A stretch of 45,030 nucleotides of DNA from Terriglobia bacterium. GTDB taxonomy: Bacteria; Acidobacteriota; Terriglobia; UBA7540. Below are positions 1 through 45,030 of the stretch, one piece after another. Position numbers and translations under genes: made by a program. Location: NCBI GenBank assembly GCA_035712365.1, contig DASTAW010000036.1, positions 1 through 45,030 of the forward strand, in the 5' to 3' direction. Under the pieces are notes generated by a model. The model worked only from the letters and a program-made list of their open reading frames with translations, was not told the origin of the DNA and did no database searches. Each line of letters starts with the position of its first letter. Position 1 is the first letter of the stretch.

Positions 1-67
1 CGATCCCTTCTAACACCACTAACCGGTCCCGGTCCCGCTGACTCAACCTCAGTTCCTCTTTTCTCAT
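1..67 (-). mobile_element. ISNCY-type transposase, N-terminal fragment cut by window edge
   Basis: Reading the minus strand from an ATG at 67 gives an open frame that runs off the left edge and begins MRKEELRLSQRDRDRLVVLE. This resembles the N-terminus of ISNCY/IS1202-group transposases, which start with a short polar segment (SQ-x-ERDRL-like) followed by a helix-turn-helix domain. Only 22 codons are visible, so the family call rests on this short segment and on the repeated terminal motif just upstream at 92-133. A weak G-run precedes the ATG. The gene would continue to the left of the window. Another helix-turn-helix transposase or integrase family remains possible. Confidence 0.6.
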
Positions 68-91
68 CCCCCAAGCTTCTACCACCTAAAG

Positions 92-133
92 CGGAACTTT
101 CTACTTTGCTCATACCGGAACTTCTCACTTTGC
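92..133. repeat. Pair of 18-bp near-identical direct repeats, probable IS terminal repeats
   Basis: CGGAACTTTCTACTTTGC at 92-109 and CGGAACTTCTCACTTTGC at 116-133 differ at a few bases and start 24 bp apart. They lie between the transposase start codon at 67 and the flanking DNA. This is where repeated transposase-binding sites lie in IS elements with multiple terminal repeats. The outer end of the element is probably near 135-145, but no second end is in the window to define it. Confidence 0.5.
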
Positions 134-259
134 AGCGACATCCCGCCGATTTTGCTTGACTTTTCTGGCCTAGCATGGTAGTCTTCTTTCAGTGCCTGCA
201 TGGGTCGAGTTTTTCGGGGCTAAAAGTACACAAAATGGGACAGAAAAACACGCTTTTTG

Positions 260-457
260 AAAAACGAACCGGAGAGGTTGTTGAAAACAAAGAGAAATGG
301 CCAAAAAACAAACCGGAACGAACCGGAAAACGAAGCGGGGAAGCTGTTGAAAACACGTATCTGTGGAAAAAACGAACCGAAAACGAACCGAAAACGAAAC
401 TACCGATCTTATTGAAAATAAACAATGGCGAAAAAAGCGGCCCGAAAACGAACCGGG
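260..457. repeat. Degenerate tandem repeat, three units of about 65 bp
   Basis: Three successive units start near 260, 326 and 391. Each begins with AAAACGAA followed by a CGG or related triplet, has TTGAAAA about 22 bases in, and ends in an A-rich TGG(C/A)(C/G)AAAA stretch. CGAACCG occurs five times (265, 319, 373, 384, 449). The sequence is strongly A-rich on the plus strand, unlike its surroundings. Both strands stay open across it, but no ribosome binding site or recognisable protein supports a gene. The rest of 68-697 holds no gene I can support. Confidence 0.6.
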
Positions 458-697
458 CCTCTCGGGGGCTAGATACTTTGTTTTTGACTACAATTCCCAG
501 CCGGCGAAGAAAGTCGCTGGCGTCGTGGACCGAGCGGCTTTTCCAATCGGCGCCTCTTGAGCGTCCGGAAGCGCACGCACCACAGCGCCGAGGTTCGAGG
601 CGAGATGGGGAAGCCCTTCCTGGCTGGCTGAAAGCGGTCCGGCGTTGTGAATTCCCGGTTGACACGCTGCTGTAATCAAGGGCAGGGGGAGCGGTAA

Positions 698-1201
698 ATG
701 GAAGGTGTTGAGGGCAGCAAGGATTCCGGGCCTCTTCTCGCAGCCTACATCCGGCAGAGCCCACGGGCCGCCGGGGCGCTGGCTTTCGGAGGCTTGACGC
801 TGGTTGTACAGCATTTCGTATGGGTCCCGGATGCCAGAATGGAAGGCCTCGCGCCCGTTCTCACCCTTACTGTGGCGCTCTGCCATGCCATCGTCGGGGC
901 CATTACCGGCCCGCGTCTGGTGGACGGTGCGCGGACATCTACAGCGTCGCGCGCCGCGATGCTCGGGGCGATAACCTCACTGCTGGCCATCGCGCTGTTT
1001 GCTTTGCTGTTCTCGGCCTACCTGGTTGCGACCGACATCCGTCCGGCAGGGGCCATGTCGTATATCACCTTGCCGATTTGGGCCATCCTTTTTGCCTTCC
1101 TGGGTGACGGCTGGGTGCTCTGCCTGGTGTCGATCGGCGTTGGCCTCGCCCTCTACTATTTAGCCGCCCGCCCGGGCGCTGCCCGCCGTCGGGGAGCATA
1201 G
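698..1201 (+). CDS. Small multi-pass membrane protein, function unknown
   Basis: This frame encodes 167 aa. A GGGGGAG ribosome binding site stands just ahead of the ATG. The protein has about four hydrophobic segments, near residues 26-45, 50-70, 86-112 and 120-155. The tail is short and arginine-rich (ARPGAARRRGA). No family is recognised and no catalytic motif is visible. The next gene downstream on the same strand is also a membrane protein, but the 160-bp gap and a TATAAT at 1279-1284 argue for separate transcription. It is probably a real gene, given its ribosome binding site and clean hydrophobic pattern. Confidence 0.6.
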   Translation: MEGVEGSKDSGPLLAAYIRQSPRAAGALAFGGLTLVVQHFVWVPDARMEGLAPVLTLTVALCHAIVGAITGPRLVDGARTSTASRAAMLGAITSLLAIALFALLFSAYLVATDIRPAGAMSYITLPIWAILFAFLGDGWVLCLVSIGVGLALYYLAARPGAARRRGA

Positions 1202-1363
1202 CTTCCGGCTTTCCTGCTGACCTTCTCCGCGGGGCCAGTAGCCTGGCAAAGCCTCTCGCTTTGCCATACCGCAAACGCTATAATGCGGCCATTTGCGTCA
1301 CCTGCGGCATAGGCCATGATGCCTCGGCTATCGCACAACGGTGGATCGACAGGAGAGATGACG

Positions 1364-2227
1364 ATGGGGAAGATCAGCAACTCCTGGGAACTGGTGAAGC
1401 AGAGTTTTGCGGTCCTGCGGCAGGACGAGGAGCTCATGTTGCTGCCGGTGCTGTCCGCGATCTCCTGCGTTGCCGTGACTCTTTCGCTGCTGGCGGGGAG
1501 CGGCTTATTTTATTATCCCCAGATCAAGGCGGCCATTGCCCAACAGGCAGGCTGGCGCCCCAGCAACTACCTCATCGCCGGCGCCATGTTTATTTTTTAC
1601 CTGGCAAATTATTTCGTCATCGTCTTTTTTAACACGGCGCTGGTGAGTGCGGCCTCCATCCGCCTGGAAGGCGGCGATCCCACCGTGCGCGGTGGTCTGC
1701 GGGCTGCGTGGAGCCGATTGGGCGTCATCTTCAAGTGGGCGCTGTTAGCGGCCACGGTGGGCATGGTCCTGCGCATGATTGAAGAACGCTCCAGCCTGAT
1801 CGGGCGGCTGGTAGTTGGCCTGCTGGGCCTGGCCTGGACGCTTGGAACATTCCTGGTGGTCCCCGTGATCGCTTTTGAAAACCTCGGACCCATTGCGGCG
1901 CTTCATCGCTCCGTGGAACTGTTCCGCAAAAATTGGGGCGAGGAAGCAGTGGGCAGCTTCAGTTTCGGTCTCATTTTCACACTGCTGGCTGTGCCGGGGA
2001 TTCTGCTTCCCATTCTGGGCGGGTCGTTTGCGGGAGGCTTTGGCGTGATTCTCGGCAGTTGCCTTATGGTCATCTACTTCATTTTCCTCTCCATCCTCAG
2101 CGCCTCAACGCACGGCATTTTCCTTGCCGCGCTCTATCGCTACGCTACCACCGGCGAAGTCTCTCCTGGCTTCGGACCCAACAGATTGTCCTCCGCCTGG
2201 CAGCCGAAGTTGAGAGGCAGGGATTAG
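1364..2227 (+). CDS. DUF6159-like polytopic membrane protein
   Basis: The protein has 287 aa. The start is placed at the ATG at 1364 (MGKISNSWELVKQSF) because AGGAGA at 1351-1356 is well spaced for it. An ATG six bases earlier is too close, and the longer frame from 1316 has no ribosome binding site. The N-terminus (SWELVKQSFAVLRQDEELMLLPV) is typical of a family of bacterial membrane proteins of unknown function with about six helices, near residues 30-50, 65-100, 125-150, 155-180, 205-235 and 235-270. It may have a structural or membrane-organisation role. A TATAAT at 1279-1284 could be its -10 box. Confidence 0.7.
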   Translation: MGKISNSWELVKQSFAVLRQDEELMLLPVLSAISCVAVTLSLLAGSGLFYYPQIKAAIAQQAGWRPSNYLIAGAMFIFYLANYFVIVFFNTALVSAASIRLEGGDPTVRGGLRAAWSRLGVIFKWALLAATVGMVLRMIEERSSLIGRLVVGLLGLAWTLGTFLVVPVIAFENLGPIAALHRSVELFRKNWGEEAVGSFSFGLIFTLLAVPGILLPILGGSFAGGFGVILGSCLMVIYFIFLSILSASTHGIFLAALYRYATTGEVSPGFGPNRLSSAWQPKLRGRD

Positions 2228-2474
2228 AGACCAGGAATTGGGGATTGCGGAACAGAAGTCGGTGACCCGTCGTTAGCCTTCAGTGGTGGATAGGATGAAT
2301 TCTTGTTTTCTGAGGCGAAGCGGTTGGGCGGTGATACTATTTGCCCCGACTGGCAGTTTCAGAGTTCAGCCTTCAGGAGCAGCACCTCGACACGATGCGG
2401 TAATGGGAGAGATGGGCTGCTGGCTGCGGTGCTCGGTGTGGCGGACCTGGTCCGTGGCGGAGCACTACGTTTTT

Positions 2475-2819
2475 TCATTGGGATACGCTTGCCGAAGCGG
2501 AATGGCGTCGGGTGAACAGACCGAAAATGCCCCGAGCCACTTTAGCCCTCTTGCTGGCGGGTTCGGCCTCGACCTCCACGGTCACTGTTTCGAGTGAATT
2601 GCCGGTGGTACCGAATTCGGCGCCGAGGTTCGGGTCGATCATCACATCAAAAAGCGGCCCGCTGCGCCGATCGTACTTCACGATCAGATTGCAGCCGCGT
2701 TGGCCGGCATAACGGATGGCTTCATCCCGGCTCTCCAGGCTTTCCATGTACTGGATCTGCGCTGTCCACTTGAATTCTGTGCTTTGAATCAGTGAGATCG
2801 TGCTGCTTGTCGTCCCCAT
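2475..2819 (-). CDS. Small paralog A of an unknown family (114 aa)
   Basis: The ATG at 2819 is preceded by a strong GGGAGGA ribosome binding site. Residues about 14-67 match the N-terminal region of the 281-aa protein encoded at 4900-5745. Shared features are a Trp, then Q(Y/F) followed by (M/I)(E/D)S, AI-x-YA, G-x-NLIV and LFDV-x-x-D, roughly 20 identities over 54 residues. The region looks like a compact alpha/beta module. The C-terminus is basic and serine-rich. No known family is recognised. Its upstream region shares a 24-bp box with that of the paralog. It may be soluble, as no signal peptide is seen. Confidence 0.65.
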   Translation of the reverse strand: MGTTSSTISLIQSTEFKWTAQIQYMESLESRDEAIRYAGQRGCNLIVKYDRRSGPLFDVMIDPNLGAEFGTTGNSLETVTVEVEAEPASKRAKVARGIFGLFTRRHSASASVSQ

Positions 2820-2865
2820 AGTATTTCCTCCCGAGGACTATTGAACCAGTATGTGCAAATGTTTG

Positions 2866-2889
2866 CAATGACCCAATAGTACTACAACC
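2866..2889 (-). promoter_or_regulatory. Conserved 24-bp box upstream of paralog A
   Basis: On the coding strand it reads GGTTGTAGTACTATTGGG followed by TCATTG. It matches the box at 5794-5817 at 17 of 24 positions, and differences fall mostly at every second or third base. It begins 46 bp upstream of the ATG at 2819, against 48 bp for the paralog. It could be a promoter core or an operator for a shared regulator. The regulator is not identified. Confidence 0.5.
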
Positions 2890-3006
2890 TTGATTGCACC
2901 CCGTGGCGTCATTCTCCCCGGTGCCGTAGGGCGAAGCGCTGTCTTCTATTTGTCATGTGTTTTCAGTGAGATGCAGGTGTGGTCGAGAGGGGGCCGACGG
3001 CGGCTT

Positions 3007-4764
3007 TCAGCGCAGGCGATCAAAAACGGTCCTTCCCCCTACGATGGTCCGTAATGTCTGGATGCTCCTGATTTGATCGACGGGGCAGGAGAGGTAGTTC
3101 CTGGAGATCACGACCATATCGGCCAGTTTGCCGGGTTCGATCGAGCCCTTCCGTTTTTCGTCAAATGAAAGGTAGGCGCCGTTGAGTGTATACATCCGGA
3201 GCGCCTGCTCGCGGCTGACCCGCTGGCTGGGATTGATGACCGTTCCGTCCACTGTATGTCGTGTGATGGCGACCCACATGCCCAGAAAGGGGTTATAGGG
3301 ATTGGTTGAAGTGTTCGGGCCAAACCCGATCATGTGGTCGGAACCGCCCGCCACCACAACTCCCGCCCGGAACAGCGAGGCAAGTGGAATAAAGTTGGCC
3401 ATCCGCGCCGGCCCAAAAACGTCTTTGATGGCAGGGCCGTCCAGGTAAAGCCATGTCGGCTGGCAATCGAATGAAACTCCCAGCTCTCTGGCGAGCTGGA
3501 TAGCATGAGGATCGGGGAAGTCTCCGTGGGTTACTGTGAAGCGAAGATCGTGGATGGGCTTTTCGCGGTTTGCCGCCTGGTAAGCCTGCAGCAGAAGATC
3601 GGTGGCGCCCCCGCCGGTAGTATGCGCCGTCATCTGCCAGCCGAGTTCGTCTGCCGCCTTCGCCATGGCGACAAGGTTCGCTTCCGGCACGCGAAGCACT
3701 CCTCGATAGTTGGGGTCGTGGTAACCGTATATTTCTGTGTGGGTGCCGTAGGGCGCCCGCAGATAGGCGGTGCCTATGCAGATACCGCCATCTACAAAGG
3801 TTTTCAAGGTCCCGACCCGGTACCAATCGTCTCCCCAACCGGTGGCAAAGGGGATCTGCAGGATCGAGTTCCGCACGTCGGACGGCGTGCCCTGCGCGTC
3901 GATTACATACGTCACATAACACCGGGCGGTAAGCTTGCCTTCGCGGTCAAGCTGCTGGTAGGCGCGAAATCCCGGCGGCCCTTCGGCCCGATCGATGATG
4001 CTGGTGATGCCAGCTTCATTGTAGTGGTGCAGCATGGTTTGAAGCGCCCACAGGCGGTCCTGCGGCGTGGCGGGTGGCGTAGCCCTCAGTGGCGCCAGAA
4101 GTTCCGGAGCGCCAAGGACCAGTCCGGTGGGTCTGCCTTGCGCATCTTTGATGATTTTCCCGTCGGCTGGCTGAGGGGTGCTGCTGGAGATGCCAATTTC
4201 CTTCAGCGCGGCCGAATTCAGGACCGAGGCGTAACCGTTGTCCACAATCACGGGCCGGTCCGCAGCCGCCACGTCAAGCTCCGCGCGTGTGGGATAACGC
4301 CGCTCCTTGAGCCGCGTCACAAAGACGTGAGGGACCAGGATGACATCCCGGGCCGGGAGCTCCCTGGCGCGATGCCGAATATAGGTTTGAACATCAGGGA
4401 TGGAGTGCAGCGGCGGCGCCTGGCTCTCCCGCTCACCTAGAGCGGCTTCTATCGGGTGGCAGTGGCTATCAATAAGGCCGGGCAGCACGCATCGCCCGTG
4501 CAAATCCACCTTCACCGTAGCAGGGCCCGCCGTCCGGAGCACATCCTTGTCGGAACCGATGTTCGCAAACCGGTCTCCCTGAATGGCCACGGCCTCGACT
4601 ACCGGACGTGCGGCGCACATGGTGATAATGACGCCATTGTAGTAGATCGTGTCGGGAGGCTTCTGCGGGGTTGCCCGGGCGGCGACGAAGAAAGCGCACG
4701 CCGTTACGAGAAAACTGGCGCTGCCGATGGCAGTGACGGAAGGTCCTTTCGTAGATCGGGACAT
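3007..4764 (-). CDS. Secreted YtcJ-like amidohydrolase (Amidohydro_3)
   Basis: The protein has 585 aa from the ATG at 4764. That start gives an N-terminal signal peptide (MSRSTKGPSVTAIGSASFLV...), whereas the frame extending to 4878 adds an unlikely leader. Typical elements follow: an NG(V/I)I(I)TM start strand, GLIDSHCHP with the metal-binding HCH at residues 101-103, a THGD segment, GGSDHM near the C-terminal part of the barrel, and an EPGKLADMVVIS ending typical of cyclic amidohydrolases. The YtcJ-like group hydrolyses amide or related bonds in varied substrates, and the substrate here cannot be inferred. It lies between two paralogous unknown genes on the same strand. The ribosome binding site is weak. 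Confidence 0.88.
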   Translation of the reverse strand: MSRSTKGPSVTAIGSASFLVTACAFFVAARATPQKPPDTIYYNGVIITMCAARPVVEAVAIQGDRFANIGSDKDVLRTAGPATVKVDLHGRCVLPGLIDSHCHPIEAALGERESQAPPLHSIPDVQTYIRHRARELPARDVILVPHVFVTRLKERRYPTRAELDVAAADRPVIVDNGYASVLNSAALKEIGISSSTPQPADGKIIKDAQGRPTGLVLGAPELLAPLRATPPATPQDRLWALQTMLHHYNEAGITSIIDRAEGPPGFRAYQQLDREGKLTARCYVTYVIDAQGTPSDVRNSILQIPFATGWGDDWYRVGTLKTFVDGGICIGTAYLRAPYGTHTEIYGYHDPNYRGVLRVPEANLVAMAKAADELGWQMTAHTTGGGATDLLLQAYQAANREKPIHDLRFTVTHGDFPDPHAIQLARELGVSFDCQPTWLYLDGPAIKDVFGPARMANFIPLASLFRAGVVVAGGSDHMIGFGPNTSTNPYNPFLGMWVAITRHTVDGTVINPSQRVSREQALRMYTLNGAYLSFDEKRKGSIEPGKLADMVVISRNYLSCPVDQIRSIQTLRTIVGGRTVFDRLR

Positions 4765-4899
4765 CGCAACCTGGTTCGGAAAATGTTTTGTCCGGCCGAG
4801 GTCCGCAAGGATTTGAGCCGAGGCATAACGATAGCATAGTTGCAGGGCAACCGTGCGGGCAGGATGCCGGGGTTGCAAGGCGGCGTTGGCGAGGGCTAA

Positions 4900-5745
4900 T
4901 CAGTCGAGCTGAGAAGTATTTGCGTTGCGCGATACCGCAACTGCCTCGACGTTGCCGTGGAAGGCACGTACGAGATGAGCGCGTCGAAGATTGCTGGCAG
5001 CCTGAAGAACGACGGGGGCGACCTCCGGGTTCAGGAAAACGGCGGCAGCGGCGGCAAAGCGAGTGGCAAAGTTCGAAAAAGTCACCAGCGGACTGTTCCA
5101 TGCGCGGCGAATTGCGCCTGCGATGTCTGCCTGCCGGCACTCCTCAATGCCCTTGAGTAGTCGCGGGGCGATTTCGCGTGCATACAGACCGTCGAGGCAG
5201 GCCGCAAAGCGTTTGGCGAAATCGGACGCCGAGCCGTGCGAGTGCCTATGCTGCCAGCGCCTGAATGCAAGGGCGCTGTTTGACCACCAGCAGCGGCTGG
5301 CCGCGCGGTGGACGGAAGGGGCTACCCGGTTCCCAAGGTTATGCACGCCCCCATAGATAGGACTGGCCCAAACTCCGCGAATGCTGCGGTACGCATCCGT
5401 CCAGCAGCGCTGGCTGGCTAACGCCGCGGCGGACCGCTTGTACGCACGCCAGGCAGTTAAAGCCATATGGATTGCCCACCCGTGGACCTCGGGTTCGATA
5501 AGAACCTCTTCGGTATGAGTTGATTCCAGGTTGAGCTCTTCGGTGCAGGCCTCGTCGATATCCAGCAACACGTCAAAGAGTTCCCCAGTTCCCTCATTAC
5601 GCTCGACGATCAGGTTGTAACCGTGCTTGATAGCATAGTCGATTGCTGATCCCTTCGTGCTGAATGAATCGATGAACTGGACTCGCGGCCGCCAGCGGAA
5701 AGATTCACCTGGAATGATGGAAAGCGGACTGTGTTCCCCCACCAT
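4900..5745 (-). CDS. Paralog B of the unknown family, with long basic C-terminal extension (281 aa)
   Basis: The ATG at 5745 has a strong GGGAGGAG ribosome binding site. Residues about 13-66 are homologous to the small protein at 2475-2819 (F-x-W, Q(F/Y), G-x-NLIV, LFDV-x-x-D). An acidic linker (EACTEELNLESTHTEE) follows. The remaining roughly 190 residues are Ala/Arg/Trp-rich and predicted helical, with repeated RAW and (F)A(A)R-type segments and no membrane helix. No family is recognised. Codon quality in the C-terminal part is less convincing than at the N-terminus, but the frame is open to the end. It could bind nucleic acid or a partner through its basic helices. That role is speculation. 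Confidence 0.6.
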   Translation of the reverse strand: MVGEHSPLSIIPGESFRWRPRVQFIDSFSTKGSAIDYAIKHGYNLIVERNEGTGELFDVLLDIDEACTEELNLESTHTEEVLIEPEVHGWAIHMALTAWRAYKRSAAALASQRCWTDAYRSIRGVWASPIYGGVHNLGNRVAPSVHRAASRCWWSNSALAFRRWQHRHSHGSASDFAKRFAACLDGLYAREIAPRLLKGIEECRQADIAGAIRRAWNSPLVTFSNFATRFAAAAAVFLNPEVAPVVLQAASNLRRAHLVRAFHGNVEAVAVSRNANTSQLD

Positions 5746-6051
5746 GGTCTCCTCCCTACAGGTGTAGATTGAAGCCTAACTTAACTCTTCAAACAATCGC
5801 CCGATGGTGCTACTACCATTGGCCATCACAAGATGATTTGTCGAATGAGCGACTTGCAGTCACGATCGGCAAAGAGGGGAATTTGTTCCCAGGGTAGCCC
5901 TGAAATCCAGGCAAGTCTGTTGTGGCGCCCGCCTTAGAGAGGAGCGGATTGCAATCTGCTTGTTAGACGGGACTCAACCCCGGACAGGGTACACGAAAGG
6001 CTGTCTTATCGAATTCAAGCGGTTTACCGGACCGCCTGTGGCGCATTGGAC
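5746..6051. other. Intergenic region with a near-palindrome inside a tRNA-Cys-like stretch
   Basis: No gene is supported here apart from the upstream elements of the 5745 gene. AGCGGATTGCAATCTGCT at 5943-5960 is palindromic apart from one G-T pair. With the following GACGGGACTCAACCCCGG it resembles the anticodon and T arms of a tRNA-Cys (anticodon GCA). The acceptor and D arms do not fold, so this is not a functional tRNA as it stands. Confidence 0.35.
5794..5817 (-). promoter_or_regulatory. Conserved 24-bp box upstream of paralog B
   Basis: On the coding strand it reads GGTAGTAGCACCATCGGG followed by CGATTG. It is the counterpart of the box at 2866-2889 (17 of 24 identical) and begins 48 bp from the ATG at 5745. 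The 5' leaders downstream also share TTCAAT and the GGGAGGA ribosome binding region, suggesting a duplicated and still co-regulated promoter. Confidence 0.5.
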
Positions 6052-7161
6052 CTATTTCGTGCCGGGAAGCCCATGGGGCGGCAACCTTTCGGCGGTTGCA
6101 CGGGCCGGTTTGGCATCAGTGCAGCGCCCGTCTGACGGCTGGTAGCCCGCCGTCAGGGCGGATGCTTGCGCCATCAACTGCCCGGGCCTGTTGCCGAACA
6201 GAACATCGTTCCGGCAGTAGTAAAAGCCAAACTCCTTCTTGGCCCAGACCTGCACGCCGCCTTCAGCTTTTGGCGCGTCCAGCGGTTTCTTCGGAAGCAA
6301 AGCGAGTGGTTCCGCTCCCGGTGTTGACCCGGTTCGGGCGCCCGCCGGTCGCTGTGGCTCGATAGGCAAATCGCTGGCCAGCGCTTCGTTGGGCTGTTTA
6401 TAGGTGCAATGGCCCACAGACGGCCGGTAACCTGCCGATAGGGCGTCGGACTGCGACATCAACTTGCCCGGTTTATCGCCGAACAGGTTTTCGCCCTGAC
6501 AGTAATAATAGCCAAACTCCTTGATCGCCCATACCCTGATACCTGAGTCTGCATTTGAGATATCCAGCGGTTTCGCCAAACCTCGATCGAGCGCCTCCTC
6601 CTGAGGCGTTGACATGCTTGCCTGCTCAGGCTGTTGCTGGTCCTCCGGCGGTGGACCGCCAGAGGCCGCCACCATTTGCTGGCCGCCCGCGCAGTAATCG
6701 CCGCCGAAAGGCCGATATCCTGATGTCAGAGCGTCAACTTGCGTCATCGTTGTCCCCGGCTCGCTGCCGAACAGAGTACCACCCTGGCAGTAATAGAAGC
6801 CTGACTGCGTCCTTGCCCATACACTCACGCGCTCACCTTCCCTGGGCAACGATGGCGGTTTCTGCTTCCGGGAAAACGAGAAGATCTGAGCCAATGTCGG
6901 CAAGCCCTCCGTTTCAATCAGCCAGGTCTTGACTGGGGTCGAATAGAGCACGAGGAAGCCGACCAACAGCAGCAGAAAGGCGGGAACCAGCGGGTTTGAG
7001 GTGATGGGAGAATGCGTTGACGGAGACGGCTTGTAGTGGCCATCCTTCGATCCTGTATGCGATAGAGAGCCGTCTCCTTTCAGCAGGCCGAGGACCAGTT
7101 TCGTTGTCAGGTCGAGAGGCTTTTCCAGGATCGCGAAGATTTGCCTGTTGAACAGCTCCAT
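6052..7161 (-). CDS. Membrane-anchored protein with three two-cysteine repeat modules
   Basis: The protein has 369 aa. The ATG at 7161 follows AAAGGA at good spacing. A cytoplasmic-like N-terminus leads to a membrane helix at about 58-76. Three modules follow at about 112-157, 209-252 and 304-347. Each runs VWA(K/R), then FG(F/Y)YYC(Q/R), LFG-x-x-PG, MxQ, AL-x-x-GY(R/Q)P and ends in Cys. The two Cys of each module are 31 or 32 residues apart, and modules recur every 95-97 residues, joined by Pro/Gln/Ala-rich linkers. The pattern resembles short Cys-containing tails seen on some secreted proteins, and a disulfide or metal site is plausible. It lies 121 bp downstream of a pilin-like gene on the same strand and may be co-expressed with it. 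Confidence 0.75.
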   Translation of the reverse strand: MELFNRQIFAILEKPLDLTTKLVLGLLKGDGSLSHTGSKDGHYKPSPSTHSPITSNPLVPAFLLLLVGFLVLYSTPVKTWLIETEGLPTLAQIFSFSRKQKPPSLPREGERVSVWARTQSGFYYCQGGTLFGSEPGTTMTQVDALTSGYRPFGGDYCAGGQQMVAASGGPPPEDQQQPEQASMSTPQEEALDRGLAKPLDISNADSGIRVWAIKEFGYYYCQGENLFGDKPGKLMSQSDALSAGYRPSVGHCTYKQPNEALASDLPIEPQRPAGARTGSTPGAEPLALLPKKPLDAPKAEGGVQVWAKKEFGFYYCRNDVLFGNRPGQLMAQASALTAGYQPSDGRCTDAKPARATAERLPPHGLPGTK

Positions 7162-7282
7162 TGTAGGTGTCCTTTATTCGCAAAACAGGAACAATCAAAA
7201 GCTTCCTGCCGGCGCTCCTCGGCCCACCGGCAGGGAAATAGCCTCGGTCAAAGCACGGGTCCAATCGCAACGTGTGCAGCCA

Positions 7283-7753
7283 CTAGTGGTCTTTGTGGAC
7301 CTTTCCGCTTCCATTGTCATGGCCGTCATGGGTGCCGCCATTGCCGCCGCCTGAACCGCCGTAGCCGCCACCCGATCCATTTCCAAGGCCGGACCCGTGG
7401 CCATTTCCGGAACCATTTCCGCCGCCGTTCCCATGGCCGTGTCCATGACCGTGCCCATGACCCGATCCTTGGCCACCGCTCGAGTCACCAGCGCCACCCG
7501 GGTCCGGTTGGTCCGGCGAACCGGAGTTATTCCCCGCAGCGGCCTCGCCAGCCGCATCGGAGTTGCTGGACGATCGGTGTCCTGCTACTGCAGCCATCGT
7601 TGAAGACGCGCTCGCGTAGCTTTTGTGCACCGTGGCTTCCATGATTTGAAGCACGGCAACCACAACCAGGGTTACCAGGATGAACATCAATGCATATTCT
7701 GCGGAATCCTGGCCTTTCTGTTCGTGCCATGACCTTTTCAGGAATTTCTCCAT
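7283..7753 (-). CDS. Flp/Tad-pilin-like small protein with Gly/His/Asn-rich tail
   Basis: The protein has 156 aa. AAGGAGGGGG precedes the ATG at 7753. Residues 1-45 match a Flp-type (type IVb) pilin or TadE-like start: a basic stretch, then GQDSAEYALMFILVTLVVVAVL, with the conserved (G)Q(D/G)-x-x-EYAL before a hydrophobic helix. After about residue 60 the sequence turns into low-complexity Ser/Asp, then Gly/His/Asn repeats that include five consecutive Gly-His dipeptides. Flp pilins are usually about 50-70 aa, so the tail is an unusual addition. It could display a metal-binding or flexible region at the cell surface. No Tad assembly genes are in the window, so function as a true pilin is uncertain. 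Confidence 0.75.
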   Translation of the reverse strand: MEKFLKRSWHEQKGQDSAEYALMFILVTLVVVAVLQIMEATVHKSYASASSTMAAVAGHRSSSNSDAAGEAAAGNNSGSPDQPDPGGAGDSSGGQGSGHGHGHGHGHGNGGGNGSGNGHGSGLGNGSGGGYGGSGGGNGGTHDGHDNGSGKVHKDH

Positions 7754-8297
7754 TCCCCCTCCTTGATCCTCTCGAGATGTGCGATATCAATTGATTTGAT
7801 TTGCTCTACTTGAATTCTGAAGTTGTGATCAGGATTAGCCCTTCTCGCGCCTCAAGTTCAGATCTGGGCCTCGTCGCACTGGCCGAACGTCTAACGCGTA
7901 CAAGCGGTCGACGGCCCATCACATTGGGAAGAACTGTTTCCTCCTTCAGCAGACAGTTTTGACATCAACCTTTGCCCGTCATCGCGTCTGACACTGTTCA
8001 CCTGAGGCAGGAACTCGCGAGGACAGCGGGCATTGGTCGCGCCAAGACTACGGTAAGGCGTTTACACGATTCGCTCAATTGGGCGATTGCAGCAATGGAG
8101 GAAAATATCTGCTCCATGGGTTGTGGGTGGAGTTCCTGAAGGAGCGCGGAAATTCCTGAGAAGGTATGCAAGAAACACTGACCATTGGTTGCAGGGTCTT
8201 GCGCACCAAGTGCATCAATTTTCACTTCACCCTCTGGCCATTTTTACAAGTGTTCCCGACGTGCTTAAATCTGGCAACGTGTTGGCCGGACGTACGC
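7754..8297. other. Intergenic region without a supported gene
   Basis: This 540-bp stretch separates the divergent pilin-like and cstA genes. Short open frames occur on both strands (for example minus 7998-8225, 75 codons), but none has a ribosome binding site or recognisable product. It presumably carries the promoters of both flanking genes. Confidence 0.4.
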
Positions 8298-8303
8298 TAT
8301 AAT
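8298..8303 (+). promoter_or_regulatory. Candidate -10 box for cstA
   Basis: TATAAT at 8298-8303 stands 23 bp ahead of the cstA ATG. No good -35 hexamer lies at 16-18 bp. The implied leader of under 20 nt has no Shine-Dalgarno sequence. Confidence 0.4.
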
Positions 8304-8326
8304 TCGAGCGTCTTGGCGCCGCCCCT

Positions 8327-10381
8327 ATGAGCATCATCAAAAAAATCTTCTGGTTGCTGGTGGCAGGGCTGGGGGCGGCGGCCCTCGGAATGATCGCTAT
8401 CTCGCGCGGTGAGCAACTCAACGCCGTGTGGCTGGTCGCCGCCGCCGCGTGCATCTTCGTGCTGGGGTACCGCTTTTACAGCCGGTTCATCGCCTATCGC
8501 GTGCTCGAGCTGGATGAAACGCGGGCCACTCCCGCCGAGCGTAAAGACGACGGCCGCGACTTTATTCCTACCAACAAATGGGTCGTGTTCGGACACCACT
8601 TTGCCGCCATTGCCGGTCCGGGGCCATTGGTGGGGCCGATCCTCGCCGCGCAATTCGGCTATCTGCCAGGTACGCTCTGGATACTGATTGGCGGAGTGCT
8701 GGGCGGCGCCGTGCAGGACTTCGTGACGCTATTCTGCTCGATTCGGCGCGATGGCAAATCGTTGGGCCAGATGGCGAAGGAAGAAATCAGCTCGACGGCA
8801 GGGTGGACGGCGCTTTTTGGCGTTCTGCTCATCATGATTATCCTGATCGCCGTGATCGCGTTGGTGGTGGTGAACGCATTGAAGGGCAGCCCGTGGGGGC
8901 TCTTCACCATTGCCGCCACCATCCCGATCGCCTTCCTGATGGCCATCCACCTCCGATATCTGCGCCCCGGCCGAATTCTTGAGGGCTCTCTCATGGGAGT
9001 TGCGCTGGTCATAGCGGCTGTGGTGGGCGGGCGTTATGTGGCCGAATCTGCCACGCTGTCCCACTGGTTCAACTACAGCGGACCAGCGCTGGCCTGGATG
9101 ATTATTATTTACGGGCTGGCGGCATCCATCCTGCCGGTGTGGCTGCTGCTGGCGCCACGCGATTATCTTTCAACATTTGTCAAGCTGGGGACCATTCTGG
9201 CACTGGCGGTTGGCATTCTGGCGGCGCGGCCGATGATGCACCTGCCCGCCATCACGCGCTTTGCCGATGGCACAGGCCCGATTTTTGCCGGGAAAATTTT
9301 CCCTTTCTGCTTCATTACGATTGCCTGCGGAGCCATCTCGGGATTTCACTCGCTGATCTCCAGCGGCACGACGCCCAAGCTGATCACTAAAGAGACACAC
9401 GCGCGCATGATCGGATACGGAAGCATGCTCATGGAGTCCTTTGTCGGCATCATGGCGATTGTGGCGGCCGGTGTGTTGCAGCCCGGCGTCTATTTTGCCG
9501 TCAACAGCCCGGCGGGCGTCGTGGGCGAGACGGCCGGCAAAGCTGTAGCGACTATTTCCGGGTGGGGATTTCCCGTGACCCAGGCGGCCATGGCAGACCT
9601 GGCTTCGAAGGTGGGCGAGATCACGCTGTTCAACCGCACCGGCGGCGCGCCATCGCTGGCGGTGGGCATGGCGCATATTTTTTCCAACGTGCTGGGCGGA
9701 ACTGAAGTGATGGCTTTCTGGTACCACTTCGCCATCATGTTTGAAGCGCTCTTTATCCTGACCGTGCTCGACGCCGGCACACGGGTGGGCCGCTTTATGC
9801 TGCAGGACCTCCTTGGCCATATATGGAAACCGCTGGGCCGCACGGGTTGGTATCCGGGCGTGGTGCTCACCAGCCTGGCTGTGGTTGGGGCGTGGGGTTA
9901 TTTTCTGTATCAGGGAGTGGTAGACCCGCTGGGCGGCATCAATAGTTTGTGGCCGCTTTTCGGCATCTCAAATCAGTTGCTGGCCGCCATCGCCTTGTGC
10001 GTGTGCACAACCATCCTGATCAAGATGAAGAAGCTGCGTTTTGCCTGGGTGACGCTGGCGCCGCTGGCCTGGCTGGTGGCCGTGACCATGACGGCGAGCT
10101 ATCAAAAGATCTGGAGTCCCGACCCGCACCTGGGATTTCTGGCGCAGGCGCAGATGCTGACCGACCGGATTGCCAGCGGAGCAATCCCTGCTGCTCAGGT
10201 TGCCACAACTCAGAGACTCATCTTCAACAACCGGCTCGACGCCGCAGTCACTCTGGCGTTTGCCGTACTGGTGGTTTTGATTCTTGTCGAGTCCGGCCGT
10301 CATTGGTGGGCTTACGCGGTGGGGAGCAGGGAACCCGTCCTCAATGAAACGCCCGCGCAACTATCGGGTCTGGAAGCATAA
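8327..10381 (+). CDS. cstA: Carbon starvation protein CstA
   Basis: The protein has 684 aa, close to the E. coli CstA length, and is very hydrophobic with about 16-18 membrane helices. Characteristic segments include [26 protein letters not shown] (residues about 80-107), [15 protein letters not shown], a [11 protein letters not shown] loop, and [12 protein letters not shown]. CstA proteins import peptides or pyruvate under carbon limitation in enterobacteria. It is followed after 17 bp by its usual small partner gene, which supports the call. A large loop near the C-terminus ([18 protein letters not shown]) is typical of the longer CstA branch. No Shine-Dalgarno sequence precedes the ATG, in line with a near-leaderless transcript from the TATAAT at 8298. 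Confidence 0.95.
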
Positions 10382-10398
10382 GAAGGAGAGTGTGACGA

Positions 10399-10581
10399 AT
10401 GGCTGTTGTGACCAACCTGCTGAGGACCTTCTGGAATTACCTCCGCGAAGTGAGCGGCGAAAATGATTACGCCCGTTACCGCGCGAGCGTGGCCGCCAAA
10501 GGCGCCGACCCCGTGAGCAGAAGGGAATTCTACGACCAGCGCCAGCAGGAGAAATATTCGCGCCCGAACCGCTGCTGTTGA
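10399..10581 (+). CDS. ybdD: YbdD/YjiX family small protein, CstA partner
   Basis: The protein has 60 aa. AGAAGGAGAG stands well spaced before the ATG, immediately after cstA. The sequence has the family's features: LxxxWxYLREVSGENDYARYR at residues 9-29, a P-x-SRREFY-x-x-R segment, and a CC terminus in place of the usual RCC or SRCC. Family members are encoded next to cstA or its homologue and are thought to support transporter function. It ends 23 bp from the end of the convergent GH35 gene, with no clear terminator between them. Confidence 0.93.
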   Translation: MAVVTNLLRTFWNYLREVSGENDYARYRASVAAKGADPVSRREFYDQRQQEKYSRPNRCC

Positions 10582-10604
10582 GCTCGTCCGCGCTCGAAGC
10601 AGAG

Positions 10605-12488
10605 CTACTCCATTTCAACGGTTTCGTAGACGGGGTCCTTAAAACCCTGGACGGAAGTTTCGCCGGTTGTTTCAAGTTCGAGAACAATGATCTCATTCTC
10701 TCCGGCCTTGAGCCATGGCGCGGGACAGAAGAGGGTCTGTTGGGGGCCGATCTTCCAGAAGCGGCCCAGGTGATGCCCGTTTACCCAGACATGCCCCTTG
10801 CCCCAACCGCGCATATCGATGAAGGTGTCGCCGACGGATGATAGTTGGAACGTGTCATGATAAAAACGCGGGCCGCGTTTGGGCTTTGGCGAGAATTGCA
10901 GCTTTGACAGGTTATCCAGCGGGAGGGGAAATATCTGCCAACCTCCCAACTCTCTTCCGTTCAGCAGCACCCTTTCAGTGATGCCCTTTCGGTCATCCAC
11001 CATGTGCGGGCCGTAGTTGATCCGGCCCATGTTCTCAATCAGGATGTCCAGGGGCTGCGCGGGAGCCAGGTCAACGTCAACGGCATTCTGGTTGAAACGT
11101 CGGTCGAGCTCACCCAGCTTGTTGTCGCCCTGATAGATCAGGGCGTAATCGTTCATGCTGATGATGTTCAGGCGGCCTTTGATAGGGCGTTCGGGAAGCC
11201 AGCGGTAAAGGATGAACCCGTAAGACTGTCCTACCGCCTCCATAGGCTTTGGTTCGATGGAGCGGATGGGATTGTCGAGCAGGCCGTCGAGCCGGGCGGA
11301 TTCGGTGAGCTCGAAGCGGGGAATTGCAATCAGCGGCAACACAGCCGGCAGAGGAGGAGCTTGTGCGCCGGGCGAATGCTGCTCGACAAGTTTCTTCAAG
11401 TCAAAATATTTTGCGCGCGGGCGGCCGGCCTCATCGAGCGGCGCGTCATAGTCGTAGCTGGTGACATCCGGCTGGTACGCATTGCCAAAATTCGCTCCGT
11501 TCATATAACCGAACGATGTGCCGCCATGGAACATATAAAGGTTGAATGAAACGCCGTTCGTGAGCATCCATTCCACGCCTTCCATGAGGCTCTGATTGTT
11601 GCCGTGGTGGTGAATCTCGCCCCAGTGGTCAAACCATCCCGGGTAGAATTCGGCGCACATGCGCGGAACGTTCTGCCGGAAGCGGGCAAAGGCCTCGAAT
11701 TGTTTAGCAGGGTCGGAACCGAAGTTGATGCAGGAAAGGACCTCCGGGAGAGTGCCGCCTGACAGCATCCTTGGGGTGGGACCGTCGGCCGTGAACAGCG
11801 GGACATTAAACCCGGCGTCAAGCAGCATCTGCCGGATCGCGCGCATGTAGGCGTGGTCGCTCCCGAACGATCCGTATTCGTTCTCGACTTGCGCCATCAG
11901 GATAGGGCCGCCGCGGGTCACCTGGAGAGGCGCAAGCTCCGCGCCAACGTGCAGCAGGTAGCGGCGCGCGGCGTCGAGGAAACGGGAGTCGCTGCTGCGG
12001 ACCCTGATATCGGGCGTGGCCAGCAGCCATCCCGGGAAGCCGCCAAAGTCCCATTCCGCGCAGCTATACGGGCCGGGACGGAGAATCACCCACAAACCTT
12101 CCTGCTGCGCCGTGCGGACGAAGGCCGCCGCATCGTGCCGGCCGGCAAAGTTGAACTGGCCGGGCCGCGCTTCGTGGAAGTTCCAGAACATGTAAGTCGA
12201 AACTGTATTCAGGCCCATGGCCTTCAATTTCTTCAGTCGGTCGCGCCAGTACTCCCGCGGGATGCGCGCATAATGCATCTCGCCGGAGCGGACCTGGAAT
12301 GGCTTGCCGTCCAGTAGAAAGTCCTGATCGCGCCAGGTAAAGGCGTGCGTCGCGCTTTGCGCGGAGGGAGCAGCTTCATTTCGCGCGGCGCGCAGCAGCG
12401 GGCCCAGCGACTCCAGCCCGGCCATCATCGCCGCCGTTCCCAGAAATTCTCTCCTGCCCAACTTTCCTCTTGAGCTTTCGGCGCCCAC
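10605..12488 (-). CDS. Tat-exported GH35 beta-galactosidase
   Basis: The protein has 627 aa and starts with GTG at 12488, supported by AGAGGAG 7 bp upstream. The Tat signal GRREFLGTAAMMAG is at residues 11-24. The GH35 catalytic domain starts near residue 50 (FLLDGKPFQVRSGEMHYARIP). GGPILMAQVENEYG carries the acid/base Glu204, and CAEFYPGWFDHWG carries the nucleophile Glu280. C-terminal beta domains (about 400-627) resemble the jelly-roll domains of plant and bacterial GH35 enzymes (GWGKGHVWVNGHHLGRFW). GH35 enzymes release terminal beta-galactose from oligo- or polysaccharides. A periplasmic role in breaking down plant galactans is likely but inferred. It is divergent from the sugar-acid dehydratase gene. 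Confidence 0.95.
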   Translation of the reverse strand: MGAESSRGKLGRREFLGTAAMMAGLESLGPLLRAARNEAAPSAQSATHAFTWRDQDFLLDGKPFQVRSGEMHYARIPREYWRDRLKKLKAMGLNTVSTYMFWNFHEARPGQFNFAGRHDAAAFVRTAQQEGLWVILRPGPYSCAEWDFGGFPGWLLATPDIRVRSSDSRFLDAARRYLLHVGAELAPLQVTRGGPILMAQVENEYGSFGSDHAYMRAIRQMLLDAGFNVPLFTADGPTPRMLSGGTLPEVLSCINFGSDPAKQFEAFARFRQNVPRMCAEFYPGWFDHWGEIHHHGNNQSLMEGVEWMLTNGVSFNLYMFHGGTSFGYMNGANFGNAYQPDVTSYDYDAPLDEAGRPRAKYFDLKKLVEQHSPGAQAPPLPAVLPLIAIPRFELTESARLDGLLDNPIRSIEPKPMEAVGQSYGFILYRWLPERPIKGRLNIISMNDYALIYQGDNKLGELDRRFNQNAVDVDLAPAQPLDILIENMGRINYGPHMVDDRKGITERVLLNGRELGGWQIFPLPLDNLSKLQFSPKPKRGPRFYHDTFQLSSVGDTFIDMRGWGKGHVWVNGHHLGRFWKIGPQQTLFCPAPWLKAGENEIIVLELETTGETSVQGFKDPVYETVEME

Positions 12489-12555
12489 ATTCTGCTCCTC
12501 TGATTCGCTTGCGAAGGAAGGCCCTTGTGCTCGTGCCCGCGCTTCACCATTGATC

Positions 12556-12583
12556 TTGCGCTACCGTGTTGCTGTATCATAAT
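12556..12583 (+). promoter_or_regulatory. Candidate promoter of the sugar-acid dehydratase gene
   Basis: TTGCGC at 12556-12561 and CATAAT at 12578-12583 are separated by 16 bp, which would give a leader of about 60 nt to the ATG at 12649. The boxes match the sigma-70 consensus only partly. Confidence 0.35.
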
Positions 12584-12648
12584 AAGCCGCGAAATTCATT
12601 GCAACCAACTACAGACCCAAGCAGCTTCTCAGGAAAGGGAAACCGCAG

Positions 12649-14406
12649 ATGAACACCACCAGAAAGAAAGAACGCAACCCGCTCCGCAGCAGCGCCTGGT
12701 TCGGATCGAATGACCGCTGGGGGGTTGGCCACCGGGCCTGGCTGCGCGCGGAAGGCTTCAGTGAGCGTGTTTTCCAGGGGAAACCCGTGATCGGCATCTG
12801 CAACTCGTGGAGCGAGCTCAACAATTGCAACGCGCACCTTCGCCAGGTGGCGGAAGCCGTGAAGCGTGGCGTGTGGGCGGCGGGCGGATTCCCGCTGGAG
12901 TTCCCGACCATTTCTTTGGGCGAAATGCTAATGAAGCCCACCACCATGCTCTATCGCAACCTGATGGCCATGGACGTGGAAGAGTGCATCACGTCCTACC
13001 CGCTGGACGGCGTTGTTCTGTTGGCGGGCTGCGACAAGACGACACCTGCGCAACTGATGGGCGCGGCCAGCGCCGATATTCCGGCCATCATGGTGACGGG
13101 CGGACCCATGCTGCGGGGCATGTGGCGCGGGCAGGAACTTGGGTCCGGGACGGACGTGCGCCGGCTGTGGGACGAAGTCCGCGCCGGTCAGTTGAGCGAG
13201 GAGGCATGGTGCGAGGTGGAATCATGCGTGTCCCGAAGCGCGGGCCATTGCACCGTGATGGGTACAGCTTCTACGATGGCCTGCGTGGCCGAGGCCCTGG
13301 GCATGATGCTGCCGGGCTCGGCCGATCTTCCCGCTTCGGATTCGCGGCGTCTCGCAATTGCTGAAAAGAGCGGGGCCCGCATTGTGGAGATGGTCTGGGA
13401 GGGCATGAGGCCTTCGCACCTTATGACCCGCCAGGCCATTGAGAACGCCATCCGCGTGGACATGGCGGTTGGCGGTTCAACCAACGCCATCGTGCATCTG
13501 GTGGCGATTGCGGGCCGGCTGGGAATCGACCTGCCGCTCAAAAAATTTGACGACCTTTCGCGTACCACTCCCGTGTTGGCGAACGTACGGCCCTCCGGGC
13601 GCTACCTGATGGAAGACTTCAGCTACGCCGGCGGAAACGCCGCGCTGATGAAAGAAATACTGCCCCTGCTGCATGGCAAAGCCCTGACCGTGACCGGAAA
13701 GTCGCTTGCCGAAAATCTGGCCCAGGCGGCTACCTTCAATCGGGAAGTGATCAAGACTCTCGATGAGCCTTTACGTCCGGAGGGCGGAACGGCAATTCTG
13801 CGCGGGAATCTGGCGCCGGATGGAGCTGTGATCAAGCAATCGGCCATTTCGCCGCACTTTGCCCGGCACAAGGGGCGGGCCGTAGTTTTTGAGAATAATC
13901 TTGACCTGATCAAACGGATTGACGATCCCAAGTTAAATGTGGATGAATCCAGCGTGCTGGTGCTGAAGAACGCCGGGCCCAAAGGCGGCCCGGGGATGCC
14001 GGAGTGGGGCCATCTGCCGATACCTCGGAAACTGCTGAAAGCCGGCGTTCGCGATGTCGTTCGGTTGAGCGACGCGCGGATCAGCGGCACGAGCTACGGC
14101 ACAATGGTGGTGCACGTTGCACCTGAGGCCGCTATCGGCGGGCCGCTGGCGCTGGTAAGAGACGGTGATTTAATAGAGCTTGACGTTCACAAAAGACGCT
14201 TGGAATTAGAAGTATCCATATCAGAGTTGAAGAAACGCATGAAGTCATGGAAGCCAGCACAGCCGCATTACGTGCGAGGTTACGGCCGGATGTTCCTGGA
14301 CCATATCCTACAGGCGAACGAGGGGTGCGATTTCGACTTCCTGATGGCAGTGAACGGTCCGGAAAGGGTCGCGCCGCCGGTGAAGTTCAAAAACCCTGGA
14401 ATGTAG
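12649..14406 (+). CDS. IlvD/Edd-family dehydratase, probably for aldonic (pentonic) acids
   Basis: The protein has 585 aa. AGGAAAGGG precedes the ATG. The family's three cluster cysteines are present: Cys60 (NSWSELNNCN), Cys128 (AGCDKTTPA) and Cys201 (SAGHCTVMGTASTM). The carbamylatable Lys follows as K130. The swivelling C-terminal domain contains GPKGGPGMPEW and SDARISGTSYGTMVVHV. Sequence features such as GCDKTTPA and GHCTVMGTASTM fit L-arabinonate/D-xylonate-type dehydratases better than biosynthetic IlvD. Such enzymes convert an aldonate to the 2-keto-3-deoxy acid in the cytoplasm. The exact substrate cannot be read from the sequence. It sits next to beta-galactosidase, so hexonate use is also possible. 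Confidence 0.88.
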   Translation: MNTTRKKERNPLRSSAWFGSNDRWGVGHRAWLRAEGFSERVFQGKPVIGICNSWSELNNCNAHLRQVAEAVKRGVWAAGGFPLEFPTISLGEMLMKPTTMLYRNLMAMDVEECITSYPLDGVVLLAGCDKTTPAQLMGAASADIPAIMVTGGPMLRGMWRGQELGSGTDVRRLWDEVRAGQLSEEAWCEVESCVSRSAGHCTVMGTASTMACVAEALGMMLPGSADLPASDSRRLAIAEKSGARIVEMVWEGMRPSHLMTRQAIENAIRVDMAVGGSTNAIVHLVAIAGRLGIDLPLKKFDDLSRTTPVLANVRPSGRYLMEDFSYAGGNAALMKEILPLLHGKALTVTGKSLAENLAQAATFNREVIKTLDEPLRPEGGTAILRGNLAPDGAVIKQSAISPHFARHKGRAVVFENNLDLIKRIDDPKLNVDESSVLVLKNAGPKGGPGMPEWGHLPIPRKLLKAGVRDVVRLSDARISGTSYGTMVVHVAPEAAIGGPLALVRDGDLIELDVHKRRLELEVSISELKKRMKSWKPAQPHYVRGYGRMFLDHILQANEGCDFDFLMAVNGPERVAPPVKFKNPGM

Positions 14407-14626
14407 CCAGCTTGGGCCTTCGGACAATCCTCCAATAGATCACAGTCTGCTTCCGGCCGACTGAATTACGACGGCCGACGGCTTCAGATTTGCGTGCTTA
14501 TGATAAGATGGAGGGTCGTGCTAGTGAGCTAGCCAACGGGAGTGCGCCGCCCGTTCGAGCGCGAAGGAGTCACGATGATGGCTGGAGGGACCACCACGGG
14601 GCCGGAACGGAGTGCTACAGGAAAAT

Positions 14627-15796
14627 ATGAGCCATCGAGTCATAAAGCCAAGGGAAGTTATCGGTGTATTGTGCGCTATCGCGGTCGCCGGTATCGGCGC
14701 CACGCTGCTTCTACGGCACCGTCACCCGCGGATGCACACACAGATCGTGTCCGCACCCGTATCTGCTGTGCGTACTCCCGTGGTTCCTGTCCTGGATCGG
14801 GCTGCCTATAACGAAAAAATGCTCGAGATCGCGAACCTTCCGCCGCGCGGAGATTGCTCGCCGTCTCCCTCGACCGGTCCTTCTGGCCGGAAGCGGGCAA
14901 GGGCTTACCGGACCGTTGCCGCAGCCCGCCCGGTGGCATACGTTACAAAGCAGACTGTGCTCCGGCCATGCCCGGCGCCGCTCTGGCCCGTGCATGCCGC
15001 CTATCCCGATGCCGGCGCAGTGCTGCCCTTCAAGCGCATCGTCGCGTACTACGGCAATTTTTATTCGACGCGTATGGGAATTCTGGGTGAATATCCCCCG
15101 GACAAGGTGCTCCAGATGCTGAAAGCCGCAGCGGCCTCGTGGGCGGCCGCGGACCCGTCCACACCGGTTGTTCCGGCGGTGGATTACATTGCGGTTTCCG
15201 GGCAGAACGTTCCCACTCGCGACGGGAAGTACCGCCTGCGCATGCCGGCCAGCCATATCGAAAAAGCAATCAGTATGGCTGAGCAGATCCACGGGCTGGT
15301 TTTTCTGGATGTGCAGCCCGGTTGGAGCACTGTGGAGGAAGAACTGCCGCGACTGGCGCCGTATCTGAAGCGGCCGAACGTCGAGCTTGCTCTCGACCCG
15401 GAATTTGCCTTGACCGGCGGCAAGCGCCCCGGGACCCGTGTCGGCACATTGAACGCCGCTCAAATCAATTTTGCAGCGCGTTTTCTGGCAAAGATCGTTC
15501 GGGAAAACCACGTGTCTCCCAAAATCCTCATTGTCCACCGGTTCACTGAAGATATGGTGACGGGCTTCCACGCCATTAAACCGCTGCCCGAAGTTGAGAT
15601 CGTGATGGATATGGATGGGTTCGGATCGCCGGTTTTGAAGATTTCAACGTATAAGGCTTATATCGCAAGCCAGCCGGTCCAGTTCACCGGGTTCAAGCTC
15701 TTCTATAAGAACGATGTGATTATCGGCCACCATCTTATGACCCCCGCAGAAATACTGCGCCTATCTCCCCAGCCGAGCTACATCATGTACCAGTAG
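14627..15796 (+). CDS. Exported or membrane-anchored protein of unknown function, possibly barrel-like
   Basis: The protein has 389 aa from the ATG at 14627, preceded by AGGAAA. A GTG at 14612 is an alternative. An N-terminal hydrophobic helix (residues about 11-28) is followed by a Pro/Ala/Arg-rich linker with a few Cys. The conserved-looking domain starts near residue 130 (FKRIVAYYGNFYSTRMGILGEY). It contains alternating strand and helix segments including VPAVDYIAVS, GLVFLDVQPGW, VELALDPEF, ILIVHRFTED, VEIVMDMDGFGSP and FTGFKLFYKNDV. The alternating pattern suggests a TIM-barrel, possibly a glycoside-hydrolase-like fold, but no known catalytic signature is recognised. It stands alone between the dehydratase and the convergent isomerase gene. 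Confidence 0.7.
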   Translation: MSHRVIKPREVIGVLCAIAVAGIGATLLLRHRHPRMHTQIVSAPVSAVRTPVVPVLDRAAYNEKMLEIANLPPRGDCSPSPSTGPSGRKRARAYRTVAAARPVAYVTKQTVLRPCPAPLWPVHAAYPDAGAVLPFKRIVAYYGNFYSTRMGILGEYPPDKVLQMLKAAAASWAAADPSTPVVPAVDYIAVSGQNVPTRDGKYRLRMPASHIEKAISMAEQIHGLVFLDVQPGWSTVEEELPRLAPYLKRPNVELALDPEFALTGGKRPGTRVGTLNAAQINFAARFLAKIVRENHVSPKILIVHRFTEDMVTGFHAIKPLPEVEIVMDMDGFGSPVLKISTYKAYIASQPVQFTGFKLFYKNDVIIGHHLMTPAEILRLSPQPSYIMYQ

Positions 15797-15863
15797 CATA
15801 AGAAGACAGCCGCAGGATTGGGCGGTGCAGCGGCGGATTCGCTGCGGACGTCCCACCACTGCG

Positions 15864-15901
15864 GCGATCCTTCTCCCGCTTCGCGGGCTCAGGATGACAG
15901 G
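15864..15901. repeat. Short palindromic interspersed-type element
   Basis: CCCGC TTC GCGGG at 15875-15887 forms a hairpin. It is flanked by GGATCCTTCT-like and CTCAGGATGACA sequences, a combination that looks like the dispersed repeats common in some acidobacterial and other genomes. Only one copy is in the window. Confidence 0.4.
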
Positions 15902-15966
15902 CAAGGGGTCAGCATGAGCGGCCGTCTCGGGTGGTTCACCTATTGGGGTAACGCAACACCAGGCTG

Positions 15967-16860
15967 CTAGACACGCTCCGCCTCCTCACGCGCAGCACGA
16001 AGGATTTGGATGGGGTCGCCAACGGGCATAAATTCCATGGCGATGTAGCGGTCATATTTCAGTTCCACCATTTTTTTGTAGATGTTGTTGTAATTGATTT
16101 CGCCGGTGCCGGGCTGGTGGCGGTGTGGAACGTCGGCGACGTGGAATACCCCAACCAGATCGATGTTCTTCTCCATTTTCTCGATCAGGTTCCCCTCGGC
16201 GATCTGCTCATGATAGAAATCGTAGAGGAACCTTACCTGAGGGTGGTTGACTGCCCTGATGATATCGAATCCTTCCGCCACCGAGGTGAGGAAGTATTTG
16301 GGATTTTCCTCGGGATCGATGTTCTCGACCAGCAGCGTGATGTTTTTGCCCTCCACCATTTCTACCGCGCGTTTTAATCCCTCGACGCAGCTCTGGTGCT
16401 GATCGGCGCGCGCCATTCCGGGCACAACATTGCCTGACATGACGATCAGGCGCGGGCAGTCCAGCTTGTCACAAACCGTAAGCATCCCGCTCAGGTCTTT
16501 CAAGAACGCGTCGCGTTCCGCTGGATTGCCAATTCCATGACGGAGCCCGGCAGTTGTATCAAAGTTGATGCCAAGCTGGTGCTTCTTCCGGTTGGACCGG
16601 GTGTAATCGGAATCGGTCCAATGTTCGAACTCGCGCACGAGTTCCACGGCGTGGTAGCCGGCTTCGGAAACCTTTTCAAGCCGCTGCTCGAAGGGCAGGT
16701 TGTGGAAGACCGTCCATAACATGATGGAAACCTTGTACGGCGCAGCGGCGGCGGCTGGCGCCCTGGCCGGACTTGCTGGTGTGGCCGGGAGCAGAGAGGT
16801 CGCGCCAAGGCTGCCCAGCCCTGCTCCTGCGAGGATTCGATTGAAGCTTCGACGATTCAT
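15967..16860 (-). CDS. Tat-exported hydroxypyruvate-isomerase-like TIM-barrel protein
   Basis: The protein has 297 aa from the ATG at 16860, chosen because it starts exactly at the Tat motif MNRRSFNRILAGAGLG and has GGGAGAG upstream. The longer frame to 16926 adds unlikely residues. The domain (about residue 43 on) is of the xylose-isomerase-like barrel type. It has LLVENID and YIAMEFMP carrying the two likely metal-binding Glu, and GVFHVADVPHRHQPGTGEINY, a hallmark of the Hyi family. Hyi interconverts hydroxypyruvate and tartronate semialdehyde, but exported relatives probably act on other sugars. Its neighbours are a sodium:solute symporter (divergent) and an unknown gene. Confidence 0.88.
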   Translation of the reverse strand: MNRRSFNRILAGAGLGSLGATSLLPATPASPARAPAAAAAPYKVSIMLWTVFHNLPFEQRLEKVSEAGYHAVELVREFEHWTDSDYTRSNRKKHQLGINFDTTAGLRHGIGNPAERDAFLKDLSGMLTVCDKLDCPRLIVMSGNVVPGMARADQHQSCVEGLKRAVEMVEGKNITLLVENIDPEENPKYFLTSVAEGFDIIRAVNHPQVRFLYDFYHEQIAEGNLIEKMEKNIDLVGVFHVADVPHRHQPGTGEINYNNIYKKMVELKYDRYIAMEFMPVGDPIQILRAAREEAERV

Positions 16861-17266
16861 GGGGACTCTCCCGGAAGTTGAAATGGTGTTCAGCGCCAGA
16901 TCCGCCGCGGGTGCGAGGCCGGTCAAAACCGGTGCAAAGCCACCCTATCTCAGCGCGGCATTTACCCGCCTGATGATACAGAACACGCTTTGACGAAGCA
17001 AAGAGAATTTCGAGGAAGCACCTGCGGGTGGCAGGTGCATGGCTGGGCGGCAAGATGAGACCGACAGCAATTGCAGTTTCCTCTTGAACATCCTGCCGGA
17101 ACATGACATCTTGCTTTTTCCGTCAGAGGATCGAGACAGGACGCGCTGTCTTCGAGGGGCGGCAACAAGGCTGCGGCCCGATATTGCTAAAATCGGCGGA
17201 TCGGTTGTGGCAGGCCAGCCTGGCGGCATGGCTCGCGCTCATAGATCTCCAGGCCAAAGGTGAAAG
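16861..17266. other. Intergenic region with an 8-bp perfect hairpin
   Basis: The divergent 400-bp gap holds no supported gene. GCACCTGC at 17018-17025 and GCAGGTGC at 17031-17038 form a perfect hairpin with a 5-nt loop. No T-run follows, so it is not an obvious terminator. It could be an operator or an RNA element. Confidence 0.4.
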
Positions 17267-18997
17267 ATGATCCACTTCGGCGTTCTGGTTTATGCATTGC
17301 TGGCAGCACCGGCCGCGGCCGGAAGAAGGATGATCAGCCTCAGGCCGGTCGATCTGGCCATCATCATCATTTATTTCGTTGCGGTACTGGGAATCGGATT
17401 CTACCTGAAGGGCTACGCCAAGCGCGGCGAGGACTTTTTCGTGGCTGGCCGCGAGATGACAGCCTGGGTGGCCGGACTTGCCTTCATCTCCGCCAACCTT
17501 GGATCGCTCGAATTACTGGGCTGGGCCGGCAATGCCTACCAGTATGGCATTCTGGCGGCGCACTGGTACTGGGTGGGCGCGATTCCCGCCATGCTGTTTC
17601 TCGCCATCGTCATGATGCCCTTTTATTACATCTGCAAGACGCACTCCGTACCGGGTTATCTGGAGTTGCGGTATGGCCATGCTACAAGCGGGCTCAGCGC
17701 CGTGACCTTTGCCGTGATGACCATTTTGATGTCCGGCGTCAATATGTATGCGATGGCGGTGGTGATGCAGGTGATCCTGGGCTGGAACATTCATTTCAGC
17801 ATCTGGGTTTCTTCTCTGACCGTGGGCATTTACGTTGCGCTGGGCGGGCTGTTTTCGGCCATTTTCAATGAGGTCATCCAGTTCTTCCTCATCTGGCTGG
17901 GCGCTCTGTTGATTCCCATCCTGGGACTGGTGGAAAGCGGCGGCTGGTCCGGCATGGTGGCAAAAATCCATCAGAACTTCCCCGGACAGGATTTCACTCA
18001 TTTGTGGACGCCGATGACCAACCCATCGCAGAACCCCATGGGCGTGCAATGGGTGGCAATCGTTTTTGGCCTCGGGGCGGTGCTCTCGATGGGCTATTGG
18101 ACGACGGATTTTCTGGTGGTGCAGCGCGTGATCGCCGCCAAAGACATCCGCGCAGCGAAAACCGCGCCCATCATCGGCGCATTCTTCAAGATGGCAGTCC
18201 CGTTCATTGTAATCCTGCCTGGATTGCTGGGCCTGGCGGTGCTGCCTTTCCACCTCTATCCCACCAACATGGCAGCGCCCGGACAACACACCTATGACCA
18301 GGTCCTGCCGCTGATGATGGCTCGCTATCTCGGCCCCGGTTTGCTGGGCCTGGGAATCACGGCGCTGATAGCCGGGTTTATGTCCGGAATGGCGGGGAAC
18401 ATCAGCGCCTTCGCCACCGTCTGGACCTACGATCTCTACCGGCCATTCATCAGGAAGGGCGCCACCGACCAGCACTACGTGGCCATGGGACGCTGGTGTA
18501 CGATCATCGGGCTGCTGGTGAGTATTGGCGCCGCGTATGTCGTCACGCGGTTCGGCAGCCTGATGGATTATGTTCAGGCGTTGTTCAGCTTTTTCATCGC
18601 GCCGCTGTTTGGCACCGTCCTCATCGGCATGTTATGGAAGCGCGCCACGAAAAAGGCTGGGTTTTGGGGCTTGCTGGCGGGCGTGGTCTCGTCTGTCACC
18701 ATGTTTTCGCTGATGCGCAACCATCCCGGCCGCGTCGCCTGGTTCACGTTTTATTCAAAGTCGGCGCCGCTGGCGCAGGCGATGTGGCAGGCTCTGTGGG
18801 CCTGGGTGGCCTGCGTTATCGTCACGGTCATCATCAGCCTGTTAACCACGCCCACGCCCGCTGGGGAATTGCAGGGCCTCGTTTACGGCGAAACTGAAAT
18901 CCCCAGCGAAGGGCATCTGCCGCTCTATCAGCGGCCGATCTTCTGGTGCGGAGTGTGCTTCGCGGTGTTCCTGGTGCTGCAATGGATCTTCCGGTAG
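17267..18997 (+). CDS. Sodium:solute symporter (SSS family)
   Basis: The protein has 576 aa from the ATG at 17267, preceded by AAAGGTG. An ATG at 17330 with a GAAGAAGG upstream is an alternative. About 13-14 membrane helices are present. The family's features are RGEDFFVAGREMTAWVAGLAFISANLGSLELLGWAG, YLELRYG, and GLGITALIAGFMSGMAGNISAFATVWTYDLYRP, where the Na+-site helix (TM8-like) and SGMAGN lie. SSS proteins import sugars, vitamins or other small solutes with Na+. The subtype looks closest to sugar-type (SglT-like) transporters. It is followed by a tiny ORF and a small membrane protein. Confidence 0.93.
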   Translation: MIHFGVLVYALLAAPAAAGRRMISLRPVDLAIIIIYFVAVLGIGFYLKGYAKRGEDFFVAGREMTAWVAGLAFISANLGSLELLGWAGNAYQYGILAAHWYWVGAIPAMLFLAIVMMPFYYICKTHSVPGYLELRYGHATSGLSAVTFAVMTILMSGVNMYAMAVVMQVILGWNIHFSIWVSSLTVGIYVALGGLFSAIFNEVIQFFLIWLGALLIPILGLVESGGWSGMVAKIHQNFPGQDFTHLWTPMTNPSQNPMGVQWVAIVFGLGAVLSMGYWTTDFLVVQRVIAAKDIRAAKTAPIIGAFFKMAVPFIVILPGLLGLAVLPFHLYPTNMAAPGQHTYDQVLPLMMARYLGPGLLGLGITALIAGFMSGMAGNISAFATVWTYDLYRPFIRKGATDQHYVAMGRWCTIIGLLVSIGAAYVVTRFGSLMDYVQALFSFFIAPLFGTVLIGMLWKRATKKAGFWGLLAGVVSSVTMFSLMRNHPGRVAWFTFYSKSAPLAQAMWQALWAWVACVIVTVIISLLTTPTPAGELQGLVYGETEIPSEGHLPLYQRPIFWCGVCFAVFLVLQWIFR

Positions 18998-19013
18998 AAC
19001 TTGGGAGAGAGCC

Positions 19014-19070
19014 ATGACCGAAAGCGGAGTCATACTGAAACTGAGTACACGGGAGTGTCGGAATGAGTGA
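19014..19070 (+). CDS. Candidate 18-aa leader or coupling ORF
   Basis: ATG at 19014 follows GGGAGAG at ideal spacing, and the frame (MTESGVILKLSTRECRNE) ends with TGA at 19068-19070. It overlaps the ATG at 19063 of the next gene by 8 bp in another frame. This geometry suggests translational coupling. There is no evidence that the peptide itself has a function. Confidence 0.35.
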   Translation: MTESGVILKLSTRECRNE

Positions 19071-19272
19071 AGAACGTAGGATGATCCCTGTCTGGTTTTT
19101 TGCTGGTATCTTAATTCTTATATACGGCATCCTGATTTTTGTCAGTGGACTTGTAGAATGGTCCCATCCGCCGGCTACCGTGTTGGCCAGCTTCCACGCG
19201 CCGGTGTGGTGGGGGGCCATTATGATCGTGATGGGCGCAGTGTTTGTCCAGCTCTTCCGGCCGAAGAAATAA
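19063..19272 (+). CDS. Small two-helix membrane protein, symporter neighbour
   Basis: The protein has 69 aa, and GGGAG precedes the ATG. Two hydrophobic segments are seen, near residues 8-28 and 45-63, with a short HPPATVLASFHAPVW loop between and a basic PKK tail. It lies 65 bp after the SSS symporter and probably belongs to the same transcript. Small proteins of this shape are often encoded next to SSS transporters, but its role is unknown here. Confidence 0.75.
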   Translation: MSEERRMIPVWFFAGILILIYGILIFVSGLVEWSHPPATVLASFHAPVWWGAIMIVMGAVFVQLFRPKK

Positions 19273-19353
19273 GCAATGCCAACGATTCTCCACACGGCAA
19301 GCAGGCGCTGGACCAGCCCTCCGGCCCTGCAATCCGCTTGGACAATATGATCT

Positions 19354-20637
19354 TCACGTCAGGAACACCACATTAGCGGGAGTTCCGACGGGCGTGTACT
19401 GGCCGGTAAAGGTGAGCGCGCCGGTCTGCTTGTTGACGCGGAACGTGGTGACGGCGTCGGCACGCTGGTTGCAGCAGTAAAGGAAGTCGCCCGCGGGATC
19501 GATGGTGATGCTGCGGGGATAATCGCCGCGGGTCCATTCTTCGCCAGCAAAAGTAAGCTTGCCGTCTCCATCGATAGAGAACCATGCGATACTGTCGTGC
19601 AACCGGTTGGCGCCGTAAATGAACTTTGCATCGGGCGAAATGCGGATCTCGGAAGTGTAGTTGGTGCCGGCAAAGCCCTTGGGCAACGTCGAGAGCACTT
19701 GCTTCTGGGTCAGGCTGCCGTTCGAGGCATAATCGTAGACTACGATTGACGAGCCTTCCTCCTGAATGCAATAGAACCAGCGGCTGTTAGGATGGAACAC
19801 AAAATGGCGCGGGCCATCGCCTGGAGGCGCTGAAGCCGAGGGTGGGTCGTTCGGCGTCAGCTTGCCCTTGTCGAGATCAATGTTCCAGATCAGGATTTTA
19901 TCCATCCCCAGGTCCGTGGAGATGACGCGTTTACCGCTGGGATCCGATTCAATCATGTGCGCGTGCGGCGCGTCGTGGCCGCTGATGGCAAAACTGCCCG
20001 GAGGCGCGCTGGTGGCGTGCTGCGGGCCGAGCGGACCTTTGTCCTGGTGAACGTCGGTGGCAGGCCCTAGTTCTCCGTTGGAAAGGATGGGCACGACGGC
20101 GATGGTTCCTCCGCCGTAGTTTGCGACAAAGACGTAGCGTCCGGAAGGGTGGACGCTGATGTGGGCCGGACCGTCGCCCTCGGAGCTGACGGTGTTGAGC
20201 AAAGTAATGTGCCCGGTGGAAGGATCAACGGAATACGAACTGACCGCGCCCGAGCGTTTGCCCTGGTAATTGTGGATTTCATCACCGGAATATAAATGCT
20301 TTTTGTCAGGACTCAGAGCGAGCCACGAAGGGTTCCTGGGATTCTCGACCAGTCCGCGCTGGGTGAGGGCGCCGCTTGCGGAATCCATTTCAAAAAGGTA
20401 GACACCCTGGCCGCGGCCGGGGCTTCCTTCGGGCCCTGCCGGCGAGCTATAGGTCCCGACGCAAAGCAGACGCGGCTTGCCCGACCGCGCCGCCGTGGCC
20501 CCTTCTTTGACCCCGCTGTCGGGGCCACAGGCCAGAGCAGGCCCCGCCAAGGCTATAGCGGCGGCGCTTTTCAGAAATCTACGGCGTGACGGTTTGGTTG
20601 AAAGGTCTTGATTCAGCTTAACCTCTTCCGATGGCAT
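19354..20637 (-). CDS. Tat-exported lactonase-type beta-propeller (6-phosphogluconolactonase/YbhE-like)
   Basis: The protein has 427 aa. An AGGAG motif close to the ATG at 20637 serves as ribosome binding site. The Tat signal is SRRRFLKSAAAIALAGPALAC (residues about 17-37), and a Cys after the hydrophobic region could make it a lipoprotein. The propeller repeats include GRGQGVYLFEMD, NPSWLALSPDKKHLY, GDGPAHISVHPSGRYVFVANYGGGT, APPGDGPRHFVFHP and YTSEIRISPDAKFIYGANR. This is the lactonase family (Pfam 10282). Family members hydrolyse 6-phosphogluconolactone or carboxy-muconolactone. An exported one probably acts on sugar lactones made by periplasmic dehydrogenases. That fits the two PQQ enzymes in the window. 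Confidence 0.9.
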   Translation of the reverse strand: MPSEEVKLNQDLSTKPSRRRFLKSAAAIALAGPALACGPDSGVKEGATAARSGKPRLLCVGTYSSPAGPEGSPGRGQGVYLFEMDSASGALTQRGLVENPRNPSWLALSPDKKHLYSGDEIHNYQGKRSGAVSSYSVDPSTGHITLLNTVSSEGDGPAHISVHPSGRYVFVANYGGGTIAVVPILSNGELGPATDVHQDKGPLGPQHATSAPPGSFAISGHDAPHAHMIESDPSGKRVISTDLGMDKILIWNIDLDKGKLTPNDPPSASAPPGDGPRHFVFHPNSRWFYCIQEEGSSIVVYDYASNGSLTQKQVLSTLPKGFAGTNYTSEIRISPDAKFIYGANRLHDSIAWFSIDGDGKLTFAGEEWTRGDYPRSITIDPAGDFLYCCNQRADAVTTFRVNKQTGALTFTGQYTPVGTPANVVFLT

Positions 20638-20761
20638 GCGAATCCTCCTTTGATTGCGAGCGCAGATGGACCCGAAAAGGCAAGATTATGATGTCATCCG
20701 GCCAGGAACGCAAGCACGGAATACTAATCAGGGCATGTGGTGTTGGGTGGGCCGGGTGAGA

Positions 20762-21415
20762 TTATTGGCGGTGCTGGTCAGACAGCGGGAATTCAACCCC
20801 GTGTTCTTCGTTGACTTGCCGGCTGGCGGCGATGTTGAAATCGGACAGCGGAAACTTGCGGGCTGACTGGCCGTCGAAGACCCACAGTGTTTCACCAAAG
20901 ATTGCATAGTCGCGCGCTTCCATCTCGTGCCCGTCGCGGTAGATGAACACCGTGGCCGGGAATGCCGGCTGAGGGTGGGATTGGGCCTGGGGCAGAGGCT
21001 GCCCGGGCTGTTCGGCGCCTGGCGGCGCGTGGGACTCCATGGAGGCCTGTTGCTCGCGAAGCGAGTGCAGCTCGTCTTTCAGCGACTGCACCTGGTTCGA
21101 GAGATACTCTTTCTCTTGTGCAGCCACTTCCGCGGCAACGTCACCGTGCGCGATCAGAGAGGCTTGCTGGTACTGAACATCGAGCGGCGGCCACAGGCTG
21201 GGGTAGAAATAGGTGAAGGGATAGCTCTCCGGATATCCGTAAAATGGCGGAAAAACAATGTTATGGAAGCCGAACGGGCGAACGATGAAAGGTCCGGGCT
21301 GCATCCAAGAGCCGGGAGCGGACGGAGCCGCCACTGCGATAGCGGATTGGCCGCTAAGGGCGAGTGGAGATAAGGCACCCGCCAGAAACACCGCAAAGGC
21401 GAGCAGACACCTCAT
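20762..21415 (-). CDS. Secreted protein of unknown function, Pro/Tyr-rich with coiled coil
   Basis: The protein has 217 aa from the ATG at 21415. A TTG six bases earlier is the alternative. It has a signal peptide (MRCLLAFAVFLAGALSPLALSG), then a Pro/Phe/Tyr-rich stretch (residues about 35-80). A likely coiled coil (EVAAQEKEYLSNQVQSLKDELHSLREQ) covers about 93-122. A C-terminal segment near 150-190 resembles small beta-strand motifs (FIYRDGHEMEARDYAIFGETLWVFD) found in other secreted acidobacterial proteins. No family is recognised. Confidence 0.7.
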   Translation of the reverse strand: MRCLLAFAVFLAGALSPLALSGQSAIAVAAPSAPGSWMQPGPFIVRPFGFHNIVFPPFYGYPESYPFTYFYPSLWPPLDVQYQQASLIAHGDVAAEVAAQEKEYLSNQVQSLKDELHSLREQQASMESHAPPGAEQPGQPLPQAQSHPQPAFPATVFIYRDGHEMEARDYAIFGETLWVFDGQSARKFPLSDFNIAASRQVNEEHGVEFPLSDQHRQ

Positions 21416-21487
21416 GAGCAAAGTTTATCACAAATCCAAACGGAACACGCAGGAACCAAGACGCTGGGTAGTGGTACAGTTTGATTG

Positions 21488-21548
21488 GTGGCACGGGCGT
21501 CCTCGCCCTTGCTTCTGTGAAAGGACACGGCCAAGATGGCCGTGCCAC
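21488..21548. repeat. 61-bp palindromic element with three stems (REP-like)
   Basis: The outer arms GTGGCACG at 21488 and CGTGCCAC ending at 21548 are perfectly complementary. Two inner hairpins lie between them: GGGCG TCCT CGCCC (21495-21508) and CACGGCCA AGA TGGCCGTG (21526-21544). The same layout with other stem sequences occurs at 39401-39462. Confidence 0.65.
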
Positions 21549-21623
21549 AAAACAGCAACCAAACTGAGTCACCATCAGGCTGTTGAAGGTGTTTTGCAGG
21601 CGCCAGTCCTCTGCGTCCTTCGG

Positions 21624-24227
21624 TCACGCCAGACAGCGCGCCACCACAAGGGTGATGTCATCCGCCTGTTTCTCGCTGCTGAACCGCTGCACGGCCTGGA
21701 TTACAGAATCGAGCAGCGGCCCGGCATTGAGTTTGTAATGGGAGCACGCCGTCTCCAGCAGCCGCGACTCTCCAAATTCTTCGCCCGAGGAATTGGCAGC
21801 CTCTGTCACGCCGTCGGTGTAAAGGAGCAGAGTATCACCAGGGCTGAGGGCGATCTCCGAGACCCTGCAATCCCATGCCTCAAACAGGCCCAGCACCGTT
21901 GACGTGGAATCCAGGCGTTCGACATTCAACGGCGGGTTAGGGCCGGCAGTGGAAGGGCTGCACTTGCGCAACAGAAGGGGCGGCAGGTGTCCGCAATTCA
22001 CGTAGCGGAGTCGGCGGGTTGAGTCGTCGTAATCCGCGAAAAAAAGCGTAGCATAGCTGCTGTCGCCCGTGTTTTCGTAGAATAGCCGGTTCACCGAACT
22101 CAGAAGCTGGCAAATATCGTCGAGCGCCAGGACATACTGGCTGCGCAGGTTGGCCTGCAGATTGGCCATCAGCAAGGCGCCCGACACGCCCTTGCCCGCG
22201 ATGTCCGCCAGCACCAGCGCCAGGCGGCCGGGCCGGAGTTCCAGAAAATCGTAGAAATCGCCGCCAACTTCGCGGGCCGGAGCGCAGCCTCCCGCGTACT
22301 CAAGCGTGCGCAGAGGGGGAAGTTTTTGGGGGAACAGCCGGGCCTGGACCTGACGCGCAAACTCCATTTCCTGCGCGGCGTGCCGCTCCGTCTCGATGCG
22401 TTCGGCAATCTCCTCGCCCAGATGGATGCTTTCCATGGCGATGCCGGCCTGGATGGCCACAGACGCCAGAAGCCGCCTGTCCTCGCGGGAATAAGGCTCC
22501 TCCGATAGCCTTGAACCGAGCACCAGCAGACCCACCAGATGGCCCTGACGTCCAAGCACTGGCACCAGGCAGTCGGGCTTGAGCGGCGCCAGCCGAAACG
22601 GCCGGGGAAGCTTATCCTCCTCCTCGGTCACGTCCCAGGGCCGCCCGCGACGGACCACTTCAGCCAGCACGGGATCAGAGGGGGAGAGGGAAGCCAGTTC
22701 CGGCGGGACATCGCCGCGCATGGCGGAAAGCCGGTTGGCGTCCGTCTCCAGGTAAACCACCAACGAGCTTGGACTCAACGCTTGTCCCACGTGTTTCTGC
22801 AAAAGGCCGGCCAATTTTTCCCGGTCAGTTGCATTCCGGGAAATTTCGACCAGGTTCTCAAGGACCATGCGGGCATCGTATGAATTGCGGAAAAAGGCGC
22901 GGTCGATCCTTTCTCCCACACGCTTGTGGACCTCCATTCCGGCCCACAGCAGAACGGTGCCGAAGCCTGCCCCTAAGGCGATGCCGCCTGGAATTCCTCC
23001 GGCGGCAAACAGTTCCAGGTAGGGGGCCAGAAAGACCGCGAAAGCCAGCGTAACTCCGATGCTGACAAGGGCCAGCAAAATCGTAAAGCCGCGAAGGACG
23101 AGCAGATAACGCGCGCCGCGGCGCAACAGGACAGGGACCTCGAGGACGCGATGTTTGACCACCGCATAGGCGAAGGAGAGAGGAAAGAGAAAGAGCAGAA
23201 CGACCAGTATTACGCCCAAAGCCAGTGGCGGATGGACCCGAAGGAAATCGCCCAGAGCTGTGAGGAACGAGATCGGTAGCACTCCCACCAGAGTGCCCCA
23301 AAGAATTACACGAATCTTGCGCCGGGCTTCCGGGGTGGGCGCGGTGACGGCGTTCGCCAGCAGCGCGATCAAACCCGCTGCAATGAAGCCATAACTGTAG
23401 GTGAGGCGGAAAATGTGTAAAGCATGCCCTCCGATCAGATGTTCCACAAACTCAGGAGCTCGAGAAGTTCCGATCTGCAATCCGGGAACCGCGAATGTGG
23501 CGGCAATGGCGAAGCCAAGCCACTTCAGCCACGGCAGGCGGCGCTCCAGGAACGAGCGGGCAGGGAAGAGGGTGAAAAAGCAGTAGAAGATCGCTCCCAG
23601 GAAGGTGCTGAATATTGCCCGATAGGCCATGGAAAACGAGCGAAGCGCAGGATCCAATCCAGCGAACATGTTTGGAAAAGGAGGAGCGGCGGTGAAACAC
23701 ATGAACATCAGCAACAGCAGCCAGGCGTTGCGGTCCTCAAGCCGCCAAAAGAGGACCGGCAAGCCGACTATCAGGAATACCAGGGGATAAGTATGAAGAA
23801 CTTCCTGGCCCAACCGCTCGGTCAGCCCGGCCTCTTTCGACGGCGACCGGCGCGCTCGGAAGGTGGCGGTCAGCAGCAGAGGAGACGTTTCCCCTTCGCG
23901 AACGACTCTGAGTTCCACCTCGTTGCCGGGTTTCTGGCGTGACCACACGTCAAAAATCATGTGGCGATCTTCAATCGGGTGCTCGTTGACGGCTGTGATG
24001 CGGTCTCCCGGTCTTAACCCCGCTTTGGCCGCGGGCCCGCCGGGCTCGACGGTGCGGACGCGTTCAGCGTGCAGCGCCCCAATATAGTCGAAATCAAAGC
24101 CCAGCTCTACGCCGCTCTGCCAGCGGATGGAGTACATCCAGAGCGAGCTGTAAAGCACGGCCGCAGCGGCAAAAGTTGCCGCCAATGCAGCCAGCAGGGG
24201 CTTCGAGACTGGGAGAACGCTTTCCAT
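21624..24227 (-). CDS. PDZ / membrane / GAF / SpoIIE-type (PP2C) phosphatase
   Basis: The protein has 867 aa. An N-terminal membrane helix (about 12-33) is followed by a PDZ-like domain (about 50-125, with GGPAAKAGLRPGDRITAVNEHP). About eight or nine hydrophobic helices (145-430) follow. A GAF domain covers about 455-605, and a RsbU/SpoIIE PP2C domain about 620-867 with GGDFYD (655-660), LADIAGKGVSGALLMA, LLYTDGVTEAAN and a final DDITLVVA. The metal-binding Asp residues of active enzymes are present. Such proteins dephosphorylate anti-anti-sigma factors in partner-switching systems. No such partner is encoded nearby, so its target is unknown. No ribosome binding site is obvious. Confidence 0.9.
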   Translation of the reverse strand: MESVLPVSKPLLAALAATFAAAAVLYSSLWMYSIRWQSGVELGFDFDYIGALHAERVRTVEPGGPAAKAGLRPGDRITAVNEHPIEDRHMIFDVWSRQKPGNEVELRVVREGETSPLLLTATFRARRSPSKEAGLTERLGQEVLHTYPLVFLIVGLPVLFWRLEDRNAWLLLLMFMCFTAAPPFPNMFAGLDPALRSFSMAYRAIFSTFLGAIFYCFFTLFPARSFLERRLPWLKWLGFAIAATFAVPGLQIGTSRAPEFVEHLIGGHALHIFRLTYSYGFIAAGLIALLANAVTAPTPEARRKIRVILWGTLVGVLPISFLTALGDFLRVHPPLALGVILVVLLFLFPLSFAYAVVKHRVLEVPVLLRRGARYLLVLRGFTILLALVSIGVTLAFAVFLAPYLELFAAGGIPGGIALGAGFGTVLLWAGMEVHKRVGERIDRAFFRNSYDARMVLENLVEISRNATDREKLAGLLQKHVGQALSPSSLVVYLETDANRLSAMRGDVPPELASLSPSDPVLAEVVRRGRPWDVTEEEDKLPRPFRLAPLKPDCLVPVLGRQGHLVGLLVLGSRLSEEPYSREDRRLLASVAIQAGIAMESIHLGEEIAERIETERHAAQEMEFARQVQARLFPQKLPPLRTLEYAGGCAPAREVGGDFYDFLELRPGRLALVLADIAGKGVSGALLMANLQANLRSQYVLALDDICQLLSSVNRLFYENTGDSSYATLFFADYDDSTRRLRYVNCGHLPPLLLRKCSPSTAGPNPPLNVERLDSTSTVLGLFEAWDCRVSEIALSPGDTLLLYTDGVTEAANSSGEEFGESRLLETACSHYKLNAGPLLDSVIQAVQRFSSEKQADDITLVVARCLA

Positions 24228-24354
24228 GCTTACAGATGCCTAACATCATAATACGGGATTTGGCCAGGCGGGTTTCTGAGTGGCGCGGCAAGCCCGGAAG
24301 ATTTGACAGAGGTTTGACAAAACGCCAGAGGCGCTACTGCGGGCAGCGTTCGGG

Positions 24355-25284
24355 CTACACCTCCGGGATGCCCAGGTCTTTCGAACCGAGCGGCGACATC
24401 GTCACGTTTGGCGCGTACTGCTCGAGCAGATCAAGGGCAATGCGCGCGCGACGGACGCGCTCACGGCCCATCCGGGCCGCCAGGTCTTCAATGTGGCCGC
24501 CGGAGGGATAAATGTCAGGAGCATTCCGCAACCCGAACTTGAAGTAATTGGGCGCCGACACCTGGATGATCAGCGGCATCTCGTAATACCGGATAAAACC
24601 TCCGAAGTTGTCAGGCACTTCGATGTAGAGGTCGATGGGAATATTCACCGCCTGACGAATGGCGCCGATCTGAGCCGGCGCAAGGTCGGTGGGGATGTTC
24701 AACGTGGAAACACCCGCCTGCTCAAACAGCCTTGCCGTAGCGGGATTGGCCGCCGGCAGCGTCACCGAACTCTTGACCACCAGGTTCCTGGGCAGTTCAC
24801 CTTTTTTCTTCATTTCGTTGATCACCCAGATCAAACCAAGGTCGGCGGGAAGAATACTGCGAATTCCGAGATCGCAGGCGCGTTTGACGTCTTCAATGGC
24901 GTAGACGAGCTGGTCGGCCCCCCGGTGTTGGAGCCCCATCACCTTGCCGGCCGTTGAAGCGGTCTGCGCGCCCGTCTCAAAAGTGGCGCGCGGCCCAACG
25001 AACAGGCACACCTCGATGCGCTGGTCGCGGCCGATGTGCGCCATCTCCGAGATTTCGGCGCGGGTCAGCAGCATGACGCCGCTGCCCTGGCTGACACGGT
25101 GAATCGGAACGTTCAGGTCCTTGGCGGCATCCAGCACGTCGCGGAAAACGCGCGGACCCTCGACGCTGGGAATTTCAAAGCGGTATTGCCCGCCGTCCTT
25201 AAAGCGGAGCGAAGTTGGCTTGAGCGCATGATTGTCTTCATACGGCAGCTTGAGCTTGGCGAGAAATTGTTGCGTCTTCTTCAT
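24355..25284 (-). CDS. U32-peptidase-like conserved protein, catabolic context
   Basis: The protein has 309 aa. CAGGAG precedes the ATG. It contains FEIPSVEGPRVF, HRVSQGSGVMLL (residues about 65-75), EVCLFVGPRATFETGAQ, AIEDVKRACDLGIRSILPADLGLIW, and APNYFKFGLRNAPDIYPSGGHIED. I recognise this as a conserved family related by annotation to U32 peptidases, with a TIM-barrel-like pattern. Its activity has not been established to my knowledge. It is 31 bp downstream of the semialdehyde dehydrogenase gene on the same strand, an apparent operon. A role in the same catabolic route is inferred from this. Confidence 0.6.
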   Translation of the reverse strand: MKKTQQFLAKLKLPYEDNHALKPTSLRFKDGGQYRFEIPSVEGPRVFRDVLDAAKDLNVPIHRVSQGSGVMLLTRAEISEMAHIGRDQRIEVCLFVGPRATFETGAQTASTAGKVMGLQHRGADQLVYAIEDVKRACDLGIRSILPADLGLIWVINEMKKKGELPRNLVVKSSVTLPAANPATARLFEQAGVSTLNIPTDLAPAQIGAIRQAVNIPIDLYIEVPDNFGGFIRYYEMPLIIQVSAPNYFKFGLRNAPDIYPSGGHIEDLAARMGRERVRRARIALDLLEQYAPNVTMSPLGSKDLGIPEV

Positions 25285-25315
25285 GGCAATCTCCTGGAGG
25301 AGTCTCAGATTCTTC

Positions 25316-26773
25316 CTATTGCGTATACTTCAAATAAACCGTGCGCGATTCTGTATAGAAATCAAGCGCCAATGGCCCCTGCTCGCGCATGCCAAAACTC
25401 GATTCCTTCGTGCCGCCAAAGGGAAGCTGATATTCCACTCCCGCCGTCGGCAGGTTGATGGTGATCAGGCCCACCTCGATGCCGTTGATAAACTGATGCA
25501 CCCGCGTCAGGTCTCGCGAAACAATGGAGGCGGAAAGTCCGAACGGCACTCCGTTGGCCACGCGCATGGCGTCTTCAAAATCCTCAGCCGCCATCAACCC
25601 CAGCACCGGCCCGAAGACTTCTTCCTGGGCAATGCGCATCTCCGGCTTGACCTCGTCGAAAATCGTCGGCTCGACAAAGAAGCCTTTGTCATAAATCCCG
25701 CCCGTCAGGCGCTTCCCGCCGCAAAGTAGTTTGGCGCCCTCTTTTTTGGCGATTTCAATATACTTCAGATCGGTCTCGAGCTGCCTCTCGTCAACCGCAG
25801 GCCCCATCTGGATTCCCGGCTCAACTCCGTTACCTACTTTCAACGCTTTCGTCTTCGCGACGAGCTTTTCCACCAGCGGCTTGTAAATATCTTTTTCGAT
25901 GATGGCCCGGCTGCAGGCGGTGCATTTCTGCCCGGTGGAGAAGAAGGCGCCATTCACCAGAATCTCCGCGGCGTAATCGAGATCCGTGTCCTTCAGGACA
26001 ATGGTTGGATTCTTGCCGCCCATTTCAAGCTGAATTCGCACCTTTCGCCCAGCCAGTTTCTCGTGCAGGCGATTGCCCACATCGCACGAGCCGGTAAACG
26101 AGATGCCGCGGATGGCAGGATGTTCCACCAGCGCGTTACCGGCTCCGCTGCCGCTTCCGGTGACGTAATTGACTACGCCGCCGGGTATTCCGGCTTCAAC
26201 CAGCGCCTCCACCAGGCGGTAGGGGCTGAGGGGCGCCAGCGACGCGGGCTTGATCACCACTGTGTTGCCCGCAACCAGCGCGGGGGCCATTTTCCACGCA
26301 GGAATTGCACTGGGAAAATTCCATGGCGTGATCAGTCCCACCACTCCGAGCGGCTTGCGCATCATGTAGCAGAAAACGTTTGGGCGCTCGGAAGGAATCT
26401 GGTAACTGAATGACCGCGCACCCTCGCCACCGAAATATCGGAAAATATTGATGGCGCGTTTGACTTCACCCTTGGCTTCGGGCAGGGTTTTGCCTTCCTC
26501 GCGGGTCATGTCTTCAGCAACCTTGTCGAGGCGGGACTCCAGCAGCTCGGCGGCCTTGAAGAGGTATTCGCCGCGGCGCGGGGCTGGCAGTGCAGCCCAT
26601 GCCGGCTGCGCCTTTGCCGCCTCGGCGCAGGCGGTGTTCACTTCTTCGGCGCCGGAAGCCTGAAAGTTCCCGAGTACTTCGTCCGTGTTGGCAGGATTAA
26701 TGTTGGGAAAAGTTTCCTTTGAAGCGCATTCAACCCACTCGCCGGCGATCATGTTTCGAAAAATTTGCGGCAT
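25316..26773 (-). CDS. Aldehyde dehydrogenase, alpha-ketoglutarate-semialdehyde type
   Basis: The protein has 485 aa. GAGGGAGG precedes the ATG. Active-site elements are WNFP (N152), LEMGGKN (E250) and [13 protein letters not shown] (C284). The family's usual NAD(P)-binding GSxxxG appears as FTGSCDVG. The GQKCTA active-site context and [14 protein letters not shown] fit alpha-ketoglutarate semialdehyde (2,5-dioxopentanoate) dehydrogenases of pentose, hydroxyproline or glucarate oxidation, but succinate-semialdehyde-like specificity cannot be excluded. It is the first gene of an apparent two-gene operon with the U32-like protein. Confidence 0.85.
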
Positions 26774-26921
26774 ATTGCCTCCCTCGGTGATAACGGTTAA
26801 AAATGAAAACGCAGAACGCTCTAACGGAGCTGAACAACTCCTTCTGCTACCATTGGCTGAGGTTATATCGTACTATAAAGTTCTTCGAGTAGAAGTTTGA
26901 GAATTCGGGCATTGGAGCGAA

Positions 26922-27575
26922 GTGAAAATCGAAACGATTGTGACGGCTGTTATTTTCTTAAGCGTCGGATTTCTGGCAGGATTCATCTACAAGTCCCAGC
27001 GGCAGGTTAATATTCCGGCGCCGGCCGTTGCCGCGGCTGCGCAAGGCGCGGAATCGGGTCCAGCCGCTGCAATGGGCATGGGCGGAAACGCGAATGTTGA
27101 TCCGGCAACGGGCCTTCCCGCGGGGCACCCGCCGCTCGAAGTCGCGCAAATTATCCAGAGTTACGAACAACGAGCCAGGCAGAATCCGCAGGATGCCGGA
27201 ATCCCGTTGCAACTGGCAAACTACCTTTATGACAAAAAATATTTCAACCTAGCGGTCGAGTGGTACGAGCGTTCGCTGAAGTTGAACGCTAATGAGATTA
27301 ACGCGTGGACGGACCTGGGAACCTGCTACTTTTACACCGGCCAGGCCCGGCAGGCCATCGCGGAATACAACAAATCTCTTGCGCTCGACCCGAATCACCA
27401 GCCGACCATATTCAACCTCATCGTTGTGAACCTTGAGGGCACTCACGACTTGCGGACCGCCGCCAAATATTGGAATGAACTCAACCGGCAGAACCCGAAT
27501 TATCCTGGGCTTGGGGAAATCAAGGCAAAATTGGATGCAGCGATGGCGGGCCCAGGCTCTGCCATGGCCCGTTAG
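26922..27575 (+). CDS. Membrane-anchored TPR protein
   Basis: The protein has 217 aa with a GTG start at 26922, favoured by GGAG just upstream. A membrane helix is at about 7-24 (VTAVIFLSVGFLAGFIYK). A Pro/Ala/Gly linker follows. Two or three TPRs (about 88-195) start at PLQLANYLYDKKYFNLAVEWYERSLKLN and AWTDLGTCYFYTGQARQAIAEYNKSLALDP. It resembles TPR proteins that scaffold cytochrome c assembly or other complexes, such as CcmI/NrfG-like, but no partner genes are near. It is followed by a small YHS protein. Confidence 0.8.
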   Translation: MKIETIVTAVIFLSVGFLAGFIYKSQRQVNIPAPAVAAAAQGAESGPAAAMGMGGNANVDPATGLPAGHPPLEVAQIIQSYEQRARQNPQDAGIPLQLANYLYDKKYFNLAVEWYERSLKLNANEINAWTDLGTCYFYTGQARQAIAEYNKSLALDPNHQPTIFNLIVVNLEGTHDLRTAAKYWNELNRQNPNYPGLGEIKAKLDAAMAGPGSAMAR

Positions 27576-27619
27576 AGTAAACGGGGCATCCCCGCCAGGT
27601 TGGGCGCCGTCTTACTAGT

Positions 27620-27916
27620 GTGGCACGCTTAATTGAAATCATCATGGACTTGGTTTTGATGATCGGCATGGTGTATGCCATCTCAAGGTCCATTCGCGGC
27701 ATGCTGGGCGGCGGGCCCAGGGGTGTGGACAGCCGGTCCCAAAGCGGGCAGAAGAGCTCGCCCAAAGTAGCCGAGGGCCACACTGCACGCGATCCTGTGT
27801 GCGGCATGTTTGTTTCGACTGAGGTTTCACATCGGCTGGAAGAAAACGGGCGCATCCTTCACTTCTGCTCGAAGAACTGCATGGAAAATTACGAGAAGCG
27901 CAAAGTGCGCACGTGA
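27620..27916 (+). CDS. Small membrane-anchored YHS-domain protein
   Basis: The protein has 98 aa with a GTG start at 27620. A Met at 27644 is also possible, and no clear ribosome binding site is seen. A hydrophobic segment is at about 5-22. The YHS domain covers about 52-95: DPVCGM, then FCSKNCMENYE. YHS domains are metal-binding modules found in heavy-metal ATPases and related proteins. It follows the TPR gene by 44 bp and may be co-transcribed with it. Confidence 0.75.
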   Translation: MARLIEIIMDLVLMIGMVYAISRSIRGMLGGGPRGVDSRSQSGQKSSPKVAEGHTARDPVCGMFVSTEVSHRLEENGRILHFCSKNCMENYEKRKVRT

Positions 27917-28013
27917 CCTCGCAGTTCCCTGGCGGTATCACGTCGTCTCCCTCAGCACCCGTTCTTCTTGAATACTCTTCCTTTGAGACCTGTCCGGCAA
28001 ACTCACTTAAGGA

Positions 28014-28041
28014 TTGTGCCGAGGCGGGAGTCTGGTATAAT
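28014..28041 (+). promoter_or_regulatory. Sigma-70-like promoter placing the MFS gene on a leaderless or very short-leader transcript
   Basis: TTGTGC at 28014-28019 and TATAAT at 28036-28041 are separated by 16 bp. The ATG of the MFS gene is only 11 bp after the -10 box, so transcription would start at or a few bases before it. There is no Shine-Dalgarno sequence. Confidence 0.55.
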
Positions 28042-28052
28042 CCTGCCCGCTT

Positions 28053-29327
28053 ATGCCCATTCCAGAGAAACGCTGGCAGCACATCATTCCGGTCGCCTTC
28101 ATCATGTACACGATCGCGTTCGTTGACCGGACGAACATCTCTCTGGCCCTGCCCTCGCTCAGCCACGATCTTCACATGAACGCGGCACAGGCCGGCAGCG
28201 CGGCGGGCATCTTCTTCTGGGGCTACCTGCTGCTGCAGATTCCGGGCGGCTACCTGGCAGAACATTGGAGTGCGAAAAAGTTTATCAGCATTCTGCTGGT
28301 CTGCTGGGGGGTTGCGGCTGTGGTTTGCGGGCTGGTGCGCACATGGGAGGAGTTCTGGGTCATGCGATTTGTGCTTGGCATCGCCGAGGGCGGCGTGTGG
28401 CCGGCCACGCTGGTCCTGCTGGCGCACTGGTTCCCACGTGGCGAACGCGCGCGGGCAAATGCCTACTGGATGCTGTGCCTGCCCACAGCCGTGGTGCTCT
28501 CCTCGCCGGTATCAGGCTGGATTCTCGGCCGCTGGGGCTGGCGCGCGATGCTGATCTCAGAAGGCGCACTGCCTTTTCTGTGGCTGATTATCTGGCTCAT
28601 GTTCATCGAAGACCACCCGCACCACGCCAAATGGATTTCAGGCGAAGAACGGAACTTTCTGAAGACTACTCTGGAGACAGAGTCAGCCGAACTCAATCCG
28701 GGGAAGCCGGAACCGTTCCTCAAAGTGCTGCTGCGCCCTCAGGTGCTGCTGCTGGTGATTATTTATTTCACGCAAAACAGCGGCAACTACGGCTATCTGT
28801 TCTGGCTGCCCAGCGCGCTTCACCGCGAGAAACACCTGAGCGACCTGACCGTAGGGCTTCTGTTTACGATCCCGTTTATTGTGACGGGCATCGGGATGGT
28901 ATTGCTTTCGCGGCATTCCGATAAGACCCGGGAGAGGAAAGGGCATGTTGCGGGAGCCATGGCCTGGGGCGGTGTGTTTATGCTGGCAAGCGTTTTCTTC
29001 AGCCCGCATTCATTCGTGCTCTCTTTTATCGCAATCAGTGTGGTGGGCGCAGGGTCGTTCGGGGCGCTCGGCCCCTTCTGGGCAATCCCTTCCGAAACCT
29101 TGCCGCGATCGGTCAGCGGCTCAGCCATGGGGCTGATCAACGCATTGGGCAATCTGGGTGGTTACTTTGGGCCTGTGATCGTCGGGTACCTCGAAAAGCG
29201 GACTGGCAACTTTGCTTACGGTTTCGCCGCCCTGGGCATTGGCTACCTCGTGGGCGCGCTGCTCACCTCCCTTTTTGTTCGCACCTCGCGGAAGCCCTCT
29301 TCGACTGTAGTAAGGGAAGTGGGATGA
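28053..29327 (+). CDS. MFS transporter, anion:cation symporter family type
   Basis: The protein has 424 aa and twelve predicted helices. The features are VDRTNISLALPSL at residues about 25-37 (the ACS family signature), GIFFWGYLLLQIPGG, a FVLGIAEGGVWPATLVLL helix and HWFPRGERARAN. ACS members carry hexuronates, aldonates and other organic anions with H+. This fits the nearby sugar-acid enzymes, but the substrate is not known. It is probably transcribed on its own from the promoter just upstream. Confidence 0.9.
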   Translation: MPIPEKRWQHIIPVAFIMYTIAFVDRTNISLALPSLSHDLHMNAAQAGSAAGIFFWGYLLLQIPGGYLAEHWSAKKFISILLVCWGVAAVVCGLVRTWEEFWVMRFVLGIAEGGVWPATLVLLAHWFPRGERARANAYWMLCLPTAVVLSSPVSGWILGRWGWRAMLISEGALPFLWLIIWLMFIEDHPHHAKWISGEERNFLKTTLETESAELNPGKPEPFLKVLLRPQVLLLVIIYFTQNSGNYGYLFWLPSALHREKHLSDLTVGLLFTIPFIVTGIGMVLLSRHSDKTRERKGHVAGAMAWGGVFMLASVFFSPHSFVLSFIAISVVGAGSFGALGPFWAIPSETLPRSVSGSAMGLINALGNLGGYFGPVIVGYLEKRTGNFAYGFAALGIGYLVGALLTSLFVRTSRKPSSTVVREVG

Positions 29328-29720
29328 TCCTGCTGTTTTCTGTCGGGCCTGAAGGTCCGACCTCTTAGATTTTTGTCAGGCATGATCTTGACCCTTCCCT
29401 TAGTGAGGTCGGAGCTTTCTCCGACGTTTGTCCGGCCGATCAAGTCCAGCGGCTTCAGCCGCTGAAGCAATGATCGGCCGATTTCCCCGGGGCGATTTTA
29501 CAAACATATCCTTGACTTACAAAGCGAATAGGTGTACCAAGGTGGGCTGGTTCGGTGGATTGCCGGGTGGGTTTCATGCCTGGCGTGTGAAAGGCGGCCC
29601 GGGTTCCTCTGCAAGGGTGTACGCAGAGATTCATAAAACCGGCGTGGGAACCCGAGGCCGCGACCGTCGCCGAAATTGCATCTCTTCTAACTCGCAAGTT
29701 TTAATCAACAGGAGGCCACA
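29328..29720. repeat. Intergenic region with three consecutive hairpin elements
   Basis: Three palindromes follow each other: GTCGGGCC TGAA GGTCCGAC (29342-29361), GTCGGAG CTTT CTCCGAC (29408-29425), and a nested pair at 29433-29480. In the nested pair, CGGCCGATCA pairs with TGATCGGCCG, and AGCGGCT/AGCCGCT lies inside. The rest of the region holds no supported gene. Confidence 0.6.
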
Positions 29721-30959
29721 ATGTCAGACCGGAGGACCTTTATGCAGCAGGTTCTGGGAGGCAGCGCCGCCATGGCGGTTTCAGGATTGGCACCGGCGGG
29801 GCGCATTCTCGGCGCGAACGATCGCGTTCGTTTTGGGCTGATTGGAGCGGGTGGACGCGGTCAGCAAATTTTCAAGGCCGCGATCAAAGCTTCAAACACT
29901 GAAGCGGCCGCCGTGGCCGATGTTTATACGCGGCGGCTGGATGAGGCGAAAGCCATTGCGCCGGGTATAAAGACCTATTCAGATTTCCGCCGGCTGCTCG
30001 ATGACAAGAGCATCGACGCCGTGCTGATCGCCACTCCGCAGCACCTGCACGCTCTGAATTTTGTGCCCGCCATCCAGGCCGGTAAGGACGTATACCAGGA
30101 GAAGACGATGGCATTCAGTCCTGACCACGCCCGCCGGATGCGCCACGCGTTTGTGGCATCCGACCGCGTGGTCCAGGTGGGAATTCAGTCCACCAGCAGC
30201 CAGGCGCAGGTGAAGGCGCACGAGCTTGTCCACAGCAGGCCGATGGGCACTATTTCCGCCATTCATTCGCATATGTACCGCAATTCGCCCTATGGCGGAT
30301 GGAAGCGGCCGATTCCTGGCGACTGCGACACTCAGCACGTGGAGTGGAAACCTTTCGAGGGAGAAGCTGCCCTTCATCCCTTTGATCCCAACCGTTACAT
30401 GAACTGGCGCTTCTTCTGGGATTATTCCGGCGGCAACGTTTTTGAGAACATGGTCCACCAGGTGGGCTTCTGGTTCAAGGCCATGGACCTGCACATCCCC
30501 GAGCGGGTCAGCATGACAGGCGCCAATTACTTCTCGCCGGAGATGCAGGTGCCCGATACGATGGACGTCACCATGACGCTGCCGGACAAAATATTCTTCA
30601 GTTGGAATTCCGGCTTTGGCAGCAGCTATTACGACGCAGACGAAGTTGTACTGGGGACTGAGGGCGCCGTGGCGCGAGATGAGCGGAATGACACTGTAAC
30701 CTATGTTCCCAAACGGTCGCGGCGCGGCGGCGGCGCTGCTGCTGGTGGCGAGGGAACCTCTTCGCCGGATATCGTGGGCCGCGGAGACGAAACAGAACTC
30801 CACATGCAGAACTTCTTTGACTGCGTCCGCAGCCGCAAAACTCCCAACTGCCCATTTGAGATCGGATACCGTTCGGCAATTGCATGCCAGATGGCTGTTG
30901 CCTCCTACCGGCAGGGACGGGAAGTCCGGTGGGATGCCGAAGCGGCCCAGATTGTTTAG
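29721..30959 (+). CDS. Tat-exported Gfo/Idh/MocA-family oxidoreductase
   Basis: The protein has 412 aa. AACAGGAGG is a near-perfect ribosome binding site. The Tat motif is DRRTFMQQVLGGSAAMAVSG (residues 3-22). The Rossmann fold has GLIGAGGRGQQ (about 39-49), and AVADVYTRR, LIATPQHLHA and YQEKTMA (the EK catalytic pair region) follow. A Gly/Arg-rich insert (RSRRGGGAAAGGEG) lies near residue 340. Like Zymomonas glucose-fructose oxidoreductase, exported members probably keep a tightly bound NAD(P) and act in the periplasm on sugars. It is first in a group of three Tat-exported proteins. Confidence 0.9.
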   Translation: MSDRRTFMQQVLGGSAAMAVSGLAPAGRILGANDRVRFGLIGAGGRGQQIFKAAIKASNTEAAAVADVYTRRLDEAKAIAPGIKTYSDFRRLLDDKSIDAVLIATPQHLHALNFVPAIQAGKDVYQEKTMAFSPDHARRMRHAFVASDRVVQVGIQSTSSQAQVKAHELVHSRPMGTISAIHSHMYRNSPYGGWKRPIPGDCDTQHVEWKPFEGEAALHPFDPNRYMNWRFFWDYSGGNVFENMVHQVGFWFKAMDLHIPERVSMTGANYFSPEMQVPDTMDVTMTLPDKIFFSWNSGFGSSYYDADEVVLGTEGAVARDERNDTVTYVPKRSRRGGGAAAGGEGTSSPDIVGRGDETELHMQNFFDCVRSRKTPNCPFEIGYRSAIACQMAVASYRQGREVRWDAEAAQIV

Positions 30960-31034
30960 CACAGTGCACAAAAGAGGTTGTTGCTCTTGTCACCCGTCGC
31001 TGGATTTCATAGGGTTCCGAGCAAGGAGGCAACT

Positions 31035-31979
31035 TTGACTGACAAATTAGCACGAAGGCGATTTCTGAAGACAAGCGGGCTCGCGGTTGCCGGGGCGCTT
31101 TCGTTTGGATGCTCATCCCAGACGGAAAACAAGCCGGCAGAGAGCAGCGCGGCCCCAACAACCTCCACGGAGTTTGCCTCCCGCGAACCCAGGCTTCTGC
31201 CCGGCTGCTGCGCGTATTCCTTCAACACCTATCTGTCCAAGAAAAAAATGACCTACCCGGAGTTCTTCGACAAAGTAGTGGAAATGGGATCAGTGGGCGC
31301 CGACATGACGGTCTACTGGTTCGAGTCAACCCAGCCCGCTTACCTCGCTGACCTGCGGCACCAGGCCTTCAAGCGAGGGATTCCGTTTTCGGGGGCCGCG
31401 TGTGGCTCGAGCATGGTGCAGGCCAGTGCCGCCAGGCGGCGTGAGGTGCTGACGGAAATCAAGAAGTGGGTAGACGTTACGGATCGGCTGGGCGCGTCAC
31501 ACTTGCGGATTTTTGGCGGCCCTTTGCCGAAAGGAGTGACGGCGAAGCAGGGAGGCGACTGGGTGGTTGAAACCATGAAACCGGCCTGCGACTATTCCGG
31601 CAAGAAGGGCATCACCCTCGGCATCGAAGACCATGAGGGCGTGACCCAGAACGCCGACGTTTGCCTGGAGATTATGCGCCGCGTGGACTCGCCTTATGCG
31701 GGCATCAACCTGGACATCACGAATTTCGTGGCCACCCCGAGCGCGGACCCCTACGCCCAAATCAAAGCCTGTCTTCCCTATGCCACGCACAGTCATATTC
31801 GCGACCACTTTGAGGACGGCACGCCGGTTGACCTGGAACGCGTCTGGAGACTGTTTGCGGAAGCGGGCTATAAGGGTTACATGTCGGCCGAGTATGAGGG
31901 CAAGGAAGATGCCATGACCGGAGTGCCCAGGCTGATGGACAAAATCAAAAAGCTGTGCCGGAAATACTCCACGGCCTGA
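31035..31979 (+). CDS. Tat-exported sugar phosphate isomerase/epimerase-like TIM-barrel protein
   Basis: The protein has 314 aa. I place the start at TTG 31035 because AAGGAGG lies five bases before it and translation then starts just before the Tat motif RRRFLKTSGLAVAGA (residues about 7-21). The longer frame from 30978 lacks a ribosome binding site. A Cys follows the hydrophobic core (SFGCSS), so it may be a lipoprotein. The barrel has GITLGIEDHEG, SPYAGINLDITNF and YMSAEYEG with metal-ligand Glu and His residues. It is 75 bp downstream of the Gfo/Idh gene, and such pairs often act on the same sugar. Confidence 0.88.
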   Translation: MTDKLARRRFLKTSGLAVAGALSFGCSSQTENKPAESSAAPTTSTEFASREPRLLPGCCAYSFNTYLSKKKMTYPEFFDKVVEMGSVGADMTVYWFESTQPAYLADLRHQAFKRGIPFSGAACGSSMVQASAARRREVLTEIKKWVDVTDRLGASHLRIFGGPLPKGVTAKQGGDWVVETMKPACDYSGKKGITLGIEDHEGVTQNADVCLEIMRRVDSPYAGINLDITNFVATPSADPYAQIKACLPYATHSHIRDHFEDGTPVDLERVWRLFAEAGYKGYMSAEYEGKEDAMTGVPRLMDKIKKLCRKYSTA

Positions 31980-32020
31980 CCCTTCGCGGCAACTCCGGGC
32001 CGCCATGCCTCTCGATCCAT

Positions 32021-32953
32021 ATGGAAGAAACGACCACAAGGGGAATCAGCCGGAGAGATTTCTTTAAGAAGAGCGCAGCAACCGGCGCCGGCATTGCCAC
32101 GGTTCGTGCGATTCCCACCATCACTGAGGCCAGCGAAGTTCCAGGGCCGGAGCGAGGCGGTCGTAAGGTCCTGATCATGTCCGACATGGAGGGCGTGGAC
32201 GGGATCTTCAATTCGGCCGAGCAGTGCAATCCTCTGAAAAGCCCTCGCTGGCAGGAATCCCAAAAGCTGCTGACGGGCGAAGTGAACGCCGCCGTTGATG
32301 GACTGATCGCCGGCGGCGCCACGGAGGTTGTTGTCTGGGACGGCCACGATGGCGGTGAGTCACTTTCCGCCGCAGACATCAACCCCAAAGCGCGCCTGCT
32401 GATTGGTTCGCCTGTTCCTCCCATCCGTGAATTCGACTCCTCGTTCAGCGCTGTTGTCTTCGTCGGCCAGCACGCCATGGCCGGGGCGAAAGACAGCGTT
32501 CTACCCCATTCATTCTTTTTCGACATTCAGAACCTTTGGGTGAATGGGCGGCTCGTCGGCGAGATAGGGATTCGCGCTATGATAGCCGGCGAGATGGGTG
32601 TTCCGGCCATCATGCTTGCGGGAGATAGCGCGGCCTGCATCGAGATTCGAGAGTTAATTCCCCAGGTGGAATGCGCGGAAGTAAAGTCCGGGGTCAGTTC
32701 TGCGGCAGGCTACACGCTTGCACACCCGGCCGCCTGTGAACTGATTCGTGAGACGTCGGAGCGAGCAATGAAGCGCCTGGCGGAGTTCAAGCCCTATCGC
32801 GTCGAGGGTCCGGTTGAGGTGAAAGTGGAGTTCACGACCCCCGGCGCTCCGGGACCGGGGCCCCGCCGTGCCAGCCGGCGCATTGATGAGCGGACCGTGG
32901 TCTATACGGGAAACAACATTATCGATGCGTGGTTCAAGTTTGGAAGGCTGTAG
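32021..32953 (+). CDS. Tat-exported M55-family (DppA-like D-aminopeptidase) protein
   Basis: The protein has 310 aa from the ATG at 32021, chosen because it directly precedes the Tat motif SRRDFFKKSAATGAG (residues 10-24). The frame open to 31955 overlaps the upstream gene. The M55 features are IMSDMEGVDG (the Asp/Glu metal pair), DGHDGGES, GQHAMAGAKDSVLPHSF and MLAGDSAA. B. subtilis DppA is a cytoplasmic Zn D-aminopeptidase, so Tat export is unusual. It ends near YTGNNIIDAWFKFGRL. It is 41 bp after the isomerase gene and so probably in the same operon. Confidence 0.87.
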   Translation: MEETTTRGISRRDFFKKSAATGAGIATVRAIPTITEASEVPGPERGGRKVLIMSDMEGVDGIFNSAEQCNPLKSPRWQESQKLLTGEVNAAVDGLIAGGATEVVVWDGHDGGESLSAADINPKARLLIGSPVPPIREFDSSFSAVVFVGQHAMAGAKDSVLPHSFFFDIQNLWVNGRLVGEIGIRAMIAGEMGVPAIMLAGDSAACIEIRELIPQVECAEVKSGVSSAAGYTLAHPAACELIRETSERAMKRLAEFKPYRVEGPVEVKVEFTTPGAPGPGPRRASRRIDERTVVYTGNNIIDAWFKFGRL

Positions 32954-33014
32954 CGAGGGCGGCGGAAACCTTCAGGGGGCATCCCGTTAGAAGCTGAGGG
33001 CCTTCGCCAGGCAC

Positions 33015-34427
33015 TTACGCCTGGACAATCTTCTCTCTGTGCTGCGTCAGGCTTCCGGTGGCATTCCGCGTGTCCACCACAAGTTGGGCATTGGCTGCGA
33101 TGAATCCATAGTCATAGGATGAATGATCGGTGGCGATGAGGACTGCGTCGTAGCCCGCAAGCGACTCCGCGGTCAGCGCGACTGACTCGAGCCCCAGGTC
33201 GTACTGCCGCATCTTATGCAGCCGCTCGAAATACGGGTCATTGTAGTCAACGGTAGCGCCGCGCTCCTGAAGCAGCTCGATGATTCTGAGCGAGGGCGAT
33301 TCCCGCAGATCATCAACATCCTTCTTGTAGGAAATGCCGAGCACCAGAATGCGCGCGCCATAGAGGCACTTGCTTCGCCGGTTCAAGGCGTCTGACAGGC
33401 GCTCAATCACGTGATGAGGCATGGAGGTGTTGATTTCGCCGGCCAGCTCGATGAAGCGGGTCGGAAACTCATATTCCCGGGCCTTCCAGGTGAGGTAGAA
33501 GGGATCGATGGGAATGCAATGCCCGCCCAGGCCGGGCCCCGGATAAAAGGCCGAAAATCCAAACGGCTTGCTCTTGGCGGCGCCAATGATCTCCCAGATG
33601 TCGAGCCCCATGCGCTGGCAGAGCAGCTTCAACTCATTTACCATGGCGATGTTGACGCTGCGGTAGATATTTTCCAGCAGCTTGGTCATTTCCGCGGCGC
33701 GGGACGAGCTGACCATGATAATCCGGCTAAAGGCCGCCTCATACAGCAGCTTTGTCGCTGTGGCGCTTGCGGCGTTGACGCCTCCCACGACCTTCGGAAT
33801 CTGATGGGTCTTGAACACGGGATTGCCGGGGTCTTCGCGTTCCGGCGAGAAGGCGAGAAGGAAATCGATGCCGGGCGAATCCGGACCCACCGCCGCGCCG
33901 TCTTCCACGGCGTAAGGGAAAACCTGGCAGCGAAGCCCGGACCGCTCCAGAATGGGCAGGACAACTTCCTCAGTGGTTCCGGGATAGGTGGTGCTTTCAA
34001 GCACCACCAGTTGCCCCGGGCGCAGGTGCGCGCTGATGGACTGGGCGGTGTTCTCCACATAGGTCAGGTCCGGCTCTCGATGGTCGTCAAGCGGAGTCGG
34101 CACGCAGATGATGATGGCGTCCATGCCTCGCAACTCCGAGAAATCTGTTGTGGCTTTAAAATGCCCGCGGCGGAGAGCGTCTGCGATGGCTGCTTCCGGG
34201 ATATGCTTGATGTAGCTCTGCCCCTGCTGAAGGCGGTTGACCTTCGTTGAATCAATGTCAAAGCCGGTGGCCGAAATACCCTTGCCTGAGAAAAGCAGGG
34301 CAATCGGCAAACCGACGTACCCCAGCCCCACGATGCCCACCTGCACCGTCTTTTGCTGGACAAGCTGGTTGAATGCCGAAAGGATTTCATTCTGGGCTGG
34401 TACTCTGCTGTCTGGAGTCGTGCTCAT
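33015..34427 (-). CDS. Nucleotide-sugar dehydrogenase (UDP-GlcNAc/UDP-ManNAc-type, WbpA-like)
   Basis: The protein has 470 aa. The Rossmann motif VGIVGLGYVGLPIALLFSGKG is at about residues 30-50. VPTPLDDHREPDL, a VLESTTYPGTTEE strand, and LLENIYRSVNIAMVNEL follow. The catalytic Cys is in GPGLGGHCIPIDPFYLTWKAREYE, and YKKDVDDLRESPSLRI is C-terminal. This is the pattern of UDP-GlcNAc or UDP-ManNAc 6-dehydrogenases, which make uronic acids for surface polysaccharides. It stands alone with no glycosyltransferases nearby. AGGCAGGA is upstream of the ATG. Confidence 0.9.
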   Translation of the reverse strand: MSTTPDSRVPAQNEILSAFNQLVQQKTVQVGIVGLGYVGLPIALLFSGKGISATGFDIDSTKVNRLQQGQSYIKHIPEAAIADALRRGHFKATTDFSELRGMDAIIICVPTPLDDHREPDLTYVENTAQSISAHLRPGQLVVLESTTYPGTTEEVVLPILERSGLRCQVFPYAVEDGAAVGPDSPGIDFLLAFSPEREDPGNPVFKTHQIPKVVGGVNAASATATKLLYEAAFSRIIMVSSSRAAEMTKLLENIYRSVNIAMVNELKLLCQRMGLDIWEIIGAAKSKPFGFSAFYPGPGLGGHCIPIDPFYLTWKAREYEFPTRFIELAGEINTSMPHHVIERLSDALNRRSKCLYGARILVLGISYKKDVDDLRESPSLRIIELLQERGATVDYNDPYFERLHKMRQYDLGLESVALTAESLAGYDAVLIATDHSSYDYGFIAANAQLVVDTRNATGSLTQHREKIVQA

Positions 34428-34456
34428 GTATCCTGCCTTCCTGGTTCGAAGCCCTG

Positions 34457-34486
34457 ATTATATGCCGGACGGTTTTTTGACTGCAA
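34457..34486 (-). promoter_or_regulatory. Sigma-70-like promoter of the UDP-sugar dehydrogenase gene
   Basis: On the minus strand TTGCAG (34486-34481) and TATAAT (34462-34457) are separated by 18 bp. The -10 box is 29 bp from the ATG at 34427. Confidence 0.6.
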
Positions 34487-34600
34487 ACGCGTGGCAGGAA
34501 CGCTTCGGGTTGCGGGCTGGCAAAACGTACCTGGGATATCTGGCAATCCGCTGGCGGATTGGCGCATAAGGCCGCTAGTTAATGCCGTGCAGTCTGCGGT

Positions 34601-36877
34601 TTACAGGCCAAAAGCGATAATACCGGACTCTGTGGCGATGGCGATGTACTGCTTGCCGTTCGCGGTGTAGGTCATTGGCGATGCATGCCAGGGCTCACTC
34701 ATACTGAAATGCCAGAGCAGCTTGCCGCTTCGAGCGTCCACGGCAGCAAATGCGCCTCCGTCGTCGCAGAAGAAGACAAGTTCCCCGGCGGTGGCCAGCA
34801 AACCTCCCCAGGTTTTGGCAGGCCCCACCTCCGGCCTCTCCCAAACCACATGACCTGTCTGGATATCGATTGCCCGCAGGTATTTTTCACCGGGTTCGCC
34901 GGGCACCTCGTGAGCGATCTGATCGCGGAATCCTTTCCCCTTTTCCCATACGTCCGAACCTTTGAAGTAGATTTCGCACTTCTCAAGCGCCTGGACATAG
35001 AAGAGGCCAGTGGCCGGGCTCCAGGCAGGAGACATCCAGTTGGTTGCTCCCTCAGCCGCCGGGCAGACCTTCAATCCTTTCAGCGTTGGTTCGGTCCCCG
35101 GCAGCACCTCCGGCCGCCCATCGGGCGCGATGCCGCGCGCCCATGTCAGCTTGTGTACAAAGGGCTTGCCCAACAGGAACTGCCCCATAGTCCGGTCCAG
35201 TACATAGAAAAATCCATTGCGGTTGGCTTGCAGCAACAGATGGCGCTTCCGGCCCTGAAACATGGCGTCCACCAGCAAAGGAGTTTCCTGGGCATCCCAG
35301 TCGTGGGTGTCGTGAGGAGTAAACTGAAAGTACCATTGCAGCTTGCCGGTCTCAGGTTTCAAGGCCACCACCGAATTCGTGTAGAGGTTATCACCCCTGC
35401 GCTCATCCCCGTTGAAGTCGGGGCAGGGATTTCCCGTGGTCCAAATGAGCAGATCATCTTCAGGGTCGTAGACGCCGGTCATCCAGGTGCCAGCGCCGCC
35501 ATGGGGCAGGGCGCGGCCCAGCCAGGTTTTGGCTGCCGGGTCGCCGGGCGCAGGCATGGTGTAAAACCGCCACGCTTCTTTCCCCGTGGACGCTTGATAC
35601 GCGACAATGAAGCCGCGCGCGCCAAGGTCGCCGAATCCTTCTCCGGTGATCACCAGGTCTCCCACCACCAGCGGGGCCGCAGTGATTCTGAATTGCTCGC
35701 GGTAATCGGCCACTCTCACGTCCCACACCAGGCCGCCTGTCACCCAATTCAGGGCCAGCAGATGGGCGTCCGGCGTGCCCATAAAAATCTTGTCGCCAAG
35801 CACTGCGACGCCGCGATTCGCCGCTTGCGCCTCCGCGCCCTCTGCTACGGGGACGACGCGGCGGTAATGCCACACCTCACGCCCGCTGGCCGCATCGAGC
35901 GCGTAAGCTTCATTCGGGCCGGTTACAATCATCAGGCCGCCGATCACCACAGGCGTCGTTTCAAGGCCCTGGTCGCCCGGGAGCTGAAAAGTCCATCGCG
36001 GCGCAAGACGGGTGACGTTTCCGATGTTGATCTGATCGAGCGGGCTATATCGGTTGCCGCCGGCCTGGCCGTTGTATGTGGGCCAGTCGCCGGGGCCCGG
36101 AGCCGCTCCTTTAAGCGAAGCCTCCGGAGCGTGTTCTGGCCGTGTCGGGGCGCTTAAATAAGCCAGCAGGTTGCGAAGGTCAGGTCCGCTGAGATGGACC
36201 GGCGGCATCAATGGCTTCGTGTCGGGTTCGAGATCGACGATATCGTCCTGCCGCAGAAAATGGAAGTTCCCATCAAAATCCTGAAGCTGGAGGTCATAGC
36301 TGCTCTCATTCCTGGCGAAACCCCGCAGCGTGGCGCCATCTTTCAACCGGACAGAGACCACCTTATATCCTGGCGTTCTGCCCGGACTGATCAACGTCCG
36401 TTCGAGTGTCCGCAGCGTGAGCGTCCCGCCCTGTGTCGTGAGGTCCGGTCCTTTCACGCCTCCACGGCCAAAAATCATGTGGCAGTTGCCACAACCGCCT
36501 TGGCCCCAGAAGTACGCTTTACCGGCGGCTGCGTTTCCTGCGGTTCTGCTGCTTGCGGCAGGAGCGCTGAGCGAATAAACGAAATCGACTACCGCTGACT
36601 CTTCCTTTGCAGGAAGATGAAACGCAGGCATGCCGCCCGGCCTTCCTTTGCGGACAATGTCGAGGACCTGCGCCTTTGAGCGCCGGGCGCCCATCAAGCT
36701 GGGTCCTCTCTCGCCGCCTCCGGCGTCGGCGCCGTGGCAAATGGCGCAATTTGTTTCAAACGCGGCGCGCCCGGCGGCCACTCGCGGTTGCTGAGGCCCG
36801 GCTGCAAGGGCCAACGATTCTGCCACCAACAGGCAAAGAAATGTCCTGGCGATCATACCTGGCGAAAAACAGAGCAT
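34601..36877 (-). CDS. PQQ-dependent dehydrogenase with two N-terminal cytochrome c motifs
   Basis: The protein has 758 aa with a signal peptide (MIARTFLCLLVAESLALAAG; a Met at 36856 is an alternative start). An AGGAG motif stands 10 bp ahead of the ATG at 36877. Heme motifs CAICH (44-48) and CGNCH (129-133) precede a segment of about 125 residues (VKGPDLTTQGG... LMPPVHLSGPDLRNLLAYLS) often linked to such hemes. The PQQ propeller begins near 265 (DWPTYNGQAGGNRYSPLDQINIGNV) and includes WTTGNPCPDFNGDERRGDNLYTNS and HDTHDWDAQETP. These enzymes oxidise alcohols or sugars in the periplasm and pass electrons to the hemes. The substrate is unknown. Confidence 0.92.
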   Translation of the reverse strand: MLCFSPGMIARTFLCLLVAESLALAAGPQQPRVAAGRAAFETNCAICHGADAGGGERGPSLMGARRSKAQVLDIVRKGRPGGMPAFHLPAKEESAVVDFVYSLSAPAASSRTAGNAAAGKAYFWGQGGCGNCHMIFGRGGVKGPDLTTQGGTLTLRTLERTLISPGRTPGYKVVSVRLKDGATLRGFARNESSYDLQLQDFDGNFHFLRQDDIVDLEPDTKPLMPPVHLSGPDLRNLLAYLSAPTRPEHAPEASLKGAAPGPGDWPTYNGQAGGNRYSPLDQINIGNVTRLAPRWTFQLPGDQGLETTPVVIGGLMIVTGPNEAYALDAASGREVWHYRRVVPVAEGAEAQAANRGVAVLGDKIFMGTPDAHLLALNWVTGGLVWDVRVADYREQFRITAAPLVVGDLVITGEGFGDLGARGFIVAYQASTGKEAWRFYTMPAPGDPAAKTWLGRALPHGGAGTWMTGVYDPEDDLLIWTTGNPCPDFNGDERRGDNLYTNSVVALKPETGKLQWYFQFTPHDTHDWDAQETPLLVDAMFQGRKRHLLLQANRNGFFYVLDRTMGQFLLGKPFVHKLTWARGIAPDGRPEVLPGTEPTLKGLKVCPAAEGATNWMSPAWSPATGLFYVQALEKCEIYFKGSDVWEKGKGFRDQIAHEVPGEPGEKYLRAIDIQTGHVVWERPEVGPAKTWGGLLATAGELVFFCDDGGAFAAVDARSGKLLWHFSMSEPWHASPMTYTANGKQYIAIATESGIIAFGL

Positions 36878-37366
36878 AGTACTTGCACTCCTGACGAAGC
36901 GGGTTCCGGCGCTGGTTCCGAACCGTCATGGGAATCCCATTCGAATATTGGGGGACCGGGACCAGGAATCCTCAAACCAGCAGCGGTCTCATCATAATCC
37001 TTACTGGGAAAAACATGAATCCTGCCCATCGTGTTCTCATGGCTGGCAGGAGATGCAGGCCTTGGCACTTCCGTTCTTGTGCCACATCTCGGCGTGCGAA
37101 TTCAAGGAAAATCGCACTTCCCGAAGATCCTGCAGGCGGCAAGCCCTCCTCGCAAAGGGATGATTCATGCGGGGACATCAAGTGAAACGGCTGGTGGTTC
37201 GGGTGATAAAATAAAGTTAGAAAATACGGAATATTCAGCTTGATTTTTTCTACTTTCCCGGAAAATGCCCAGGTGTTATGTACTAGTTGAATGACGCTCA
37301 GGCAGTTCCTGGTGGCGCTGATTGTGGAAACGCCTGTAAGTCGCCGCCTGAGGGCAGGAGGAAGTT
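36878..37366. other. Divergent intergenic region with a hairpin in the leader of the receiver gene
   Basis: No gene is supported. CTCAGGC at 37297-37303 and GCCTGAG at 37346-37352 can pair just ahead of the AGGAGG at 37355-37360. This could form a leader structure that holds about 42 nt in its loop. No known riboswitch class is recognised. Confidence 0.4.
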
Positions 37367-37795
37367 ATGGTGAGTGCCGTTAAAGCCGCTCCATCTCGGA
37401 TCAACCTGGCTCACAGCGGGCCCATGTTCAGGACTCTCCTTGTAGATGAGGACCCAAGCGAAGTCCGGTACTACCATGGCATGTTGCAGGCCGTGGGGCA
37501 TGAAGTTGTGGTTTCGGCGACCTACGAGGATGCGCTGGCCAGGTTAGGGCGGCAGAATTTTGACATGGTCGTGGTGGCGCAGGGCAGTCCTGCGTTTGAA
37601 GGGCGTCCGGTGCTGGCGCGCGCGCGGGAAATTAATCCAGAACGGCCGGTACTGGTTGTGGCTCGGGCGCTGGACATCGACTGCTACCTGGAAGCCATGG
37701 AGATGGGCGCGGCCGATTACCTCGAGCGGTGCGCCGCCCCGCGGGACTTCATGCTATCAGTGGATGCTCACCTTCGGATGAAAGACGCGGCTTAA
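37367..37795 (+). CDS. Degenerate (phosphorylation-site-less) receiver-domain protein
   Basis: The protein has 142 aa. A perfect AGGAGG precedes the ATG. After an N-terminal tail, FRTLLVDEDPSEVRYYHGML (residues about 21-40) is a typical receiver start with the acidic cluster D27-D29. The strand that should end in the phosphoacceptor Asp reads FDMVVVAQGSPAFEG, so Ala71 takes its place. The Thr/Ser position reads VVARA, and the invariant Lys position reads YLERCAAP. The fold is kept but phosphorylation is unlikely. No histidine kinase is nearby. An interaction or scaffold role is inferred. Confidence 0.8.
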   Translation: MVSAVKAAPSRINLAHSGPMFRTLLVDEDPSEVRYYHGMLQAVGHEVVVSATYEDALARLGRQNFDMVVVAQGSPAFEGRPVLARAREINPERPVLVVARALDIDCYLEAMEMGAADYLERCAAPRDFMLSVDAHLRMKDAA

Positions 37796-37918
37796 TTTTG
37801 CATCTCCACGCCGGCGCGGCACGCAGCATCCGCTCCAGGCGCTTCCAGGGCCGTGGTCTTCAGGGAGCGTTGAGAAATTTGCTGGATTCGTGATCGTGCC
37901 GGGGCGGCCCCAGGTCAC

Positions 37919-39229
37919 TTACTTCGATCCACCCTGCGCCGCCGGCACACGCGCGCCGCTTGCTGCTTTAATCAGCCACTCGGTGCTGACGGATTTGGGC
38001 CGTGTAATCGGCGTACCGAGCAGGCGATTGAGGACCAGTTGTGAACACATTCCCAGCGCGCGCGAAACTCCGAACAACACCGTGTAGTGCTCAAATTCGG
38101 TGAGACCAAACAGGTAAAGCAGGGAGCCAGAAACGGCATCGACGTTCGGCCATGGGTCCTTCACCTTGCCCTGTTCCTTGAGGACCTGCGGGGTGATGTG
38201 GAAAAGGCGGTCCACGATCTTGAACATGACGTCATCGGGGCAGACGCGATCGCCAAATTCATGGAGGGCCGTAAAACGGGGATCGGTGACGCGGAGGACG
38301 GCGTGGCCATAACCGGGAATCACGCGGCCGCCGTTCAGCGTTTCCCACACATAGTCCCGAAGCTGATCGTCTGTGGGCACGCCATTGTATTTTTTGCGAA
38401 TGCCTAAGACGAAGTGCAGGCACTCCTGATTCGCCAGTCCGTGGAGAGGCCCTGCAAGGCCGTTCATGCCCGCCGACACCGCATAGAAGGGGTCCGAAAG
38501 CGCCGAACCGACCGTGTGGCAGGTGAACGCGCTGACGTTCCCGCCCTCGTGGTCGCAGTGCAACGTCAGGAACAGCCGCATCAGGTCGCGGAACCCTCCC
38601 GTGGGGTCCGGCAGACCCAGCATCGCCGCGTAATCCGCTCCCCAGTCGAGAGTGGGATTGGGTGGCAACGGCCCGCCCTTGCAAGTATGAATCCGGTAGA
38701 TGCCCGCCGCGATTCCAGGGAGCACCCCGAGCAGGCGCAGCGCATCTTCCAACGCCGACTCCCAGTAGTCCGCCTTCTGCATTCCCTCTGAATACGATTT
38801 CCGGAAAACTGATTCACGCTCCATCGAAAGAATGGCCGTGCTGAACATGGCCATGGGGTGGGTGTCCCCAGGCAGCGCCCTCAGAACATCCCAGACGTAT
38901 GAGGGGACCTGGGCACGCTGCCGGAGCTCCTGTTGCACGCTGGCTAACGCCTTGGCGTCTGGAAGTTCGCCGGTGCAAAGCAGGTAAAAGATTTCTTCCG
39001 GGAGCCGTTTCTTCAGGTCGCCGATAGGGATGCCTCTCACGATCAGTCCTTTGTCGGGTCCAACAACCGAGGTGTCACAAACCAGCCCCCTCACGCCCCG
39101 CATACCCCCGAAAGCCTGGCTGACCGTCACTTCGGATATCACAGCTTTGCCATGCTCGGCCACCACGCTGCGAATTTTCTCACGGAGAGCTGGCGCTTGT
39201 TCTGCCAGCCGATCATGTAGTTTTCCCAT
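37919..39229 (-). CDS. gltA: Citrate synthase, mitochondrial-like type
   Basis: The protein has 436 aa. The start is placed at ATG 39229 because GGGAG stands just before it. The ATG at 39241 lacks a ribosome binding site. Conserved parts include LHCDHEGGNVSAFTCHTVGSA, GPLHGLANQECLHF with the catalytic His, PGYGHAVLRVTDPRF, and RALGMCSQLVLNRLLG. The overall type (IHTCKGGPLPPNPTLDWGADYAAMLG) fits eukaryote-like citrate synthases found in some bacteria rather than the E. coli allosteric form. It catalyses condensation of acetyl-CoA and oxaloacetate. It is convergent with the receiver gene and not part of an evident operon. Confidence 0.95.
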   Translation of the reverse strand: MGKLHDRLAEQAPALREKIRSVVAEHGKAVISEVTVSQAFGGMRGVRGLVCDTSVVGPDKGLIVRGIPIGDLKKRLPEEIFYLLCTGELPDAKALASVQQELRQRAQVPSYVWDVLRALPGDTHPMAMFSTAILSMERESVFRKSYSEGMQKADYWESALEDALRLLGVLPGIAAGIYRIHTCKGGPLPPNPTLDWGADYAAMLGLPDPTGGFRDLMRLFLTLHCDHEGGNVSAFTCHTVGSALSDPFYAVSAGMNGLAGPLHGLANQECLHFVLGIRKKYNGVPTDDQLRDYVWETLNGGRVIPGYGHAVLRVTDPRFTALHEFGDRVCPDDVMFKIVDRLFHITPQVLKEQGKVKDPWPNVDAVSGSLLYLFGLTEFEHYTVLFGVSRALGMCSQLVLNRLLGTPITRPKSVSTEWLIKAASGARVPAAQGGSK

Positions 39230-39400
39230 CGCAACTCCCATACAAGTCGATGGTTCTAGAATAACTTGTATGTCGTTATTGGTCTAGAGGCAGTGAGGGC
39301 GCTCTTAAGGATTTGTGATGGCCCTTGCGCCTGCAGCTATATTGGCCTGTCGTGAGCATCGTAGCCGGTCTTTGGCCACATCTGCTGAGGAGTGCAATTT

Positions 39401-39462
39401 GTAGCGCCGCCGTCCTGGCGGCAATTTTCAGGGCCGGTCCCGCTTGGCGGGACCGGCGCTAC
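39401..39462. repeat. 62-bp palindromic element with three stems (REP-like)
   Basis: The outer arms GTAGCGCC and GGCGCTAC are perfectly complementary. The inner hairpins are GCCGCC GTCCT GGCGGC (39406-39422) and CCGGTCCCGC TTG GCGGGACCGG (39434-39456). The architecture equals that of the element at 21488-21548. Confidence 0.65.
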
Positions 39463-39518
39463 GCAAGTCCGTCGCTCTGTTATGCAATCCTCATTAGCTG
39501 CCCTTTGTCTGGAGCGGG

Positions 39519-41714
39519 CTATTTCGGCAGCGCGTACGCAACGTAAGTGCCGCCGGAAGCTGCGCCCCACTTCCCTCCGCCAGCGCCGATCACCAGGTAC
39601 TGCTGCCCACCCACTTCATAAGCTGCGGGCGTGGCATTTCCCGCGAAAGGCAACGTGGCTTCCCACAGCAGTTTTCCTGTGGCCTTGTCGAACGCATGAA
39701 ACTTGTTGTCATGGTCGGTCGCGGCAATGAAAAGCAGACCTCCCGCGGTCACCAGCGGACCGCCGTAGTTTTCACTGCCCGTGTTGTGGATTCCTTCCTT
39801 CACCAGTTCTGGAAACTCGCCGAAAGGAATCCGCCAGACAAATTTGCCCGTGTTCAGGTCGATGGCCGTCAGAGTGCCCCAGGGAGGCTTCACGGCCGGG
39901 TAGCCGTCCGGGTCGAGAAATTTGTTGTACCCATCGCTCATGTATTTCAGCCACGGGCCCATTTCCGCTTCGTCCCATGCGGCCTTCGCCATGGTTTGCT
40001 TTCCTGTCACCAGATAAGTTGCGATGGCCTCAATCGCCCTCTTTCCCATTTGCGCGAAGGCCGGCATTCGTCCGCCACCCTTTCTGATGATGTCGGCAAC
40101 CTGGGATTCGTTGTACTTTTTTGCAATGTTTTTAAGGGAAGGGAACTCCGGCGGGCTTCCAGCCAGGTTGGCCTTATGGCAACTGGAGCACTGGCTCAGG
40201 TAAAGCTCGCGCCCGCTCACCAGCCCCAGCGTTCTTGGTCTTGGAACCAGCCGCAGAATCCACGCCATGACGTTGGCGTTGACGTAAAGCAGGCCGGTGG
40301 CGGGATCGAACGCCGGGCCGCCCCATTCACCTCCGCCGTCAAAGCCCGGAAAAATCACCGTTCCCTGGCGGCTGGGAGGAATGAACTGGCCTCCATAGCG
40401 CAGCTTGCGCAGTTGCGCCAGCACCGCCTTGTGTGCTGCCGGCGTGCGGTTGGTCAGCATCTCCGGCGTAAATTGCTGCTCTGCAAACGGCGGCGGCAGC
40501 AGCGGAAACGCCTGCGTTTCGGCTGTCTTCTCGCCGTCCACGTCGGACGCGGGCGCCTTGCGGTATTCAATCGGAAACAGGGGCTTGCCGGTTTCGCGGT
40601 TGAAGACGAAAACGTATCCCGACTTGGTGGTCTGGGCCACCGCATCCGCGCGCTGCCGGTCGTGTTCCACGGTCACCAGCGCCGGGGCGGACGGGAAATC
40701 GCGGTCCCAGAGGTCGTGCTTCACCGCCTGGAAATACCACGCCAGGCGGCCCGTATTGGCGTCAAGCGCCAGCAGGCAGTTTGCATAAAGGTCGTCACCG
40801 ACGCGGTCAGAACCATAGAAGTCGAAAGCGGCTGAGCCGGTAGGCACGAACACCAGGCCGCGCCTGGCGTCAACAGTGAGGCCAGCCCAATTGTTGGCCC
40901 CGCCGGTGTATTTCCAGGCGTCTTTCGGCCAGGTCTCGTAGCCGGGTTCGCCGGGGCGCGGGATGGTGTGGAAACTCCAGCGCATTTGGCCGCTGCGCAC
41001 GTCATAGGCGCGGATGTCGCCGGGAGGGCAGGGCAGGTCTTCGGGCAGACTGCTGCCCATGATGATGAGGTCCTTGTAGATTGCACCGGGGCTTGTGACC
41101 TTGACTGAGAGGTCTTCGGGGTTGCGTCCGAGACCCTGGCGCAGATCGATGTGCCCTTCCTGCCCGAAGGAAGGAACAGGCTGGCCGGTTTTGGCATTCA
41201 GCGCGTATAGGTTGTGTCCGAATACGTAAAAAATGCGGGTGTCGTTGCCGTCGCTCCAGTAGGTCAGTCCCCGAAAGTGCATCGCGTGCAGGACGGGCTC
41301 TGCCTCGGGCGGGCTGAAACTCCAGATCAGTTTGCCCGTGGCGGCATTGAGAGCAAACACCCGGAGTTTGGGAGACACGGCATAAAGGACGCCGTTAACC
41401 ACGATGGGATTGCACTCCATCTCCGAGTCTTTAAACGCGTCGCCGGTATCGTATTTCCAGGCCACCTTGAGCTGGCTGACATTGCCGCGGTTGATCTGCT
41501 TGAGCGCGGAGTAGTGGATGTTGTCCGGCGTGCCGCCCACCACGCGCCAGCCATCGTAGTTTTCACCGCCGGGGTTCTCGCCCTGCCGCTTCGAACATTG
41601 GGCCAGGAACAAGGCGGCAACCAGCAGGGCCGCGATTTGTAACAGCGCGATCGGTATCGCGCGGCGGCTGCATCGACTTCGCGCGATCGGAAGATGGCTT
41701 ATTGGCTCAGGCAT
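39519..41714 (-). CDS. PQQ-dependent dehydrogenase with an internal cytochrome c domain
   Basis: The protein has 731 aa from ATG 41714, chosen because AAAGGA lies upstream and translation then starts just before an N-terminal anchor ([20 protein letters not shown], about 20-39). The longer frame to 41813 has no signal. A Cys follows the anchor. Propeller segments start at [28 protein letters not shown], and include [13 protein letters not shown] and [17 protein letters not shown] cytochrome c domain (about 498-585, CSSCH at 509-513) is inserted before the last blades, which resume at [18 protein letters not shown]. It resembles membrane-bound glucose/quinate-type dehydrogenases in layout, but the cytochrome position is unusual. 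Confidence 0.9.
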
Positions 41715-42025
41715 TCCAGCAGTCCTTTTGCAAAGATTCGCTCCACGGAAACCCGGGCTTCCGCGAAAATCCGCTCCCAGTGGCAAGCCGCTAAATTTAC
41801 CAAAAATTCGCACGCAAGCGGTAGGATTTTATGAACGGTGGACCTTGCATCGAGGTCCGGACGATTCAACCCGCCCGCAATGCGCCGCGTGGGTGAGTGG
41901 TGAGACGAAGGCGCGAATCTATGCATCTAACCACAGGAACATGGTTTGCGGTGGCTCCGGGGAAGGTGCATACCAGCCGGACTCATACGTTCCAGGTAAT
42001 GCTCAAGCTGAGGGATCGAAAAATA
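41715..42025. other. Divergent intergenic region, nothing recognised
   Basis: This gap separates the PQQ enzyme (minus) from the M16 peptidase (plus). It must hold their promoters, but no consensus boxes or repeats stand out. The M16 frame stays open upstream to 41897, but no ribosome binding site supports that longer version. Confidence 0.3.
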
Positions 42026-44779
42026 ATGAAACGGACACGACCAGAGCACTTTGCAACATGCGAAAACGGGCAGCAGCGCGGATTTCGGCTGCCTGGCCTA
42101 CGGCATCGACTGTGCGCTTCTGCTATCCCGCTGGCGGCATTCACGGCATTCCTTCTGCTCGCGGCCGGGGCGGCGCGCGCCCAAGCCGCTGCCAGCCAGG
42201 ATGTGCTCCGGGCCACCCTGCCCAATGGTCTGCAGGTTGTGATTGTCCGCAACAGGCTGGCCCCTGTGGTCACCACGGTGATGAATTACAGGGCTGGCTC
42301 TGACCAGGCGCCGGAAGGTTTTCCGGGCACGGCCCACGCTGAGGAGCACATGATGTTCCGCGGCAGCCCCGAACTTTCCGCGAACCAACTGGCGGACATT
42401 GCGGCGGCCATGGGAGGCGAATTCGATGCCGACACGCAGCAAACCGTCACCCAGTATTTCTTCACTGTGCCGGTTGCCGATCTGGATGTCGCCCTTCACG
42501 TCGAGTCCATCCGCATGCGCGGAATCCTGGACACCGACGAACTCTGGAAGCAGGAACGCGGCGCCATTGAGCAGGAGGTGGCCCAGGACCTCTCCAATCC
42601 TGAGTACGTTTTCTACACCAAACTGCTCGCCGCCATGTTTCGCGGAACGCCTTATGCGCATGACGCCCTCGGCTCGCGCCCTTCTTTCGACCAGACCACC
42701 GGCGCCATGCTTCACGAGTTTTACAGCAAGTGGTATGCTCCCAACAACGCCATCCTGGTGATCGTTGGGGACGTTGACCCGCAGCCGACTTTGGAGGAAG
42801 TGAAGGGCCTGTTCAGCGCCATTCCCGCGAGGGAACTTCCCTCCAAACCATCCTTCTCATTCCAGCCGGTCAGCTCTCAGACGCTCGACCTGAAGACGGA
42901 CCTGCCCTACGGGATTTCAGTGATTTCTTTCCGTTTGCCGGGATCGAGCAGCCCGGACTTTGCCGCAGCCGAAGTGCTTGCCGACGTTCTCGGCAGCCAG
43001 CGAGGCAGCCTCTATGCTCTGGTCCCCCAGGGCAAGGCACTCTACGCCGGTTTTTCCCTCGAGCCTTTGCCTGAAGCAAGTCTTGGGTATGCCATCGGCG
43101 CCTTTACCAACCAAACCGCCGGGGCGCAACTGGCCGGCCAGATGCGAACCATCCTCGAGGATGATCTCAAGAACGGCGTGCCCGAAGACCTTGTGGCTGC
43201 CGCCAAGCGGCGTGAACTGGCCAGCGTCGAGTTCCAGAAGAATTCCGTCTCAGGGCTTGCGATGGCCTGGTCGAATGCGCTGGCGGTGGAAGGCCGGCAG
43301 TCGCCCGAGGACGATGTGGATGCCATTCAGAAGGTAACGGTTGAGGATGTCAACCGCGTCGCCCGCGAGTATCTCGTGCAGTCGAAAGCCATCACCGCGG
43401 TATTGAATCCGCAGGTATCGGGCAAGCCGATCTCGTCCCAATCATTCGGCGGCAAGGAATCTTTTGCCCCCAAACAGACCAAACCCGTCGCGCTGCCGGC
43501 ATGGGCCGAGGCCGCCCTCAAAAAACTTTCCATTCCCAAAGCCACCATCAGCCCCGTGGTGAGCACGCTCCCAAACGGGTTGAAGCTGATTGTGCAGCCC
43601 GAATCCATCAGCGACACGGTCAGCATCTACGGCCACATCCAAAGCAATGCCGACCTCGAAACTCCTCAGGGCCAGGAGGGCGCTGCCGAGGAATTGGAAC
43701 AACTGTTTCCCTACGGCAGCACATCGCTTGACCGCATGGCCTTCCAGAAGGCGCTGGACGATATTGGCGCCGATGAGTCCGCCGGCTCCGATTTCTCGCT
43801 CAGCGTGCTCGCCAGCCATTTGGATCGAGGCGTGGAACTGCTGGCGCAAAATGAGCTTCAGCCGGCGTTGCCCGAGAGTGCCTTCGCGATTACTCAAAAG
43901 CAACTGGCCTCCACCGTGGCGCAGCAGCTCGAAAGCCCGGATTATCTCACCAGCCGAGCCGTCCATGTTGCCCTGTTTCCGAAAACCGATCCGTCGCTGC
44001 GCCATGCCACGCCTGAAACGGTTTCCGGTCTTAAGCTCGACGACGTCAAGGCCTACTATCAGCACGTCTTCAGACCGGATTTGACCACCATTGTGGTGAT
44101 CGGCAAGATCACGCCCGATGAAGCAAAGGCGGTGATCGAAAAATATTTTGGCGGCTGGAAAGCCACCGGCCCCAAGCCGCCCACCGACCTCCCCGAAGTC
44201 CCGAACAATTCTCCAGCCACCACAACCGTCCCCGACAAGAGCCGCGTTCAGGATAACGTCACCCTGGCCGAAACGCTGAAGCTCACGCGCTTCAGCCCGG
44301 ATTACTACCCACTGGAAGTCGGCAATCACGTTCTCGGCGGAGGTTTTTACGCAACGCGCCTCTATCGGGACCTGCGCGAAAACGCCGGCCTGGTTTATTA
44401 CGTCGGCTCGTCCTTTAACTTTGGGAAGACGCGCGCGGTGTACGAGGTGCGGTACGCCTGCGACCCTCCGAACGTGTCCAAGGCGCGCGCCATCATCGCC
44501 CGCAACCTGAAGGACATGCAGACCAACCCCGTCAGCCCCAACGAACTGCGCCAGGCCAAGGCCATGCTGCTGCGGGCCATTCCGCTTTCCGAATCCAGCA
44601 CGGGCAGCATCGCCGGCGGGCTGATCTACCGCTCCTCGATGGGATTGCCGCTCGATGAGCCGGTGCAGTCGGCCCGGCGCTACATTAAGATAACCGCGCC
44701 GGAAGTCCAGAAGGCCTTTGCCAAATGGGTCCGCCCCGATGACCTGGTGCAGGTGAGCGAAGGCCCCGCACCAAAGTAG
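42026..44779 (+). CDS. Secreted two-lobed M16 metallopeptidase
   Basis: The protein has 917 aa from the ATG at 42026, from which a signal peptide (SAIPLAAFTAFLLLAAGAARA) is read. ATG 41999 is an alternative. The N-terminal M16 domain has the inverted zinc motif HAEEH (104-108) in GTAHAEEHMMFRGS and the downstream Glu in ERGAIEQEVAQD. The C-terminal M16 half starts at VVSTLPNGLKLIVQPES, where the corresponding segment (GQEGAAEELEQLFPYGS) lacks the HxxEH. The arrangement of one active and one inactive lobe is typical of processing peptidase and pitrilysin relatives. It probably degrades peptides in the periplasm. Confidence 0.92.
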   Translation: MKRTRPEHFATCENGQQRGFRLPGLRHRLCASAIPLAAFTAFLLLAAGAARAQAAASQDVLRATLPNGLQVVIVRNRLAPVVTTVMNYRAGSDQAPEGFPGTAHAEEHMMFRGSPELSANQLADIAAAMGGEFDADTQQTVTQYFFTVPVADLDVALHVESIRMRGILDTDELWKQERGAIEQEVAQDLSNPEYVFYTKLLAAMFRGTPYAHDALGSRPSFDQTTGAMLHEFYSKWYAPNNAILVIVGDVDPQPTLEEVKGLFSAIPARELPSKPSFSFQPVSSQTLDLKTDLPYGISVISFRLPGSSSPDFAAAEVLADVLGSQRGSLYALVPQGKALYAGFSLEPLPEASLGYAIGAFTNQTAGAQLAGQMRTILEDDLKNGVPEDLVAAAKRRELASVEFQKNSVSGLAMAWSNALAVEGRQSPEDDVDAIQKVTVEDVNRVAREYLVQSKAITAVLNPQVSGKPISSQSFGGKESFAPKQTKPVALPAWAEAALKKLSIPKATISPVVSTLPNGLKLIVQPESISDTVSIYGHIQSNADLETPQGQEGAAEELEQLFPYGSTSLDRMAFQKALDDIGADESAGSDFSLSVLASHLDRGVELLAQNELQPALPESAFAITQKQLASTVAQQLESPDYLTSRAVHVALFPKTDPSLRHATPETVSGLKLDDVKAYYQHVFRPDLTTIVVIGKITPDEAKAVIEKYFGGWKATGPKPPTDLPEVPNNSPATTTVPDKSRVQDNVTLAETLKLTRFSPDYYPLEVGNHVLGGGFYATRLYRDLRENAGLVYYVGSSFNFGKTRAVYEVRYACDPPNVSKARAIIARNLKDMQTNPVSPNELRQAKAMLLRAIPLSESSTGSIAGGLIYRSSMGLPLDEPVQSARRYIKITAPEVQKAFAKWVRPDDLVQVSEGPAPK

Positions 44780-44952
44780 CGACGTGGGCATTTACGGTCT
44801 GCGTTAATTTTTTGTTTCGCCGACCGGCGCAGGGAAGCTCGATGTCCGCCGAGGATGGCAAGAACTATTCTTCAGGAGGTCGGAGCTGCAGAGTCTGTGT
44901 GGCAACTCCATCTTGACACCTGGTTATAATGCGGGTGAGAGGAGATCCGCAG

Positions 44953-45030
44953 ATGAAATTTTTTGATTACAATCCCGATCAAGCTTACCTGCTGCCGCCC
45001 TCGGTGGGGGATGTTCTGGGCAGCAATCAT
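44953..45030 (+). mobile_element. Transposase N-terminal fragment (IS1182/IS5-like), cut by window edge
   Basis: GAGAGGAG stands before the ATG at 44953. The visible 26 codons (MKFFDYNPDQAYLLPPSVGD then VLGSNH) resemble the start of IS1182-type transposases, which begin with a (Q)-x-x-LLPPS-x-x-(D/E) segment. TTGACA at 44913-44918 and TATAAT at 44925-44930 are too close together for one standard promoter. No inverted repeat can be assigned inside the window. Confidence 0.65.

Follow-up and report, generated by a model that had tools for sequence, protein, structure and literature searches.

In a 45,030-nucleotide stretch of a Terriglobia bacterium genome (contig DASTAW010000036.1, positions 1 to 45,030; hereafter, the window), two genes, A and B, probably share an operator at the -35 element of two weak sigma-70-type promoters, through which a single regulator of class II type would drive both genes together. 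This reading rests on a comparison of three species and six leaders, namely those of A and B in the window's own genome (G000) and in the only two congeneric genomes compared, G001 and G002; individual members are denoted by a genome suffix (for example, A1 and B1 in G001, A2 and C2 in G002, and B0 in G000).

A lineage-restricted family of paralogous proteins

Gene A (2475..2819, minus strand) is an open frame encoding a 114-aa protein with an acidic head and a basic tail, and gene B (4900..5745, minus strand) is an open frame encoding a 281-aa protein with a head homologous to A and a long basic tail. These are the frames given in the first-pass annotation, which was made from the window's sequence and had also described homologous N-terminal modules sharing about 20 identities over 54 residues. 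The homology was borne out by BLASTP, with 37 identities over 110 aligned positions (E=7e-15), about 22 of which fall, by our own count on that alignment, within the first 57 aligned residues. The GGGAGGA ribosome binding sites were likewise found ahead of the ATG of both genes. The only copies of the module found in G000 are A and B; orthologues of both are present in G001 and G002, and G002 encodes an additional, diverged third paralogue, C2. Judged from their sequences, A and B are true, old paralogues.

The head of A (residues 1-90) is acidic, with a pI of 4.6, and is followed by a basic tail of 24 aa; omega (dN/dS) of the A module against its orthologue A2 is 0.29. The B head module (5488..5745, minus strand; residues 1-86) is predicted to adopt a beta-(short helix)-beta-alpha-beta-beta order in the models of B1 and B0. 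The B tail (4903..5475, minus strand; residues 91-281, 191 aa) has a pI of 11.3 and is a repeat array with a unit of about 50 residues (best offset 50, equally good in 0 of 200 shuffles); the period varies with the species, two of them having about 50 residues and the third 18. Thus, of the long basic helical extension that had been ascribed to one of the two proteins, the basic part and its restriction to B stand, whereas the helical part is a low-confidence prediction, given the poor B0 model (mean pLDDT 46; under 50 at 201 of 281 residues).

The head model of B1 is better (mean pLDDT 72), and fold searches with the head produced no decisive match to any family; in Foldseek, no E-value was below 0.39. 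The strand and helix order of the predicted head is similar to that of the small secreted or envelope domains YahO, RcsF and SPOR (VIA Z 5.4 for YahO, 5.1 for RcsF and 4.2 for the RlpA SPOR domain), but these Z values are in the range of common arrangements and the identity is 9-17%. A weak likeness to NDUS4 (PF04800, the complex I NDUFS4 domain) extends over about 30 residues in five of the seven members, with a best E of 0.01; the best score, 16.5 bits, is below the gathering threshold of 31.9 and about one third of the profile is covered, and no NDUFS4 chain was among the matches listed in the head fold searches. Sequence searches of the PDB gave nothing meaningful, the best E-values being 0.23 (a diabody) and 0.38 (NDUFS4); a match of part of the B tail to granulysin (E 0.035) was not taken as meaningful either. 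None of the seven members scored above a Pfam gathering threshold or matched PADLOC at E<=0.5, and A and B of the window had no NCBIfam match at E<=1, in agreement with the earlier description of a duplicated module of an unnamed family. In PHROGs, five unnamed families were matched (best E=0.0039, in two of the seven members).

Real members were found in three genomes, whether the search covered 61 relatives, 40 genomes of the order or 399 genomes of the class. One further match among the 61 relatives, to a 570-aa G042 protein that is of a different kind, was dismissed as due to chance. Weak matches, judged by eye from the matched stretches, were three in the order (E 0.017-0.059), resembling winged-helix and TIM-barrel proteins in one case each and unrecognised in the third, and six in the class (E 0.0015-0.0082), resembling PHP-type (three), GDSL-type (one) and SDR (one) proteins, with one unrecognised; all were set aside. 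In a 396-genome draw of the phylum, the window's own genome was the sole match, the other two of the genus having evidently not been drawn. A few peptide patterns searched against GTDB contigs gave none in one search and one record in another, taken as that of G001 itself; searches of viral contigs for the protein gave none, and nor did searches of plasmids. Within these searches, there are no credible homologues beyond the genus: the A/B family has so far been found in one genus only, and is apparently undescribed and lineage-restricted.

A conserved box at fixed distance from promoter-like elements

The leaders of A and B share a 24-mer, GGTTGTAGTACTATTGGGTCATTG ahead of A (2866..2889, minus strand) and GGTAGTAGCACCATCGGGCGATTG ahead of B (5794..5817, minus strand). 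The two boxes are identical at 18 of 24 letters (17 in the first-pass annotation) and lie 46 and 48 bp from the ATG, as had been reported. This pair is the best 24-mer common to both 150-nt leaders and was matched by 4 of 1000 dinucleotide shuffles; the box is only moderately significant from the window alone, and clear once the four orthologous leaders are included. It is kept ahead of A and B in all three species, and in all six leaders it ends 43-48 nt ahead of the start codon. Letters 4 and 9 are gene-specific: every A leader has T,T and every B leader A,C. By contrast with these six of seven family members, C2 lacks the box, its leader having no profile match, although the alignment shows a stretch of partial similarity at that place.

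Because A and B are paralogues, the likeness of their leaders could in principle be the leftover of a recent duplication. This has next to no probability: across the three species, A-vs-B identity is 164/216 in the box, and is at chance in the flanking DNA, with 134/540 over the 60 upstream bases and 53/180 over the downstream spacer, which contradicts such an origin, and the proteins are only about one third identical.

The box runs into a -35-like hexamer, TTGCAA for gene A (2863..2868, minus strand), where the box ends with the TTG and its 21-bp operator-like part (2869-2889) abuts the hexamer, and TTGTTT for gene B (5791..5796, minus strand); the TTG is present in 6/6 leaders. A 17-bp spacer separates each from a -10-like hexamer, TTCAAT in both genes (2840..2845 for A and 5768..5773 for B, minus strand), with a G at -14. 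The same layout, TTG, 17-bp spacer, G at -14 and TnnAAT, recurs in every one of the six leaders, the -10 being TTCAAT in four and TTGAAT and TCTAAT in the remaining two. By our own count, the -35 hexamers match the consensus at 3-4 of 6 positions and the -10 hexamers at 4-5 of 6. A standard promoter scan of positions 2300-6200 returned no site at 9/12 consensus (1.2 expected from shuffles), so that the promoters are called here from their spacing and conservation. The best reading is that of two predicted weak sigma-70-type promoters, one per gene.

The position of the box 43-48 nt before all six start codons would also suit an RNA element in the 5' leader, either a riboswitch or a protein-binding mRNA leader. 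We consider this highly improbable: the six leaders give no fold signal (z-scores -0.97 to +0.73) and no Rfam match at E<=1, the predicted transcription start is downstream of the box, and it is the distance from the -10 to the ATG that varies (17 to 22), whereas that from the box to the -10 is constant in all six.

Genome-wide occurrence of the box and gene neighbourhoods

A search of the three genomes with the box pattern, allowing up to three mismatches, found seven sites, six of which are the A and B leaders; the reversed-pattern control found none. The seventh, on contig 139 of G001, has three mismatches, is without the promoter layout and falls, on one strand, within a frame of 261 aa; the leader profile did not return it, and it was set aside. 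The 60-nt leader profile gave no further match at E<=5 in the three genomes (137 scored, of 207, 275 and 319 initial candidates for G000, G001 and G002, respectively), and in an unfiltered scan of the window the two leaders scored 48.2 and 44.9 bits, with the next match at 8.1 bits. Since the six leaders themselves supplied both the pattern and the profile, their recovery was built in, and the searches are informative only in finding no further sites. Outside the genus, the profile produced 18 rows in 15 of 37 other genomes, all with E>=0.043 and taken as chance matches; the frames near two of the 18 rows contain no head module. No box was found in viral contigs. Within the limits of these searches, the shared box is distributed as the proposed co-regulation predicts, ahead of both genes in three species, with the same promoter layout before no other gene.

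Between A and B lies an amidohydrolase gene (3007..4764, minus strand, with the start taken at ATG 4764). Its product is an ordinary member of Amidohydro_3 (PF07969, E=3.4e-88, 297.6 bits vs a gathering threshold of 29.7) with an N-terminus that by eye resembles a signal peptide. The earlier proposal that the enzyme, there taken as secreted, is part of a unit with A and B would make the three genes one functional, co-regulated cassette, and the order B-amidohydrolase-A is indeed kept on one strand in G000 and G002, with 83% identical amidohydrolases. Such a cassette is nonetheless very unlikely. Neither the pattern search nor the profile scan of the window detected a box belonging to the amidohydrolase gene, and an Amidohydro_3 gene next to A or B was seen in G000 and G002 only. 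In G001, A and B are on different contigs with other neighbours, both boxes persist, and there is no amidohydrolase match at E<=1e-30, an absence that is not absolute in a genome that is 93% complete. Membership of the enzyme gene in the pair is thus not supported, and it looks like an optional neighbour.

No regulator gene was identified by eye in the A and B neighbourhoods. Near A1, G001 carries a gene with sigma-70 regions 2 and 4 (L013:4385-5062; PF08281 E=2.6e-13), at about 1.6 kb, and an OmpR-type winged-helix frame.

A candidate operator for a class II-type regulator

Class II activator promoters have an activator site abutting or overlapping the -35 element, a weak core and a fixed spacing to the -10. 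In the A and B leaders, a conserved site adjoins or overlaps the -35, at fixed distance from the -10, in 6/6 cases, and the core promoter, as far as its letters indicate, is weak. Class II activator-dependent sigma-70 promoters include those of the AraC-family RamA/MarA and the SARP-family AfsR (PMC8811837, PMC10936776, PMC12052159). The likeness to these consists in the site against the -35, the weak core and the fixed -10 spacing; the difference is that there are two sites per genome here and that the regulator is only putative.

We propose that A and B would each be transcribed from their own weak sigma-70-type promoter, and that the 21-bp stretch GGTWGTAGYACYNNNGGNNNA, which keeps one position relative to the -35 and -10 throughout the six leaders, may be an operator directly against the -35 (TTG) of each. 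The box would then be a protein-binding DNA site. Because a shared operator abuts the -35 of both promoters, one trans-acting regulator would bind both sites and switch A and B on in parallel, wherever the two genes sit in the chromosome. Given the poor -35 and -10 elements, this regulator would most likely be an activator of class II type. The palindromic traces sought by eye (GGT-N6-ACY, ATCG-NN-CGAT) form no perfect dyad in all six boxes, and therefore no regulator family is proposed; the box matches no regulator site known to us.

Activation is preferred over repression, between which the sequence does not distinguish. A site touching the -35 also fits a repressor operator, where the bound regulator would block the -35 of both promoters until a signal derepresses them. 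We regard this as possible and less likely, as repressed promoters often have good core elements and those found here are weak. Furthermore, the conserved part reaches 21 bp upstream of the TTG and the -35/-10 spacer is not conserved between A and B, a common layout for upstream-bound activators. Neither point is decisive.

Alternatively, a different sigma factor could recognise the whole box by itself, the downstream TnnAAT being incidental. No other block is as strongly conserved as the box, which is rare in the genomes, the hexamers are weak, and the sigma gene of G001 lies close to A1. However, TnnAAT and the G stand at a fixed spacing from the TTG in 6/6 leaders, and the -10 is identical between A and B at 45 of 54 positions, neither of which a factor reading only the box would need; two sites per genome are few for a sigma factor; and neither G000 nor G002 has a close counterpart of the sigma gene (33% identity at best), so that it is not a conserved partner. 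We therefore consider this alternative unlikely, and retain the class II-type operator as the preferred reading.

Implications

Given that they share the head module, A being head-only and B combining the head with a helical repeat array, the two proteins might work together. A more elaborate scheme, which we offer as speculation of low probability, is a genus-private two-protein system with a dedicated regulator that has two target promoters genome-wide, in which A and B would co-assemble via the acidic head; B would scaffold a polymer, a membrane or a nucleic acid, and A would cap or tune B.

The comparison of paralogues and orthologues yields, from sequence alone, a clean operator-plus-promoter footprint in little-studied bacteria. 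Joint expression of A and B is very probable. The logic of their regulation is ordinary, whereas the family and its putative regulator look new.

A homologous gene pair confined to one genus

Gene A (2475-2819, 114 aa) and gene B (4900-5745, 281 aa) lie on the minus strand, on either side of an amidohydrolase gene of the same strand (ATG at 4764, end at 3007). As the first-pass annotation had proposed, A and B are a homologous pair, related over N-terminal heads of about 90 residues (BLASTP E=7e-15, 37/110 identities), and no other copies of the family were found in the 4.67-Mb genome (G000) at E<=10. Both genes are also present in two other genomes of the genus, G001 (A1, B1) and G002 (A2, B2), and a diverged third member, C2, is encoded in G002 (L011:1477-1863). 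Three of the 40 genomes searched in the order contain members, as do three of 399 in the class and one of 396 drawn from the phylum. All genomes with real members in these samples belong to this genus and no credible member was found outside it; the weaker off-genus matches, each of which was inspected, resemble other proteins or were unrecognised. A limited literature search, covering listings and the beginnings of abstracts, found no published description of the pair.

Heads and tails of the encoded proteins

The heads are acidic and the C-terminal tails basic; their respective pI values are 4.4-5.6 and 10.9-12.0 for the six proteins A and B, and 6.6 and 8.7 for C2. The AlphaFold2 model of the B1 head has the order beta-(short helix)-beta-alpha-beta-beta, with pLDDT block means of 83-91 over residues 11-60; fold searches with this model yielded no convincing structural relative. 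A resemblance to NDUS4 was seen in five of the seven family members, at half of the gathering score. Judged by omega, where it is usable, the heads are under purifying selection (0.13 to 0.35 in four of six orthologous comparisons, the remaining two being saturated). The B tails give values of 0.30 to 0.40, and the short tail of A (26 codons) is not clearly constrained (0.74, 3.6 and 0.91).

The B tail is a repeat array, with helices predicted at low confidence. Its best offset, which in each protein beats all 200 shuffles, is 50 in B of the window, 101 and 50 in B2, and 18 residues in B1 (L009:838-1806 in G001). That B1 has an offset of 18 when the other two species have one of about 50 suggests that the array turns over rapidly.

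A specific box upstream of both genes

The common 24-bp box noted in the first pass is present in both leaders, 46 bp before the ATG of A (2866-2889, minus strand) and 48 bp before that of B (5794-5817, minus strand), with 18 of 24 letters identical; for the window's two leaders taken alone, 1000 shuffles yielded an equally good pair of 24-mers 4 times. The box recurs in each of the six A and B leaders of the three genomes. When these are aligned on it, A and B leaders agree at 164/216 positions within the box and at 45/54 in a -10-like hexamer, but identity is near chance in the 60 bases upstream (134/540) and in the spacer (53/180).

Because the IUPAC box pattern and the 60-nt leader profile were both built from these six leaders, only the lack of other sites is informative: with up to three mismatches, the pattern finds two sites in G000, two in G002 and three in G001, namely the six leaders and one 3-mismatch site elsewhere in G001. 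The reversed pattern, used as a control, finds none. The profile detects no further site in these genomes at E<=5 (137 of the 207 to 319 first-look candidates per genome were scored), and across the other 37 genomes of the order it returns 18 weak rows, spread over 15 of them, at E>=0.043. The box thus stands ahead of six of the seven family members but not of the diverged C2, whose leader has no profile match (L015 scanned without filters); an alignment does, however, locate a stretch of partial similarity in it. On these comparisons, we consider the box real and specific. Letters 4 and 9 are fixed by gene: in all three species the A leader has T at both, and the B leader has A and C. The A and B boxes had therefore probably become separate subtypes before the species split.

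Putative promoter layout and the search for a regulator

In all six leaders, TTG at the end of the box starts a -35-like hexamer, TnnAAT follows after a 17-bp spacer (TTCAAT in four, also TTGAAT and TCTAAT), and G occupies the extended -10 G position. There is no indel between box and -10 in any leader; the distance from the -10 to the ATG varies (20, 20, 18, 22, 22 and 17). Scanned for consensus promoters at a threshold of 9 of 12, the interval 2300-6200 yielded no site; the core promoters are therefore weak, and the promoter call rests on conservation and spacing. No RNA structure was seen in the leaders, nor did they match Rfam. The best reading is that the box holds a 21-bp operator abutting the -35 element of a sigma-70-type promoter. 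One regulator, common to A and B, would bind this operator next to the -35 and is more likely to be an activator than a repressor.

No regulator for the box was found in the neighbourhoods, which were mostly inspected by eye. Near A1 lies a sigma-factor gene (L013:4385-5062, PF08281 E=2.6e-13), as does a frame with a winged-helix match (PF00486 E=1.5e-12). With no counterpart closer than 33% identity in G000 or G002, the sigma factor was rejected as a conserved partner. G001 has a second copy of its gene (G001:C1:27366-28034), 72% identical and interrupted by two TAG codons. An XRE-type HTH gene follows C2 in G002 (L011:2335-2991, PF01381 E=5.9e-11).

Genomic neighbourhood

Inclusion of the amidohydrolase in the unit, also proposed in the first pass, was not borne out. 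The order B-amidohydrolase-A is kept in G002, with the enzyme 83% identical. In G001, A and B sit on separate contigs with differing neighbours, both boxes still there, and no amidohydrolase match reaches E 1e-30; G001 being 93% complete and A1 lying 2.4 kb away from the end of its contig, the enzyme is probably, though not provably, missing there. Neither the pattern search nor the profile scan finds a box at the amidohydrolase, which is a neighbour of the pair and not a fixed part of it. A DUF6159 gene adjoins A in the window (1316-2227, PF19656 E=5.9e-55) and A1 in G001 (E=1.1e-52).

Two further minus-strand genes have similar counterparts in G002. The first (6052-7161; counterpart L012:3837-4943) encodes a protein of 369 aa that has a hydrophobic stretch at its N-terminus and three repeats, each about 85 residues long (pattern by eye, VWA..qFGfYYC...LFG..PG.lM.Q.dAL.aGYrPs...C); no Pfam match exceeds the cut-off. 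The product of the second (7283-7753; L012:2951-3430) has a Flp/class III-pilin-like N-terminus (PF04021 E=0.0026, under the cut-off), then a Gly/His/Ser-rich tail.

The original observation is confirmed and strengthened, and its interpretation was half right: A and B are a duplicated, genus-restricted and very probably co-regulated pair without a named family, of which the enzyme is no fixed part. From their shared head and shared switch, we infer that A and B work together.
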